DNA of 58,977 bases from Sphingomonas sp. Its GTDB lineage: Bacteria > Pseudomonadota > Alphaproteobacteria > Sphingomonadales > Sphingomonadaceae. The notes beneath the pieces were generated by a model. It saw only the letters and a program-made list of their open reading frames with translations, ran no database searches and was not told the DNA's origin. The DNA lies in contig NZ_JANYGG010000071.1 of the NCBI RefSeq assembly GCF_025362505.1, positions 1 through 58,977 on the forward strand. Direction: 5' to 3'. This document shows positions 1 through 58,977 of this stretch, piece by piece (the first letter of the stretch is position 1; each line of letters begins with the position of its first letter). Both the position numbers and the translations under genes were made by a program.

Positions 1-6
1 GACGAC

Positions 7-552
7 TTAGATCGTCGCGTTGGCAACCGCCGTGCGGCGCTCGTCGGCCTTGCGCAGCACGTCGTACGAAGCCTGAATTTGCTGGAAGCGAGTGGCGGCT
101 TCGTCGTCGTTCTTGTTGACGTCGGGATGATTTTCCTTGGCCAAGCGGCGATAGGCGGCCTTGACCGCCGTTGCATCGACATCGGGCGGGAGATCGAGAA
201 CATCCAGTGCGCGCATCTCGTCGCGGCTCCGCGAACCGTCACCGGGGCCGGCCCACTGATAATGTGCCGAGCTGCGATAGGACGGGCCCTCTTCCGCCTC
301 GGCGGCTTGCCGCGCGGCCTCTTCCTCGCTGAGCCCGGCGAAATAGTTCCAGTTCTTGTTATATTCGGCGGCGTGGGACTCGCAGAAATACCAGCGGTCG
401 GGCCGGTTGGGGGCTTTGGGCGCGGGACGGTCGCCGGCTTCGTTGCAGCCCTGGCGGTCGCACAGCCGGATTCGAACCGCAGCGGTGCTTTTTGCGCCGT
501 AGCTGCTCCAGCGGGGGAAGCCCCAATTATCGGATCGTGTCGCCTTGGCCAT
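7..552 (-). CDS. J-domain (DnaJ-like) protein
   Basis: The 181-residue protein carries a C-terminal J-domain (about residues 115-175) with the HPD tripeptide at 142-144, the residues that stimulate the Hsp70 (DnaK) ATPase. There is no Gly/Phe region and no zinc-finger repeat set, so it is a specialised co-chaperone and not DnaJ itself. The N-terminal part has C31, C36, C57 and H60 in CxxxxC and CxxH spacing, which could bind a metal; this is inference. The ATG at 552 begins the MAKATRSDNWG sequence; the reading frame stays open upstream but enters the RNase P RNA, so the longer form is not credible. The client is unknown. Confidence 0.85.
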   Translation of the reverse strand: MAKATRSDNWGFPRWSSYGAKSTAAVRIRLCDRQGCNEAGDRPAPKAPNRPDRWYFCESHAAEYNKNWNYFAGLSEEEAARQAAEAEEGPSYRSSAHYQWAGPGDGSRSRDEMRALDVLDLPPDVDATAVKAAYRRLAKENHPDVNKNDDEAATRFQQIQASYDVLRKADERRTAVANATI

Positions 553-605
553 ATCTATCCAACCTAGTGAGCCCGGCGAAGCTCCGCCAGTGAACATGAT
601 AATTT

Positions 606-980
606 GCCAGGCGGCCTGTAAGCCGGGTTCTGTCCATTCCCGCCTGCGCGCGAACTGGGCGACCATTCCTCTAGGCGACGGATTGCCCCGCCGCTCAAGC
701 GACCAACCCGGGTGACGAGCCGGAACCGGCTCATGTGCCACCCCTATTCGGTCTTGCACCCGGTGGGGTTTGCCGTGCCGGCCGCGTTGCCGAAGCCGCG
801 GTGCGCTCTTGCCGCACCGTTTCGACCTTACCAGCCCGAAGACCGGCGGTATGTTTTCTGTGGCACTTTCCCTGAACCTTCCGGAGAAGATCCGCCGGGC
901 GTTACCCGGCACCGTTGTTCCGTGGAGCCCGGACTTTCCTCGCCTCCCGTGAGGGAGCCGCGGTCGCCCGGCCGCCTGGC
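606..980 (-). ncRNA. rnpB: RNase P RNA (bacterial class A)
   Basis: This is the catalytic RNA that matures the 5' ends of tRNAs. The minus strand shows the universally conserved GAGGAAAGTCCGGGCTCC box (about 941-923) and the 3' ACAGAACCCGGCTTAC segment (about 627-611). The two ends pair as a perfect 11-bp P1 helix: GCCAGGCGGCC at 980-970 with GGCCGCCTGGC at 616-606. At about 375 nt it is a normal size for an alphaproteobacterial A-type RNA. It begins 14 nt after the amidase stop codon on the same strand, so its promoter probably lies inside the amidase gene or it is processed from a longer transcript. Confidence 0.95.
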
Positions 981-994
981 ACGGCAGATATGCG

Positions 995-1675
995 CTACTG
1001 CGGCCTTGGCAGCAAGAGCGAGAGCAATTTCGCCCGGCATTCGCCGTCGATGATGCCGTCGATCTGGTCGGAGCGGAAGCGGCGCTGGAAGGCAATCACC
1101 GCCTTCTTCTGCTCGGTGACGTCATAGCCGAACCGCTCAAGCGCGAGGATGAAGCCGGCGTCGGTCCAGAACGGGTCCATCAAGTTGCGCGTCGGGCTCG
1201 GCAAGGCGAGGCGGCGGCGGGCGAGCGCTTCCCACGGGAACAACTCGCCGGGGTCGGTCTTGCGTGCCGGGGCGATGTCCGAATGGCCGACGACATTGCC
1301 GCGGCCAACGCCATGACGGTCCTTGATCGCCGAGAGCAAAGGGATCAGCGCGGCGACCTGCTCGTCCGGAAAGGGGCGATAACCGAATTCATGGCCAGGG
1401 TTGACGATCTCGATCCCCACGCTGGCCGAGTTGACGTCGGTGACCCCGCGCCATGAGCTCGCCCCGGCGTGCCACGCGCGCTTTTCCTCAGCTACCATGC
1501 GGATGACCTGGCCGTCCTCGGCGATAAGGTAGTGGCAGGAGACCTTGGCTTCGGGCGAGGTCAGGCGCTGGATCGCGGAGGCGGCGTCGGGCATGCCGGT
1601 GTAGTGCAGAACGATCATCGACACCGGCAGCGAACGCTCGTCGAAATTCGGCGAAGGCGTGTCGATCATCTCCAT
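995..1675 (-). CDS. N-acetylmuramoyl-L-alanine amidase, AmpD-like, with peptidoglycan-binding domain
   Basis: The predicted 226-residue enzyme has an Amidase_2 fold: the LHYTG histidine near the N terminus and the VGHSDIAPARKTDPG segment provide the zinc ligands, and a PG_binding_1-like domain with repeated Phe/Gly/Asp positions follows (about residues 165-226). The family cleaves the MurNAc-L-Ala bond of muropeptides. No signal peptide is visible, which fits the cytoplasmic 1,6-anhydro-muropeptide recycling role of AmpD. ATG 1675 is the first ATG before the domain; the longer frame overlaps cheR. It lies 32 nt behind cheR on the same strand, possibly the last protein gene of the che transcript. 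Confidence 0.85.
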   Translation of the reverse strand: MEMIDTPSPNFDERSLPVSMIVLHYTGMPDAASAIQRLTSPEAKVSCHYLIAEDGQVIRMVAEEKRAWHAGASSWRGVTDVNSASVGIEIVNPGHEFGYRPFPDEQVAALIPLLSAIKDRHGVGRGNVVGHSDIAPARKTDPGELFPWEALARRRLALPSPTRNLMDPFWTDAGFILALERFGYDVTEQKKAVIAFQRRFRSDQIDGIIDGECRAKLLSLLLPRPQ

Positions 1676-1707
1676 CCGCTTGGCTTGGCGCTCGGTCGCG
1701 CCGCCGG

Positions 1708-2577
1708 TCAACCCCCGCTGGTGGCAGTCCGCAGCGCCGGCAACACTGGCGGGACGGCGACGCTGGCGAGCTTGTAGAGCCCGCGCCGCTCGGTATCGGC
1801 GGTCAGGCGCTCGGTCTGGCCGATGACGGTCTCGCCGGCGCCGAGCATGAGCCAAGCGTCGGGCGCCATCGCCGACGACAGCCGGTCAAACGCCAACGCG
1901 CGTTTCTCGGCACACAGGTAGAGCAGGACGTTGCGGCACAGGATGATGTCGAACTGGCCCGGCACCGGCGGGGTGTCGAGGACGTTGTGGACCTGGAAGC
2001 GGACCTGTCGACGGAGCGCGGCGGCGGTGCGCCAGCCATCGTCGCATTCCTCGAACCAGCGCAGCATTTCCTGCACGCCGAGGCCGCGCTGCACTTCGAA
2101 CTGGGTATAGACACCTCGGCGGGCACGCTCGATCACCGAAGTCGAAACGTCGGTGGCGAGGATGTCGATCGTCCAGCCACGCCATTTTTCGGGATCGTTG
2201 GCGAACAACATCGCCAGCGAATAGGCTTCCTGACCGGTCGAGCAGCCCGCCGACCAGATGCGGATGCGGCGGCTTGCCTTGCGGTGCTCGGCGAGCATCG
2301 GCAGCGCCTCGTTGGCAAGAAGCTCGAACGGGTTTCGGTCGCGAAAGAAATAGGTTTCGTTGTTGAGCAGCGCTTCAACCACCGCCGCTGTCAGCGCGGG
2401 ATCGCGGCCCATGACGAGCGTCGTGATGAGTTCGTCGAGCGTGGCGATGCGGCGTTCGCGCAGAATGGAGGAAAGCGCGGTTTCAATGCGCCAGCGGCGG
2501 CTGCGGGTAAGTTGCTGGCCGGTACGGGCTTCGAGGAGTCCAGCGAGGATGCGGCTGGAACTATCACTGACCTCCAC
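1708..2577 (-). CDS. cheR: Chemotaxis protein methyltransferase CheR
   Basis: CheR uses S-adenosylmethionine to methylate glutamates of chemoreceptors during adaptation. The 289-residue protein has the N-terminal helical CheR_N domain and the Rossmann methyltransferase domain with the SAM motif IWSAGCSTGQEAYSL, followed by DIILCRNVLLYL. The start is taken as GTG 2577, which lies 2 nt beyond the cheB stop codon and implies translational coupling; a TTG six codons upstream is the alternative. The length is typical for the family. It is the last che gene of the operon, with CheB its antagonist just upstream. Confidence 0.93.
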   Translation of the reverse strand: MEVSDSSSRILAGLLEARTGQQLTRSRRWRIETALSSILRERRIATLDELITTLVMGRDPALTAAVVEALLNNETYFFRDRNPFELLANEALPMLAEHRKASRRIRIWSAGCSTGQEAYSLAMLFANDPEKWRGWTIDILATDVSTSVIERARRGVYTQFEVQRGLGVQEMLRWFEECDDGWRTAAALRRQVRFQVHNVLDTPPVPGQFDIILCRNVLLYLCAEKRALAFDRLSSAMAPDAWLMLGAGETVIGQTERLTADTERRGLYKLASVAVPPVLPALRTATSGG

Positions 2578-2579
2578 GC

Positions 2580-3698
2580 CTATTTCTCGCTGCAACGCGA
2601 GGACACCCGGCGGGCGAGCTTGTCCGGCGGCAGGATGGCGGCAGCAAGGCCGGCATCGGCAATCGCGCGCGGCATCCCCCACACCGCCGAGCTGGCCTCG
2701 TCCTGCGCAAGCACCGCGCCACCGCAGGCGACCAGCTTGGCCGCGCCCTCGACCCCGTCCCGGCCCATTCCGGTGAGGACGACGCCGAGCCCCTTGCGCC
2801 CGAGCAAAGCACCGACCGAGGCGAGCATCGGGTCGACCGATGGCAGGCATCCGCTCGAAACCGCATGTCTCACCAGCTTGACGACAAGCCCGTCGAAGCC
2901 TGCAGCGATCGTCAGGTGCGCGTCGCCGGGCGCGATGAACAATGTGTCGGGGACGAGGGCCATGCCATCCTCGGCAACGACCGCGGGACGATTGGCGGCG
3001 ACGCCGAGCTGGCGAGCGAAGACCGTCATGAACGCGGCGGGCAAATGCTGGGTGACGAGGATCGGCACGCGGATGCGGGGCGGCAGGGCGGCGAAGAAAT
3101 TGCCGAGCGCGTGGATCCCGCCAGTGGACGCACCGAGCGCGAGCAGCTCGATCGGCTCGGATGCCATCGCGCGCAACGCCGGACCGGACGCCTGCGAGCG
3201 GGCGATCAGCGCCGCCGTTTCGCGGGACGGCCTATCGGCCCGGCCGAGCGCCCTCAGCCGAGCAACGAGAATCTCGGAAAAGCGTCCGTTGAACCGGCCG
3301 GTGCCGGGCTTGGGCAGCGTGTCGGCGGCCCCGAGCGCGAGCGCCGCGACGGTCTCTTCGGCACCCTCCTCGGCGAAGGAAGACACGATCATGATCTGCG
3401 CGCCACGCGCCGCTTCGATGATGCGGGGAATGGATTTCAGCCCGCCGGCGCCGGGCATCTCGAGATCGAGCAGGACGATGTCGACCACGACATGGGCAAG
3501 CGCTTCGATCGCCGATTCGGCGCTGCCCGCGACGGCAGCGATTTCGAACTCGCCATCTGCTTCGATCATACGCGACAGGACCGCTCGCGCGACCATCGAA
3601 TCATCGACGATCATCAGGCGGATAGGTCGCGACACAAGGGAGGAACGGCCTCCTGCGGGCGAAGAGGCAAACGCCTGCTTCACGGAATCAGGCGACAC
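2580..3698 (-). CDS. cheB: Protein-glutamate methylesterase/deamidase CheB
   Basis: CheB demethylates and deamidates chemoreceptors when phosphorylated by CheA. The 372-residue protein has an N-terminal receiver domain (acidic pair in MIVDDS, phosphoacceptor in VLLDLEMP) and a C-terminal esterase domain with the Ser-His-Asp triad visible as GASTGG, TQHLP and GMGRDG. The ATG at 3698 overlaps the end of cheY by 11 bp, consistent with coupling. The protein ends without the C-terminal pentapeptide-tether features of some CheB proteins. Domain order and length are normal. Confidence 0.95.
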   Translation of the reverse strand: MSPDSVKQAFASSPAGGRSSLVSRPIRLMIVDDSMVARAVLSRMIEADGEFEIAAVAGSAESAIEALAHVVVDIVLLDLEMPGAGGLKSIPRIIEAARGAQIMIVSSFAEEGAEETVAALALGAADTLPKPGTGRFNGRFSEILVARLRALGRADRPSRETAALIARSQASGPALRAMASEPIELLALGASTGGIHALGNFFAALPPRIRVPILVTQHLPAAFMTVFARQLGVAANRPAVVAEDGMALVPDTLFIAPGDAHLTIAAGFDGLVVKLVRHAVSSGCLPSVDPMLASVGALLGRKGLGVVLTGMGRDGVEGAAKLVACGGAVLAQDEASSAVWGMPRAIADAGLAAAILPPDKLARRVSSRCSEK

Positions 3699-4059
3699 CG
3701 ACGAGCTGGAGCTTGATGTGGAGAGTTTCGCGGTCGAACGGCTTCATGACATATTCGTCGGCGCCCGCCTCGAGCGCGGCGCGGATGTGCGCCATGTCGT
3801 TCTCGGTGGTGCAGAAGACGACCTTGGGCTGGTCACCATGTCCGCGCTGTCGGAGCAGCTTGAGAAAATCCATCCCGCTCATGACCGGCATGTTCCAGTC
3901 GAGCAGGACAACGTCAGGCATCGACTCCTCACAGCGGGTGAGCGCCTCACGGCCGTCGCCGGCCTCCTCAACGACGAAATCGAGCGTTTCAAGGATGTGT
4001 CGGGCGACCTTGCGGATCACCTTCGAGTCATCGACGATCAAACAGGTCTTCATGGACAC
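3688..4059 (-). CDS. cheY: Chemotaxis response regulator CheY
   Basis: This 123-residue single receiver domain carries phosphorylation signals from CheA to the flagellar motor switch. The D10-D11 acidic pair, phosphoacceptor D54 (VVLLDWNMPVMSG), the TT switch position and the KPF lysine near residue 106 are all present. It sits between cheW and cheB in the che operon; the gap to cheW is 51 nt. A Caulobacter-type function in motor control is assumed from operon position; the sequence alone does not separate it from a phosphate-sink CheY. Confidence 0.93.
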   Translation of the reverse strand: MSMKTCLIVDDSKVIRKVARHILETLDFVVEEAGDGREALTRCEESMPDVVLLDWNMPVMSGMDFLKLLRQRGHGDQPKVVFCTTENDMAHIRAALEAGADEYVMKPFDRETLHIKLQLVGVA

Positions 4060-4110
4060 TCTTTCCTGATCCGGTCGGTCAGTGTTTAAACGGCAAGGGT
4101 AACGAAGAAC

Positions 4111-4575
4111 TTAAGCCGCCGCGCTGAATGGAGTTGTGATCGCGGCGCGATGATCGGGCCCGCCGACGATCGCGGCGACGTCGACCAGCAGCAACAGGCC
4201 GACCTCGGTCTCGACCATGCCGAGCGCGACCCGCTCCCAGCCTGGTCCCATCGCGGCGCGGACCGGCGACGGCGTGCCGTGCGCCTCGATGACGTCCTCG
4301 ACGCGATCAACGAGCAAGGCATAATGATGACCGTCGAGCTCGGCGACGACAGCTTCCTGGGCACCCGGATTGCGTTCGGTCGAGCCAAGGTCGAGCGAGC
4401 ACCGGCAATCGATCACCGTCAGCACCCGGCTGCGCAACGCCGATAGGCCGGCGATATGAGCAGCGGCGCGTGGCACCGGGATCAGCGTGTCGAGTTCGAC
4501 GACGCCTTCGATCGTCGAGGCCGACAGGGCGACGCGGCTTCCGGCGATGCTGACGATGAGGAGAAGTTCGTTCAT
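4111..4575 (-). CDS. cheW: Chemotaxis coupling protein CheW
   Basis: CheW links CheA to chemoreceptor arrays. The 154-residue protein is a single CheW domain: it opens with LLIVSIAGSRVALSAS, has the central RVLTVIDCRCSLDL segment and ends with VGLLLLVDVAAIV. Its ATG overlaps the cheA stop codon by 4 bp (ATGA), which implies translational coupling. It is shorter and more diverged than E. coli CheW, but position and fold signature agree. No chemoreceptor gene is present in this window. Confidence 0.9.
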   Translation of the reverse strand: MNELLLIVSIAGSRVALSASTIEGVVELDTLIPVPRAAAHIAGLSALRSRVLTVIDCRCSLDLGSTERNPGAQEAVVAELDGHHYALLVDRVEDVIEAHGTPSPVRAAMGPGWERVALGMVETEVGLLLLVDVAAIVGGPDHRAAITTPFSAAA

Positions 4576-6893
4576 TTCACGCGCCCTGCCCCGGCTGTCT
4601 TCAGTGCTCGCATCAGGCCCTCGCGGTCGTAGCGGTAGATGCTGTCGGTCGGCTCAGCCGCTTCGAGCTCGCTGCGCAACCAGATGGTACGGCTGGTGTC
4701 GGTCGCGGCGGCACGGCCCTCGAAGGAGATGGTGAGATCGGCGACGACGTCGGCCTTTTCGTCGACCACGGTGTAGCCGGCGGCCTCGACGATCGGACGA
4801 AGGAAGTTCTGGATCCACGGATCGTCGGCGGCGAGACGGCACACGGCGGGCGCGGTGGGGCGGCTCGCGGGAACGTGGTGGGTGAACAGCCAGTGCGCGT
4901 CGAGCAGTTCGGCGGGTTCGCCGCCGATCAGCGCGACGCCGCTCACCGCACCGGGAGTCGCGGCGGGGATGATGTCGACGACCAGCCCGGTCAGGTCGAT
5001 AACCTCGGCCACGGCATAGCCAACCTCGTTCTGACCGTCGTTGAGGCGGAGCACACGAATATTGCCCTCGAGCTTCGTGCCAGATGGAACTCCAGCGAGC
5101 GGGAGGATGTGTTCGCCGAGCTGAACGCGGAGCTGGCCGGCGGCGAAGCGGATCGCGTCGGCGGGTACGTCCTCGATCCGATCGACAAGCCCGAGGCCGA
5201 GAGCCCGGCGCGACCCATCGAGCGCACGGAACAGGAGAACGGGAAGTTCGCGCACTTCAGCTTGCGGAGCCGATTCGGCCACTCGCGTAGCCCGGTCCTG
5301 GGCTTCAAGGCGGATCCCACCCTGCTCGGCAAGCCCGGCAGGGTCAATCAGCAAGATCGGGCTGCCATCGTCCGCCAGGGTCGTCCCGGCGTAGAGGCCG
5401 GTTGCCATGACCGCGGGCGCGGCGGGTTTGACGACCAGTTCCTCATGATCGTGGATATGGTCGACGGCGAGCGCGTAGACGTCGCCGCCGGCGGGGCGAA
5501 TGACGACGAGGGTTCGCTGTTCGTCGGGGACATTGCTGGTCAGGCCGAGAACTTCGGCGAGGGCGATTTCGGGCACGCGGCGACCGCGAATGGTCGCAAC
5601 CCCCGCTTCGCCGAGCCGGTCGAGCGTGACCGAACTGCCGTTGGCGCGGACAATTTCCTCGATCGCGCTGCGCGGGATCGCGAAATGCTGGGCGCCGATC
5701 GATACGGTCAGCGCGGGAATAATCGTCAACGTCAGCGGCACCCGCAGTGTCATACGAGTGCCTTGGCCAAGCGTACTGTCGAGCTCGACGGTGCCGCCGA
5801 TGCGTTCGATGTTGGAGCGGACCACGTCCATGCCGACACCGCGACCGGAAATCGACGTTACTTCGGTGGCAGTCGACAGGCCGGCCTCGAAGATCAGCGC
5901 AAGCTGGTCTCGCGGCGACATGGCGTCAGCGTCGGTCTTGGTCAGGGCGCCATCCCCGATCGCCTTCGCGACGAGCCGCGCACAGTCGATCCCGCGCCCG
6001 TCATCGACGATGTCGATCAGGATCTGGTTGCCCGACTGGCGCGCCGACACCGAAAGCAGCCCGATCTCGCGCTTGCCGTCCTTGAGCCGTTGCGCTGGCA
6101 ATTCGATGCCATGATCGACGGCGTTGCGAATGATGTGCGTAAGCGGATCGCGGATCATCTCGATCATTTCGCGATCGAGCTCGACGTCGCCGCCGCTGAT
6201 GTCGATCAGCACCTGCTTGCCAAGTTCTGCGGACAGGTCGCGAACCATGCGGGGGAGCGCGACGAACAGGTTTTCGACGCGCTGCATCCGGGTCCGCGTG
6301 ATCGCCTCGCGCATTTCGGCGATAATGCCCGACAAGCGTTCGAATGCGCCGTCGACCGTCACGTCACCAGACGATTCGCGCAGGCGACGGGCGAGTTCGT
6401 TGCGGGCGAGGACCATGTCCGACACACCGCTCATCACCCGGTCGAGCAGTTCGACCGAGAGGCGAATGGTCCGCGGGGCGATGGACGTCTTGATGTCGCC
6501 GGTCAGCGGTACCGCCGGCGCGGTGGCGCCCGGCGCGAGTGCGGCGATCAGCGCCCGATCCTCGCCCGGGGGCAGCGCTTCGCCCGCTTCGATGATCGTG
6601 ATCATGTCGCCGATGCGATCGATAATCGCGAGAACCGCGCTGACCAGCGCGCCATCGGGGGCACGGTGACCGGCGCGGACGTCGGCCAGCGCATCCTCGG
6701 CGGCGTGGCTCAGCGCCTCGAGCCGCGGGAAATCGAAGAAACCGCAATTGCCTTTGACGGTGTGGACGAAGCGGAAGATCGAATCGAGCCGAGCGCGGTC
6801 GTCGGGCCGGACTTCCCAGGCAACGATTTCGCCGCCAAGCGCCTCGAGCATTTCGCGGCATTCCGCGGTGAAATCAGTAATGAGATCGTCCAT
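4572..6893 (-). CDS. cheA: Chemotaxis histidine kinase CheA
   Basis: CheA autophosphorylates and passes phosphate to CheY and CheB. In the 773-residue protein the order is HPt (H44 in HTVKGN), a short linker, P3 dimerisation helices (about 140-205), the HATPase domain (N box HIIRNAVDHG, G1 DDGRGI, G2 GRGVGMDVV), a first CheW-like P5 domain (about 400-530), a second CheW-like domain (about 555-690) and a C-terminal tail of about 80 residues. There is no room for a P2 domain between HPt and P3. The tail starts AADDPWIQNFLRPIVEAAGY, like a receiver beta1-alpha1, but has no clear phosphoacceptor or KP motif. It is first in the operon; a CtrA-like site lies about 50 nt upstream. Confidence 0.95.
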   Translation of the reverse strand: MDDLITDFTAECREMLEALGGEIVAWEVRPDDRARLDSIFRFVHTVKGNCGFFDFPRLEALSHAAEDALADVRAGHRAPDGALVSAVLAIIDRIGDMITIIEAGEALPPGEDRALIAALAPGATAPAVPLTGDIKTSIAPRTIRLSVELLDRVMSGVSDMVLARNELARRLRESSGDVTVDGAFERLSGIIAEMREAITRTRMQRVENLFVALPRMVRDLSAELGKQVLIDISGGDVELDREMIEMIRDPLTHIIRNAVDHGIELPAQRLKDGKREIGLLSVSARQSGNQILIDIVDDGRGIDCARLVAKAIGDGALTKTDADAMSPRDQLALIFEAGLSTATEVTSISGRGVGMDVVRSNIERIGGTVELDSTLGQGTRMTLRVPLTLTIIPALTVSIGAQHFAIPRSAIEEIVRANGSSVTLDRLGEAGVATIRGRRVPEIALAEVLGLTSNVPDEQRTLVVIRPAGGDVYALAVDHIHDHEELVVKPAAPAVMATGLYAGTTLADDGSPILLIDPAGLAEQGGIRLEAQDRATRVAESAPQAEVRELPVLLFRALDGSRRALGLGLVDRIEDVPADAIRFAAGQLRVQLGEHILPLAGVPSGTKLEGNIRVLRLNDGQNEVGYAVAEVIDLTGLVVDIIPAATPGAVSGVALIGGEPAELLDAHWLFTHHVPASRPTAPAVCRLAADDPWIQNFLRPIVEAAGYTVVDEKADVVADLTISFEGRAAATDTSRTIWLRSELEAAEPTDSIYRYDREGLMRALKTAGAGRVK

Positions 6894-6942
6894 CGGCCGC
6901 GCTGCCCACCTGTTCTTCCGACAGGCTTATGGAGCGCAGTTG

Positions 6943-6957
6943 TTAATGCCGCGTTAG
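6943..6957 (-). promoter_or_regulatory. Putative CtrA-binding site in the che operon promoter
   Basis: Read toward cheA the site is CTAA-CGCGGCA-TTAAC, seven of eight matches to the TTAA-N7-TTAA consensus bound by phosphorylated CtrA. It lies in the 71-nt gap between chpT and cheA, 49 nt before the cheA ATG. The match is seen in the sequence; use by CtrA is inference, supported by CckA and ChpT genes in the same window. Confidence 0.55.
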
Positions 6958-6964
6958 CCGTGCC

Positions 6965-7603
6965 TCAGTGGGCGTTCGGCAGCGTCGCACCGATCAGCAG
7001 GACGGGATCTGCCGGGTCGCTGATGCGGATCGTCCCGCCAGCGTCGGCGGCGAGCCGATGGGCGAGCCACGCACCGGCTGCGCGCGGCTCGATCTGGTCG
7101 CTCGCGCCGGGACCGAGCGCCGCGCGCAGCGACGGGTCGAGCAGGATCCGTGGCCCTTCGGCGCGAATCACGATCTCGAGCTGGCTGGCACCCTGTTCGG
7201 CGCCGATGTCGAGCGTTCCGCCGCGAACCAGCGCGTCGCCGGCGAGCATGGCGAGGTTGAGAAGCAACTTGACCGCGCTCTTGGGGAGGCGGTCGTCGGC
7301 GACCATCCAGCCCAGTTCGATGCGTTTTTCGGCGCCGTAAAGGCCCTCGATCGCGTTCCTTGCCTCGCGCGTGTCGATCGCCTCGCCGAAGCCGCCCGCC
7401 GCGCCGAACGCCAGGCGAAAGAATTTCAACTTATTGGCGCTTGCCCGGGCGCTTTCGGCGAGCAGTTCCATGCAGCGTTCGCGCATCTCGGGGTCGGTCT
7501 CGTCGGCGAGTAGCTCGACGCCATTGTTGAGCGCGCCGACCGGCGACAGCAGGTCGTGGCACAGGCGGGAGCAGAGCAGGCTGGCGAGTTCGACGGCGTC
7601 CAT
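6965..7603 (-). CDS. chpT: Histidine phosphotransferase ChpT
   Basis: ChpT relays phosphate from CckA to CtrA and CpdR in the alphaproteobacterial cell-cycle circuit. The 212-residue protein has the phosphorylatable histidine H16 in the characteristic context LCSRLCHDLLSPVGALNNG, followed by a degenerate HATPase-like domain without nucleotide-binding boxes, as is known for ChpT. It stands directly upstream of the che operon on the same strand, and its partner cckA is about 10 kb away (17658-20033). The ATG at 7603 is the only sensible start. Confidence 0.9.
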   Translation of the reverse strand: MDAVELASLLCSRLCHDLLSPVGALNNGVELLADETDPEMRERCMELLAESARASANKLKFFRLAFGAAGGFGEAIDTREARNAIEGLYGAEKRIELGWMVADDRLPKSAVKLLLNLAMLAGDALVRGGTLDIGAEQGASQLEIVIRAEGPRILLDPSLRAALGPGASDQIEPRAAGAWLAHRLAADAGGTIRISDPADPVLLIGATLPNAH

Positions 7604-7702
7604 TGGCGCTGCAATGCTTTACGCAAGGCGGAGGCGCAACCCATGAGTGGCGTAATCCGTGAGTATTGAAACCGGCTGGCGCCCGTCCCAAGTTAGCGGT
7701 CC

Positions 7703-8656
7703 ATGGCCGGGGGGCATCATAACGTCGCAATTGCGCTCGACGCCGGACACCAGGGGTGGCGGCTCGACCGCGCTTTGGCCGAAGCGGTGCCGACGATGTC
7801 GCGCGAGCGGCTGAAGGTGTTGGTCAAGAGCGGTGCGCTGTCGGGGGATGCGGGGCTGGTGCGCGACCCCGCGATCAAGGTGAAGGGCGACGAGCGCTTC
7901 ACGCTGACTGTCCCCGATCCGACGCCGGCGCATAATCAGGCGCAGGATATCCCGCTGCGGATCGTGTTCGAAGACGAACATCTGCTCGTGGTCGACAAGC
8001 CCGCCGGGCTGGTCGTTCACCCTGCGGCGGGAAATTTCGACGGGACTTTGGTCAACGCGCTGCTCCACCATTGCGGCGCGAGCCTGTCGGGGATCGGCGG
8101 GGTCGCCCGACCGGGCATCGTCCACCGCATCGACAAGGATACATCGGGGTTGCTGGTGGTCGCCAAGACCGACGTCGCCCATGAAGGCCTGGCGCGCCAG
8201 TTCGCCGACCATTCGATCGAGCGGCGCTATCTGGCGATCGTCAACGGATTGCCGAAGATGGAGGAAGGGACGATCGACGCGCCCCTCGCCCGCTCCTCCA
8301 TCAACCGCAAGAAGATCGCGATCGTGGAGGCGGGGCGCGGCAAGCGGGCGGTGACCCATTGGCGGCGGCTGACCCCGTTGCGCGATGCGGCGCTGGTCGA
8401 ATGCCGGCTCGAGACCGGACGGACACACCAGATCCGCGTGCACATGGCGTCAATTTCTCACCCGTTGCTCGGCGACCCGGTTTACGGCGGCAACGCTCGG
8501 ACGCATCGTGCGTTGTTGCGGGAACTCGGCTTCGAACGGCAGGCGCTTCATGCAGCGAGAATCGGGTTCGTTCACCCCGTGACGAAAGCCCGTCTGTCGT
8601 TCGACAGCGTCCTTCCGTCGGATATGCAGCATCTGTTCAGCGCGCTTGGCGTATAA
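7703..8656 (+). CDS. RluA-family 23S rRNA pseudouridine synthase (RluD-like)
   Basis: The 317-residue enzyme isomerises uridines to pseudouridine in 23S rRNA. An S4-like RNA-binding segment (about residues 18-70) precedes the catalytic domain, which has the RluA motif HRIDKDTSGLLVVAKT with the catalytic aspartate, then the ERRYLAIVNG and RTHQIRVHMA segments. Length and order match RluD/RluC; the exact target uridines cannot be fixed from sequence, although the S4 domain with this length favours RluD. It is divergent from chpT and 47 nt upstream of rpoH, with which it may be partly cotranscribed. Confidence 0.88.
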   Translation: MAGGHHNVAIALDAGHQGWRLDRALAEAVPTMSRERLKVLVKSGALSGDAGLVRDPAIKVKGDERFTLTVPDPTPAHNQAQDIPLRIVFEDEHLLVVDKPAGLVVHPAAGNFDGTLVNALLHHCGASLSGIGGVARPGIVHRIDKDTSGLLVVAKTDVAHEGLARQFADHSIERRYLAIVNGLPKMEEGTIDAPLARSSINRKKIAIVEAGRGKRAVTHWRRLTPLRDAALVECRLETGRTHQIRVHMASISHPLLGDPVYGGNARTHRALLRELGFERQALHAARIGFVHPVTKARLSFDSVLPSDMQHLFSALGV

Positions 8657-8669
8657 GTTACTATAAGAT

Positions 8670-8692
8670 CCGGGGTGGACGCGACCCCCCGG
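8670..8692 (+). other. GC hairpin immediately upstream of the rpoH ribosome-binding site
   Basis: The stretch CCGGGGT-GGACGCG-ACCCC-cc-GG can fold into a 7-bp stem with a small bulge. It lies between the rluD-like stop codon and the AGGGAG ribosome-binding site (8695-8700) of rpoH. It has no T-run. It could attenuate read-through or modulate rpoH translation; neither is shown. Confidence 0.4.
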
Positions 8693-8703
8693 CCAGGGAG
8701 TAA

Positions 8704-9615
8704 ATGATGGCTCAGTCCAAAGTCCTGTCGATACCCGCCTCTGGTGGCGAAGCCGGACTCAACCGTTACCTCAGCGAAATCAAGAAGTTCCCGATACTCG
8801 CCCCCGAGGAGGAGTTCATGCTCGCCAAGCGGTGGAGCGAGCATGGCGACACTGACGCGGCGGCCAAGCTCGTCAATTCGCACCTCCGACTCGTCGCCAA
8901 GATCGCGATGGGATATCGCGGCTATGGCCTGCCCGTTTCAGAGCTGATTTCCGAAGGGAACATCGGCCTGATGCAGGGCGTCAAGAAGTTCGAGCCCGAT
9001 CGCGGGTTCCGCCTCGCGACCTATGCGATGTGGTGGATCCGCGCCTCGATCCAGGAATTCATCCTGCGCTCGTGGAGCCTGGTGAAGATTGGCACCACCG
9101 CAGCGCAGAAGAAATTATTCTTCAACCTGCGGCGGATGAAGAACCAGATCGAGGCGTTCGAGGAAGGCGATCTCAAGCCGGCCGACGTCACCAAGATCGC
9201 GACCGACCTGGGCGTGACCGAGGCCGAGGTCATCTCGATGAACCGCCGCATGGGAATGGGCGGCGACACCAGCCTCAATGCGCCCTTGCGCGGCGACGAA
9301 GGCGGCGAGAGCCAGTGGCAGGATTTTCTCGTCAGCACGGACCCGCTGCAGGACGAGATCCTGGCCGACAGCGAAGAACGCCAGGTACGCCACGACCTGC
9401 TGGTGCAGGCGCTGGAAGGGCTCAACGAGCGCGAGAAGACGATCCTGACCGAGCGGCGGCTGGTCGACGAGCCCAAGACGCTCGAGGATCTGAGCAAGGT
9501 GTTCGGGGTCAGCCGCGAGCGCATCCGCCAGATCGAGGTGCGTGCGTTCGAGAAGCTGCAGGCGGGGCTGATCCGCCTCGCCACCGACCAGCGGCTGCTG
9601 CCCGTGGCGGCCTAG
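8704..9615 (+). CDS. rpoH: RNA polymerase sigma-32 factor RpoH
   Basis: This 303-residue heat-shock sigma factor directs RNA polymerase to chaperone and protease promoters. Region 2 is clear (LISEGNIGLMQGVKKFEPDRGFR followed by FATYAMWWIRASIQEFI-type residues), and the RpoH box is present as QKKLFFNLRR, which separates RpoH from sigma-70. Region 4.2 is LEDLSKVFGVSRERIRQIEV. Two ATGs are adjacent (8704 and 8707); the AGGGAG at 8695-8700 is better spaced from the second. Alphaproteobacteria often have two rpoH paralogues, so this could be either. Confidence 0.95.
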   Translation: MMAQSKVLSIPASGGEAGLNRYLSEIKKFPILAPEEEFMLAKRWSEHGDTDAAAKLVNSHLRLVAKIAMGYRGYGLPVSELISEGNIGLMQGVKKFEPDRGFRLATYAMWWIRASIQEFILRSWSLVKIGTTAAQKKLFFNLRRMKNQIEAFEEGDLKPADVTKIATDLGVTEAEVISMNRRMGMGGDTSLNAPLRGDEGGESQWQDFLVSTDPLQDEILADSEERQVRHDLLVQALEGLNEREKTILTERRLVDEPKTLEDLSKVFGVSRERIRQIEVRAFEKLQAGLIRLATDQRLLPVAA

Positions 9616-9818
9616 CCGGCCGGCGGGTCTTCGCCCCGAAACAACACGGGGTCCGGCGCCTCGGCGGGCAAGTCGGCGCGATGTCCACGATGCGCGCTGC
9701 CCGCGACTGACCCCTCTTGCCAAGCGCCCGCGACGGGCCGACGCTACTCTCCTTCGGAGCGCGCAGTGGCCGCTTCAGCGACTCGCGCGCCCGCCAAAAC
9801 GGACGAGAGGAGAGTCGC
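9616..9818. other. Intergenic region between rpoH and the EF-G-like gene
   Basis: These 203 nt hold no credible ORF. The reading frame of the downstream gene is open from 9717, but the strong GAGGAGAG ribosome-binding site at 9806-9814 points to ATG 9819. No convincing T-tailed terminator was seen after rpoH. The region probably contains the promoter of the EF-G-like gene, though no clear -35/-10 pair stands out. Confidence 0.5.
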
Positions 9819-11846
9819 ATGCCCAATGATTCGGAAAGAGCAACTAACGGCACTCGAGTCATCGCCCTGGTCGGACCGGCCGGGGCGGGCAAGACCAGCC
9901 TGGCCGAAGCCCTGCTGTTCGCCGCCGGGACGATCGACCGGCAGGGCGGACCCGGCGCGACGGTCGGCGACGCCAGCCCCGAGGCGCGCAGCCGGGGCGG
10001 ATCGACCGAAGTGAATCTGATGCGATTCGACTATCTGGGCCAATCGTTCGGGGTAGTCGACGCGCCGGGATCGGTCGGCTTTGCGGCCGATGGCGCGCGC
10101 GCGGTAGCGGTCGCGGACCTCGCCATCGTCGTCGTCGATCCCGACCCGGCGCGCGCCGCGCTCGCCGCACCTGCGCTACGGATGCTCGACGAGCAGGGCA
10201 TTCCGCACTTCCTGTTCGTCAACCGCATCGACCAGGCGCGCGGCCGCATCCGCGACCTGCTCACGGCGCTGCAGTCGATGAGCGTGTCTCCGCTGATCGC
10301 ACGGCAGATTCCGATTCGCGAAAATGACAGGGTCACGGGCTTCGTCGATCTCGCGCTCGAACGGGCGTTTCATTACGAGCCGGGCAAGCCATCGCGGCGA
10401 ATCGAAATCCCGGAAGAGGTCGCGGCACGGGAAGCAGAGGCGCGCGGGCACATGCTCGAGCAGCTCGCCGACCACGACGATGCCCTGCTCGAGCAATTGC
10501 TTTTGGATGAGACCCCCGAGCCGGCGACGATCTTCGCCGATCTTGCGCGCGAAACCGGCGACAACCTTGGCGTGTCGGTGCTGTTCGGCTCGGCGACAAG
10601 CGGCTGGGGAATTCGACGCCTGCTCAAGGCACTGCGCCACGAGACGCCATCGCCCGACCAGACCGGGCGACGGCTCGACGTCGTGGCGCCGTCGCTATTC
10701 GCGTTCAAGGTCAGCCACGGCGGCGCAATCGGGCGACTGGTGTTCGCCCGCGCGCTTGGCCGCGATATCGGCGAGGGAGCCGAGTTGAACGCGTCGTCGG
10801 GGGGTCGCGCCCGGCTTGGCGCGCTGTTCCAGGTCCAGGGCGACAAGCCCACCAAGACCAGCCAGGCGCGGCTTGGCGACCTCGTTGCGATCGCCAAGGT
10901 CGACGGGGTCCGCGCGGGCGACTGGCTGTCGACCGGACCACTGCCGCCGCCACTCGCGCTCGACCCCCCGCTGCGAAACTGCGCGCTGGCGATCGAGCCC
11001 GCCGACCGCAAGGATGACGTTCGCCTGTCGACCGCGCTGGCCCGGCTGATCGAGGAAGATAGCGCGCTGACGCTCGAGCAGGACGACCATGAAATGCGCC
11101 TGCGCGGGGTCAATGACGAGCATCTCAAGACCGTGCTTGCGCGGCTAATGCGGCGCTATGGCGTCGAGGTGAAGAGCCGGGCGCCGCACATCCCCTACCG
11201 TGAATCGATCCGCCGCCACGTCACCCAGCGCGGTCGGCACAAGAAGCAGTCGGGCGGGCACGGCCAGTTCGGCGACGTGGTCATCGAAATCGCACCGGTC
11301 GCGCGTGGCGAGGGCTTTCGCTTCACCGAGGAGATCAGTGGCGGCGCGGTGCCGAAACAGTGGATCCCCGCGGTCGAGCAAGGGGTGCGCGAGGCGTTGG
11401 CGAAGGGGCCGATGGGCTTCCCGGTGGTCGATGTCGCGGTGACCCTCCTCGACGGCAGCTATCACAGCGTCGATTCGAGCGAACTGGCGTTTCGCATGGC
11501 CGGGCGGATCGCGATGGGCGAGGCACTCGGCCAGGCCGCCGCGCACCTGCTCGAGCCGGTCCATCGGCTGGTGATCGTCACGCCGTCGTCGGCGACGAGC
11601 AAGGTGAGCTCGGCGGTGGCGAGCCGGCGCGGACAGATGCTTGGGCTGGCCCCGCGCGATGGCTGGACCGGGTGGGACCGGATCGAGGCGCTGGTGCCGG
11701 CCAACGAACTCGACGGGCTGGAAGCCGAGCTGCGATCGCTGAGCCACGGCTTGGCGACCTATGAAGCGGCATTCGACCATCTTGCCGAGCTGAACGGTCC
11801 GTTGGCGGAGAAAGTGATCAAGGAGCGGGTGACCGAGACGGCCTAG
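9819..11846 (+). CDS. Elongation-factor-G-like translational GTPase homologue
   Basis: The 675-residue protein follows the EF-G plan: G domain, domain II, and C-terminal domains III-V with the EF-G domain IV signature KKQSGGHGQFGDVVIEI. The G domain is unusual. The P-loop is GPAGAGKT (residues 19-26) in place of AHVDAGKT, G3 is DAPGS (80-84), so the catalytic histidine that follows DxPG in translational GTPases is replaced by serine, and G4 is NRID (134-137). It therefore belongs to the EF-G-like paralogue group and not to the canonical translocase. ATG 9819 was chosen for its strong ribosome-binding site. Its stop codon overlaps the convergent HAD gene. Cellular role unknown. Confidence 0.85.
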   Translation: MPNDSERATNGTRVIALVGPAGAGKTSLAEALLFAAGTIDRQGGPGATVGDASPEARSRGGSTEVNLMRFDYLGQSFGVVDAPGSVGFAADGARAVAVADLAIVVVDPDPARAALAAPALRMLDEQGIPHFLFVNRIDQARGRIRDLLTALQSMSVSPLIARQIPIRENDRVTGFVDLALERAFHYEPGKPSRRIEIPEEVAAREAEARGHMLEQLADHDDALLEQLLLDETPEPATIFADLARETGDNLGVSVLFGSATSGWGIRRLLKALRHETPSPDQTGRRLDVVAPSLFAFKVSHGGAIGRLVFARALGRDIGEGAELNASSGGRARLGALFQVQGDKPTKTSQARLGDLVAIAKVDGVRAGDWLSTGPLPPPLALDPPLRNCALAIEPADRKDDVRLSTALARLIEEDSALTLEQDDHEMRLRGVNDEHLKTVLARLMRRYGVEVKSRAPHIPYRESIRRHVTQRGRHKKQSGGHGQFGDVVIEIAPVARGEGFRFTEEISGGAVPKQWIPAVEQGVREALAKGPMGFPVVDVAVTLLDGSYHSVDSSELAFRMAGRIAMGEALGQAAAHLLEPVHRLVIVTPSSATSKVSSAVASRRGQMLGLAPRDGWTGWDRIEALVPANELDGLEAELRSLSHGLATYEAAFDHLAELNGPLAEKVIKERVTETA

Positions 11847-12652
11847 CTACGGAGCGACGAGACGACCGCAATCGGGCGCCAGTCTGCGAGATCGTGCTGG
11901 CGGGCGAAGTCTGGCGGGAACCCTTCGCCGCGGCTGATCCCGCCGGTGACGTAGATGCAGTCGATGCCGTAGCGCGCGGCGCCGAGCACGTCGGTGACGA
12001 GACCGTCGCCGATCGCCAGCACACGGTCGCGCGGCGGGTTTCCAGCGAGGCCGAGCGCGTGGTCATAGATCGCCGGATAGGGCTTCCCGTACCAGCAGAC
12101 GCGGCCGCCGATCGCTTCGTACGCATCGGCCAGCGCGCCGGCGCAGATCTCGGCGTAGGCACCGACCATCACGACACGGTCGGGATTGAGGCAATGGAGC
12201 AGGACGTCGCGGGCTGCGAGTGCTTCGAGTTCGGCGGAGTATTCGGCGATCATGTCGCGACGCTCGTCGAGGCCGGTGCAGGCGAGGTTGGTGAAGCCCC
12301 CGGCGGCGATCCGCAGCCCGGCGCGCTCGAGATCGAGGCGGTCAGCGCGCGTGCCGATCAGGCCAACCGGCGCGCCGAGCTTCTTCAGCGCGTCCATCCC
12401 CGCCTGCCCGCCGGTCGAGATGCCGTGATAGGTGGCGCGCGGCAGGCCAAGCGCGTCGAGCTGGCTGCGCACCGTGTCGGCGGTGCGTGGGGCGTTGGTG
12501 ACGAGGATCGTCGCCCGTCCCTCCCCGGCCCAGCCGAGCAGCCGGTCGGCGGCGCCCGGGTTCAGCCGCACGCCGTCATGAACGACCCCCCAGATGTCGC
12601 ACAGGATGGTCGAGTAGCGCGGGTCGAGCGTGTCGAGAGGTGATCCGGTCAT
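11843..12652 (-). CDS. HAD-superfamily subclass IIA hydrolase (TIGR01459-like)
   Basis: The 269-residue protein has the HAD motif I variant ILCDIWGVVHDG, motif II in ILVTNAPRTAD, and C-terminal motifs KPYPAIYDHAL and VLAIGDGLVTDVLGA. The large cap between motifs II and III is of the C2 type, as in NagD and pyridoxal/glycerol phosphatases. It probably hydrolyses a small phosphorylated metabolite; the substrate cannot be named. It is convergent with the EF-G-like gene (4-bp overlap of the ends) and divergent from the symporter gene. Confidence 0.85.
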   Translation of the reverse strand: MTGSPLDTLDPRYSTILCDIWGVVHDGVRLNPGAADRLLGWAGEGRATILVTNAPRTADTVRSQLDALGLPRATYHGISTGGQAGMDALKKLGAPVGLIGTRADRLDLERAGLRIAAGGFTNLACTGLDERRDMIAEYSAELEALAARDVLLHCLNPDRVVMVGAYAEICAGALADAYEAIGGRVCWYGKPYPAIYDHALGLAGNPPRDRVLAIGDGLVTDVLGAARYGIDCIYVTGGISRGEGFPPDFARQHDLADWRPIAVVSSLRS

Positions 12653-12746
12653 CGTGGCCCCCTAACCGCTGGCGTTGCTCGCCGCAAAGCTTGACGCCCG
12701 GCGCGGCAACGGCTTGTCAGGAGATCAGACTTTGAGAGGATCCGGC

Positions 12747-14066
12747 TTGGCCAAGAAACTGACGCGCTTCATCCTGTTCGCGCTTGTGCTGGGAATCATC
12801 GCCGGCTGGGCGATCAATTCGGCGATCGACGACGGTACGCCGACGGCGGCGGCGCAACTCAAGGATATCGCCGGCTATTTCTCGATCGTCACCGCGCTGT
12901 TCCTGCGGCTGATCAAGATGATCATCGCGCCGCTGGTGTTCTCGACCTTGGTCGTCGGGATAGCGCACATGGGCGACGTCGCCACGCTCGGACGCGTCGG
13001 CTTGCGCTCGCTCGGCTGGTTCATCTTCGCCAGCCTGATTTCGCTGTCGCTCGGGCTGGTGCTCGTCAACCTGCTCCAGCCAGGCGTCGGGATCGGCCTG
13101 CCACTGCCCGACGTCACCGCCGCGAGCGGCCTCGACAAGGCGGCGTTCAACCTCAAGGACTTCATCAGCCACCTCGTGCCGGCTTCGGTGATCGACGCGA
13201 TGGCGAAGAACGAGATCTTGCCGATCGTCATCTTCTCGCTCTTCTTCGGGGTCGCGATCACGGCGCTCGGCGAACGCGCGCGGCCGCTGGTGCGCGGAAT
13301 CGAGGCGCTGGTCCAGGTCATGCTGCAGGTCACCGACTATGTCATGCGCGTGGCGCCGTTCGCGGTGTTCGCGGCGGTGGCGAGCGCGATCGTCGAGCAG
13401 GGCCCGAGCGTTTTGTTCAGCCTCGGGCGGTTCGTCGGCAGCTTCTATTTCGGGCTGGCGCTGCTGTGGGGGATCCTGATCGGGATTGCGTTCCTCGCGC
13501 AGGGACGGCGAGCGCGTGATCTGCTGCGCTATATCCGCGACCCGATCGTACTGGCCTTCTCGACCGCCTCGTCGGAGGCCGCCTATCCGCGCACGCTCGA
13601 GGCGCTCGAGCGGTTCGGGGTGCCGCCGCGGATCGCCAGCTTCGTCCTGCCGCTGGGCTATTCGTTCAACCTCGACGGGTCGATGATGTACATGACCTTC
13701 GCGTCGATCTTCATTGCGCAGGCCTATGGCATCGACCTCAGCATCGGGCAGGAAATCACCATGCTGCTGGTGCTGATGATCACGTCGAAGGGCATGGCGG
13801 GTGTCCCGCGCGCAAGCCTCGTCGTGATCGCCGCCACGCTGTCGATGTTCCGTATTCCCGAGGCCGGGCTGCTGCTGATCCTGGCGGTCGACCATTTCCT
13901 CGACATGGGGAGGTCGGCGACCAATGTCGTCGGCAATGCCGTCGCGGCGGTGCTCGTCGCCGGCTGGGAGGGTGAGCTCGACCCCGAGCGACCGATCGAC
14001 GTCGAGCCGCCGCATGCACCGAGCCACATGCCGCCGCTGGCTCCCGGCACCGAGCCGGGAGCCTGA
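12747..14066 (+). CDS. Dicarboxylate/amino acid:cation symporter (DAACS/SLC1 family)
   Basis: The predicted 439-residue inner-membrane protein has the SLC1 pattern: several N-terminal transmembrane helices, the LRLIKMIIAPLVFSTLVVGI segment, the AFSTASSEAAYPRTLE re-entrant loop with its serine-rich tip, and the cation/substrate segment DGSMMYMTF. It imports glutamate, aspartate or C4-dicarboxylates with Na+ or H+. The TTG at 12747 was chosen because GAGAGGA (12734-12740) lies 6 nt upstream and the product starts MAKKLTRF; the ATG at 12675 would add 24 residues of low-complexity coding. Substrate identity (GltP versus DctA) is not resolved. Confidence 0.88.
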   Translation: MAKKLTRFILFALVLGIIAGWAINSAIDDGTPTAAAQLKDIAGYFSIVTALFLRLIKMIIAPLVFSTLVVGIAHMGDVATLGRVGLRSLGWFIFASLISLSLGLVLVNLLQPGVGIGLPLPDVTAASGLDKAAFNLKDFISHLVPASVIDAMAKNEILPIVIFSLFFGVAITALGERARPLVRGIEALVQVMLQVTDYVMRVAPFAVFAAVASAIVEQGPSVLFSLGRFVGSFYFGLALLWGILIGIAFLAQGRRARDLLRYIRDPIVLAFSTASSEAAYPRTLEALERFGVPPRIASFVLPLGYSFNLDGSMMYMTFASIFIAQAYGIDLSIGQEITMLLVLMITSKGMAGVPRASLVVIAATLSMFRIPEAGLLLILAVDHFLDMGRSATNVVGNAVAAVLVAGWEGELDPERPIDVEPPHAPSHMPPLAPGTEPGA

Positions 14067-14070
14067 CGGA

Positions 14071-15138
14071 TCATTCGTCGTCGGGCGTGTCGCCGACCAT
14101 CAGTGCTTCACCAACCTCGTCCTTCTTGCCGCGCACCGCATTTTCGATGCGCAGGGCGATCTCGGGATTTTCCTTGAGATAGGTCTTGGCGTTCTCGCGG
14201 CCCTGACCGATGCGAACCGAATCGTAGCTGAGCCAGGCGCCCGACTTGTCGACGATTCCGGCCTTGACCCCGAGATCGAGAATTTCGCCGACTTTCGAGA
14301 TGCCCTCGCCGTACATGATGTCGAATTCGACCTGCTTGAACGGCGGCGCGACCTTGTTCTTGACGACCTTCACCCGGGTGGTGTTGCCCACGATATCGTC
14401 GCGGTCCTTGATCTGGCCGGTGCGGCGGATGTCGAGGCGGACGCTGGCGTAGAATTTAAGCGCGTTGCCGCCGGTCGTGGTCTCGGGATTGCCGTACATC
14501 ACGCCGATCTTCATCCGCAGCTGGTTGATGAAGATGACGATGCACTTGGAGCGGCTGATCGAACCGGTCAGCTTGCGCAGCGACTGGCTCATCAAGCGGG
14601 CCTGAAGGCCGACATGGCTGTCGCCCATCTCGCCCTCGATCTCGGCGCGGGGAACGAGCGCGGCGACCGAATCGATCACCAGCACGTCGATCGCGTTCGA
14701 CCGGACCAGCGTATCGACGATCTCGAGCGCCTGCTCGCCGGTGTCGGGCTGCGAGACGATGAGATTGTCGATGTCGACGCCCAGTTTCTTGGCGTAACCC
14801 GGGTCGAGCGCATGTTCGGCATCGACGAAGGCGGCGGTCCCGCCGTTCTTCTGCGCCTCGGCGATCACATGGAGCGCAAGGGTGGTCTTGCCCGAGCTTT
14901 CCGGACCGTAGACCTCGATCACGCGGCCGCGTGGCAGTCCGCCGACACCGAGTGCGATGTCGAGCCCGAGGCTGCCGGTCGAAATCGTCTCGATCTCGAT
15001 CTGCTCGCGGCTGCCGAGCTTCATCGCCGAGCCCTTGCCGAATGCGCGGTCGATCTGCGCAAGCGCGGCCTCGAGGGCCTTTTGACGATCCATGCTCACT
15101 TTATCTTCACCCGCTACGACTTTCAGATTGGCTGCCAT
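14071..15138 (-). CDS. recA: Recombinase A
   Basis: RecA catalyses homologous strand exchange and triggers LexA self-cleavage. The 355-residue protein has the Walker [10 protein letters not shown] (78-86), the AEHALDP segment, Walker [11 protein letters not shown], loop L1/L2 regions and the [20 protein letters not shown]-terminal domain. The start ATG 15138 is preceded by GGGAGGA about 8 nt upstream; an ATG at 15168 is in frame but is less well supported. The acidic C-terminal tail (GDTPDDE) is typical. An SOS box lies 76 nt upstream. Confidence 0.97.
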
Positions 15139-15213
15139 GACCCCGGTCCTCCCGTCAACAATGCTCATTTCGCATATCCGCGATTTGAGTGGCGTACATC
15201 ATCTGTTCCATGA

Positions 15214-15228
15214 GAACAAGTGGCGAAC
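15214..15228 (-). promoter_or_regulatory. LexA SOS box of recA
   Basis: Read toward recA the site is GTTC-GCCACTT-GTTC, an exact match to the alphaproteobacterial LexA operator GTTC-N7-GTTC, a direct repeat unlike the enterobacterial palindrome. It is 76 nt upstream of the recA ATG, a usual operator distance. This supports DNA-damage induction of recA. Confidence 0.85.
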
Positions 15229-15320
15229 AAAGTTCCGAACATGGACAAGATGGACACTACAAGCCCTGTGCGCGGATCGACTTTGACGGTTGCGATCCGA
15301 CGCGGTGTCGAAAAAGCAAA

Positions 15321-15352
15321 GGCGGGTCCCGGGTCAAGCCCGGGATGACGGG
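15321..15352. repeat. Short palindromic intergenic repeat
   Basis: TCCCGGG (15327-15333), loop TCAAG, CCCGGGA (15339-15345) form a perfect 7-bp stem, followed by TGACGGG. The CCCGGGTCAAGCCCGGGATGACG type is a common dispersed repeat in alphaproteobacterial genomes. Only one copy is in this window, so the repeat status rests on recognition and not on comparison here. Confidence 0.55.
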
Positions 15353-15468
15353 CGTCGCAAGATTGGATCATCGATGGTCTCCCCGAGCGGGTGACCGAGC
15401 GCGACGATGGTAACAGCAAAGGACGGCGTAGGAAATAACGCAAAAACGCGACTCCAATCACCTCTTCG

Positions 15469-15489
15469 TTTGTTGCACTTGCGAACAAA
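15469..15489 (+). promoter_or_regulatory. Putative operator upstream of the MFS exporter
   Basis: TTTGTT (15469-15474) and AACAAA (15484-15489) form an inverted repeat with a 9-nt spacer, ending 17 nt before the exporter ATG. A repressor site here would overlap the ribosome-loading or promoter region. No regulator gene is adjacent, and a chance A/T palindrome cannot be excluded. Confidence 0.25.
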
Positions 15490-15506
15490 AAGGCCCAGCA
15501 CGCGCT

Positions 15507-16745
15507 ATGCTTGAATCTGCCCTTGCCGGTCCGACGGCCCGTTCCCGTCTCGGCCAGCGAGAGAGCGTCGTGCTGCTCGCAGCGTTGATGGCGTTGAATG
15601 CGATCGGGATCGACGCGATGCTCCCGGCACTGCCGGCGATCGCGCGCCAGTTCAGGGTGGCAAGCGAGAATGACCAGCAGTTGGTGATCATCCTCTACAT
15701 GCTGGGATTCGGAGTTGGACAGCTGTTCTGGGGACCACTTGGCGACCGGTTCGGCCGGCGGCCGATGCTGGTGACGGGTCTTTCGCTCTACGCCCTGCTC
15801 GCGCTCGGGTGCGGATTCGCGACCAGCTTCACCTGGCTCCTCGCCGGGCGGGTCGCGATGGGCGCGGTGGCGGCGTCGACGCGGGTGCTGGTGATCGCGA
15901 TGGTGCGCGACCTGTTCGAGGGCGAGGCGATGGCACGGGTGATGAGCCTGGTGTTCATGATCTTCATGGTCGTGCCCGTAGTCGCTCCGTCGCTCGGCCA
16001 AGCGGTGCTGGCCTTCGCCCCGTGGCAGGCGATCTTCATCGTCCTGGCAATTTACGCGCTTGCGATCCTGGGCTGGGCGTTCGTGAGGCTGCCCGAGACG
16101 CTCCACCCCGAAGACCAGCGATCGCTCGATCCATCGGTCATTCTGCAGGGTGTTCGGCTAGTGGTCCAGGATCGGCTGGCAATCGGCTACACGCTGGCGG
16201 GGACGGCGCTGTTCGGCGCACTGTCGGCCTATGTCGCGACGATGCAGCAGATCACCGCCGACGTGTTTCACGCGGCCCAGCTGGTCCCGCTGGTGTTCGC
16301 CGCCTGCGCCGCGCCGATGTCGGCGGCGGCTTTCACGAATTCGAGGATCGTCGGTCGGTTCGGATTGCGCCGGGTCGGTCACGCCGGGCTGATCGCGCTC
16401 GTCGCGGTAGGCGCGCTGCATTGGGCGCTGGCCGTTGCGGGACAGGAGAGCCTTGGGTTGTTCATCGTCCTGCAGGGCGTGGCGCTGGTCGCCTTCGCGC
16501 TGTGCTCGTCGAATTTCGGGGCGCTGGCGATGACCAACATGGGGCATTTCGCCGGGACGGCCTCGTCGGTCCAGGGCGTGATCAGCACGGTCGGCGGCGC
16601 CTTGATCGGGCTCGTCATCGGCCGCGCGTTCGATGGCACCGTCGTGCCGTACCTCGCCGGCCTGACCCTCACCGCCTGCGCGGCGCTGGTGATCGTCGCC
16701 GTGACCGAGCGGGGGCGGCTGATGGAGCCGCTCCCGGCCGGCTAA
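15507..16745 (+). CDS. MFS multidrug efflux transporter, Bcr/CflA family
   Basis: The 412-residue protein has about 12 transmembrane helices. It shows the Bcr/CflA N-terminal signature (NAIGIDAMLPALPAIA), the cytoplasmic MFS motif [11 protein letters not shown] after helix 2, and GRVAMGAVAASTRVLVIAMVRDLFEG in helices 4-5. Family members export drugs such as bicyclomycin or sulfonamides, or small metabolites, driven by the proton gradient. It is divergent from recA. The substrate is unknown. The ribosome-binding site is weak (AAGG), but no better start exists before the first helix. Confidence 0.88.
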   Translation: MLESALAGPTARSRLGQRESVVLLAALMALNAIGIDAMLPALPAIARQFRVASENDQQLVIILYMLGFGVGQLFWGPLGDRFGRRPMLVTGLSLYALLALGCGFATSFTWLLAGRVAMGAVAASTRVLVIAMVRDLFEGEAMARVMSLVFMIFMVVPVVAPSLGQAVLAFAPWQAIFIVLAIYALAILGWAFVRLPETLHPEDQRSLDPSVILQGVRLVVQDRLAIGYTLAGTALFGALSAYVATMQQITADVFHAAQLVPLVFAACAAPMSAAAFTNSRIVGRFGLRRVGHAGLIALVAVGALHWALAVAGQESLGLFIVLQGVALVAFALCSSNFGALAMTNMGHFAGTASSVQGVISTVGGALIGLVIGRAFDGTVVPYLAGLTLTACAALVIVAVTERGRLMEPLPAG

Positions 16746-16752
16746 CGGGCGG

Positions 16753-17172
16753 TCAGGCCCGGCGCTTCAGTTCGTCGCGGATTTCGCGCAGCAGCGTGAC
16801 TTCCTCCGGCGCAACGACGACGACTTCCGCGGGGGGCATGGCGCGCTCGGCGGCCTTGACCATCAGATAGATGATGTAGCCGAGGATGGCGAAGGCAACG
16901 AGCGCGGTGACGAACGCGCCGTAGCCAAGCACGGGTACACCGCCGGCCTTGAGCCCGGCATAGGTCATTGGCCCGTGATACGTGTCAGGAACTGGCTTCA
17001 ACAGCATGTAATAGTTGGAGAAGTCGAGCCCGCCGAAGATCGCGCCGACGACCGGCATGATGATGTCTTCGGTCAGGCTGGTGACGATCTTGGCGAACGC
17101 CGTGCCGATGATCACGGCGACGGCGAGGTCGAGGACGTTGCCCTTGGCAATGAATGCGCGAAATCCGGACAT
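16753..17172 (-). CDS. mscL: Large-conductance mechanosensitive channel
   Basis: MscL is the pentameric inner-membrane valve that opens under hypo-osmotic shock. The 139-residue protein has the N-terminal amphipathic helix, the first transmembrane pore helix GNVLDLAVAVIIGTAFAKIV, a periplasmic loop containing YYMLLKPVP, the second transmembrane helix and a charged C-terminal helix. The ATG at 17172 is preceded by GGGGAG, giving the standard start MSGFRAFI. It is convergent with the MFS exporter gene (7 nt between the ends). Confidence 0.95.
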   Translation of the reverse strand: MSGFRAFIAKGNVLDLAVAVIIGTAFAKIVTSLTEDIIMPVVGAIFGGLDFSNYYMLLKPVPDTYHGPMTYAGLKAGGVPVLGYGAFVTALVAFAILGYIIYLMVKAAERAMPPAEVVVVAPEEVTLLREIRDELKRRA

Positions 17173-17258
17173 GATTTTCTCCCCGGGGTTCGGCACGAGG
17201 CGTCGCGACGGATCCCCCGGCGACAATAGCAGCTTTTATCGGCGAGCGCGCTCCGGCT

Positions 17259-17645
17259 TCAGCCCGCGAGTGCCTCGACGATTGCGGGGGTGACGCGGTC
17301 GATGGTGTACGGCTTGTCGATCATCGGGACGGCGGCGAACTCGGCCGGCGGTGGGTCGATATAGCCACCCGAAGCGATGACGAACGGGATACCCTTGGCG
17401 CGAAGGTCGGTCGCGACCGGCCAGACGTATTCGCCCTTGAGGTTGACGTCGAGAATGGCAAGGTCGAAGCCTCCTTCCGCGACGGCGGTGCGAGCCTCGT
17501 CGACGCTCTCGCAGATCCCCTTGACCTTGTGGCCGAGCGAATCGAGGAAGTCCTCGAGCATCATCGCGATGAGCGGCTCATCCTCGACGATCAATATAGT
17601 GTGCTGCGTCCCCACGATATGCTGCAATAGCAGCCGTTTGGCCAC
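17259..17645 (-). CDS. Single-domain response regulator (FAT GUY-like receiver)
   Basis: This is a stand-alone receiver domain of about 118-128 residues with the acidic pair in ILIVEDEP, the phosphoacceptor in LAILDVNLKGE, a PFVIASGGY segment at the alpha4-beta5 switch position and DKPYT as the conserved lysine. The switch segment resembles the FAT GUY motif of alphaproteobacterial single-domain receivers, some of which (such as SdrG) feed the general stress response; assignment to that circuit is inference. Starts possible are TTG 17651, GTG 17645 and GTG 17615; the last gives the usual receiver N terminus. It lies directly downstream of cckA and is probably cotranscribed with it. Confidence 0.82.
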   Translation of the reverse strand: MAKRLLLQHIVGTQHTILIVEDEPLIAMMLEDFLDSLGHKVKGICESVDEARTAVAEGGFDLAILDVNLKGEYVWPVATDLRAKGIPFVIASGGYIDPPPAEFAAVPMIDKPYTIDRVTPAIVEALAG

Positions 17646-17657
17646 ACGCAAGCGGGG

Positions 17658-20033
17658 TTATTTCGCACTCAAAACCTTGCGCGCCGCCTCGGCCAGTTCC
17701 TGGACCGAGAACGGCTTAGGCAGGAAGGCGACATTGTCGATGTCGATCGAATTCCTCAGCTGCTCCTCGGCATAGCCCGACATGAACAGGATCGGCAGGT
17801 TGGGCCGCGACTTGCGCGCCTTGCGGACCATCGTCGGGCCGTCCATCAGCGGCATGACGACGTCGCTGATCAGCAGCTCGATCGGTTCGCCGCGGTTGAT
17901 CACCTCGAGCGCCTCCTCGCCATTGGTCGCGGTAATGACGGTGTAGCCGTGGCGGGTCAGCGCGCGCTCGGCGACAGTGCGGACCATCGGCTCGTCCTCG
18001 ACCAGCAGGACGGTACCGGTGCCCCATAGCTCGCCGTCCTGCGGCTTGGCGGCGCGCGGGGCGCTCGCCTCGCCCTTTTCGGCGGCGTGGACCGGGAAAT
18101 AGATGGTGAAGCGGGTGCCCTTGCCGACCTTGCTGTCGGCGAAGATGAAGCCGCCCGACTGCTTGACGATGCCATAGACGGTCGACAGCCCGAGCCCCGT
18201 GCCCTTGCCTACTTCCTTGGTGGTGAAAAAGGGTTCGAACACCTTGCCGAGGATGCCGGGCGCGATACCGGTGCCGGTGTCCTCGACCGAGATCGCCGAA
18301 TAGGCTGCGGTGGGGAGGATGTCCGAGCCGAGCTCGGCGACCTGGTCGGCGCTGACGGCGTAGGTCTGGATCGACAGCACACCGCCGCCTTTCGACATCA
18401 TGGCGTCGCGGGCGTTGACGGCGAGGTTGACGATGACCTGCTCGAGCTGGCCGGGATCGGCACGGACCGAACCGAGGTCGCGGCCATGCTTGAGCTGAAG
18501 CTCGACCGTCTCGCCGAGCAGGCGCTTGAGGAGATGCGACACTTCCGAGACGACATCGGGCAGTTGGAGGACCTGCGGGCGGAGGGTCTGCTGGCGGGAG
18601 AAAGCGAGCAGCTGGCGGGTCAGGCCGGCGGCGCGGTTGGAGTTGGAGCGGATCTGCTGAATGTCGTCATAGTCGCTGTCGCCCGGCGTGTGGCGCATCA
18701 GCATGAGGTCACAGTGGCCGATGATCGCGGTCAGGATGTTGTTGAAATCATGTGCAACACCGCCCGCCAATTGCCCGACCGCCTGCATCTTGGTGGCCTG
18801 CGCGACCTGGCGCTTGAGCTTGGCCTCCTCGCTATTGTCCTTGAGCAGCAGCAGCACCGCCGCGTCGCCGAGGCCGCGCAAGCCGGCGATGGTCAGCGCG
18901 ACCGGCTCGGCGGGCTGGGAGGCGAGACGGACCGCGAGATCGCCCGACATCGCCGGCCCGCGGGCATTGCGTCGAATCGCATCGGCGACCGCGCCCTTGT
19001 CGTCCTTGACGACAAGATCGCCGGGATAGGCGGGGAGCGATCCCTTGAGGCCCCCGGCAGTGTGAAATGTCTTGTTCGCCGTGATGAAGCGCCCGTCGCG
19101 ATCGACCAGCGCGAGGCCGACCGGGAGCACGTCAAGCAGCGCCTGAAGGTTGGCGCCCACTGCGTTGTTACCTGCCAATTCGCCTTGCTCGAACAGCAGG
19201 AAGGTGCCGGCGGCACTGTTCGTCGTCGGATCGATCGGGACGAGCACGGCGCGTAATGGTCCACCCTGTTCGCCCTCGGCAACGAGGCGCGCGCAATTGT
19301 CATCGCCAAGGTCGACGAGGTCGGCGAACAGCGGTGCCTCGGCCCCGGCACCAGCGGCGATGGCGCGATCAGTAAACAACTTGTTGGCGCCCAGCACTCG
19401 GCCATCATGATCGACGAAAGCCGCCAACACCCCGGCGCTGGCAAGCCGGCTTCCGGCTGCCCCGGCAATGCGGCGAGCGCCAACGCTGATCGGATCTGGC
19501 TGCAGTTTACAGGGGAAGCGCCATAGCAAAAGGTCACCGCGCGCGCCTGCTCGCTCGATGTCGACCGGGCTGTCGGGATCGAGCGCGGCGCTGGCCGATC
19601 CGTCGCGCCATGCGATCGCCTTCGCCTCGGCTAGCGCAGAGTCGCCAAGCGAGAGCGGCGACGGGGCATCCGGAAAGCGGTCGCGATAGGCGGGATTGGC
19701 GACGAGGATGCGGGCGTCGCCGTCGGTCAGCACGGCGGCGTCGCCCAGCAACGACAACGTCATCCCGAGCAGCGAAAGGTCGGGCACCGCGACCGCTTCC
19801 GCAGCCGGGATACGCGCGCCGCGCCGCTCGAGGACGAACACGGCTACCAGCATCGCGACGAAGCCGGCGAAGAACAGCAGCGCGAACCGCGGTGCGCCGA
19901 TCACCCAGAATAGAACCGCCCCACTCGCCGCCGCCGCCGCGACCAGCGCCGGCACCAGCCAGCGCTGACCGCTGTCAAGCGCGCCTCCTTCGAGGAGGCG
20001 GGCGTCAAGCGGGGCGAGCGATTTTTGGAGCAC
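17658..20033 (-). CDS. cckA: Cell-cycle hybrid histidine kinase CckA
   Basis: CckA is the bifunctional membrane kinase/phosphatase at the top of the CckA-ChpT-CtrA phosphorelay. The 791-residue protein has two N-terminal transmembrane helices (about 26-46 and 49-68), PAS-like sensor regions (one ends near residue 400), the phosphoacceptor histidine in QLAGGVAHDFNNILTAIIGH (about residue 428), HATPase boxes (VNLAVNARDAM, VEDTGTGIAPG, GTGLGLSTVYG) and a C-terminal receiver with phosphoacceptor in LLISDVVMPLMDG (about 722) and the PKPFS lysine. The GTG at 20033 lies 3 nt after the M13 peptidase stop, so the two are coupled. ChpT is also in this window. Confidence 0.93.
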   Translation of the reverse strand: MLQKSLAPLDARLLEGGALDSGQRWLVPALVAAAAASGAVLFWVIGAPRFALLFFAGFVAMLVAVFVLERRGARIPAAEAVAVPDLSLLGMTLSLLGDAAVLTDGDARILVANPAYRDRFPDAPSPLSLGDSALAEAKAIAWRDGSASAALDPDSPVDIERAGARGDLLLWRFPCKLQPDPISVGARRIAGAAGSRLASAGVLAAFVDHDGRVLGANKLFTDRAIAAGAGAEAPLFADLVDLGDDNCARLVAEGEQGGPLRAVLVPIDPTTNSAAGTFLLFEQGELAGNNAVGANLQALLDVLPVGLALVDRDGRFITANKTFHTAGGLKGSLPAYPGDLVVKDDKGAVADAIRRNARGPAMSGDLAVRLASQPAEPVALTIAGLRGLGDAAVLLLLKDNSEEAKLKRQVAQATKMQAVGQLAGGVAHDFNNILTAIIGHCDLMLMRHTPGDSDYDDIQQIRSNSNRAAGLTRQLLAFSRQQTLRPQVLQLPDVVSEVSHLLKRLLGETVELQLKHGRDLGSVRADPGQLEQVIVNLAVNARDAMMSKGGGVLSIQTYAVSADQVAELGSDILPTAAYSAISVEDTGTGIAPGILGKVFEPFFTTKEVGKGTGLGLSTVYGIVKQSGGFIFADSKVGKGTRFTIYFPVHAAEKGEASAPRAAKPQDGELWGTGTVLLVEDEPMVRTVAERALTRHGYTVITATNGEEALEVINRGEPIELLISDVVMPLMDGPTMVRKARKSRPNLPILFMSGYAEEQLRNSIDIDNVAFLPKPFSVQELAEAARKVLSAK

Positions 20034-20036
20034 TCC

Positions 20037-22115
20037 CTACCAGATACGCACCCGCTGGCTTGGCGCAAGGTAAAGCTTCTGCCCAGGCTGGGCGCCGAAC
20101 GCCGAATACCACGGGTCCATGTTGCGCACGACGTTACCGCGCTGCTCGTTTGGCGAGTGCGGATCGGTCAGCAGCCGCTGGCGCGCGGCCTCCTCACGAA
20201 TATTCTGGCGCCAGACCTGCGCCCAGCCGAGGTAAAAGCGCTGATCGCCGGTAGTGCCGTCGATCACCGGCGAGGCCGCGCCGCCCAACGAAGCGAGATA
20301 GGCGTCGTGGGCGACCGCTAGCCCGGCGAGGTCGGCGACATTCTCGCCCATCGTCAGCTTGCCCTGGACGTGGACGCCCGGAAACGGCTCGTAGGCGTCA
20401 TACTGCTTGCCGAGCGCGTCGAGGCGCGCCTGGAAGGCGGTCGTGTCAGTCGGAGTCCACCACTTCACCAGCTTGCCAGTCAGGTCGTACTTGGCGCCCT
20501 GGTCGTCGAAGTGATGACTCATCTCATGGCCAATCACCGCGCCGATCCCGCCATAGTTGACCGCCGGGTCGGCGTTGGGGTCGAAGAACGGTGGCTGGAG
20601 GATCGCGGCCGGGAAGACAATCTCGACCATGCCGAAGTTGGCGTAGGCGTTGACCTCCATCGGGGTCATCCCCCATTCCCAGCGGTAGATGGGCTGGCCA
20701 AGCTTGCCGATGTTATAGCCATGCTCGAATCGCGCCGAGCGCATCGCGTTGCCGAGCGCATCGTCGCGGCGAACCTCGAGACCCGAGAAATCGCGCCAGC
20801 GATCGGGGTAACCAATTTTCGGCGTGAAGGCGGCGAGCTTGGCATGCGCGCGCACCTTGGTCTGGGCGCTCATCCAATCAAGCGTATCGATGCGCCGGTC
20901 CATCGCCGCGACGACATTCTTGACCAGCGCGTCGGCCGACGCCTTGGTTTCAGGCGGAAAATAGCGCTGGACGTATATCTTGCTGACCTCGTCGCTGAGC
21001 GCGCCGGTGGTGAACTCGACGCCGCGTTTCCAGCGGACCTGCTGTTCGGGCGTGCCCGACAGGACGGTCCCGTAGAAAGCGAAATTCTCCTTGTCGAACG
21101 CCGACGGGAGATAGTCGGCATATGCGTCGAGCGAGCGGACCAAAAGCTGGTCCTTGAGCACGGCAAGCGGGGTCGCGGCGATCAGCCGAGCGGTGCCGCC
21201 GATTGCGCTCGGCTGGGCGACGATGACGCTGTCGACGGCGGTGCCATTGGCCGCGAACATCGAACGGAAGTCGAAGCCCGGAGCGGTCCGGGCGAGATCG
21301 GCTACGGTCAGCTTATTGTAGGTCTTGTCGGCGTCGCGGCTGTCGATGCGCGTCCAGTGCGCCTTCGCCAAACCGGTTTCGAAGGCGAGGACGGCGGCGG
21401 CACGGGCGGCCGCATTGGGCTGCCCGGCGAGGCTCATCATCGTGGTCAGATGAGTGAGATATTTCGCGCGAGTATTGGCGAGCTTGGCGTCGGTTGAGAG
21501 ATAATAGTCGCGGTCGGGCAGGCCGAGGCCCGATTGAGAGACGCCGAGCACGTAAATTTCGGGGTTCTTGTCGTCCTGGCCGACTCTGGTCGCGAACGGG
21601 GTCGTAATGCCGAGGGCGGCGGCCATGGCATAGAGCGGGGCGAGTTGGGCCTTCGAACCGACCGCGGCGATTTCGCCCAGCCACGGGTTGATCGGAGCGA
21701 GGCCCTTCGCCTCGATCCCGGCGGTGTCGAGGAAGGCGGTGAAGGCCGAGCCGATCTTGCTGTCGGGGTCGGCGGCGGCCTGCTCGAGGATGCCGTGGGT
21801 GCGCTGCTTCGACAGGTCGTCGAGCAGGTTGAAGCTGCCGTAACTCGACTTGTCGGCGGGGATCGCGGTCGTGCTCGACCAGGCGCCGTTGGCGAACTGA
21901 TAGAAATTATCGCCCGGCAAGACGCTGCGCTCCATGCCAGCCGCGTCAAACCCGAACGTGCCGATCTGCGAACGCGGCGCCGGGGGTGCGGCGGGGACGG
22001 CCTCGCTGATCTGGGAGGGCGGCGACAACGGGGCTGCCACCATCGTGGTGCAGCCGGCAAGGATGGTCGTCGCGGCAAGCGCGGTGGCGAGGCGATAGGT
22101 CAAGGCAGTCCCCAT
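20037..22115 (-). CDS. M13-family zinc metallopeptidase, lipoprotein
   Basis: The 692-residue enzyme belongs to the neprilysin-like M13 family. A signal peptide ends in the lipobox LAGC (C22), so it is probably an anchored periplasmic lipoprotein. The zinc site is visible as GHEMSHHFDD (about residue 530) with the downstream ENVADLAGLAVA glutamate, and the CxxW-like C terminus is replaced by the common bacterial end PSQRVRIW. It likely degrades peptides in the periplasm. The ATG at 22115 places the signal peptide at the N terminus; the frame is open further up to 22178 without a better site. It immediately precedes cckA in the same transcript. Confidence 0.9.
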   Translation of the reverse strand: MGTALTYRLATALAATTILAGCTTMVAAPLSPPSQISEAVPAAPPAPRSQIGTFGFDAAGMERSVLPGDNFYQFANGAWSSTTAIPADKSSYGSFNLLDDLSKQRTHGILEQAAADPDSKIGSAFTAFLDTAGIEAKGLAPINPWLGEIAAVGSKAQLAPLYAMAAALGITTPFATRVGQDDKNPEIYVLGVSQSGLGLPDRDYYLSTDAKLANTRAKYLTHLTTMMSLAGQPNAAARAAAVLAFETGLAKAHWTRIDSRDADKTYNKLTVADLARTAPGFDFRSMFAANGTAVDSVIVAQPSAIGGTARLIAATPLAVLKDQLLVRSLDAYADYLPSAFDKENFAFYGTVLSGTPEQQVRWKRGVEFTTGALSDEVSKIYVQRYFPPETKASADALVKNVVAAMDRRIDTLDWMSAQTKVRAHAKLAAFTPKIGYPDRWRDFSGLEVRRDDALGNAMRSARFEHGYNIGKLGQPIYRWEWGMTPMEVNAYANFGMVEIVFPAAILQPPFFDPNADPAVNYGGIGAVIGHEMSHHFDDQGAKYDLTGKLVKWWTPTDTTAFQARLDALGKQYDAYEPFPGVHVQGKLTMGENVADLAGLAVAHDAYLASLGGAASPVIDGTTGDQRFYLGWAQVWRQNIREEAARQRLLTDPHSPNEQRGNVVRNMDPWYSAFGAQPGQKLYLAPSQRVRIW

Positions 22116-22187
22116 GAAAACAGAGCGATTGACATGTCTTTGTCGCGTAACATGAGCGCGCGGTGAAGCGCTCGACAAACCGCTATG

Positions 22188-22745
22188 CTAGTTCGACGAA
22201 CGGCGCTCGAAACGGCGCAAAGCGCGGCGGGCGCTGTACTTGCTGGTAATCCAGCGGCGCCAGAAGAAGGCGCTGCCTACATAGCCGACCGACGCGGCGG
22301 TGGCGGCGATGGTCAGGATACCGAGCGCGATCGGCCCCGAAGCGTGGTGGATCCAGAACAGAAAGCGGGCAATCTCTCCCGAGACCTGCGCGGCTGCTGC
22401 GGGATCGACGTCGGCGCCGCGACGCAGCTCCCACTTGCCGATCTGGTAAGCCGCCGCATACATCGGGACAATGGTCAGCGGGTTGACGACCAGCGTCAGC
22501 GAAGCGGCAATCGCGATATTTGCCCGCGCCGGCACCGCCAGCAGCGCCGCGACAAAAACGTGCATGAACGGAATGATGATTCCGATGCCGAGGCCGAGCG
22601 CGACCGCGCGCGGCACCGAGCGGTGGTTCATCCGCCACAAATTCGGTTGGCTGAGCGGGCCGGCGAACGGGCGCAGCAGCCGATGCTCGCCGATCGTTTC
22701 GCGGGTCGGGATATGACGGAGGAAGAAGGCCCTGACGGTGCTCAT
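22188..22745 (-). CDS. DUF2062 membrane protein
   Basis: The 185-residue protein matches the DUF2062 family: a cationic N terminus with NLWRMNHRSVPRAVALGLGIG, followed by predicted transmembrane segments around IIIPFMHVFVAALLAV, IAIAASLTLVVNPLTIVPMY and IALGILTIAATAASVGYV. The first two hydrophobic segments with the NPLT turn are the family hallmark. No biochemical function is known. It starts 4 nt after the smpB stop codon, so the two genes are very probably cotranscribed. Confidence 0.85.
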   Translation of the reverse strand: MSTVRAFFLRHIPTRETIGEHRLLRPFAGPLSQPNLWRMNHRSVPRAVALGLGIGIIIPFMHVFVAALLAVPARANIAIAASLTLVVNPLTIVPMYAAAYQIGKWELRRGADVDPAAAAQVSGEIARFLFWIHHASGPIALGILTIAATAASVGYVGSAFFWRRWITSKYSARRALRRFERRSSN

Positions 22746-22749
22746 CGGG

Positions 22750-23235
22750 TCAGGAATCGTGGCGGAGCAGGCGGCCCTGCTCGCGCTTCCAGTCGCGCTC
22801 CTTCTCGACCTCCCGCTTGTCGTGCATTTTCTTGCCCCGCGCGATCGCCAATTCGACTTTGGCCCGACCGCTCGAGTTAAAATAGATTGATAGCGGGACG
22901 AGGGTAAGTCCCTGCCGGTTCACCGCGCCATACAATTTCGCGATCTCGCGGCACTTGAGCAACAGCTTGCGCTTGCGCCGCGGCTCGTGGTTCATCCGGT
23001 TGCCGTGCGAATATTCGGGGATCGACGAGTTGACGAGGAACACCTCGGCATTTTCGACCATCGCATAGCTTTCGGCGATCGAGCCCTCGCCGATGCGCAG
23101 CGCCTTGACCTCGGTGCCCTTGAGCTCGATCCCGACCTCGTAGCGTTCCTCGACATAATAGTCATAGCGCGCGCGCCGGTTCTCGGCGACGACCTTGACC
23201 TTGTCGAACGGGGTAGGAAGCGGCTTGCCCATCAC
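22750..23235 (-). CDS. smpB: SsrA-binding protein SmpB
   Basis: SmpB binds tmRNA and delivers it to stalled ribosomes for trans-translation. The 161-residue protein shows the OB-fold motifs ([32 protein letters not shown] region), the [23 protein letters not shown] segment and the basic C-terminal tail [20 protein letters not shown] that reads the empty mRNA channel. GTG 23235 and ATG 23232 are adjacent starts. It lies 42 nt downstream of the dapA-type gene. The tmRNA gene itself was not seen in this window. Confidence 0.95.
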
Positions 23236-23277
23236 GCGGCCAGATAGGGCGGTGTGGGGCTGAGCGCCAGTGCCGGG

Positions 23278-24156
23278 CTAGATTAGTCCGGCATGCTTGA
23301 GGGCCGCATCGACGATCTTTCTACTTTCGGCCGACGGTTCGGTGAGCGGCAGGCGCAGCTCGGTCGAGAAGCCGGGGCGGACGCGGCTGAGGGCATATTT
23401 GGCGGGGCCGGGCGACGCATCGCTGAACAGGGCGACGTGGAGCGGATAGAGCCGGTCCTGGAGGCCAAGCGCGTCGTCCCAGCGGCCTTCGAGCGTTGCC
23501 GCGTGCAACTCGGCGCAAAGCTTGGGCGCGACATTGGCGCTGACCGAGATGCACCCCACGCCGCCCATCGCATTGAAGGCCAGTGCCGTTTCGTCATTGC
23601 CCGAAAGCTGGCAAAAACCGGTGCCGCAGGCCAGTCGCTGGGCGGTCACTCGCCCGAGGTTGCCGGTGGCGTCCTTGATCCCGACCACCGAGGGCAGCTT
23701 CGCCACCTCGGCGAGTGTCTCGACCCAGATGTCGGAGGCGGTGCGCGACGGAACATTATAGACGATCATCGGCAGCGGCGAAGCGGCGGCAAGCGCCTCG
23801 AAATGCGCCAGCAGCCCGGCTTGGCTCGGCTTGTTGTAATAAGGCAGCACAATCAGCGCGGCGTCCGCCCCCATGCCGGCGGCGACGCGCATATGCTCGA
23901 TCGCGGTGGCGGTGTTGTTGCTACCGCAGCCGGCGATGACCGGCACCCTGCCCCTGGCCTGCTCGATGGTTATCTCGAACAGGCGATGCTGCTCTTCGTG
24001 ACCGAGGGTCGCGACTTCGCCGGTCGTCCCGCAGGGCACGAGGCCGGTCGATCCTTGCTCGATCTGCCACTCAACGAAGACTCGGAACGCCTCTTCATCG
24101 ACACGGCCTGCCGCAAAAGGGGTCACCAAGGCGGGTATCGACCCGGAAAACATCAT
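23278..24156 (-). CDS. dapA: 4-hydroxy-tetrahydrodipicolinate synthase
   Basis: DapA condenses pyruvate and aspartate semialdehyde in the lysine and diaminopimelate pathway. The 292-residue TIM-barrel protein has the substrate motif PCGTTGE, the Schiff-base lysine K161 in GIKDATGNLGR and the catalytic tyrosine Y133 in VYNVPSRT, and the length is standard. ATG 24156 is preceded by AAAAGGA; the frame further upstream is unrelated. It is the first gene of the smpB transcript and diverges from the transglycosylase gene. Family members with other substrates exist, but all DapA signature residues are kept. Confidence 0.93.
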   Translation of the reverse strand: MMFSGSIPALVTPFAAGRVDEEAFRVFVEWQIEQGSTGLVPCGTTGEVATLGHEEQHRLFEITIEQARGRVPVIAGCGSNNTATAIEHMRVAAGMGADAALIVLPYYNKPSQAGLLAHFEALAAASPLPMIVYNVPSRTASDIWVETLAEVAKLPSVVGIKDATGNLGRVTAQRLACGTGFCQLSGNDETALAFNAMGGVGCISVSANVAPKLCAELHAATLEGRWDDALGLQDRLYPLHVALFSDASPGPAKYALSRVRPGFSTELRLPLTEPSAESRKIVDAALKHAGLI

Positions 24157-24241
24157 TTTTTTCCTTTTCGTGGAGTCCCGGGAAGCATAGAGTTCGGCAG
24201 ACATTCGCCGTTGTTCACGGACTGATAAGGACCGGGCCGTC

Positions 24242-26221
24242 ATGATGTCCAGTATGAGTCGCCTTGCCTTCCTCGTTCCGCTGCTGCTTGCCACGGGCGC
24301 GAGCGGGGCGATGCAGGCCGGGCTGGTGCCGGCGGTGTCGACTCCGAGCGTTTCGCCTTCCTCGGTCGACAGCGATATCGACTATGGCTTGAGTGACTGG
24401 CGGCGGCTGCGCGGCAGCGACGGCTATGCGTTCGCCGACTATGCGCGGTTCATCATGGCCAATCCCGGCTGGCCCGGCGAGACGGCGATGCGAAGATCGG
24501 CGGAAAAGGCGATGCGCCCCGGCGAAACCCCGACGACAGTGCTCGGCTTCTTCCAGTCGGTCCAGCCGCTGACCGGCAACGGCTTCGCGCGGCTCGCGGA
24601 ATCGCTGGCGACGAGCGGGCGGGCGACCGAGGCGCTAACCGCGGCCCGGTCGGCGGTCGGGTCGGCTGACCTTGGCGCCTACGACGAGGCGAGCCTGATG
24701 GCGCGCTTTGCCGGGCAGCTTGGGTATGCCGATTTCGACCGGCGTACCGACGCGCTCCTGATCGCGCGGAAAACCAGCGATGCGACGCGGATGCTGGCGT
24801 GGAGCAGCGCCGCGCGAAGGCCGGCGTTCGCGGCGCGGATCGCGCTGCAGACCCGCGCGCTCGATTCGGAAACACAATATGGCGCGGTGGCGGCACAGGT
24901 CGCGAGCGATGCCGGCTTGTTGATGGACCGCGCTCGCTACCTGCGCGACACCGGCAACGAGGCCAGCGCGCGGTTCCTGATGGCGCGGCCGCACAGCTTC
25001 ACCGCGCGGCCGGCCAACCTGGATGCTTATCTCGACTTCGCGACGAACCTGGCGCGAAGCGCGGCAGCGGATCGACAGTATCAGACGGCCTATGACATTG
25101 CGCGGCAGGTCGATGACCTGTTCCCGGCAGGCGCGGACGTGGCGCTGCAGCCGCTCGGGGTGCGGGATGCTTATACCAACCTGACCTGGCTCGGCGGAGA
25201 AGTGGCGCTGGTTTACTTGAACCGGCCGGCCGACGCGGTTGCCTTGTTCGATCGCTATTCGCGCGGCGGGCGCTCGCTCCAGGTGCTGACCAAGGGCGCG
25301 TACTGGGCGGGACGCGCGGCGACGACTGCCGGGCGGATCACTGATGGCAATGCCTATTATGAACGGGCGGCGGCGGTGCCGGAGAGCTTTTACGGCCAGC
25401 TCGCGCTCGAGCGGCTGGGGCGGTCGGTGCCCGCACCGGGGGGGCTTCCGGCGATGCTGGCATCCGATACGCAGCGCAGCCAGTTCCAGCAGAAGCGGAT
25501 CGTCCGCGCGCTTCGCCAGCTTGGCGCAAGCGGGCGGCGGGACGAGCAGACGCTGTTCGTCCGATCGCTGTCGGAGGCGGTCAATAGCGACACCGACCGG
25601 GTGCTGACCGTCGAACTGTCACAGTCGCTCGGCCGGCCCGACCTCGCCGTGTGGACCGCGCGGTCTGCCCGGATCCAGGGCGCCACCTTCTATTACAAGC
25701 CCGCCTTCCCCGCTTACTCGGTCGGCGTCAGTGGCAAGAGCTGGTCGCTGACCCACGGTATCACGCGCCAGGAATCGAGCTTCGACCGCGACGCGATGAG
25801 CCCAGTTGGCGCGCGCGGGATGATGCAGCTGATGCCCAGGACCGCGCGCGAGCAGGCGGCGAAGATGGGCATGGCCTATGACCCCTATCGGCTGACCAGC
25901 GATCCGTCGTTCAACATGCTGCTCGGCAGCGCCTATTTCGCGCGGCTGGTCGATTATTGGGGCGGCAATTATCCGCTGGCAGTAGCAAGCTACAACGCCG
26001 GATCGGGGAATGTCCGCAAATGGATCGCGGCCAACGGAGATCCGCGCAATCCAGGGGTCGATGTGATCCGCTGGATCGAGGACATACCGTTCACCGAGAC
26101 GCGCGGTTACGTCCAGCGGGTGCTCGAGAACAGCGTGGTCTATGACCGGCTGAACCCGACGCCGATGGCGGCCGGGCCGGTCCACCTGTCGCAATATCTC
26201 GGCAAATCGCGGCCGGGTTGA
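24242..26221 (+). CDS. Soluble lytic murein transglycosylase (GH23)
   Basis: The enzyme cleaves the MurNAc-GlcNAc bond of peptidoglycan with formation of 1,6-anhydro ends. The 659-residue protein has a Sec signal peptide (about 1-25), a long alpha-superhelical region of TPR-like helices (about 50-480) and a C-terminal SLT domain with the catalytic glutamate near residue 511 in ITRQESSFD, then SPVGARGMMQLMP and VASYNAGSGNV. The order matches Slt70. Its TGA overlaps the ATG of the GreB-type gene by one base, implying coupling. The AmpD-like amidase at 995-1675 could act on its products. Confidence 0.9.
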   Translation: MMSSMSRLAFLVPLLLATGASGAMQAGLVPAVSTPSVSPSSVDSDIDYGLSDWRRLRGSDGYAFADYARFIMANPGWPGETAMRRSAEKAMRPGETPTTVLGFFQSVQPLTGNGFARLAESLATSGRATEALTAARSAVGSADLGAYDEASLMARFAGQLGYADFDRRTDALLIARKTSDATRMLAWSSAARRPAFAARIALQTRALDSETQYGAVAAQVASDAGLLMDRARYLRDTGNEASARFLMARPHSFTARPANLDAYLDFATNLARSAAADRQYQTAYDIARQVDDLFPAGADVALQPLGVRDAYTNLTWLGGEVALVYLNRPADAVALFDRYSRGGRSLQVLTKGAYWAGRAATTAGRITDGNAYYERAAAVPESFYGQLALERLGRSVPAPGGLPAMLASDTQRSQFQQKRIVRALRQLGASGRRDEQTLFVRSLSEAVNSDTDRVLTVELSQSLGRPDLAVWTARSARIQGATFYYKPAFPAYSVGVSGKSWSLTHGITRQESSFDRDAMSPVGARGMMQLMPRTAREQAAKMGMAYDPYRLTSDPSFNMLLGSAYFARLVDYWGGNYPLAVASYNAGSGNVRKWIAANGDPRNPGVDVIRWIEDIPFTETRGYVQRVLENSVVYDRLNPTPMAAGPVHLSQYLGKSRPG

Positions 26222-26730
26222 TGGCCGATAATGAGGAGGGTGGCCGCCCTCCCCGCCTCATCACCCCGGCGGGCTTCGCGAGGATTCGCGCCGAATACAC
26301 GCAATTGTTCGGGACCGAGCGGCCCAAGCTGGTCGAGACGATTTCATGGGCAGCGGGCAATGGCGACCGGTCGGAGAATGGCGACTACATCTATGGCCGC
26401 AAGCGGCTCCGCGAGATCGACCGGCGGATTAGCTACCTGTCGCGGGTGATGAAGCACGCCAGCGTGGTCGATCCGGCGGCGCAGGTCGAGCGCGATCGGG
26501 TGCGGTTCGGGGCGACGGTCGAGCTGGCCGACGAGGATGACGAGCGGCGCGTGCTCACATTGGTCGGCGAGGACGAGGCCGACGCCACCGCAGGGATGAT
26601 CAACTGGACCGCGCCGATTGCCCGCGCATTGATTGGCGCCAAGATCGGCGACGAGCGGACGGTGATCCTGCCCGCCGGCGAGAAAAGCTACGGGGTCGTT
26701 TCTATCGACTACCCGACCCCGCGCGGTTAG
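26221..26730 (+). CDS. greB: Transcript cleavage/elongation factor GreB-type
   Basis: Gre factors insert a coiled coil into the RNA polymerase secondary channel and rescue backtracked complexes. The 169-residue protein has the N-terminal coiled coil with the acidic tip (ERPKLVETISWAAGNGDRSENGDY) and the C-terminal FKBP-like domain (TLVGEDEADATAGMINWTAPIARALIGAKIGDE). The DRSENGDYIYGRKRLREIDRR segment favours GreB over GreA. The ATG shares an A with the slt stop codon (TGATG), so the two are translationally coupled. A nested inverted repeat follows the stop codon. Confidence 0.9.
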   Translation: MADNEEGGRPPRLITPAGFARIRAEYTQLFGTERPKLVETISWAAGNGDRSENGDYIYGRKRLREIDRRISYLSRVMKHASVVDPAAQVERDRVRFGATVELADEDDERRVLTLVGEDEADATAGMINWTAPIARALIGAKIGDERTVILPAGEKSYGVVSIDYPTPRG

Positions 26731-26740
26731 ACCTTTGCTT

Positions 26741-26802
26741 AGAGGCTGATTCACGCTTTCGGAGGAAGCGCCGAGCGCTTCCTCCTCAAACGATCAGCCT
26801 CT
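26741..26802. terminator. Nested inverted repeat between convergent genes
   Basis: An outer perfect 10-bp pair AGAGGCTGAT (26741-26750) / ATCAGCCTCT (26793-26802) encloses an inner perfect 10-bp hairpin GGAGGAAGCG (26761-26770) - CCGAG - CGCTTCCTCC (26776-26785). It separates the convergent greB and SPOR/TPR genes and overlaps the latter's stop codon. No T-run follows on either strand, so a factor-independent bidirectional terminator or a dispersed repeat are both possible. Confidence 0.5.
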
Positions 26803-28159
26803 AGCGCGAGGCGATCTGCACGGGCGCATCGCCAGCAACGTTGCGGACGAAGCAGGCCGCGCCGGCGCGCTTGAGCGAGCCGCACAGATCGAACGCCTGG
26901 CGAGCGGAGCCGAAGCCCTGGACCGACAGGCGATAGACCGTGCCACGCTCGCCATCGAAGCGGGCAGCGAGCGGGGTGTATCCACGCAGGGTCGTGAAGC
27001 GGTTCGAGGCGTGGCGCCATGCGGCGGTAACCGAACCGCGCGAGGCGTACGCGCCGAGCTGGACGACCGCGCGGCTGCGGGCCTGACCGCTGGTCAGCGC
27101 GGCCCGGCGATAAAGCGCGCGAGCGTCGGTCAGCGCGGCGGCGCGCGGCGACAAGGAGGGACGCGGAGCGGCGGAGACACGGGCGGCCTTCGGGGTCAGC
27201 GACGCGGCAACATAGTCCGGGGCGGAACGGGTGCGCATGGCCACCGAAAGGGGTACCGGCTGCACCGCGACCGGTGCGGCTTGGCCCACGACGAGCGCGG
27301 GGACTGCGGTTGTGGCGACGGCGGTTTCGACCGGTGCGGACACCAAGGCCGGCGCGGGTTCAACGACCGGAGCGAGTGCGGCGAGGCGGGTTCCGGCATC
27401 CTTCAATGCGAGGCGTAGCGGCTGGCCAAGGTCGACCGCGGCCGGGGTGATCCCGGTCAGCGAGGCGACCTGGTCGGACGCACGCGCGGGCTTGGCGAGC
27501 TGCATCCACGACTGGATGCGCGCGTCGAGCTGGTCGGCGGGCACGTCCTGTGCGGCGACCGTACGAGCGCCGGTCCAGTCACCCGACAGGGCGAGCGCGA
27601 GCGCGAGATTCTGGCGAACGCGAGAGTCCGCGCCGACGGCCTGAGCGGCCTGCTGGAGCGACTGCGCGGCCTGCTGCGGTTGCCCGGCGAGTGCCAGCGC
27701 AAGGCCGTAGTCCGACGGGTCGATCACATTCTTCGCCGCGTCGAGGAACGACAGCGCCTGGTCGTTCTTTCCCTGGGCGACGCTCACGAGAACGAGCTTC
27801 AGCACGACCTGCGGCTGGTTGGACAGCAGGGTCAGTGAATCGCGATAGGCGGCTTCAGCCGAGGCGAATCGGCCACCGGCGAAATATGCGTTGCCGAGCA
27901 GGCCGCGGAAACCCGCATCGTTCGGGCTGCCGGCCACGGCGCGCTCGGCGAAGTCGATCGCGACCGCCGGCTGCTCGGCGAGCAGCGCTGCCTGGGCACG
28001 GGTGGCGAGGCCGATGTTGCGCGTGTCGGGCTTGCCGGCGAAATTCTCGGCGCGCCCGAAATTCGATGCGCTGCGGCCGCTGGGGCCGGCGCAGGCCGCG
28101 AGCGCGGCGGCAAGAAGAACGGCGCTGATCGCGGTGCCGAAGCGTAGGGTCGTATTCAT
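26801..28159 (-). CDS. TPR and SPOR domain lipoprotein
   Basis: The 452-residue protein has a lipoprotein signal peptide with lipobox LAAC (C23), a TPR-like helical region (about 45-230; RAERAVAGSPNDAGFRGLLGNAYFAGGRF-type repeats), an Ala/Pro/Val-rich linker (about 240-360) and a C-terminal SPOR domain starting at VVQLGAYASRGSV with conserved cysteines near the end. SPOR domains bind glycan strands stripped of stem peptides at the division septum. AAGGGAGGA precedes the ATG. It follows the parA and RHH genes on the same strand with a 28-nt gap, which suggests a common transcript and a link between ParA and the envelope. Confidence 0.85.
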   Translation of the reverse strand: MNTTLRFGTAISAVLLAAALAACAGPSGRSASNFGRAENFAGKPDTRNIGLATRAQAALLAEQPAVAIDFAERAVAGSPNDAGFRGLLGNAYFAGGRFASAEAAYRDSLTLLSNQPQVVLKLVLVSVAQGKNDQALSFLDAAKNVIDPSDYGLALALAGQPQQAAQSLQQAAQAVGADSRVRQNLALALALSGDWTGARTVAAQDVPADQLDARIQSWMQLAKPARASDQVASLTGITPAAVDLGQPLRLALKDAGTRLAALAPVVEPAPALVSAPVETAVATTAVPALVVGQAAPVAVQPVPLSVAMRTRSAPDYVAASLTPKAARVSAAPRPSLSPRAAALTDARALYRRAALTSGQARSRAVVQLGAYASRGSVTAAWRHASNRFTTLRGYTPLAARFDGERGTVYRLSVQGFGSARQAFDLCGSLKRAGAACFVRNVAGDAPVQIASR

Positions 28160-28187
28160 CGAACGTCCTCCCTTATGGTTTTGGACT

Positions 28188-28877
28188 TCAACTTGCTTTT
28201 CTGATCGCCGGCGCTTGTTTCGCCATGCCGTCGAGTTCGGGCATGGCGGCCAGCAACTGGTCGAGTGCGTCGATCAGCAGCAGCTGCGCCGAGCGACCGT
28301 TGATGGCGCAGGCCAGGCGAAGCTTGAGGTGACGCGCCGGGTCGAGCCGCAGGGTAAAGGCCGACTTGGCCTTGGTGCCGGGAGCGGCGCGCGGCTTGGC
28401 AGCGCGGCGCGGTACCTCGACTGCATGAGCGACGATCGCGTCGGGTTCGATGGCCGGCTCGCTTTCGTTGGCGGGCGACGGCATCCGCGCGACCAGAGGC
28501 GCGGGCGCTTCATCGTCCATCATCTCGGCGGTCGGATCGGTCTCGTCCTCTTCGCCCGGCTCGAGATCGTAACCGGCGAAGCGGTCGGCGAGCTCGGCCT
28601 GCTGAGTGCGGACAGGCGACGGTGCCAACGGAGTCAGCCCCGACAGCGGATGACGGATCACGCCTTCGGAGACCGAGTCGCCGAACGCATCATGGTCGTC
28701 GTCGCGGACCGCCGCGAGCACCGGCTTGGGCGGTTCGAAGCCCATGTCGTCCCAGCCAAGATCCTCGAGCGTGCCACCCAGCTGGCCGAAGCCCTGGGGA
28801 CGCATCGCGGGGCGCGCCGCACCCTTGCGGGCGAGGAGGCCCGACGAGAGTGATGCAAATGCCTTGGGTTCAGCCAC
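28188..28877 (-). CDS. Putative ribbon-helix-helix partner of ParA
   Basis: The 229-residue protein has a long acidic, poorly ordered N-terminal region (about 1-150, rich in Asp, Glu, Pro and Ala) and a compact C-terminal segment AFTLRLDPARHLKLRLACAINGRSAQLLLIDALDQLL that has the beta-strand/helix/helix pattern and RSAQ turn of ribbon-helix-helix DNA-binding proteins. I know no named family with this architecture. GTG 28877 was chosen because AAGGGAG lies 8 nt upstream, overlapping the parA stop; the in-frame TTG at 28904 is the alternative. Small RHH or ParB-like proteins encoded next to ParA usually stimulate its ATPase or bind its cargo; that role is inference here. Confidence 0.65.
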   Translation of the reverse strand: MAEPKAFASLSSGLLARKGAARPAMRPQGFGQLGGTLEDLGWDDMGFEPPKPVLAAVRDDDHDAFGDSVSEGVIRHPLSGLTPLAPSPVRTQQAELADRFAGYDLEPGEEDETDPTAEMMDDEAPAPLVARMPSPANESEPAIEPDAIVAHAVEVPRRAAKPRAAPGTKAKSAFTLRLDPARHLKLRLACAINGRSAQLLLIDALDQLLAAMPELDGMAKQAPAIRKAS

Positions 28878-28890
28878 CGTACGCACTCCC

Positions 28891-29610
28891 TTACTGCCCA
28901 ACAACGCGGCGACCGAACCCGCCTACCGGGCGCGGCGAAGCGATCGTCGCCGGACCTACGCCCGGGGCGGAGAAGACGGTGCGGCGGAAATTCTTTTCGA
29001 GGCGGTCGGAGATATATTCCCACAGCTCGACCACTTCTTTTGCCGAGCGGCTCTTGGGGTCGACCTCCATGACCGTGCGGCCGTCGATCATCGAGGCGGC
29101 AAAATCGGTCCGGTGGTGGACCGTGACGGGAGCCACCGTGCCATGCTGCGACAGCGCGACGGCGGCTTCGTAGGTAATCTTGGCCTTGGGCGTCGCGCCG
29201 TTTACGACGAACAGCAACGGCTTGCCGGCGCGGTCGCACAGGTCGACCGTGGCGCCGACGGCACGAAGATCGTGCGGGCTCGGGCGAGTCGGAATGACAA
29301 TCAGCTCTGCGACCGCGATGACCGACTGGATCGCCATCGTGATTGCCGGTGGGGTGTCGATCACCGCCAGGCGAAAGCCCTGCTGGCGAAGCACCTCGAG
29401 ATCGGCCGAGAGCCGGGCGACGGTGGTCTGGGCGAAGGCCGGCATATCGGCCTCGCGCTCGTTCCACCAGTCGGCGAGCGAGCCTTGCGGATCGATGTCG
29501 ATCAGGCAGACCGGACCGGCCCCCGCCAGCTGCGCTTGCACCGCCAGATGCCCGGACAGGGTCGTCTTGCCCGATCCGCCCTTCTGCGATGCCATTGCCA
29601 GAACGCGCAT
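28891..29610 (-). CDS. Orphan ParA-family ATPase
   Basis: The 239-residue protein is a deviant Walker-A ATPase of the ParA/MinD group: ASQKGGSGKTTLS with signature lysine K10 and K15, Walker A' LIDIDPQGS and Walker B LAVIDTPPA. It lacks the N-terminal HTH of plasmid type-Ia ParA and lacks a MinD membrane helix. GGGGAAGAGA precedes ATG 29610. No parB, rRNA or origin is near, so this is not the chromosomal parAB locus. The next gene encodes an RHH-like protein and the one after a SPOR lipoprotein; relatives of this kind position protein clusters, flagella or division proteins. Its cargo is unknown. Confidence 0.85.
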   Translation of the reverse strand: MRVLAMASQKGGSGKTTLSGHLAVQAQLAGAGPVCLIDIDPQGSLADWWNEREADMPAFAQTTVARLSADLEVLRQQGFRLAVIDTPPAITMAIQSVIAVAELIVIPTRPSPHDLRAVGATVDLCDRAGKPLLFVVNGATPKAKITYEAAVALSQHGTVAPVTVHHRTDFAASMIDGRTVMEVDPKSRSAKEVVELWEYISDRLEKNFRRTVFSAPGVGPATIASPRPVGGFGRRVVGQ

Positions 29611-29762
29611 TCTCTTCCCCTCGTCCACTGACGCTGTGCGAGAACCAACTGCGGGCAAAGCTCCTAAAGTCTGGTTAACGCCAAACGGACTTTGGCATCC
29701 GGGCATATTGCGCGACGGACCGGGTCGGCTAGGCTGGCGAGAAGTGAAATGGGGTAGCGAAG

Positions 29763-30641
29763 ATGCGGGTGGTTTGGTTGATGGCGGCGGCGCTCTTCGT
29801 GGCGAGCCCGGCGACCGCGCAGAGCGCCAAGGTGGGAGTCGATGCCTGGGCGCAAGGTGATTTCGCCGGGGCGATCGCGGCATGGCGGCCACTCGCGGCG
29901 AAGGGCAATCCCGACGCGATGTTCAACCTCGGTCAGGCGTACAGGCTGGGTCGCGGGGTGCCGATCGACCTTGCGGCGGCGCAAGGCTGGTACGACCGCG
30001 CGGCGCACGGCGGCCATGTCGATGCGCAGACCCAGCTTGGGATGTTGCTGTTCCAGACCGGCAACCGCGCGGCGGGATTGCGCTGGCTGAAGGCGGCGGC
30101 GGACAAGGGCGAGGCGCGGGCGCAATTGCTGTATGGAACCGCGCTGTTCAACGGCGACGGGATCGAGCGCGATCCGCCGGCGGCCTATCGTTATGTCAGC
30201 AAGTCGGCGGCGCAGGGCCTCGCGCCGGCGAAGTCGACGCTGGCGCAGCTGGACGAGGTCATGCCGGTCGAGATGCGCCGGCTGGCACTGGCCGGAGCGG
30301 CGGTCGCTGCTGCTCCGCCGGTCGCGTCGAAAAAGGTCGGCAAGGGTGCAATCGCCAAGGCTGCGCCGATTCCCGTGCCCGCACTGACCATGGGTACCCC
30401 TCCGGTGACCGGCGGTGGCTGGCGGGTGCAGCTTGGCGCCTTCTCGCAGCGCGTCGGGGCCGAGGGTTTGTTTCGCAAGCTTGCGACCGGGCCGCTGGCG
30501 GGCAAGCAAGCCTATCTGGTCCCGGTGGGCGCGATGACCCGGCTCCAGGCCGGGCCGTTCGCGAGTCGAGCGGAGGCGAGCGCGGCGTGTTCCTCGCTGG
30601 CAGCGCGGGGGCAGGCCTGTTTCGTCGTGGCCGCGAAATAA
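29763..30641 (+). CDS. Secreted Sel1-repeat and SPOR domain protein
   Basis: The 292-residue protein has a Sec signal peptide (AAALFVASPATAQ, about 1-20), four to five Sel1-like repeats (about 25-165; examples AMFNLGQAYRLGRGVP and AQTQLGMLLFQTGN), an Ala/Pro/Lys linker and a C-terminal SPOR domain (WRVQLGAFSQRVGAEGLF to ACFVVAAK). Sel1 repeats mediate protein contacts and SPOR binds septal glycan, so a periplasmic division-site adaptor is likely. It is divergent from the parA gene, with 152 nt between them, and convergent with serB. Confidence 0.85.
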   Translation: MRVVWLMAAALFVASPATAQSAKVGVDAWAQGDFAGAIAAWRPLAAKGNPDAMFNLGQAYRLGRGVPIDLAAAQGWYDRAAHGGHVDAQTQLGMLLFQTGNRAAGLRWLKAAADKGEARAQLLYGTALFNGDGIERDPPAAYRYVSKSAAQGLAPAKSTLAQLDEVMPVEMRRLALAGAAVAAAPPVASKKVGKGAIAKAAPIPVPALTMGTPPVTGGGWRVQLGAFSQRVGAEGLFRKLATGPLAGKQAYLVPVGAMTRLQAGPFASRAEASAACSSLAARGQACFVVAAK

Positions 30642-30650
30642 CGAACGGCG

Positions 30651-31505
30651 CTAGTCGAGCACCCACTCGGCGCTTGGAATACCCTGCGCCCACAGCAGCG
30701 CGTCGAGACCGTGGTGATCGAGCCTCGCGTCGGCGATCGCGGCGAGCGCGGGCTTGGCATGGTAGGCAACGCCCCACCCAGCCGCCTCGACCATCGCGCG
30801 GTCGTTGGCCCCGTCGCCGAGTGCCATCGTCGCGTCCGACGCGAGACCAAGGCGGGCGCGGGCTTCTTCGAGCGAGGCGCGCTTGGTCGTCGAATCGACA
30901 ATCGTGCCATCTACCGTCCCGCTGAGCCTGCCGTTGCGGATCGTCAGCGTGTTGGCGCGCACTTCGTCGAAGCCGAGCATCGCGCCGACCGGTCCGGCAA
31001 AGGCGGTGAACCCACCCGACACGAGCAGGCAGGTCGCGCCATGCTGGCGCATCGTCGCGATGAGGGTCTTCGCGCCGGGGTTGGGCCGAACGCGCTCGGC
31101 GAGGCAGCGTGCGAGCACCGCTTCGTCGAGCCCTTCGAGCAGCGCGACGCGGGCCCGCAAGGCTCCCGCGAAGTCGAGCTCACCCTGCATCGCGCGCTCG
31201 GTGATTTCGGAAACCTGCGGTTTAACTCCGGCATAGTCGGCGAGCTCGTCGATGCACTCCTGCCCGATCATCGTCGAATCCATGTCGGCGACAAGCAGCG
31301 AGCGCAGGCGCGGGCCTGGCGTGATGGGCAACAGGTCGACCCCTTCCCAGCCCTCGCCCGGCGGCATGTCGCCCGCGAAATGGAGGTCGAGCGCGCTGCC
31401 ATGCTCGATCCACGCGCCGCGCATCGCCCCGAACCGTGCGGCGGCGGCATCGGCCAAGCTTTCGTCGAGCCGTTCGGCTGCTATCAGCGTCGCAATGGTC
31501 AACAT
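30651..31505 (-). CDS. serB: Phosphoserine phosphatase
   Basis: SerB performs the last step of serine biosynthesis. The 284-residue protein has an N-terminal ACT-like region (about 1-70) and a HAD catalytic domain with motif [17 protein letters not shown] (D74, D76), motif [12 protein letters not shown] and motif [28 protein letters not shown] directly upstream fixes the start at ATG 31505. The 5' end overlaps the divergent miaA start by 11 bp, so its promoter must lie inside the miaA coding region. Confidence 0.93.
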
Positions 31506-32424
31506 ATTTCCTCCGCTGGCGCTCATCGCCGGTCCGACGGCGAGCGGCAAGTCGGCGCTGGCGATTGCGCTGGCCGAGCGCACTGGCGGGGTCATCATCA
31601 ACGCCGACAGCGCGCAGCTGTACCGCGACCTCCGCATCGTCACCGCGCGGCCGTCGATGGAGGAGGAAGCGCGGGCGGAGCACCGGCTCTATGGCGTCAT
31701 CGACGGCGCCGATCCCTGTTCCGCGGCGCATTGGGCGGGGCTGGCGCGGGACAAGATCGGGCGGGCTCATGCGGCGGGACGACTGCCGATCCTGGTCGGC
31801 GGAACCGGGCTGTACCTGCGCACCTTGCTCGACGGCATTGCGCCGATCCCGCCAATCGACCCGGCGGTGCGGGCCGAGGTTCGGGCGGCGCCGGTGGCTC
31901 AAAATCGCCTCGAATTGAAGGCGCTTGATCCTGCCGGCGCGGCGCGGCTCGGGCCGGCGGACACGACGCGAATCGCACGTGCGCTTGAGGTAGCCCGTTC
32001 AACAGGCCACCCGATCGCTGCGTGGCAAGCCGAGAAAGTCGGCGGCATCGGCGAGCATGTTTTGCTCAAGCCGCTGATTCTCCTGCCCCCACGCGACTGG
32101 TTATACGCCCGCTGCGACGAGCGATTCGCGGCGATGCTCGATGGCGGCGCTGTCGAGGAAGTCGCGGCGCTGGTCTCGCAAAATCTTGATTCTGCGCTGC
32201 CGGTAATGCGCGCCATCGGGGTGCCCGAGATCGCCGCGATGCTGCGCGGCGAGGCGGACCGGGCGGCGACCCTCGCGGCGGGCGCGCAGGCCACACGGCG
32301 CTATGCCAAGCGGCAGTACACTTGGTTCGCGCACCAGCCGCCGGCGTCCTGGCCGCGCTTCGCCGGACCGCTCGACGAGGCGGCGCGTCCCGAAGCGCTG
32401 GCGCTGCTCGGTGCGGAGGGTTAG
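31495..32424 (+). CDS. miaA: tRNA dimethylallyltransferase MiaA
   Basis: MiaA adds a dimethylallyl group to A37 of tRNAs reading codons that begin with U. The 309-residue protein has the P-loop [20 protein letters not shown], the [11 protein letters not shown] segment, [15 protein letters not shown] and the C-terminal [13 protein letters not shown] signature. ATG 31495 is the only start that leaves the P-loop intact, yet it has no clear ribosome-binding site, and it lies inside the divergent serB gene. The promoter is therefore expected within serB. The KARI-like gene follows 9 nt after the stop. Confidence 0.93.
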
Positions 32425-32433
32425 CGAGGCGCG

Positions 32434-33402
32434 ATGAAGATGTTTCGCGACGCCGACATCGACCCCTCCCCGCTCGCCGGAAGGCGCGTCGCGATCCTCG
32501 GCTACGGCAACCAGGGACGCGCGCAGGCGATGAACCTGCGCGATAGCGGGATCGATGTCGTGGTGGGGCTGCAAGTGGGCTCTGCCAGCTTCGCGCGTGT
32601 CGCAAGCGACGGCCTCACTGCGCTGCCCTCGGGCGAGGCGGTGACAGGCGCGGACCTCGTCATGCTGCTCGCACCCGACGAGGTGCTGGCGACGCTGTAC
32701 CGCGAGATTGAGCCGGTGTTGCAAGAGGGCGCGGCGCTCGGTTTCAGCCATGGGCTCGCGATTCGCTTCGGGCTGATCGCGCCGCGCGCCGACCTTGACG
32801 TGGTCATGGTCGCGCCCAAGGGGCCGGGATCGGCGCTCCGGTCATTGTACGAAGCCGGGCGCGGCATGATCGCGCTGTGGGCGGTCGCGCAGGATGCCAG
32901 CGGGTCGGCGCGAGAACTTGCCCTCGCCTATGGCCGCGCCATCGGTTGCGGTCGCGCCGGGCTGATCGAATCGAGTTTCGCCGAGGAATGCGAGGCGGAC
33001 CTGTTCAACGAGCAGGCGGTGGTGTGGGGCGCCGTGCCGGCGATCCTCGAGGCGGGCTTCGAGACGCTGGTCGAAGCCGGTTTCGCGCCTGAAGTCGCCT
33101 TCCTCGAGTGCGTCGGCGAGCTGAAACTCCTCGCCGAACTGGTCGAGGCGCGCGGACTGGCCGGAATGCGCGAGGCGATCAGCAACACCGCCGAACTCGG
33201 CGCGGTGCTCGGTGGCCCGCGCATTGTCGATGACGACGTCAGGCAAAAGATGCGCGACATCCTCGCAGAAATTCGTGCCGGTCGCTTCTCCCGCCAGCTC
33301 GCCAGCGAAGCCGCGGCCGATTACCCCTTGCTCCGCGATGCCCGCGCCACCGCCCGACGCTCCGCGGTAGAAACGGCGCGACGGGACCTCGACGCGACTT
33401 GA
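32434..33402 (+). CDS. Ketol-acid reductoisomerase homologue (class I-like)
   Basis: The 322-residue protein keeps every catalytic residue of class I IlvC: H106, K129 (APKGPG), D189, E193, E225, E229 and S250 (ISNTAE), plus the GYGNQG dinucleotide motif (23-28). IlvC performs the NADPH-dependent isomeroreductase step of branched-chain amino-acid synthesis. Differences are GLQVGS in place of the usual GLR cofactor loop, altered residues around the Mg2+ site (EEC, FNEQ, VVWGA where LCGG is common) and a location after miaA and not with ilvB/ilvN. It may be the housekeeping enzyme or a diverged paralogue with another 2-keto substrate; the sequence does not decide. Confidence 0.8.
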   Translation: MKMFRDADIDPSPLAGRRVAILGYGNQGRAQAMNLRDSGIDVVVGLQVGSASFARVASDGLTALPSGEAVTGADLVMLLAPDEVLATLYREIEPVLQEGAALGFSHGLAIRFGLIAPRADLDVVMVAPKGPGSALRSLYEAGRGMIALWAVAQDASGSARELALAYGRAIGCGRAGLIESSFAEECEADLFNEQAVVWGAVPAILEAGFETLVEAGFAPEVAFLECVGELKLLAELVEARGLAGMREAISNTAELGAVLGGPRIVDDDVRQKMRDILAEIRAGRFSRQLASEAAADYPLLRDARATARRSAVETARRDLDAT

Positions 33403-33567
33403 AGTCTGATCATATGTTCAGGCAGCGCGGCTGTGGAGCTGGATCAGCGCGCGCGGTCGAAATATAGATAAGTTGTTCCATGCGCCCCTCGTTCAGACTG
33501 CTCCGCCGACCCCCGAACCTGTCCTAACTCTGTTGAGAGAATGATAGGATAACAGGATTTCGAACTG
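33403..33567. other. Intergenic region between the KARI-like gene and mutL
   Basis: This 165-nt gap lies between convergent genes. It contains partly self-complementary AT-rich sequence near 33520-33560 (TCCTA and TAGGA arms, CTGTT and AACAG arms) that may serve in transcription termination. No ORF or RNA gene was recognised. Confidence 0.4.
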
Positions 33568-35358
33568 TTAGCGCCGCCCGAACAGCCGTTCGATGTCGCC
33601 ATGGGCGAGTTTCACCCAGGTCGGGCGGCCGTGGTTGCATTGGCCCGATCGAGGCGTGACTTCCATCTCGCGCAGCAGGGCGTTCATCTCGGCGACCGAC
33701 AGGGTGCGGCCGGCGCGGACCGAGCCGTGGCAGGCGATGGTCGCGGCGACATGGTCGAGCCGATCGCGCAGCGAAAGCGTGCCGCCGAACTCGGCGATTT
33801 CGGCGGCGAGGTCGGCGAGGAGGCTGGCGACGTCGGGTTTGCCGAGCGCGGCGGGGACGGCGCGAACGAGCATCGCCGAGGGACCGAAGCGCTCGATCTC
33901 GAGGCCGAGTTCGGCAAGGTCGGGCGCGGCCTCCTCGAGCCGGTCGCAGTCGGTTTCGTCGAGTTCGACTGTTTCGGCGATGAGGAGGTCCTGGCGGGCG
34001 ACCCCGTCGCCTTCGCGCGCCGCCCGCATCCGTTCGAGGACGAGGCGTTCGTGGGCGGCGTGCTGGTCGACGATGACCAAACCGTCCTCGGCCTCGGCGA
34101 CAATATAGGTCTGCGCGACCTGGCCGCGCGCGACGCCGAGCGGGTGGGCGGGAACCGGGGCGAGCGCGGGTTCGGCACGGGCGAGCGGGAGATTGGCGAA
34201 GTCGAGACGGTCCTCCGTCACCCCAGTGAAAGCGGGGGCCCAGCTCGTCGCGCCGGTCGCTGGCGAATAGGCCCGAGCCTGGTTCCCGCCTTCGCCGGAG
34301 TGACGGGCAAGCTCCTGATCGGCGCTCGTCGTCCATTGCACCGGCGCCGCGGCCTGCTCATGCGCCGCGCTGCGGTGCCCCGCCTCGTCAAGCGCATGCC
34401 GCAGCCCGCCAATGATGAGCCCGCGCACCGCCGACGGATCGCGAAAGCGGACCTCGGTCTTGGCCGGGTGGACATTGATGTCGACTTCGCCGCCGGGGAC
34501 TTCGACAAACAGCGCGGCGACCGGGTGGCGGTCACGAGCGAGGAGGTCGCGGTAGGCAGCGCGCAGGGCCCCGACCAGCAGCCGGTCCTTCACCGGGCGC
34601 CGGTTGACGAACAGGAACTGCTGGTCGGCCATCCCACGGTTGAAGGTCGGCAGGCTGATCACCCCAGTCAGACGAAGCTGGTCGCGCGCAAAGTCGATCC
34701 CGAGGCCATGACGCTCGAGGCTCGGGTCGAGCAGCGCCGCGACCCGCGCGGGTCCGCTCGACCGCTGCACGTTGATCGATCGCCGCCCGTCATGATCGAC
34801 GCTGAACGCGACGTCGGGACGGGCCAGCGCGAGCCGCTTAACCGCGTCGAGGCAGGCGGAATATTCGGCGCGCGGCGAACGCAGGAACTTGCGCCGCGCG
34901 GGGACCTTGTCGAACAGGCCCTCGACCCGGACCCTGGTGCCGGGAGGAAGCGCGGCCGGCCCCTGCCCTGTCCGCGCCCCGTGATCGACGACAATGCGCC
35001 AGCCTTCCGCGTTGCCACGCTCGCGGCTTTCGAGCGTCAGCCGAGCGACGCTGGCGATCGACGGGAGCGCTTCGCCGCGGAAACCGAAGCTTAACACGTC
35101 CTCGATATGGTCGTCGGGTAGTTTGGAGGTCGCGTGTCGTTCGAGTGCAAGCTCCATTTCGGTCTCATTCATGCCTGAGCCGTCGTCGGTCACCTCGACG
35201 AGGTCGAGCCCGCCCGCGCTCAGGCGCACCGCGACCGTCGTCGCCCCGGCGTCGAGAGCGTTCTCGACGAGCTCTTTCAACGCACTCGCCGGACGTTCGA
35301 CGACCTCGCCCGCGGCGATGCGATCGATGAGCGCGGAAGGCAGCCTTCTTATTGACAT
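33568..35358 (-). CDS. mutL: DNA mismatch repair protein MutL with endonuclease motif
   Basis: MutL couples mismatch recognition by MutS to strand incision. The 596-residue protein has the GHKL ATPase domain (LVENALDAGAT, DDGSGM, GFRGEALPSIASV), a flexible linker and a C-terminal domain with the endonuclease motif DQHAAHERLVLE (431-442) and the CNHGRPT metal motif, so it is of the nicking type found in bacteria lacking MutH. ATG 35358 has AGGACGG upstream. About 30 residues of the linker (roughly 352-381) are encoded by an in-frame palindromic repeat. It diverges from mreB. Confidence 0.95.
   Translation of the reverse strand: MSIRRLPSALIDRIAAGEVVERPASALKELVENALDAGATTVAVRLSAGGLDLVEVTDDGSGMNETEMELALERHATSKLPDDHIEDVLSFGFRGEALPSIASVARLTLESRERGNAEGWRIVVDHGARTGQGPAALPPGTRVRVEGLFDKVPARRKFLRSPRAEYSACLDAVKRLALARPDVAFSVDHDGRRSINVQRSSGPARVAALLDPSLERHGLGIDFARDQLRLTGVISLPTFNRGMADQQFLFVNRRPVKDRLLVGALRAAYRDLLARDRHPVAALFVEVPGGEVDINVHPAKTEVRFRDPSAVRGLIIGGLRHALDEAGHRSAAHEQAAAPVQWTTSADQELARHSGEGGNQARAYSPATGATSWAPAFTGVTEDRLDFANLPLARAEPALAPVPAHPLGVARGQVAQTYIVAEAEDGLVIVDQHAAHERLVLERMRAAREGDGVARQDLLIAETVELDETDCDRLEEAAPDLAELGLEIERFGPSAMLVRAVPAALGKPDVASLLADLAAEIAEFGGTLSLRDRLDHVAATIACHGSVRAGRTLSVAEMNALLREMEVTPRSGQCNHGRPTWVKLAHGDIERLFGRR
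34217..34305. repeat. Palindromic repeat inserted in the mutL linker
   Basis: The arms CGTCACCCCAGTGAAAGCGG (from 34216) and, on the other strand, CGTCACTCCGGCGAAGGCGG (from 34305) are imperfect inverted copies about 89 bp end to end. The pattern (GTCAC...GCGAAGGCGGG...GGTTCCCGCC...GTGACG) is that of palindromic elements dispersed in sphingomonad and other alphaproteobacterial genomes, usually between genes. Here it keeps the mutL frame open and encodes HSGEGGNQAR...APAFTGVTE. Confidence 0.75.
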
Positions 35359-35497
35359 TGGAGCCCGTCCTAGCCCAAGCGATAGGCCCTCGCGAAGCAC
35401 TGTTTTGCCCAAGAATTATCGTTGCTTTCAGAGAGATCGGTTTAAACCACGGTAAATGGCGCGCCGCCCTTCGCCAAGACTATCGAAAGAGACCTGA

Positions 35498-36541
<1,044 letters not shown>

Positions 36542-36553
36542 GGGGCTCGGGGG

Positions 36554-37483
36554 ATGGTGGCGCCACCGGCAGGGTCGCGCCCCGGCTGGTCGAGGCGCGC
36601 GCAATACGGGCTGTTCTTCGGGCTGCTGGCGACAATCGCCGGTGTGGTCGTCGGGCTGCTGCTGCTCGCCCTGTCGATCATCGCGCCGTCGAGTTACGCC
36701 AGCGTGCGCGGGGTCGCACTCGACGTGACCGCGCCGCTGACGGGAAGCCTGCGCGCGGTAACGTCGACCGTCGGCGGCTTGGCCAGCGGGGCGGGTAATT
36801 ATTGGGACGCGGCGCGCCAGAACGGCGACCTTCGCCGCGCCAATCGAGCGATGCTGCAGCGGATGGTCGAGGCCAAGGCGATCCAGCTTGAAAACGCCCA
36901 GCTGAAAGCCGCGCTCCAGCTTCGCGAACAGAGCCGCGTCGCGGTCGCAACCGGGCGCATCGTCGGGTCGAGCTATGAAAGTCCGCGGCGCTTCGCGGTG
37001 CTGTCAGTAGGATACCGCGACGGGGTCCAGGTCGGGATGCCGGTGCGATCGGCCGGCGGGCTGATCGGGCGGGTGATCGAGGCCGGGCGCTTCGCCAGCC
37101 GGGTGCTGCTGATCAGCGACCGCGCCAACATCGTCCCCGCGCGGCTGTTGCGCGGCGGGCTGCCAGTGCTTTCGACCGGGCGCGGCGACGGGACGCTCGA
37201 CATTCGCCCGCTCGAGGTCGGACGCAACCCGTTCAAGGTTGGCGACCTGCTGGTCACGTCGGGCACCGGTGGGCTTTATCCGCCGCTCATCCCGGTGGCG
37301 CGTATCGTCAGGCTCGACGACGATGGCGCGGTAGCGATTCCGCTCGCCGATCCTGCCAGCGCGAGCTTCGCGATCGTCGAGCGGCCGTTCGAGCCCCTCG
37401 CTGAACAGGCCCCGCCACCACCGCCGACTCCTCCGCCGGTGGTAAAAAAGGTCAATCCGACCGCCGGCGCGGCCAGGCCCTGA
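36554..37483 (+). CDS. mreC: Cell-shape protein MreC
   Basis: MreC is a bitopic inner-membrane scaffold that binds PBP2 in the periplasm. The 309-residue protein has one transmembrane helix (about 22-44), a coiled coil (AMLQRMVEAKAIQLENAQLKAALQ), two beta-barrel halves with the GYRDGVQVGMPV and GGLIGRVIEAG segments, and a proline-rich C-terminal tail (APPPPPTPPPVV). Its stop overlaps the mreD start (TGATG), and it lies 12 nt behind mreB. Confidence 0.95.
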   Translation: MVAPPAGSRPGWSRRAQYGLFFGLLATIAGVVVGLLLLALSIIAPSSYASVRGVALDVTAPLTGSLRAVTSTVGGLASGAGNYWDAARQNGDLRRANRAMLQRMVEAKAIQLENAQLKAALQLREQSRVAVATGRIVGSSYESPRRFAVLSVGYRDGVQVGMPVRSAGGLIGRVIEAGRFASRVLLISDRANIVPARLLRGGLPVLSTGRGDGTLDIRPLEVGRNPFKVGDLLVTSGTGGLYPPLIPVARIVRLDDDGAVAIPLADPASASFAIVERPFEPLAEQAPPPPPTPPPVVKKVNPTAGAARP

Positions 37484-38007
37484 TGGTTCGCTCCGCGCTC
37501 CAGCCCAGCGCCGGCGCGATCGGCAAAGGTCCGCGCCGCAACGCGCTGCTCGTGCCCGCCGCGAGCGTCGTCGCCGGATCGGCGCTGTCGCTGCTGCCCA
37601 TCGTCGCCCAGACGGGTTGGGCACCCGATTTCGGTTTCCTCGTGTTGATCGGCTGGCGGTTACTGCGCGCCGATGCGTGGCCGGCTTGGTGGTCAGCCCC
37701 GCTCGGCTTCGCGAACGACCTTATCACGGGTTCACCGGTGGGTCAGTCGATTGCCCTATGGTCGGCGGTGATGCTGTTGCTCGACCTTGCCGACCGCCGC
37801 ACGCTGTGGCGCGATTACTGGATCGAGTGGCTGCTCGCCGCGGTCCTGGTTCTGCTCAGCGAAACATTCGACTGGCGGGTCGCGGCGTGGAGCGGCGCGC
37901 AGGTGCCGTACAGCTCGATGATCCCACCGATCCTCGTCTCGATCGTCGCCTTCCCGGTGGTCGGGGGAGTAGTCGGCGCGCTCGACCGCTGGCGGCTGGG
38001 CCGTTGA
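37483..38007 (+). CDS. mreD: Rod-shape-determining protein MreD
   Basis: MreD is a small polytopic partner of MreC and the elongasome. The 174-residue protein has five to six predicted transmembrane segments and the family feature PLGFANDLITGSPVGQS in a central loop. Sequence conservation in this family is low, so the call rests also on position between mreC and mrdA. ATG 37483 overlaps the mreC stop codon. Confidence 0.92.
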   Translation: MVRSALQPSAGAIGKGPRRNALLVPAASVVAGSALSLLPIVAQTGWAPDFGFLVLIGWRLLRADAWPAWWSAPLGFANDLITGSPVGQSIALWSAVMLLLDLADRRTLWRDYWIEWLLAAVLVLLSETFDWRVAAWSGAQVPYSSMIPPILVSIVAFPVVGGVVGALDRWRLGR

Positions 38008-38020
38008 GAAGCTCGATGTC

Positions 38021-39952
38021 ATGAGCAAAAGGCAGCGCGTTACCAGCGCCCTCCAGTCGATCAGCTTCTCGCGCCGGATGCTGTTCGTCGGCGGCGCGCA
38101 GGCGGCGTTCGGCGCGCTGCTCGCCGGGCGCATGGCCTATCTTGCGGTCGCCCAGAACGAAAAATACCAGCTCCTGTCCGAGAGTAACCGGGTCCAGCTG
38201 ATCCCGGTGCCGCCGCGCCGCGGGTGGATCATCGACCGAAACGGCAAGCCGATCGCAATCAATCGGTCGAGCTTTCGCGTCGACCTCATCCCGCAGCAGA
38301 TCGTCGATCGGCCGAAGGTCGTTGCGGCGCTGGCTAGCCTGCTGGATCTCGCTCCCGACGAGATCGACCGCATCAACGGCGATCTTGACGAGGCGCGCGG
38401 CTTCAAGCCCGTCTCGGTCGCCGATAATATTCCCTATGAGAAATATGCCTCGATCATCGTCCGAGTGCCCGAATTGCCGGGCGTCGCAGCATCGCGCGGC
38501 TTCGCACGCTACTATCCCGGCGGATCGACCGTCGGACAGCTCGTCGGCTATGTCGGAGCCGCGTCCGCCAAGGAATATGAGAAGGAAGACAAGAACCCGC
38601 TGCTGATCATCCCCGGCGTCAAGATCGGCAAGGAGGGGGTTGAAAAGGCGATGGAAATGACGCTGCGCGGCCAGCCGGGCGGGCAGCGGGTAGAGGTCAC
38701 CGCGCGCGGCAAGCTGGTCAAGGAACTCGACCCCAAACCCGACCGCAGCGGCGGCATGGTCAAGCTGACGATTGACGCCGACCTTCACCAATATGCGGCG
38801 CGGCGGATCGGCGACCAGTCGGGCTCGGTGGTGGTGCTCGACGTGGCGAGCGGGGACATCCTCGCCATGCCGTCGATGCCGTCGTTCGACCCCAATAATT
38901 TCTCCGCCGGGATCAGCCGCAACGAGTGGCGGATGCTGTCGGAGAACGACCATCTGCCGCTCGTCGACAAGGTAACCGAGAGCCTTTATCCGTCGGGATC
39001 GACGATCAAGCCACTGATGAGCCTCGCGCTGCTCCAGGCCGGGATCAACCCGAACGAGCATGTCTTCTGCACGGGCGCCTACCGTGTCGGCAATGCCATC
39101 TTCCACTGCGACAAGCGTCACGGATCGGTCGCCATGTCTGACGCGATCGTGAAGAGCTGCGACATCTACTTCTACGAAATGGCACGGCGCGCCGGGGTCG
39201 GGGTGATCGCCCCGATGGCCCGCCGCATGGGGTTCGGCGAGAAGTTCGACCTGCCCTTCTCGCAGCGCTACGGGACAGTGCCCGACCCCGAGTGGCTAAT
39301 GCGCCGCTACAAGCGAAAATGGGAGATTTACGACACGGTCAACATGTCGATTGGCCAGGGCAATGTGCTGGTCAATCCGCTTCAGCTCGCGGTGATGGCC
39401 GGGCGCATCGCGAGCGGTCATGTCATCCAGCCGCGATTGATCGCGGGGCAGCGCATGCCGACCCCGGCGGCGCTCGATGTCACGCCGGAGCATCTGACCT
39501 TCGTCCGCGAGGCGATGGGCGGGGTGGTCAATTCGAGCATCGGTACCGCAGGCGCCGTGCGCTTGCCCCTCGATACCGTGCAGATGGCGGGCAAGACCGG
39601 CACTGCGCAGGTCCGCCGGATCAGCATGGCCGAGCGCAATTCGGGCGGTGTGCGGACGAACGAGAGCCTCAACTGGAAGATGCGCGACCATTCGCTGTTC
39701 GTCGCCTTCGCACCGGTCGAGCAGCCCCGTTATTGTGCCGCCGCGGTGATCGAACATGGCGGATTCGGATCGCAGGTCGCCGCGCCGATCATCCGAGACA
39801 CCTTGCTCTACCTGTTCGATCGCCAGAAGGGTCTCGCCGCGCTCGACACGTTCGAAAACAGCATCGGCGGCCCGCTCGACCAGCGCCTCGCCGTCAAGAC
39901 CAAGGCCTGGCGTGCAGCCAACGGCCTGCCCCCGAGCGACAAGAAAGCATGA
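38021..39952 (+). CDS. mrdA: Penicillin-binding protein 2 (elongation transpeptidase)
   Basis: PBP2 cross-links new peptidoglycan during lateral wall growth. The 643-residue protein has a short cytoplasmic N terminus, one transmembrane helix (about 20-45), the non-catalytic pedestal domain (PPRRGWIIDRNG) and the transpeptidase domain with the active-site serine in YPSGSTIKP (SxxK), SCD in VKSCDIYFYE and KTGTAQ. The final ATGA overlaps a 10-codon ORF that is a partial copy of the rodA start. RodA, encoded next, is its polymerase partner. Confidence 0.96.
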   Translation: MSKRQRVTSALQSISFSRRMLFVGGAQAAFGALLAGRMAYLAVAQNEKYQLLSESNRVQLIPVPPRRGWIIDRNGKPIAINRSSFRVDLIPQQIVDRPKVVAALASLLDLAPDEIDRINGDLDEARGFKPVSVADNIPYEKYASIIVRVPELPGVAASRGFARYYPGGSTVGQLVGYVGAASAKEYEKEDKNPLLIIPGVKIGKEGVEKAMEMTLRGQPGGQRVEVTARGKLVKELDPKPDRSGGMVKLTIDADLHQYAARRIGDQSGSVVVLDVASGDILAMPSMPSFDPNNFSAGISRNEWRMLSENDHLPLVDKVTESLYPSGSTIKPLMSLALLQAGINPNEHVFCTGAYRVGNAIFHCDKRHGSVAMSDAIVKSCDIYFYEMARRAGVGVIAPMARRMGFGEKFDLPFSQRYGTVPDPEWLMRRYKRKWEIYDTVNMSIGQGNVLVNPLQLAVMAGRIASGHVIQPRLIAGQRMPTPAALDVTPEHLTFVREAMGGVVNSSIGTAGAVRLPLDTVQMAGKTGTAQVRRISMAERNSGGVRTNESLNWKMRDHSLFVAFAPVEQPRYCAAAVIEHGGFGSQVAAPIIRDTLLYLFDRQKGLAALDTFENSIGGPLDQRLAVKTKAWRAANGLPPSDKKA

Positions 39953-39981
39953 TCGGCTCAGCCATCATGAGGTTTTGTTAG
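39949..39981 (+). CDS. Ten-codon ORF, duplicated copy of the rodA start
   Basis: The ORF reads MIGSAIMRFC and stops with TAG directly before the rodA ATG. Its first 20 bp are identical to the first 20 bp of rodA. Its ATG overlaps the mrdA stop codon (ATGA) exactly as the ancestral rodA start probably did. It is unlikely to encode a functional peptide but may carry ribosomes from mrdA to rodA by coupling. Confidence 0.35.
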   Translation: MIGSAIMRFC

Positions 39982-40001
39982 ATGATCGGCTCAGCCATCA
40001 T
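39949..40001 (+). repeat. 20-bp direct repeat (33-bp offset) at the mrdA/rodA junction
   Basis: ATGATCGGCTCAGCCATCAT occurs at 39949-39968 and again at 39982-40001. The copies are separated by 13 bp. This looks like a local tandem duplication that displaced the rodA start codon from the mrdA stop codon by 33 bp while leaving the rodA frame intact. Confidence 0.9.
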
Positions 40002-41094
40002 CCCGCGCCCCTTGGCGAAGCTGCCGTGGCGCCTGATTTTCATGATCGTGGCGATCGCCGGGTTCGGGCTGGTCGTGCTTTATTCGGCGGCGGGGGGATC
40101 GGTTCGCCCGTGGGCCCTGAAGCAGGCGATGATCTTCCTGTTTTTCCTCGGCCTCGCCATTTCGATGTCGTGGCTCAAGGAATCGACGATCAAGGCCGCG
40201 ACCTTCCCGATCTTCGCGTTGATCGTCGTGATGCTGATCGGAGTCGAGGCGCTCGGCCTCGTCAAGAAAGGCGCCCAGCGCTGGCTCGAGCTCGGCCCGA
40301 TCCGCCTCCAGCCGTCCGAGTTCATGAAGCCCGCGATCGTCCTCACCCTCGCCCGCTTCTACGAGCTCTTGCCCGCCGGCGAGATCCGCAAGTGGCGCGC
40401 AATCTGGCCCGCGCTGGTGCTGCTCGGCGTCCCCGCCTTCCTGATCCTGGTCCAGCCCGACCTTGGCACCTGCATTATGGTCGTGCTGTGCGGGATCACG
40501 GTGATGTTCCTCGCCGGCCTGCCGCTTTACCTGTTCGTCGGCTCGGGGCTGACACTTGCCGCCGCCGCGCCGATCGCCTTCTCGATGATGCACGACTACC
40601 AGCGCAAGCGCGTGTTCATCTTCATGGATCCCGAAAGCGACCCGCTCGGCGCCGGCTATCACATCAGCCAGTCGAAGATCGCGATCGGATCGGGCGGGAT
40701 CTGGGGCAAGGGTTTCCTCCAGGGCAGCCAGAGCCACCTCGACTATCTCCCCGAAGGCCACACAGACTTCGTCTTCGCGACAATGGCGGAGGAATGGGGG
40801 CTGGTCGGCGGGGTCCTCCTCATCCTCGCGTTCGGGATGGTCATCCGCTGGGGGATGAGGGTCAGCGCCAACGCCAAGTCGCGCTTCGCCCAGCTCACCG
40901 CCGCGGGCTTGTCGATGACGATCTTCTTCTACGTCACGATCAACCTGATGATGGTCATGGGGCTCGCGCCCGTCGTCGGCGTGCCCCTCCCCCTCGTCAG
41001 CTTCGGCGGATCGGCGGTGATGACGATCATGCTCTGCCTCGGCATCCTCATGGCGCTCGAGCGCCAGCAGCGCAGCCAGTCACGCCTCGAGTAA
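39982..41094 (+). CDS. rodA: Rod-shape glycan polymerase RodA (SEDS family)
   Basis: RodA polymerises lipid II into glycan strands together with PBP2. The 370-residue protein has about ten transmembrane helices and the SEDS signatures SWLKESTIK-type loop, GAQRWLELGPIRLQPSEFMKP and GFLQGSQSHLDYLPEGHTDF, the last containing the conserved aspartate region. ATG 39982 directly follows the TAG of a 10-codon ORF created by duplication of the gene's own start. It is the last protein gene of the mre operon and is followed by tRNA-Lys. Confidence 0.95.
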   Translation: MIGSAIIPRPLAKLPWRLIFMIVAIAGFGLVVLYSAAGGSVRPWALKQAMIFLFFLGLAISMSWLKESTIKAATFPIFALIVVMLIGVEALGLVKKGAQRWLELGPIRLQPSEFMKPAIVLTLARFYELLPAGEIRKWRAIWPALVLLGVPAFLILVQPDLGTCIMVVLCGITVMFLAGLPLYLFVGSGLTLAAAAPIAFSMMHDYQRKRVFIFMDPESDPLGAGYHISQSKIAIGSGGIWGKGFLQGSQSHLDYLPEGHTDFVFATMAEEWGLVGGVLLILAFGMVIRWGMRVSANAKSRFAQLTAAGLSMTIFFYVTINLMMVMGLAPVVGVPLPLVSFGGSAVMTIMLCLGILMALERQQRSQSRLE

Positions 41095-41180
41095 AGCGCT
41101 TGCACCGGGCCGCGACGCTTGTTAGAGGCCCGATCGCAACACGCCGCCCTCGGCCGCGTCGCTGCATTGCCTATCGGCAT

Positions 41181-41256
<76 letters not shown>

Positions 41257-41343
41257 TTTTTCAATGATAACAACGCTTTGATGACCTGGCGGTCTCGCGA
41301 AACGTAACGAAACGGGATTGCCAGGAGACGACTGGTATTTCTG

Positions 41344-43830
41344 TCAGGGGCAACGCTGGTCGGCGACGGCCTCCAGACCGAGACGTTTGATGGTCAGTGC
41401 AAGCGGGCCTTGCGTGGCGATCCGCGCAGGATTTTCGACTGCGGTCAGAAGCGCCTTGTCGGTGGTAAAACAGTGCAACGGTACGGCCAGCCTGATCGGT
41501 CCAGCCTTTCCAAGCAACGACGTGACGTCCACATCAATCCCGGCAAATCCAAGCTTCACCGGCGTGACCGGCGGTTCGTCGACGCGGCCGTCAAGCACCA
41601 ACCCGAAACCTTCGATCGCTTCCCTGGTCAGATCGCTTTTCGGTCCGTCGAACGACATTGTGCCGGCGCCGATCCAGCGTACCATGCGACTGTCTTCCTG
41701 CGCGGCCAAGTCGACCGGTCGAGAGTTCACCTTCCCAGATGGGCTGGACACGGTGCCACCGTTAACCGGGCGCGCACCGCCCTCGTCCGACAGCGACATC
41801 GTCCACGGCGCCAGCGCAAGTCCCTTTTCGAAATAATGGTCGAGGTTGAGCGCTGCCGCCACGTCGATCCCCGGCGCTTCGGCCAGCGTCGGCACATGCG
41901 ACGGCCTAGCGTAGCTCTGGCCATAGCCGAGCGGGAAGAGAGGTCGGCCGATCGGCGATCTTGCATCCCTCGGCCAGGCGAATGACAAGCGCCCGGTGAA
42001 ATCACGCCGCGGGCGGCCACCTGGCCCGGCGATGAGTACATCGGCGATGCCGCCGCCCTCGGTGCCCGGCAGCCATGCCGCGACGAACGCGTCGGAGGCG
42101 TTGATCTCGGGCGACGTGAACAGCGGACGGCCCGAAAGGAACACGGACACCACCTTGATGCCAGCCGCGCGCAGGCGCTTGAGCAGCTTGAGATCGCTGG
42201 TGTCCTGCGGACGGTAGGCGAGCGTGGGAACGTCACCCTGGAATTCGGCATAAGGATTTTCGCCGAACACGACGATCGCGACATCGGGCCGCGTCTCGAA
42301 GCGGCCGTCGGCGGACAGCGTAGCCGTTCCGCCGTTCGCGGTAACTGCTTCGGCAATGCCGTCATAGATCGACTGACCAGCCGGGAAATCCTTCTTGGTC
42401 GTATCAAGTCCTTGCCAGGTGATTGTCCAGCCACCCGCCTGTTTGGCCATGTCGTCGGCACCGTCGCCAGCTACTAGCACCCTGGTGCCGGGACGGATCG
42501 GCAACAGCGAGCCCTCGTTCTTGAGCAACACGAGGCTTTGGGCGACGGCGCGGCGTGCGATCGCGCGATGCTCCGCATGGCCGATCCGCGACGGCTCATC
42601 GCGCACTTTCCTGCCATCGAGCAGACCCAGCTTGGCCTTGACCCGAAGGATCCGCCGTACCGCGTCGTCGATGCGCGCGATCGGGATACGCCCGGCGCGA
42701 ACATCTGCGATTGTATTGTCGTAGAGTCCCTTCCAGCTGTCGGGCGCCATCATTAGGTCGAGCCCGGCGTTGTATGATTGCGGGCAGTGAATCGTGGTGC
42801 AGCCATCGACCTGGCCATGCGCGTTCCAATCGCCAACGGTCAGTCCGGCGAAACCCATGCGGCCCTTCAGCACGTCGGTGATCAATGACCGATTGGCGTG
42901 ATTCTTGACCCCGTTCCAGCTCGAGAAGGAGATCATGACGGTCAACGCCCCCGCGTCGATTGCTGCGGGATAGCCTTGGGCGTGGTGGGCGACCAGGAGC
43001 GACTCGCTTAACCGGGCGTCGCCTTGATCCTTCCCGCCGAACGTGCCCCCGTCGGCAAGAAAATGCTTGGCAGTGGCGGCGACATGATTTGCGGCGATAG
43101 GGTTGCCGCTGGTCAACCGCCCCTGGAGGCCAAGCGTCATGGCACGCGCATAAGTGGCAACCAGCGCCGGGTCAGACGAATAGCCTTCATAGCTTCGTCC
43201 CCAGCGCAGGTCCTGCGGCGCGGCCAGGGTCGGGGCGAAAGTCCATTCGATACTGCTCGCAGAGACTTCGTCGGCAGTTGCGGCCCCGATCTGCTGGACT
43301 AGCGCCGGGTCGTGCATCGCGCCGAGCCCGATGTTGTGCGGAAAAATGGTCGCGCCGGGCAGGTTGGAATGGCCGTGGACCGCGTCAACTCCGAACAGGA
43401 TTGGAATGCCCGAGGCGCTTGCGTGGGCGCGGTACTGGCGGACCATCTCGGCCCACTTGCTGCTGGTTGCGCGTTCATCGCCGAACGGGCCGCTGTTACC
43501 GCCGGCGAGGATCGAACCCAGCGGATAGCGGTCGAGGTCCTGCGGGGTAATCGAACTGATATCGGCCTGAATGGTCTGGCCGACCTTTTGCTCCAGCGTC
43601 ATGCGAGCGATGACGCGGCCGATACGAGCCTCGGTCGCAGCGTTGGTGAACGCCGCCGGACTATGCGCTCGCGGCCAGCGCAAGGGGTGCGCAGTCGCCG
43701 CTGGGCTTGTTGGCGCAAGGGAGACACGAGTGGCGCCGGAGGCCGCACCGGAGGCCGCGCTGGCAAGGAGGACGCCAACCACCGTCGCAACGAGAGCACC
43801 CCGCCCGCCAAACCGTTTTTCGTGGACCAT
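41344..43830 (-). CDS. GH3 beta-glucosidase, secreted
   Basis: The 828-residue enzyme has a signal peptide (about 1-30), a GH3 N-terminal domain with KHFLADGGT, nucleophile D334 in GLTVGDWNAHG, a GH3 C-terminal domain with the KNEGSLLPI segment, and a C-terminal beta-domain like that of ExoP-type exo-1,3/1,4-glucanases. It probably releases glucose from beta-1,3 or beta-1,4 oligosaccharides in the periplasm. GGGGGAG supports ATG 43830. It has its own promoter and LacI-type operator just upstream and is read leftward behind the MFS gene of the same locus. Confidence 0.92.
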   Translation of the reverse strand: MVHEKRFGGRGALVATVVGVLLASAASGAASGATRVSLAPTSPAATAHPLRWPRAHSPAAFTNAATEARIGRVIARMTLEQKVGQTIQADISSITPQDLDRYPLGSILAGGNSGPFGDERATSSKWAEMVRQYRAHASASGIPILFGVDAVHGHSNLPGATIFPHNIGLGAMHDPALVQQIGAATADEVSASSIEWTFAPTLAAPQDLRWGRSYEGYSSDPALVATYARAMTLGLQGRLTSGNPIAANHVAATAKHFLADGGTFGGKDQGDARLSESLLVAHHAQGYPAAIDAGALTVMISFSSWNGVKNHANRSLITDVLKGRMGFAGLTVGDWNAHGQVDGCTTIHCPQSYNAGLDLMMAPDSWKGLYDNTIADVRAGRIPIARIDDAVRRILRVKAKLGLLDGRKVRDEPSRIGHAEHRAIARRAVAQSLVLLKNEGSLLPIRPGTRVLVAGDGADDMAKQAGGWTITWQGLDTTKKDFPAGQSIYDGIAEAVTANGGTATLSADGRFETRPDVAIVVFGENPYAEFQGDVPTLAYRPQDTSDLKLLKRLRAAGIKVVSVFLSGRPLFTSPEINASDAFVAAWLPGTEGGGIADVLIAGPGGRPRRDFTGRLSFAWPRDARSPIGRPLFPLGYGQSYARPSHVPTLAEAPGIDVAAALNLDHYFEKGLALAPWTMSLSDEGGARPVNGGTVSSPSGKVNSRPVDLAAQEDSRMVRWIGAGTMSFDGPKSDLTREAIEGFGLVLDGRVDEPPVTPVKLGFAGIDVDVTSLLGKAGPIRLAVPLHCFTTDKALLTAVENPARIATQGPLALTIKRLGLEAVADQRCP

Positions 43831-43851
43831 TGCTCTCCCCCGCTCATTTTT

Positions 43852-43863
43852 GAGAACGTTCCC
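43852..43863 (-). promoter_or_regulatory. LacI-type operator at the GH3 promoter
   Basis: GAGAACGTTCCC holds the perfect palindrome GAACGTTC with flanking T/A symmetry (TGaGAACGTTCcCA). It sits directly downstream of a candidate promoter read toward GH3: -35 TTGCCT (43894-43889), 18-bp spacer, -10 TATCTT (43870-43865). A repressor bound here would block initiation. The LacI regulator encoded at 54202-55257 is the natural candidate. Confidence 0.7.
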
Positions 43864-43908
43864 AAAGATAGGCAGGGTCTGCGTGCGAAGGCAAGTCACC
43901 AACCAGAA

Positions 43909-45111
43909 TCAGCGGATTTTCAATCTCCAAAGAATTACCGCAGGGATCACCATCATCGCCGCCAGACTGCCCAGCAGCCCGTGATAGCCAAAGCGGCCGA
44001 TCACGATCGCCGCGAGCATCGGCGAGGTTAGCGATGGCAGCGTATTCGTGAGATTGAACAGGCCTAGGTCGCGGCCAAAGCGTTCCGGATCGGGCAATTG
44101 CTGCATGGCAAAGGCCGAATGCAGCGCGAGAAAGCTGTTCGATCCCATGAGAAAAACCGCGTAGGAGGCAATCACCGCCATCCACGATCCCGTCATTGCC
44201 ATCCCGGCGAGTCCGATCGCGATCAGGGCGAGCATTGCCATCAGTGGTAGCTTGCGCCGGTTCAGCGCGTCGGACAGGCGCCCGACCGAAAGGGCCACGG
44301 GGATCGCCGCGAGCTGCACGGCGGCATTCGTCCAGGCATATTCTCCGACCGAGAGTTTGCCGGACGAGACCGTGCGCAGGAAATAGAAAATGAACAGGAA
44401 AACCAAGCCCTCGGCGATCTGGACGAATAGCCGGACGAGCCATAGCGTCCACAGCGTTTCAGCCTTTGGTCGCTCGCCCTGCTCGCGACGGCGCGTGCCG
44501 GCGACCGCGCCGAACGCGGGAGCGGTGGCACGCGCCAGCAACGGCAGGAACGACATTGCGACGATCAGCATGATCAGCGCGAACTGGTGCGCGAGATCTC
44601 CTGGCACCATCGCCACACCGATCACCGACAAGGCGGCAAAGGCTGGCGCGAACGCAAGCATCCCGCCCAGCAATCCCTTCTGCTGATCGTCGAGGCTGTC
44701 GGCGGCATAGGCGGAGAGCGGTGCCAGCATCAGATTGAGCGCGACCTGCCAACCGGCCACGGCCATCACCAGCGTTCGGGGATCGTCGGCCAGGACGATC
44801 GCCAACGCACCGACGCCGGTTGCGACAAGTCCAGCTGCTGACCAGCGCAAACGCCGTCGGCGGGTCGCGCGCGGCCAGCGATCGCTCGCCCATCCCCACG
44901 CGATGTTCGATATCCCGGCAGCAATTGCGCCGATGGTGGCACAAAATGCCAGCCATCGGACGTCGCCGTCGCCGGCCAGGTCGGAGAAGCGAATCGGCAA
45001 CAGCAGCGTCAGAAACGGCGTATAGGCGATCGAACCGCCCGACCAGGCGAGCGCATAGGCGACGAGGAAACCGAGCGGCTGCCGCTGCCCTGCAGATGAC
45101 GGTCGGTTCAC
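43909..45111 (-). CDS. MFS sugar transporter (GPH-like)
   Basis: The 400-residue protein has about 12 transmembrane helices, with AYALAWSGGSIAYTPFLTLLLP as helix 1 and the loop WGWASDRWPRATRRRR, the motif-A region, after helix 2. The pattern resembles glycoside/oligosaccharide MFS permeases of sphingomonad sugar loci. In context it probably imports glucose or short beta-glucosides released by the GH3 enzyme. The start is GTG 45111, preceded by an in-frame TGA, so no longer form exists. The ribosome-binding site is weak. It diverges from the TonB receptor gene. Confidence 0.82.
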   Translation of the reverse strand: MNRPSSAGQRQPLGFLVAYALAWSGGSIAYTPFLTLLLPIRFSDLAGDGDVRWLAFCATIGAIAAGISNIAWGWASDRWPRATRRRRLRWSAAGLVATGVGALAIVLADDPRTLVMAVAGWQVALNLMLAPLSAYAADSLDDQQKGLLGGMLAFAPAFAALSVIGVAMVPGDLAHQFALIMLIVAMSFLPLLARATAPAFGAVAGTRRREQGERPKAETLWTLWLVRLFVQIAEGLVFLFIFYFLRTVSSGKLSVGEYAWTNAAVQLAAIPVALSVGRLSDALNRRKLPLMAMLALIAIGLAGMAMTGSWMAVIASYAVFLMGSNSFLALHSAFAMQQLPDPERFGRDLGLFNLTNTLPSLTSPMLAAIVIGRFGYHGLLGSLAAMMVIPAVILWRLKIR

Positions 45112-45179
45112 CCTAGCCGATCCGGCAGTTCACCGAAGGCTGAAGATCGGCTCCAATCCATGCTTGTTACCCCCTAGAC

Positions 45180-45191
45180 CGAACCGGTTCG
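45180..45191 (-). promoter_or_regulatory. LacI-type palindrome upstream of the MFS gene
   Basis: CGAACCGGTTCG is a perfect 12-bp palindrome with the central CG typical of LacI/GalR operators. It lies about 70 nt before the MFS start codon. Its core (GAACCGGTTC) differs by two bases from the GAACGTTC-centred sites at GH3 and the receptor, so it may be a weaker site or bind another regulator. Confidence 0.5.
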
Positions 45192-45281
45192 ATGCCTTCG
45201 GCAAGGCTCTTGGTCAACGTTAGCTAATAGTGGCTTGATGAACAGCCGACCGAAATATTCATTCCGGGCGCCAAAGCCCGC

Positions 45282-45309
45282 TTGACAAAGTGAACGTTCA
45301 CATTCAAAT
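45282..45309 (+). promoter_or_regulatory. TonB-receptor promoter with embedded LacI-type operator
   Basis: A consensus -35 TTGACA (45282-45287) is followed after 16 bp by a -10-like TCAAAT (45304-45309). The perfect palindrome GTGAACGTTCAC (45290-45301) occupies the spacer, so a bound repressor would exclude RNA polymerase. The palindrome shares the GAACGTTC core with the GH3 site. Confidence 0.75.
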
Positions 45310-45374
45310 CTACCGGTGAGTTGGAAGAAGCTGACGACAGTGCGGCTCTCCAATCACCGGAGGGGGATTTCAGA

Positions 45375-48356
45375 ATGACGAAGAGCCGCAGCCACATATT
45401 GGCGACGTTGATGGTTGGAGTGTCGCTGACCGCGATCGCCATTCCGCAGCAGGCCGCGGCTCAGACCGCCGCCCTTCCCGCCGCCGATCCTAACGCGAAC
45501 AGCGAAATCATCGTGACCGGCATCCGCGGCAGCCTCAGGACGTCGCGCAATATCAAGCGCGACTCGCAGGGCGTGGTCGACGCGATCTCGGCCGAGGACA
45601 TCGGCAAGTTCCCCGACACCAACCTCGCCGAGTCGCTGCAGCGCATCACCGGCGTGTCGATCGACCGCAGCAATGGCGAAGGCTCGTCGGTCACGGTCCG
45701 CGGCTTTGGACCCGACTTCAACCTGGTGCTGCTTAACGGCCGCCAGATGCCAGCCTCTGGCCTTGGCGGCGGCGGGGCGCCCGCCTCGCGCAGTTTCGAT
45801 TTCGGCAACCTTGCCTCCGAAGGCATTGCTGCGGTCGAAGTCTACAAGTCGGGCCGCGCGGCCCTGCCGACAGGCGGCATCGGCTCGGTCATCAATATCA
45901 AGACCGCGCGCCCGCTCGATCGGCCCGGGCTCAAGGGTAGCTTCGGTTTCAAGGCGGTGTACGACACCTCGCGCTTCTCGGGCAGTAAGTTGTCACCCGA
46001 AATTTCGGGCATCATCAGCGACACCTTTGCCGACGACAAGATCGGGATCCTCGTCAGCGGTTCTTACCAGCGCCGCAAGTCGAGCCAGGCCCAATTCAAT
46101 GCCGGCTGGCGCGAAGGGTATCTTGGCAGCGACGGCTGCCAAGAGGGGAATTGGGGTGCGCTTGCCGCCGGGCCGAACGACTGGTGCGGCAGCAGCAACA
46201 ACATCGTCAATCGCCCAAAGGCAACCGACAGCTATCAGACGACGCAGAATGCGGGCTATGACTTCACCGACGTCGATCGCAAGCGGATCAACGGCCAGCT
46301 GGTGCTGCAAGCCAAGCCGACCGAAAATCTGCTAGCGACGGTCGATTATACTTTTTCGCAGAACACGGTCGACTCCCGGACCAGCAGCATCGGCGTCTGG
46401 TTCAACCATAGCAACACCAGCAGCAGCTGGACCGACGGCCCTGCGGCCAGCCCGAATTTCTATTCGGAAGTGTTCGGGCCGGGCAAGGATCTCGCGATCA
46501 CCGGCGCGGTCGCAGCCAATCGCTCGACCAATCGGTCGATCGGCGGCAACCTGGCATGGCATGGCCTGGGCGGCGCGCGCCTGGAACTCGACGCGCACCA
46601 CTCGACCGCGGAGAGCAAGCCGACCTCCCCCTACGGCAGCAACATCGCCGTGGGCAGCGCGATCTTCGGCGTGCAGTCGCAGAAGGTCGATTACACCCAC
46701 GACATGCCGGTGATCTCGGTCGTTTTGGCTCCGGGATCGGAACTCAACGCCGCAAATATTCGCCCCGCGGGCAATGCCTTCCGCAACGCCTACATGCGCG
46801 ACCGCATCAACCAGGTCTCGCTCAAGGCCGGCTATGATTTCGATACGTCGTTTATCAAGAGCCTCGATTTCGGCGCGACCCTGACCGACAACAAGGTCCG
46901 TTCGGCGTTTGGTAACATCCAGAACGACACCTGGGGTGGCACCCTGTCCGCCGCCGACACGCCGGACAATCTCTACTCCATTATCGGCTTGCCGGACCGG
47001 CTCAGCGGCATGGAAGGATCGAATGATCCGGCCATTATCCCCAATTATTTCCAGGTCGATACCGTCGGCTTGATCAATTTGCTGCAGAGTAAACTCAACA
47101 TCTGCGGAGCTTCGGCCACGCCGGGCGCTTGCCTGGCGAATTACACGGTCGATCGCCGCATTCGCGAGAAATCGATCGCGCCCTACGCGCAGACGACCCA
47201 CGAGTTCAATCTGTTCAGCAACCCGTCTCATCTCCGGCTGGGCGTTCGCTATGAGCGGACGAAAGTTTCGAGCTCGGCGCTCGTGCCCGTCCCGACCACG
47301 ACCTTCTTGGCCGCATTCAACGAAATTTCGATCATCCAGCCGACGACATCGGACTTCACGACGCTTAAGGGTGAATATAAGAATTGGCTGCCAGCGGTTG
47401 ATTTCGACGTGTCGCCGATGCGCGATTTCAAGTTGCGTGCGGCCTACAGTCACACCATCACCCGGGCCGATTATGCGAGCCTGCAGGGCGGACTGACGGT
47501 TGTCTCACCTGCCCGTCCAAATGGCGGCAGCACGGGTGCCAGCGGCAATCCCAATCTGCTGCCGTACAAGTCCAAGAATATCGATCTGTCGGCCGAATGG
47601 TATTATGGTCGCGAAAGCTATGTCTCGATCGGCTTCTTCCACAAGACGGTGAGCAACTTCATCGGGACGACGACCACGCAGGGGCCTGTGTTCGGGCTGA
47701 CCAACCCTGGTCAGGGGGCTGCATTCAATGCAGCCAAGGCAGCCTTGGGCCCGAACGCGACGTTCCAGCAGATTCTGGCGTACGTCCAGACAAACTATCC
47801 CGCGCTGATTCATCGTGACGGGAATAATGCACCTGACGGCATCCTCAGCTCGCCCAGTGATCCAGCGCTGGTATTTACCGTCGGGCAGCCGGGCAACAGC
47901 GACCAAGTGGCGCACCTCAAGGGCTGGGAGTTCGCGATCCAGCATAGCTTCTGGAATACCGGCTTTGGCGCCATCCTGAACTACACGATCGTCAAGAGCG
48001 ACACGCAATACGACAATGCGAAGCGCTACACCGTCACTCAATTCGCGGTGCCCGGAGTAAGCAATTCGGCCAATGCGGTCCTGTTTTACGACAAGGGCGG
48101 GCTGCAGGCGCGCGTGGCCTATAACTGGCGCGCGGGCTTCCTGGCCGGCTACGGGCTCGACCCGTTCTACGTGAATTCCTATGGTCAGTTCGACGCGAGC
48201 GCTAGCTACGAGGTGCGCAAGGGGCTGACGGTGTTCGCCGAAGGGATCAACCTGACCAACGCCGATCGCAGTGGCCATATGCGCGGCAATCAGGCGAAGT
48301 TCTTCGCGGCACCGGGCTATGCTCGCTATGCGGGAGGCGTTCGCTACAGCTTCTAA
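45375..48356 (+). CDS. TonB-dependent receptor of the beta-glucan locus
   Basis: The 993-residue outer-membrane transporter has a signal peptide (about 1-33), the plug domain beginning EIIVTGIRGSLRTSRNIK with ISAEDIGKFPDTNLAESLQRITGVSIDR and VRGFGPDFNLVLLNGRQMP, and a long beta-barrel ending in the terminal aromatic YSF. The IRGSL plug start marks the large TonB-receptor subgroup that is associated with carbohydrate loci in Caulobacter, Sphingomonas and Xanthomonas. A GGAGGGGGA ribosome-binding site supports ATG 45375. It is controlled by an operator inside its promoter and heads the rightward transcript. Oligosaccharide substrate is inferred from the GH3 and GH16 neighbours. Confidence 0.93.
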   Translation: MTKSRSHILATLMVGVSLTAIAIPQQAAAQTAALPAADPNANSEIIVTGIRGSLRTSRNIKRDSQGVVDAISAEDIGKFPDTNLAESLQRITGVSIDRSNGEGSSVTVRGFGPDFNLVLLNGRQMPASGLGGGGAPASRSFDFGNLASEGIAAVEVYKSGRAALPTGGIGSVINIKTARPLDRPGLKGSFGFKAVYDTSRFSGSKLSPEISGIISDTFADDKIGILVSGSYQRRKSSQAQFNAGWREGYLGSDGCQEGNWGALAAGPNDWCGSSNNIVNRPKATDSYQTTQNAGYDFTDVDRKRINGQLVLQAKPTENLLATVDYTFSQNTVDSRTSSIGVWFNHSNTSSSWTDGPAASPNFYSEVFGPGKDLAITGAVAANRSTNRSIGGNLAWHGLGGARLELDAHHSTAESKPTSPYGSNIAVGSAIFGVQSQKVDYTHDMPVISVVLAPGSELNAANIRPAGNAFRNAYMRDRINQVSLKAGYDFDTSFIKSLDFGATLTDNKVRSAFGNIQNDTWGGTLSAADTPDNLYSIIGLPDRLSGMEGSNDPAIIPNYFQVDTVGLINLLQSKLNICGASATPGACLANYTVDRRIREKSIAPYAQTTHEFNLFSNPSHLRLGVRYERTKVSSSALVPVPTTTFLAAFNEISIIQPTTSDFTTLKGEYKNWLPAVDFDVSPMRDFKLRAAYSHTITRADYASLQGGLTVVSPARPNGGSTGASGNPNLLPYKSKNIDLSAEWYYGRESYVSIGFFHKTVSNFIGTTTTQGPVFGLTNPGQGAAFNAAKAALGPNATFQQILAYVQTNYPALIHRDGNNAPDGILSSPSDPALVFTVGQPGNSDQVAHLKGWEFAIQHSFWNTGFGAILNYTIVKSDTQYDNAKRYTVTQFAVPGVSNSANAVLFYDKGGLQARVAYNWRAGFLAGYGLDPFYVNSYGQFDASASYEVRKGLTVFAEGINLTNADRSGHMRGNQAKFFAAPGYARYAGGVRYSF

Positions 48357-48372
48357 GGCTGCGGGGTTGATT

Positions 48373-48412
48373 CCCGGCGCTGGGTAACGGACAGTCGTTC
48401 ACCAGCGCCGGG
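48373..48412 (+). other. Strong intergenic hairpin after the TonB-receptor gene
   Basis: CCCGGCGCTGG (48373-48383) and CCAGCGCCGGG (48402-48412) form a perfect 11-bp stem with an 18-nt loop that can itself pair AACG with CGTT. There is no T-run. It lies 17 nt after the receptor stop codon and 51 nt before halogenase 1. It could protect the receptor mRNA from 3' decay or act as a partial terminator so that receptor mRNA exceeds that of the downstream genes. Confidence 0.6.
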
Positions 48413-48462
48413 GAGGTTCGCCCGCCATTCCGGCGAAGGCGGCGGCGAAGCAGGCGGAACAG

Positions 48463-50013
48463 ATGGAACGGCCGGTCGAGCGTATCATCATTGTCGGCGG
48501 CGGTACTGCTGGCTGGCTGGCGGCGGCCTACCTCGCCTCGCGGTCGGCCAAGTTCGCCGCGCGGCCACCGTCGATTACGCTGATCGAGGCGCCCGACATT
48601 CCGACCGTCGGGGTCGGAGAGGGCAGCTGGCCGACGCTGCGCGAGACGCTGGCAACGATCGGCATCGGCGAGGCCGAGTTCCTGCTGGCCTGCGATGGTT
48701 CGTTCAAACAGGGATCGCGGTTCGATGGTTGGCGCGATGGCGGCGCGGACGATCGCTATCTTCATCCGTTCTCCCCGCCGCCCCCGCTCGACCCGAATGA
48801 ACTGGTGGCGGCGTGGCGCGGCGAGGCGCCTGACATGCCTTTCGCTGCGGCGGTGACGGCACAGGCCGAGGCGTGCGCGCGCGACCTCGCCCCGCGCCAG
48901 CGCGCGATGCCCGACTATGCCGGTGCGCTCAATTACGGTTACCACCTCGATGCGGTAAAGTTTGCGGCGTTGCTCGCACATCACGCGGTTGACCGGCTCG
49001 GCGTGCGGCACGTCGCCGACCAGGTGATCGCGGTCGAGCCTGACGACGAGGGCTATATCGCCGCCGTCACCACGCGCGACCACGGCCGCATCGAAGGCGA
49101 CCTGTTCATCGATTGCACCGGCCATGCCGCGCTGTTGATCTCTGGACATTTCGGGGTCGACTGGGTTGAGCGCGGCGACGTCCTGTTCAACGACCGCGCG
49201 CTGGCGGTGCAAGTGCCGGTCGCGGGTATTTCGCCGATCGCCTCACAGACCATCGGCACCGCGCATGAGGCGGGGTGGCTGTGGGACATCGGCTTGCCAA
49301 CGCGGCGCGGCGTCGGCTGTGTCTATTCGTCAAAGTTTACCGATGACGCGCGCGCCGAGGCGATCCTTCGCGAATACCTGATGCGCACTGCGCCGGATGT
49401 CGACCAGTCGTCGCTGGCACCGCGCCGGCTGGCCTTTCCAACCGGACACCGTGACCAGTTCTGGAAGGGCAATTGCCTGGCAATCGGGCTCGCCGCGGGC
49501 TTCCTCGAGCCACTCGAAGCCTCGGCGATCGTCATGGCCGAGCTGTCACTGCGCGCCCTGGCGGACAATTTCCCGGCGAACCGCGAGACGATGCCGATCC
49601 ACGCTCGCCGGTTCAACGCCCGCTTTCGCGAACGCTGGGATCGGATCATCGATTTCCTCAAGCTCCATTACCTGTTGAGCCGGCGACCGGAGCCCTATTG
49701 GCAGGCGCACCGCGCGGCCCAGAGCGTGCCCGCGCATCTCGCCGACCTGGTTCGCTTGTGGCGCGGCCAGCCGCCGTCGCCGGGCGATTTCCCGCTGATC
49801 GACGAAATGTTTCCCGCCGCCAGCTATCAATATGTCTACTACGGCATGGGCGGCGCGGTCCCTGACCTAGCGTATCGGCACGGCGCTCCGCTCGATCGTT
49901 CGATCCGCGAACGGTCGCGGTCGCTGGCGGCGGCGCTGCCGACGAATCGCGCCTATCTCGACGCGTTGCGCAGCGCCGTAACGCCGCAGTCCCAGAAAGT
50001 ACCGGCGGCATGA
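48463..50013 (+). CDS. Flavin-dependent tryptophan-halogenase-family protein 1
   Basis: The 516-residue protein has the FAD motif GGGTAGW (12-18), the halogenase lysine K82 in [13 protein letters not shown] and the glutamate segment [11 protein letters not shown]. The diagnostic WxWxIP motif is altered to WLWDIG (272-277). These enzymes use FADH2, O2 and halide to make HOCl, which the lysine channels to an indole or other aromatic acceptor. No flavin reductase is adjacent. The gene follows the TonB receptor and overlaps SapC by 4 bp (ATGA). The natural acceptor is unknown; a peptide- or receptor-linked substrate is inference. It could also have lost halogenation and kept FAD chemistry. Confidence 0.85.
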
Positions 50014-50729
50014 GCCAGCACCAAATTCTCGACAATGCCACTCATCGCGACCTGCGCGTCCATACCGGGGTCGGCGCGGCGCTTGGCGACAACGTGATGG
50101 CCTGTCTTGCCGTGCCGAACGAATTTCGCCGGCTGCAGAACCAGTTCCCGATCCTGTTTCGGCTGGACATCGAGCGCAACAGTTTTTCGGCACTGGCGCT
50201 GATGGGGTTCGAGCAGGACGAGAATCTGTTCATCGAGGACGGGCGCTGGGACGCCAGCTACCGTCCGCTCGCGCTCAGCATCCAACCGTTCCTGATCGGC
50301 CGCGCGTCCGATGGCGACGGACCGGGGCAGGTCCACGTCGACATGGGCCATGCCCGCATCGCCACCGATGGCGAGGGCATGCGACTGTTCGACGACACGG
50401 GCGCACCGTCGCCCTATCTCGATACCGTCGCCGAACAACTTGGGAACCTCGACGCCGGCTATCGCGAGTCAGCCGAGTTCTTTTCTGCGCTGAACCATTT
50501 CGAATTGCTCGAACCCTTCTCGCTCGACGTCGATCTGGTCGACGGATCGACCCAGCGCATGGTCGGCTATCACCTGATCGACGAGGACAAGCTTTACGCC
50601 CTCGACTCCGCCGCGCTGGGCGACCTTCACGCCGCGGGCCACCTCATGCCGGTGTTCATGGCGCTGGCGTCGCTGTCCAACATCCCGGCGTTGATCGAAC
50701 GCAAGAACCGACGGGTTGGACGTGGCTGA
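50010..50729 (+). CDS. SapC family protein
   Basis: The 239-residue protein matches the SapC family: it opens with HRDLRVHTG and [22 protein letters not shown], then the segment [29 protein letters not shown], and ends with [15 protein letters not shown]. The name derives from a Campylobacter S-layer locus gene, but no biochemical function is established. In alphaproteobacteria SapC commonly accompanies TonB receptors, tryptophan-halogenase-like proteins and cupin proteins, as here. It has no signal peptide, so it is probably cytoplasmic. It overlaps both neighbours and is translated with them. Confidence 0.85.
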
Positions 50730-51753
50730 GTCAGCTGGCGTAGATTTCGGCGCGCTGCCGCGCGTGGCCGAAGAAGTGCTGGCTGACGCCGACGCGCTCG
50801 ACACCCGGCTGGCCGGGGCGACGACACCGTTCGTGGTACGAGGGCTGGTTGCCGACTGGCCGCTGGTTCAGGCGGGACGAGAATCGGGCGCCGCCGCCCG
50901 CGCCTATCTGCTGCGCCATCGCCGCGAACGCGCCTTTACCGTCGCGATCGGCCGACCGGGCGGCGGCGAGCGGTTATTCTACGATGACAAAATGGCGATA
51001 AACTTTCGTACCTTGCGCGCCAGCCTGCCCGAGATTTTTTCCGCCATCGACGCCAATGAAGGCAATCCCGCCGGGCCGGCCATGTATCTGGCATCAATCG
51101 ACCTGCACGACTTTTTCAACGGCTTGCACGACGCCAACCTTGTTGCGCTGGGCGCGCGCGATCCACTCGCCAGCATCTGGATCGGCACCCCGACCCGCAT
51201 CGCCGCGCATAATGATTACCCCGACAACCTTGCCTGCTGCGCGGTCGGCCACCGCCGCTTCACCCTGTTTCCGCCCGACCAGTTCGCCAACCTTTACCTT
51301 GGCCCGGTCGAACATACCCCCGCCGGGCGGACGGTCAGCATGGTCGATCTGAAGGCGCCCAATTTCGATACTTTTCCGAAATTCCGCACGGCGCTGTCGC
51401 ACGCGCTGGTGGCCGAGCTTGCTCCTGGCGATGCGTTGTTCATTCCGTCGCTGTGGTGGCACCATGTCGAGGCGCTCGACCCGTTCAACGTGTTGGTCAA
51501 TTACTGGTGGCGCGATAGCGCGCGCTATCTGGGTCAACCACAGGACGCACTCAACCACGCCATGCTGGCGGTCCGCGACCTGCCCGACCATCAAAAAGCT
51601 TACTGGCGCGCGCTGTTCAACCATTATGTATTCGACAATGGAGACGATGTGACAAGCCATATCCCGACCGACGCCCGGGGCGTGCTGGCGCCGCTGACGC
51701 CCGATACCGCCGGCAAGTTGCGCGCCAACCTGTTGCGGGCCTTGTCGCGGTGA
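50722..51753 (+). CDS. Cupin-like/JmjC-fold protein (cupin_8 type)
   Basis: The protein of about 343 residues has a jelly-roll core with the iron-binding pattern HND in IAAHNDYPDNLACC and the distal histidine in SLWWHHVEALD, plus WIGTPTRIAAHND and FTLFPPDQFANLYLGP, as in Fe(II)/2-oxoglutarate peptide hydroxylases of the cupin_8/JmjC group. It may hydroxylate a protein or peptide side chain; substrate unknown. Start GTG 50722 is favoured over TTG 50716; either overlaps the sapC end. Its stop overlaps the GTG of halogenase 2 (GTGA). It is one of four consecutive genes that form a possible modification module. Confidence 0.82.
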   Translation: MAESAGVDFGALPRVAEEVLADADALDTRLAGATTPFVVRGLVADWPLVQAGRESGAAARAYLLRHRRERAFTVAIGRPGGGERLFYDDKMAINFRTLRASLPEIFSAIDANEGNPAGPAMYLASIDLHDFFNGLHDANLVALGARDPLASIWIGTPTRIAAHNDYPDNLACCAVGHRRFTLFPPDQFANLYLGPVEHTPAGRTVSMVDLKAPNFDTFPKFRTALSHALVAELAPGDALFIPSLWWHHVEALDPFNVLVNYWWRDSARYLGQPQDALNHAMLAVRDLPDHQKAYWRALFNHYVFDNGDDVTSHIPTDARGVLAPLTPDTAGKLRANLLRALSR

Positions 51754-53279
51754 ACGGCCCGCGTTCGACCGACATGCGATCGACCGACTGGCCGTTGAAG
51801 CGTGTCGTCATTGCCGGCGGCGGCACCGCGGGCTGGATGGTGGCGGCCGCGATTGCGCGCACGCTGGGCCCGCTGGTGGATCTGACATTGGTTGAATCCG
51901 AGGCCATCGGCACGGTCGGTGTCGGCGAAAGCACTATCCCGCCGCTGGTCGCCTACAACCGGTTGCTGGGCATCAACGAAGCCGAGTTCATGCGCGCGAC
52001 CCAGGCAACGTTCAAGCTGGGTATCCAGTTCGACAATTGGCGGGTGCTCGACGAAGGCTATTTCCATTCGTTCGGGATCTGCGGAAAAGATCATTGGTCC
52101 GCCGGATTCCAGCATTTCTGGCTGGACGCGTGCGAGCGCGGGATGGCCGGCTCCTACGGCGATTATTGTCTCGAGCTGAAAGCCGCTCAGGCCGGGAAAT
52201 TCGCGCATTTGCCCGATGACCGGATGCATTATGCCTACCAACTCGATTCCGGCCTTTATGCCCGGTTCCTGCGGACTATGGCCGAAGCCGATGGCACGCG
52301 CCGCGTCGAGGGCAAGATCACCGCGGTCGAACTGGACGGCGAAAGCGGCAACATCGGCGCGCTGACGCTCGACAGCGGAACGCGTATCGAAGGCGACCTG
52401 TTCATCGACTGCACCGGGTTTCGGGCGCTGTTGATCGAGGGCGCGCTGAACGCCGGGTTCGACGACTGGAGCCACTATCTGCCCTGCGATTCGGCAATTG
52501 CCGCGCAGACCCGGTCGATCGGACCAGCGGTGCCCTTCACCCGCGCCACCGCGCATGATGCCGGTTGGCAATGGCGCATTCCACTGCAGCACCGGACCGG
52601 CAATGGCATTGTCTATTGCAGCCATTACCTCGACCGTGAAGCGGCGCTGGAACGCTTTACCGGCAACCTCCAGGGCGATCGGCTGACCGAGCCCAATTTC
52701 ATTCGCTTCACTACGGGAGCCCGGCGCAAGCAGTGGCACCGAAACTGCGTCGCGATCGGTTTGTCGGGCGGGTTCATGGAGCCGCTGGAATCGACCAGCA
52801 TCCACCTGATTCAGCGCGCCGTGCTGCGCTTTGTACGGATGCTGCCGCTGCGCGAGATCAGCCAGCGCGACATCGATGAATTTAACGACCAGCAGATGAC
52901 CGACATGCTGCAGATCCGCGATTTCCTGATCCTCCACTACAAGGCCACCGAGCGCCGCGACAGCGCGTTCTGGCGCCATTGCGCGGCGATGGATATCCCC
53001 GACACGCTGGCTCACAAGATCGAGCTGTTCCGCGAGACCGGGCGGGTGTTCCGCAGGAATGAGGAGTTGTTCGCCGAGAACAGCTGGGTGCAGGTTATGC
53101 TGGGTCAGGGGATTACGCCGCGAAGCTATCACCCGATTGCGATGAAGTTGCCCGACGATGAAATGATCAAGCTGCTGGACACGTTGCGCGGGCAGGTCGA
53201 CCAGACGGTCGCCAGCCTTCCCGCCCACGCCGAGTATGTCGCCCGCTATTGCGGCGCCAGCAAGGCCGCTGCGGCATGA
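51750..53279 (+). CDS. Flavin-dependent tryptophan-halogenase-family protein 2
   Basis: The 509-residue protein has the FAD motif GGGTAGW (23-29), the canonical halogenase motif WQWRIP (273-278), the lysine K89 in ATFKLGIQFDNW and the EPLESTSI segment with the catalytic glutamate. Thus all residues known to be needed in PrnA/RebH-type halogenases are present, in contrast with halogenase 1, where WxWxIP is altered. It starts at GTG 51750 overlapping the cupin stop codon; ATG 51774 is an alternative. Its end overlaps the GH16 start (ATGA). Substrate unknown; free tryptophan, a peptide or a phenolic glycoside are all possible. Confidence 0.88.
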   Translation: MNGPRSTDMRSTDWPLKRVVIAGGGTAGWMVAAAIARTLGPLVDLTLVESEAIGTVGVGESTIPPLVAYNRLLGINEAEFMRATQATFKLGIQFDNWRVLDEGYFHSFGICGKDHWSAGFQHFWLDACERGMAGSYGDYCLELKAAQAGKFAHLPDDRMHYAYQLDSGLYARFLRTMAEADGTRRVEGKITAVELDGESGNIGALTLDSGTRIEGDLFIDCTGFRALLIEGALNAGFDDWSHYLPCDSAIAAQTRSIGPAVPFTRATAHDAGWQWRIPLQHRTGNGIVYCSHYLDREAALERFTGNLQGDRLTEPNFIRFTTGARRKQWHRNCVAIGLSGGFMEPLESTSIHLIQRAVLRFVRMLPLREISQRDIDEFNDQQMTDMLQIRDFLILHYKATERRDSAFWRHCAAMDIPDTLAHKIELFRETGRVFRRNEELFAENSWVQVMLGQGITPRSYHPIAMKLPDDEMIKLLDTLRGQVDQTVASLPAHAEYVARYCGASKAAAA

Positions 53280-54226
53280 TCGCGGGGTTAATCCTCGCCG
53301 CCGCGATGGCTGCCGCGCCGGTTGCGCCGCCGGTAGCCGAACCTGACTGGAAGCTGGTGTGGTCGGATGAATTTGGCAGCAGTCGCATCGATCGGCGCAA
53401 ATGGGATTTCGATGTCGATTGTGCCGGCGGCGGCAATGAAGAACGGCAGTGCTATACCGCACGTCGCAGCAATGCGTCCGTAGGGGGCGGATACTTGTCG
53501 ATCACCGCGCGCCGCGAAACCTGGCATGGCCCGGCTCAGATGCACGGACAGCCGGGGAGTACCGGCGGCGCCAAGGAAGCCACCAAGTCGTTCACCTCGG
53601 CGCGGCTCGTGACCCGCGGCAAGGCATCTTGGCGCTACGGCCGAGTCGAAGTCCGCGCTCGGCTTCCGCTCGGCCAGGGCAGTTGGCCAGCGATCTGGAT
53701 GTTGCCGGAGAAATGGCGCTACGGCTCCTGGCCGCGCTCGGGCGAGATCGACATCATGGAAGCGGTCAACCTTGGCACGCCTTGCGTAAAGTGCGCCGGC
53801 GGGCGTGAAAATCATGTCCTCGGAACGATCCATTTCGGTGATCACCCACCGGCTAACAAATATCTGTCGACCGAAGTCGAGTTGTCGGGTGCAATCGACG
53901 GATTTCACACATATCGCGTCGACTGGTCCCCCGAACGCATTGCCTGGTCGGTCGATGGCCGGCCCTATGTTGAGCGGCTGCTGGGCGAATGGTCGACCCC
54001 GACCTCGACCGATCCGCATGCGCCGTTCGACCAGCCCTTTCACCTCATCCTGAATCTGGCGATCGGCGGTCACCTGCCCGAGGGTCGCAACCTCGGCGGC
54101 GTGAGCCTTTCCGGCTTTCCACGATCGATGCAGGTCGATTGGGTGCGGGTGTGGCAACGCCAGGATGAATTGGCTAGCCCGGACCGAAGCAAGGGGGCAG
54201 AATGGGACGGCGTCGCCAAGCGGTAA
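53276..54226 (+). CDS. GH16 endo-beta-1,3-glucanase (laminarinase-like), secreted
   Basis: The 316-residue enzyme has a signal peptide (about 1-21) and a GH16 jelly-roll with the catalytic motif EIDIMEAV (E157 nucleophile, D159, E162 acid/base). The extra methionine in ExDxxE is the form typical of laminarinases and lichenases. WSDEFGSS at the start and WPAIWMLP before the active site are further GH16 marks. It likely cuts beta-1,3-glucan at or outside the cell surface, giving oligosaccharides for the TonB receptor and the GH3 enzyme. ATG 53276 overlaps the halogenase 2 stop codon. Confidence 0.92.
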   Translation: MIAGLILAAAMAAAPVAPPVAEPDWKLVWSDEFGSSRIDRRKWDFDVDCAGGGNEERQCYTARRSNASVGGGYLSITARRETWHGPAQMHGQPGSTGGAKEATKSFTSARLVTRGKASWRYGRVEVRARLPLGQGSWPAIWMLPEKWRYGSWPRSGEIDIMEAVNLGTPCVKCAGGRENHVLGTIHFGDHPPANKYLSTEVELSGAIDGFHTYRVDWSPERIAWSVDGRPYVERLLGEWSTPTSTDPHAPFDQPFHLILNLAIGGHLPEGRNLGGVSLSGFPRSMQVDWVRVWQRQDELASPDRSKGAEWDGVAKR

Positions 54227-55257
54227 CGATCAAGCATGTGGCGGCCGATGCGGACGTCTCGTTGCAAACGGTGAGCCGGGTCATCAATAATGAGGCCGGC
54301 GTTCGGCCGGAGATGAAGCAGCGCGTCCAGGAAGCGATCGACCGGCTCGGCTATGTGCCATCGCTGGCCGCCCAGCGGATGAGCGGGTCGCGCTCCTACC
54401 TCATCCTGGCGCTCAACGATCGTGACCGCACCATTGCCGACTGGCGCAGCCGCGAAGGTGCCGACTGGGTCGACCAGATGTTGCTCGGCGGCATGATCAA
54501 GGCCGCGGAATACGGCTATCGGCTGATGTTGGAACTGGTCGACACGCATAATGACCATGTCGAGCGTGAGTTGCGCGCCACGATTGCCGCGCTTCAGCCG
54601 GACGGCGTCATCCTGACCCCTCCGCACAGCGACAATCCGCTGATCACCGCCATGCTCGCGGAACAACAGATCAGCTTCGCTCGCATTGGCACGAAACAGC
54701 CGGGGCCAGGCATTTCGATCACGATGGACGACGAAAATGCCGCGGCGATGGCGACCCGCCACTTGATCGATCTGGGCCATCGTCGGATCGGCTTCATTTC
54801 GGGTTCACCCGAATATTCGCTCAGCGCGTGGCGGGTCGACGGGTGGCGTACGGCGATGAGCGAGGCCGGGCTCGCGATCGATGGGATGCTGGCAAAGGGC
54901 GACTTCAGCTTCGCGTCGGGGACCCACGCGGCCGGTAACTTGCTATCGCTCACCGATCCGCCAACCGCGATCATCGCCAGCAATGACCAGATGGCGCTTG
55001 CAACTCTTCGAGAGGCAAACTGCCGAGGATTGGCGGTCCCAGATCAGTTATCGCTGATCAGCTTCGACAATACGCCGATCGTTCGCTTCGTGCAGCCGCC
55101 GCTGACCGCGATAGACCAGCCGATTGCCGGGTTGGCGTCGAAAGCGGTGGAGTTGATCGTCGCACACCAACGTCGCTCGGAACTAACCCAAACGTCGGTC
55201 GTCGTCGCTGCCACCCTGGTCGTCCGCAACTCGACCGCTCCGCCACAGCGGCGATAG
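54202..55257 (+). CDS. LacI-family transcriptional regulator of the locus
   Basis: The 351-residue protein has the LacI HTH and hinge (VTIKHVAADADVSLQTVSRVINN, with RLGYVPSLAAQRM) and a periplasmic-binding-protein-like ligand domain with PDGVILTPP, RRIGFISGSPEYS and PTAIIASNDQMALA. It probably represses the GH3, MFS and receptor promoters until a glucan-derived sugar binds. ATG 54202 has AAGGGGG upstream and lies within the GH16 3' end (25-bp overlap), so regulator and enzymes share a transcript and feedback is likely. Ligand identity is inference. Confidence 0.92.
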   Translation: MGRRRQAVTIKHVAADADVSLQTVSRVINNEAGVRPEMKQRVQEAIDRLGYVPSLAAQRMSGSRSYLILALNDRDRTIADWRSREGADWVDQMLLGGMIKAAEYGYRLMLELVDTHNDHVERELRATIAALQPDGVILTPPHSDNPLITAMLAEQQISFARIGTKQPGPGISITMDDENAAAMATRHLIDLGHRRIGFISGSPEYSLSAWRVDGWRTAMSEAGLAIDGMLAKGDFSFASGTHAAGNLLSLTDPPTAIIASNDQMALATLREANCRGLAVPDQLSLISFDNTPIVRFVQPPLTAIDQPIAGLASKAVELIVAHQRRSELTQTSVVVAATLVVRNSTAPPQRR

Positions 55258-55269
55258 CCTCTCGACCTT

Positions 55270-57138
55270 TCAGGCGGCCGCCTGTTCGAGCTGCTCGCTC
55301 GCCTCGATCCAGCGCGCTTCGGCGGCTTCGAGTTCGGCGGCAAGTTTGGCTCGGCGGCGGGAGAGTTCGGTCATCGGCAAGGCGGCGAGATCGGGTGACG
55401 CGCTCGACGGGTCGAACATCGCGCGGTCAAGGGCGGAGCATTCCGCCGCCAGTTTCGCGCTGGCCTTCTCGGCGTCGGTCGCCGCCTGCTTGAGCGCCTG
55501 GGCGTCCTCGCGAGCCTTCGCTGCGGCCTTCTTGTCGAGCTTGGCGGGCTTGGCCTTGGCCTCGCCCTTGGGCTGGTTCCGACCGAGCACGAAGTCGATA
55601 TAATCGTCGATCGACCCGGCATAATCCAGCGCCCGACCGTCCTCAACCAGCACCAGCCGATCGGCGGTCAGTTCGACCATGTGGCGATCGTGGCTGACGA
55701 GGATCACCGCCCCGTCATAGCCGTTCAACGCCTGGACCAGCGCTTCGCGACTGTCGACGTCGAGGTGGTTGGTCGGCTCGTCGAGGATTAGCAGGTGCGG
55801 CGCGTCGCGCGTGATCAGCGCCAGCGCCAGCCGCGCCCGCTCGCCGCCCGACAGCTTCGCCACCCGCGTCACCGCCTTGTCGCCCGAAAATCCGAACCGG
55901 CCGAGCTGCGCGCGCACCGCGCCGGGCGTCTTGCCCTTCATCATGCGCGTCATATGCTCGAGCGGCGTATCGTCGCCGTGCAGTTCCTCGACCTGATACT
56001 GGGTGAAATAACCCACCCGCATCTTGCCCGAGGCGTGCACCTCGCCCTCCATCGGCGCGAGCTGCGCCGCCAGAAGCCGGGCGAGCGTGGTCTTGCCGTT
56101 GCCATTGCGCCCCAACAGCGCGATGCGATCGTCGGGATCGATCCGCAGGTTGAGCTTGCGCAGGATCGGCGCGCCCTCGGTGTAGCCGACCGCCGCCATG
56201 TCGAGCGTGATCAACGGAGGTTTCAGCTCGGTCGGCGACGGGAAGTCGAAGCTGAGGCTCGGATCGTCGGCCATCGCCGCGATCGGCTGCATCTTGGCGA
56301 GCATCTTCGCGCGCGATTGGGCCTGCTTGGCGGTCGATGCGCGGGCCGAGTTGCGCGCGATATAATCCTGCAGCCGGGCGCGCTGGGCGTCCTGCGAGGC
56401 CTGCGCTGCGGCGATCTGCGCCATCCGCTCGGCACGTTGTCGCTCGAAGCTGTCATAGCCGCCGGCGTAAAGCGTGACCTTGCCGCCCTCGAGGTGGAGG
56501 ATCGTGTCGACGACATTGTTGAGCAGGTCGCGCTCGTGGCTAATCACCACCAGCGTGCCGGGGTAAGCCTTGAGGAAATTCTCGAGCCACAGCGTCGCCT
56601 CGAGGTCGAGGTGGTTCGACGGCTCGTCGAGCAACAGGATGTCGGGCTCGGAGAACAGCAGCGAGGCGAGCGCGACGCGCATCTTCCACCCGCCCGAATA
56701 GCTATCGAGCGGTTGGCCCTGCATTTCCTCATCGAACCCGAGCCCGAGCAGGATCCGCGCCGCGCGGGCGTCGGCGGTATAGGCGTCGATCGCCAGCAGC
56801 CGCTCATAGACATGGCCGAGCCGATCGGGATCGTGGCAGCTTTCGGCCTCGGCCATCAGCGCGGCGCGCTCGGTGTCGGCGGCCAGCACTGTCTCGAACG
56901 GCGTGCGCTCCCCCGACGGCGCGTCCTGCGCGATATAACCGAGGCGGGTCTTGCGCGGCATCTCGATCTCGCCCTCGTCGGGGTCGAGCTGGCCGATCAT
57001 GACCTTCATCAGGGTTGACTTGCCGGCACCGTTGCGGCCGATCAGCCCGACCCGCGCGCCCGGCGGTATCGGCGCGGTGGCGCGGTCGAGGATCGTGCGC
57101 CCGCCAAGGCGTACCGTGATTCCGTTGATATTGAGCAT
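55270..57138 (-). CDS. ABC-F family ATPase (ribosome-associated)
   Basis: The 622-residue protein has two ABC nucleotide-binding domains and no transmembrane segment. Walker A motifs are GRNGAGKST and GRNGNGKTT, signature motifs LDSYSGGWKMR and LSGGERARLA, Walker B LLLDEPSNHLDLEA and LILDEPTNHLDVDS, joined by the charged ABC-F linker (RARLQDYIARNSARAS-type helix). A Lys/Ala/Glu-rich C-terminal coiled coil (about 525-622) follows. ABC-F proteins act on ribosome states or antibiotic resistance; the order and C-terminal coiled coil favour the Uup/YheS type. It is convergent with the LacI gene, 12 nt apart. Confidence 0.92.
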   Translation of the reverse strand: MLNINGITVRLGGRTILDRATAPIPPGARVGLIGRNGAGKSTLMKVMIGQLDPDEGEIEMPRKTRLGYIAQDAPSGERTPFETVLAADTERAALMAEAESCHDPDRLGHVYERLLAIDAYTADARAARILLGLGFDEEMQGQPLDSYSGGWKMRVALASLLFSEPDILLLDEPSNHLDLEATLWLENFLKAYPGTLVVISHERDLLNNVVDTILHLEGGKVTLYAGGYDSFERQRAERMAQIAAAQASQDAQRARLQDYIARNSARASTAKQAQSRAKMLAKMQPIAAMADDPSLSFDFPSPTELKPPLITLDMAAVGYTEGAPILRKLNLRIDPDDRIALLGRNGNGKTTLARLLAAQLAPMEGEVHASGKMRVGYFTQYQVEELHGDDTPLEHMTRMMKGKTPGAVRAQLGRFGFSGDKAVTRVAKLSGGERARLALALITRDAPHLLILDEPTNHLDVDSREALVQALNGYDGAVILVSHDRHMVELTADRLVLVEDGRALDYAGSIDDYIDFVLGRNQPKGEAKAKPAKLDKKAAAKAREDAQALKQAATDAEKASAKLAAECSALDRAMFDPSSASPDLAALPMTELSRRRAKLAAELEAAEARWIEASEQLEQAAA

Positions 57139-57179
57139 GGCGCGTCCTTAACAGGGAAAGGCGACAAAGTTAAGGCGGT

Positions 57180-57420
57180 CTAATCGCGTCCCAGCGCCGC
57201 CCGCGCCGCCCGCCACTTTTCACCGAGCATGTCGTCAAGCCCGACCGGGTCGAACGGGTCGAGCCCCGATCCCGGGTAAAGACAATATTCGCCGAACAAC
57301 GGCTGGCCAGGAACGTCGTAAAAATCGACGCGGACAAAGTCGTGGCCCTGGCCAAGCGCTTTCGTTGGCGGGGCACAGCATCGCCCACAAAAACGGCGCA
57401 TCCGACGAAAAGGTTGCGAT
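57180..57420 (-). pseudogene. Remnant of a TupA-like ATP-grasp protein
   Basis: The minus strand encodes ALGQGHDFVRVDFYDVPG and FGEYCLYPGSGLDPFDP to a TAG stop, which is the C-terminal signature of TupA-like ATP-grasp proteins of surface-polysaccharide loci. The preceding family-like segment PFLWAMLCPANE is one base out of frame with it (near 57350), and the rest of the gene is absent because the APC permease occupies the DNA from 57421. It is therefore a 5'-truncated, frameshifted relic of about 75 codons. A new short function cannot be excluded but no start with a ribosome-binding site was seen. Confidence 0.65.
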
Positions 57421-58770
57421 TCAGGTGGCGATTTCGTGTCGACGGCGGCTCATGACGAGTCCGATCGGCAGCACGATCGCGATCGCCCCGATAATGAACA
57501 GCCCGCTTTTCGGGTCGGCGATCACAAAGCCGCTCAGCAGCCCGGCGTCGAGCACTATCGCGAGCGCCGGCAACCACGGATACAGCCGCGCACGCCACGG
57601 CCTGCCCAAGTCGGGCTGGTCGCGCCTGAGCTTGAACAGGGACAATTCCACGACCAGCGTCGGCACAATACCAAGCGCCGCCATGATCACGAACACCGTT
57701 TCGAAGCTTCCGGTGAAAACCAGCCCAAGCGCCGCGATGAAGGTCATCGCCAACGCAACCCAGGGCGACCCGCCACGATTGACCCGGCCGGCGACCGAAG
57801 GAAATAATCGGTCTTCGGCCAAAGCGTAAAGAACCCGCGATGCAACCATCACGCCGGCATTGCAGCAAGTGATCACGATCAACGCCGCGCCGGCCGCGAC
57901 CAGCTTGACCGCGTCGGGGCCGAGCAGCGGCGTCAGCGCATCGGCGATCGGCAGCTTGGACTGGCGAAGCTGGGCCAGGGTCAAGGCATGGTTCAGCGCG
58001 AAGGTGACGAGGATGAAGAGCAGGCCCGTCGTAATGATGGTGGTAAAAATAGCGCGCGGAATATTGCGCCCCGGATCGACGTCTTCACCGCCAAAATAGG
58101 CGCCATTGGGCCAGCCAGCGTAGGCACCGATGATCGTCTGGTAAGCGATCACCAACGCTGCGAAGCCAAATGGAGCGGTCGTCACCGCAGCCGACAAGTC
58201 TGACTTCGCCATCGGCGCCGCCGCGGGCACGGCGACGAAGATCAACGCGACGACGCCGAGCAGGAACAGTGTCTTGAGCGCGCTTCCGACCAGCTGCGAT
58301 CGCTCGCCCTCACGATCACCCGCGCGGGCACCGACGACAGCGGTCAGCACGGCTACCGCGATCCCCATCTTGTTGGTCGCGAGATCGGGAAAGATCAGCG
58401 CCAGGAATTCTCCGCCGAGCAGGGCCAGCGACGCGATGGAGGCGACGCTGCCCAGCCAGTCAGTCCACCCCACGAGTAGCCCGCCCGGCTCACCAAAAGC
58501 TTCGCGCGCTGGAATCATCTGCCCGCCCGACTTGGGCCACAGCGTCATCACCTCGCAGACGACATTTGCCTGGATCAGTGAGTGAATGCCGACCGCGATC
58601 CACAACAATAGGGCGATGCTCGTATCGGGCACCGCGTCGAGCACAGTCGCGGGCGTGCGCAATATGCCTCCGCCGATGACCGACCCAAGCCCGACCGCAA
58701 GCGCGAACGCCGGGCCGAGCACGCGCAGGAGATGCCCCGCCGGTTGCTGCCCCTGCCCCTGCCCCGCCAT
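57421..58770 (-). CDS. APC-family amino acid permease
   Basis: The 449-residue inner-membrane protein has about 12 transmembrane helices and the APC first-helix motif GLGSVIGGGILRTPA, with the WKSGGQ-like loop WPKSGGQMIPAREAFG after helix 2. Members exchange or import amino acids or amines; the substrate cannot be named. ATG 58770 lies inside an earlier open frame starting at TTG 58800; the ATG form starts with MAGQGQG. It diverges from the epimerase gene, and a decayed gene lies behind it. Confidence 0.87.
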   Translation of the reverse strand: MAGQGQGQQPAGHLLRVLGPAFALAVGLGSVIGGGILRTPATVLDAVPDTSIALLLWIAVGIHSLIQANVVCEVMTLWPKSGGQMIPAREAFGEPGGLLVGWTDWLGSVASIASLALLGGEFLALIFPDLATNKMGIAVAVLTAVVGARAGDREGERSQLVGSALKTLFLLGVVALIFVAVPAAAPMAKSDLSAAVTTAPFGFAALVIAYQTIIGAYAGWPNGAYFGGEDVDPGRNIPRAIFTTIITTGLLFILVTFALNHALTLAQLRQSKLPIADALTPLLGPDAVKLVAAGAALIVITCCNAGVMVASRVLYALAEDRLFPSVAGRVNRGGSPWVALAMTFIAALGLVFTGSFETVFVIMAALGIVPTLVVELSLFKLRRDQPDLGRPWRARLYPWLPALAIVLDAGLLSGFVIADPKSGLFIIGAIAIVLPIGLVMSRRRHEIAT

Positions 58771-58855
58771 CGCCGCTTGCCCCCCGCGCACTCGACCCAA
58801 GCTGCACGGCTATCCGACAATTGTCGAGCCGCCGGTCCGCCGCTAGGGAGCCGTC

Positions 58856-58977
58856 ATGAATGTCCTCGTTACCGGCGCCGCCGGCTTTATCGGCTCGTCC
58901 GTTACCCGCCGCCTGATGGAGCGCGGCGACCGCGTTGTCGGGATCGACAACCTCAGCGACTATTATTCGGTCCAGCT
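58856..58977 (+). CDS. NAD-dependent sugar-nucleotide epimerase, 5' part
   Basis: The window ends inside this gene; 40 residues are visible. They show the short-chain dehydrogenase dinucleotide motif [10 protein letters not shown] and the segment [13 protein letters not shown], which is the form found in UDP-glucuronate 4-epimerase and related extended-SDR enzymes. AGGGAG lies 6 nt before ATG 58856. It probably belongs to a surface-polysaccharide locus continuing to the right; the nearby TupA-like relic is in line with that. Confidence 0.85.

Follow-up and report, generated by a model that had tools for sequence, protein, structure and literature searches.

A recurrent halogenase, SapC and cupin gene cassette beside a TonB-dependent receptor in Sphingomonas: a possible receptor-modification system

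Background

The published reports on Xcc4156 (PDB 6y1w) and BrvH (PDB 6frl), two halogenases of the same family (PF04820) as those described below, leave their native substrates unassigned and describe open sites, with substrates that are "possibly even peptides" (PMC7336383, PMC5945002); the word receptor is absent from the main texts of both. A further relative is a tryptophan halogenase that is compared here by its deposited name and sequence alone (PDB 9ltb). QhpG is a halogenase-like flavoprotein that dihydroxylates a peptidyl tryptophan in the cytoplasm before export (PMC7876137). Carbohydrate utilization loci built around TonB-dependent receptors (CUT loci or PULs; PMC1790865) resemble the present locus in combining a receptor with hydrolases, a transporter and a LacI regulator, but the main text of that paper is without halogenase, SapC, Pass1, JmjC or cupin. 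Within the literature searched, the label "undescribed" that an earlier note gave to the present gene set holds.

Contents of the locus

The window, a stretch of 58,977 nucleotides of Sphingomonas sp. (contig NZ_JANYGG010000071.1), includes a segment (45321-55257) that contains a receptor, the four cassette genes, a GH16 gene and a lacI gene, with divergent GH3 and MFS genes beside it (Table 1). Gene families were assigned with Pfam and NCBIfam profiles, and the receptor is a member of the TIGR01782 (TonB-Xanth-Caul) subfamily (596.7 bits, cut-off 310). The earlier note had described four consecutive genes with short overlaps between a TonB receptor and a GH16 gene: in the ORF list of the window the cassette genes are intact and overlap in the order FDH1-SapC-cupin-FDH2 (4 bp, 14 or 8 bp, and 4 bp), the receptor lies upstream and GH16 downstream, and the profile scores agree with the families then named. 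The middle overlap is 14 bp from the first start of the cupin ORF (TTG) and 8 bp from a GTG at 50722, a position derived from the translation; the GH16 ORF also has TTG as its first start, and an in-frame ATG at 53276 overlaps FDH2 by 4 bp. The receptor is separated from FDH1 by a gap of 106 bp. Receptor, hydrolases, sugar regulator and a common operator are all present, as in a carbohydrate utilization locus, and the ORF list and family profiles gave no core biosynthesis, export or resistance gene of a secondary-metabolite cluster in 45321-55257.

Table 1. Features of the receptor-cassette locus, in window coordinates
Feature	Position	Strand	Remarks
GH3 beta-glucosidase-type enzyme, divergent	41344..43902	-	Pfam/NCBIfam profiles
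Second GAACGTTC site, adjoining the GH3 gene start	43854..43861	.	
MFS transporter, divergent	43909..45111	-	Pfam/NCBIfam profiles
TGAACGTTCA palindrome, probably the operator at which LacI controls the receptor operon	45291..45300	.	GTGAACGTTCAC at 45290-45301
TonB-dependent receptor, TIGR01782 subfamily	45321..48356	+	likely ATG 45375, with signal peptide
Strong RNA hairpin in the receptor-FDH1 gap, without U-tract	48371..48414	+	z -3.68
Halogenase 1 (FDH1), upstream orthologue group	48463..50013	+	PF04820, 381 bits
SapC	50010..50729	+	PF07277, 207 bits, positions 1-220
Cupin (Cupin_8/JmjC Fe(II)/2OG-type oxygenase)	50716..51753	+	PF13621, 225 bits
Halogenase 2 (FDH2), of the downstream orthologue group and related to Xcc4156 (6y1w)	51750..53279	+	PF04820, 616 bits
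GH16 glucanase, signal-peptide-like N-terminus	53249..54226	+	PF00722, 53 bits
LacI-family regulator, probable operon regulator	54202..55257	+	PF00356/PF13377

Recurrence of the cassette and its neighbors

Among the best 80 cupin relatives in species-representative genomes (L192, which looks to be the same place as L088, is counted here and omitted from later counts), a receptor and SapC lie upstream of the cupin in 78 and a halogenase downstream in 74, and the full order receptor-halogenase 1-SapC-cupin-halogenase 2 recurs in 59, from alpha-, beta- and gammaproteobacteria; thus, the four-gene set is more than a chance arrangement. The earlier note had named, as a check on joint function, whether the genes are rarely found together or unlinked to the receptor; the set proved to be conserved, and its linkage extends to one receptor clade and a shared operator. 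In five rearranged loci (L071, L076, L109, L115 and L253), SapC and cupin are divergent from receptor and halogenase, with the genes still together. The sole non-enzyme gene recurring with the cassette is the receptor.

A glucan-specific role was rejected as a general rule because some Xanthomonas cassettes adjoin genes for an S9 (DPP-IV-type) peptidase and DUF885, and other receptor-halogenase loci have different hydrolases (GH43, GH31 and GH39). GH43 and GH31 genes were seen in halogenase-only loci, and L109 and L253 are cassette loci with GH43. Behind this result are a scan of ten proteins and a neighbor survey in which 562 ORFs, often spurious frames, stayed unassigned in 392 clusters. The glucan link of the cassette is incidental.

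Operator and hairpin

The GAACGTTC site is found upstream of the receptor in 48 of the 50 cassette loci that have a window-like LacI (at least 500 bits), in none of the 11 with a weaker LacI match and in 2 of the 42 without LacI; it is also absent from 40 unlinked receptors, for which a median of only 180 bp of upstream sequence was available. It is this recurrence upstream of receptors that constitutes the evidence for an operator, rather than the 12-mer GTGAACGTTCAC in the window alone, which, with two mismatches allowed, does not exceed chance expectation. The LacI consensus WNNTGNNANCGNTNNCANNW was likewise not above chance, and scanning for promoter and terminator consensus sequences gave no useful information. 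From the distribution of the site, LacI is the probable regulator of the receptor operon.

A stem of at least 9 pairs follows the receptor stop codon in 58/65 and 32/32 cassette loci and in 15/17 halogenase-only loci, and such a stem occurs in 18/60 random segments, which were drawn from loci at large rather than from the 3' ends of unlinked receptors. The hairpin may act as an expression step-down or as a stabilizer of mRNA.

Halogenases, SapC and cupin

FDH1 and FDH2 of SapC loci form cleanly separate paralogue clades. The catalytic lysine and glutamate are kept in all upstream (70/70) and downstream (91/91) copies and in 32/36 solo copies (199 of 204 hits retained, L192 omitted). The GxGxxG FAD motif is visible in both window halogenases; as sequences had to carry it to enter the residue set, its conservation within that set says nothing further. 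The WxWxIP motif is complete in the FDH2 group (proline in 91/91), and the upstream copies keep its two tryptophans and isoleucine but have glycine, alanine or aspartate for proline in 65/70; FDH1 of the window has the lysine and glutamate, with glycine in place of the proline. FDH2 of the window is 65% identical to Xcc4156 over 204 amino acids, and those of six Xanthomonas cassettes are 89.7-91.2% identical to its N-terminal 204 amino acids. PDB 9ltb is close to cassette FDH1 (about 89% identical to those of L183 and L204 over 199 amino acids, 65% to that of the window over 200). BrvH shares more identity with receptor-linked halogenases from loci without SapC (53% with that of L248) than with FDH2 of the window (44%). 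QhpG, although similar in being a halogenase-like flavoprotein, differs in that the window halogenases score far below the cut-off of its profile NF049967 (31.6 and 24.3 bits versus 240) and are not members.

The HxD...H metal triad of the cupin (H165, D167 and H249) is invariant in 25/25 sequences. Its best solved relatives, matching over the C-terminal half of the cupin, are FIH, JMJD5 and JMJD7, which are protein hydroxylases; the cupin differs from them in being bacterial and operon-borne. C2orf60, a tRNA hydroxylase, is also among the solved relatives. The neighbors of stand-alone SapC genes gave no functional clue. A crude signal-peptide heuristic was positive for 80/103 receptors, 2/43 SapC, 2/25 cupins, 1/91 FDH2 and 13/70 FDH1, and by this measure the cassette enzymes look cytosolic.

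Linkage of halogenases to receptors

In two sets of ten genomes, both holding SapC or cupin (one picked among genomes with several SapC genes, the other among genomes with the cupin), 50/57 and 73/80 halogenases, respectively, have a TIGR01782 receptor no more than 8 kb away, compared to a chance expectation of 5.7-5.9%, such proximity covering about 6% of the genome. In the first set, 59 halogenase rows became 57 places (two pieces of one gene were joined and one row with E 3e-4 was dropped), one cupin row below the cut-off was dropped (25/26 kept), and receptors over the cut-off occupied at least 112 places. Of the 17 halogenases in one genome, 16 have a receptor within 8 kb, and a single receptor often has two or three of them. 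In the source genome, each of the five halogenases has one of the three receptor matches at a distance of at most about 7 kb; one of these matches is partial and below the cut-off.

Halogenase linkage is conserved within receptor clades (11 changes versus 27.6 when shuffled), and receptor and halogenase distances correlate across 18 checked pairs without SapC (r 0.46, p 2e-4). The receptors with SapC and cupin, by sequence, are one clade, 48 of whose 50 members carry that label, and halogenase genes without SapC accompany receptors of several clades. Halogenase-receptor linkage and co-divergence are also expected from operon inheritance alone.

Receptor residues as possible targets

Sequence tests for a common target residue were weak or failed. 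When cassette, "FDH-only" and unlinked receptors were compared, no column with conservation of 80% or more in each linked group was rare in unlinked receptors (lowest 63%), and none of 35,520 gapped W/Y/H motifs was discriminating; the "FDH-only" group (n = 19) in these and the tryptophan comparisons held some receptors merely near a cassette or halogenase (candidates being L167, L230 and the second receptors of L231, L249 and L210). Tryptophan enrichment in a Sphingomonadaceae sample (1.36/1.09/0.89%) was dropped as a target mark because it was absent on replication in other genomes (1.30 versus 1.03%, p 0.58, 20 versus 20 receptors, about five of the linked ones looking cassette-type by score).

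Trp538 (ORF numbering) is present in 103/103 cassette receptors and elsewhere in 20/34 linked versus 9/55 unlinked receptors (p 5.5e-5 among 524 tests), where the scores suggest that about five of the 34 are cassette-type and the 34 and 55 include L345, L354 and L355, whose longest ORF is in the wrong frame; in tree-matched pairs, from which these three were removed, the ratio is 6:2. Position 360 is tryptophan in all 97 cassette receptors with a nearby halogenase gene; of the six without one, three from one clade have tyrosine and three keep tryptophan. In linked receptors, a plug motif with serine for asparagine was rejected as a target mark and reads as a clade mark, since two cassette receptors inspected keep asparagine.

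Possible role of the cassette

Tentatively, and at somewhat less than even confidence, the four genes are regarded as an accessory cassette of the adjacent TonB receptor, with probably cytosolic enzymes that modify the receptor precursor. The gene associations argue strongly that the enzymes are dedicated to serving the receptor, and they may do so by modifying it. The enzymes would be cytosolic and produced in smaller amounts than the receptor; before export of the receptor precursor, the halogenases would halogenate, or hydroxylate by flavin chemistry, its tryptophan or other aromatic side chains, the FIH/JMJD-like cupin would hydroxylate side chains, and SapC would serve as a recognition or scaffold protein. 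Modification would tune ligand binding, gating or assembly of the receptor, and sugar specificity would come from the receptor and neighboring hydrolases, not from the cassette. The retained catalytic residues, the protein hydroxylases among the relatives of the cupin, the open sites of Xcc4156 and BrvH and the precedent of QhpG are in line with this reading, and the residue tests and the relationship of the cupin to C2orf60 count against it. More tentative still is the generalization to a widespread proteobacterial modification of TonB receptors, in which SapC would direct paired tryptophan-type halogenases and an FIH-like hydroxylase to receptor side chains in the cytosol, ahead of export, and receptors of other clades would be served by versions of the system that have only halogenases.

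The cassette might instead produce a small aromatic compound, halogenated or hydroxylated, that acts as signal, ligand or defence agent and whose output is tied to receptor expression; this appears unlikely. BrvH weakly brominates free indole (PMC5945002), and a halogenase and an oxygenase could share one metabolite, but the 16 of 17 halogenases clustered at receptors in one genome and an operon without precursor biosynthesis, export or resistance genes speak against it. For these reasons, and because the enzymes look cytosolic by the crude heuristic and some cassettes adjoin peptidase genes, there is little support for two suggestions of the earlier note, a sugar-linked aromatic and the defence of sugars that are released. 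Its suggestion of a modified receptor peptide is the best of its options, favored by the receptor linkage and disfavored by the shared-residue tests. Action on imported cargo, such as aromatic groups on polysaccharide or peptide, would suit an operon with GH16, GH3 and LacI as well as the loci with GH43 or GH31, and xylans of the kind targeted there carry ferulate; however, beta-glucan has no aromatic groups, and the peptidase and DUF885 genes in Xanthomonas and the apparently cytosolic enzymes make this explanation very improbable. A diffusible cofactor or ligand for the receptor plug, or protection of the receptor by redox or halide scavenging, would need no covalent change and could account for the tie of SapC and cupin to one receptor clade, but no cofactor candidate was found and the receptors with neighboring halogenase genes belong to several clades, so that it is judged improbable. 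Operon structure and close overlap are sufficient to hold genes together, in which case correlated distances are expected; yet it is hardly probable that the genes are passengers joined by operon inheritance, with a shared role unrelated to the receptor, as they are together even in the five rearranged loci and halogenases accompany several receptor clades without SapC.

Conclusions

Close relatives of Xcc4156 and 9ltb are receptor-associated genes, and therefore the question of native substrate becomes a direct experiment on the receptor with and without the cassette. The results suggest a testable job for halogenases of unknown purpose, that of serving a receptor, perhaps by chemical modification. 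Should receptors turn out to be halogenated or hydroxylated, many environmental bacteria would control their nutrient uptake at a new level, and halogenases would gain a new natural function beyond antibiotic-type pathways.

The cassette and its receptor

All four genes that the earlier note had described as overlapping in this stretch were recovered as forward-strand open reading frames within the span it had given, and profile searches of the window proteins gave strong family matches for each: two PF04820 halogenases (FDH1 upstream, FDH2 downstream), SapC and a Cupin_8/JmjC-type oxygenase. The TonB receptor upstream scores 597 bits against TIGR01782 (cut-off 310) and is separated from FDH1 by 106 bp without overlap; GH16 and LacI genes lie downstream of the cassette, and MFS and GH3 genes are divergent.

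Features of the cassette locus in the window
Feature	Position	Strand	Observation
Second GAACGTTC core	43854		by GH3
Operator-like site TGAACGTTCA	45291-45300		upstream of receptor; core recurs in cassette loci
Strong hairpin without U-tract	48371-48414		after receptor stop; z -3.68
FDH1	48463-50013	+	overlaps next gene
SapC	50010-50729	+	overlaps both neighbours
Cupin_8	50716-51753	+	overlaps both neighbours
FDH2	51750-53279	+	overlaps Cupin_8

Distribution and genomic linkage

SapC searches found a match in 118 of 119 family genomes versus 42 of 192 class genomes. Of 100 SapC regions examined, 60 came from the family, most of them in genomes carrying multiple SapC genes, and 40 from the class; 73 were stand-alone, 26 had the cupin (only two of these from the class), and one (L159) had a receptor and halogenase without the cupin. 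Stand-alone copies, such as L062 (G000:C88:1770-2429), have housekeeping-type neighbours. An alignment of 25 cupins was used to scan species-representative genomes, and among the best 80 of at least 577 confirmed relatives, SapC and a receptor are upstream in 78, a halogenase is downstream in 74 and a second halogenase is upstream in 59, so that the four-gene set, for which a survey had been proposed, does recur; two cupins (L212, L217) stand alone. Hosts of these 80 include Sphingomonadaceae, Hyphomonadaceae, Kordiimonas, Massilia, Duganella, Rubrivivax, Xanthomonas, Lysobacter, Stenotrophomonas and Marinimicrobium, and 36 of 397 genomes in a phylum sample have a strong cupin match. In five rearranged loci (L071, L076, L109, L115, L253), receptor and halogenase occupy one strand, with SapC and cupin divergent on the other.

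In ten family genomes chosen among those with several SapC genes, where about 5.7% of the genome lies within 8 kb of a TIGR01782 receptor, 50/57 PF04820 genes, 19/25 Cupin_8 genes and 13/24 SapC genes were this close. Each genome carries one SapC copy away from receptors, the eleventh unlinked SapC being a second copy in one genome (G032). Of their 112 receptors, 78 have none of the three genes and 12 have all of them; 16 have just a halogenase, four halogenase and cupin, one just the cupin, and one cupin and SapC. Ten genomes outside the family, picked for holding the cupin, gave 73 of 80 halogenases within 8 kb of a receptor (5.9% expected) and a halogenase this near 51 of 140 receptors; one (G453) has 17 halogenases, 16 near a receptor. 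All five halogenases of the window's own genome are on the same three contigs as its three receptor matches and no more than about 7 kb from them; one of these matches is partial and below the cut-off.

Receptor and halogenase phylogeny

Linkage to a receptor subtype, which the earlier note had proposed to test, was confirmed: when 102 representative receptors were placed in a tree, those with SapC+cupin formed a single clade of 50 (support 0.82), comprising 48 so labelled, one whose pair lies roughly 5 kb off (L085) and the second receptor of L231. Halogenase-only receptors are spread over several other clades. Halogenase linkage changed 11 times on a tree of 88 receptors, versus 27.6 in shuffles. 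Receptor and halogenase distances correlate in cassettes (r 0.84, 44 thinned pairs) and without SapC (r 0.46, p 2e-4, 18 pairs), which operon inheritance alone could explain.

On a tree of 199 halogenases, 91/91 downstream-of-cupin enzymes fall in one half and 65/70 upstream enzymes, including those of beta- and gammaproteobacterial cassettes, in the other; because the five misplaced enzymes stem from three loci without SapC (L243, L244, L248), the positions are not swapped in SapC loci. All 70 upstream and all 91 downstream halogenases retain the catalytic Lys and Glu, as do 32 of 36 solo copies, and the Pro of the WxWxIP motif is replaced in FDH1. Degenerate paralogues without the catalytic residues (L242 9501, L244 5481, L245 9736, L251 7041) are found beside intact copies at receptor loci that lack SapC, and are possible pseudo-enzyme partners.

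In regulon databases, SapC and tryptophan halogenase are entered beside outer-membrane sugar receptors, so the co-occurrence itself may not be new; a literature search reaching a minority of subscription papers found none pairing a halogenase with SapC. Over its first 204 residues, the crystallised Xcc4156 shares 89.7-91.2% identity with the FDH2 enzymes of six Xanthomonas cassettes and 65% with that of the window; the deposited halogenase 9ltb matches FDH1 from two cassettes at about 89% over 199 aa, and the window's FDH1 at 65%. A second halogenase gene is reported to adjoin brvH (PMC5945002). A few papers name halogenases together with TonB or TonB-dependent receptors; one of them reports tryptophan-halogenase transcripts of phages and Colwellia, for which it suggests a speculative part in competition or in the redox state of virus-host receptors rather than a cassette of this kind (PMC11337851).

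Regulation and neighbouring genes

Upstream of the receptor, the GAACGTTC core (background 0.018 per 600 bp) is present in 48/50 cassette loci with a window-like LacI, counting related loci that are not independent, in 0/11 with a weaker LacI match, 2/42 without LacI, 1/5 other receptors in LacI-holding loci, and 0/40 unlinked receptors, for which the upstream sequence available has a median length of only 180 bp. A stem of 9 or more pairs follows the receptor stop in 58/65 and 32/32 cassette loci versus 18/60 random segments; such stems also occur in 15/17 halogenase-only loci and are thus not specific to the cassette. The hairpin would fit high receptor and lower enzyme amounts.

The beta-glucan setting described earlier does not hold as the general rule for the cassette. 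Common neighbours are GH3 (55 ORFs), LacI (44), MFS (33) and GH16 (26), and ten others scanned matched GH43, GH31, GH39, S9 (DPP-IV-type) peptidase, DUF885, alpha/beta hydrolase, SSF and MFS transporters and a GH3, with one lacking any match; the cassette is thus tied to a type of receptor and not to glucan. The S9 peptidase gene recurs in six loci, five from Xanthomonas. Six Xanthomonas cassettes (L214, L218, L223, L232, L239, L240), all without FDH1, lie near genes for an S9 peptidase, DUF885 or an alpha/beta hydrolase, and their cargo may be peptides.

The receptor as a candidate substrate

Several observations count against the receptor as substrate: the receptor alignment revealed no universal target residue in linked receptors, their Trp enrichment failed to replicate in other genomes, and Trp538 (ORF numbering), present in 103/103 cassette receptors, is weakly associated outside the cassette (20/34 linked versus 9/55 unlinked; 6:2 in tree-matched pairs). 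All 97 cassette receptors that have a neighbouring halogenase carry Trp at position 360; in the six without, where the gene need not be absent from the genome, the residue is Tyr in three (one clade) and Trp in three. The Asn of plug motif PDxN is kept in 8/34 linked versus 45/55 unlinked receptors; its replacement by Ser in many receptors that are linked to a halogenase but fall outside the cassette clade (e.g. L334, L343, L244) is probably a clade mark.

A crude signal-peptide heuristic predicted export of the window's receptor and GH16 and of none of the four cassette proteins; across loci it was positive for 80/103 receptors, 2/43 SapC, 2/25 cupins, 1/91 FDH2 and 13/70 upstream halogenases. 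For SapC, sequence comparison found no relative of solved structure; its Glu38 and Pro86 are invariant in 59/59 aligned, and His12 in 43 cassette-type sequences, two of them (L107, L159) without the cupin. All 25 aligned cupins share the triad H165, D167, H249. Among proteins of solved structure, FIH, JMJD5 and JMJD7 are the cupin's closest relatives, and C2orf60 ranks lower.

The cassette is very probably a real, conserved and receptor-associated unit. In favour of receptor modification, the receptor is the partner that recurs without being an enzyme, genomes can hold several sets of halogenases with nearly all of them beside a receptor, and the cupin has protein-hydroxylase relatives. Published work points the same way: open halogenase active sites may admit substrates "possibly even peptides" (PMC7336383), BrvH has been compared with the peptide halogenase MibH (PMC5945002), and QhpG is a precedent for a halogenase-like flavoprotein acting on protein Trp (PMC7876137). 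Covalent modification of the receptor is tentatively put forward as the best mechanism for the cassette.
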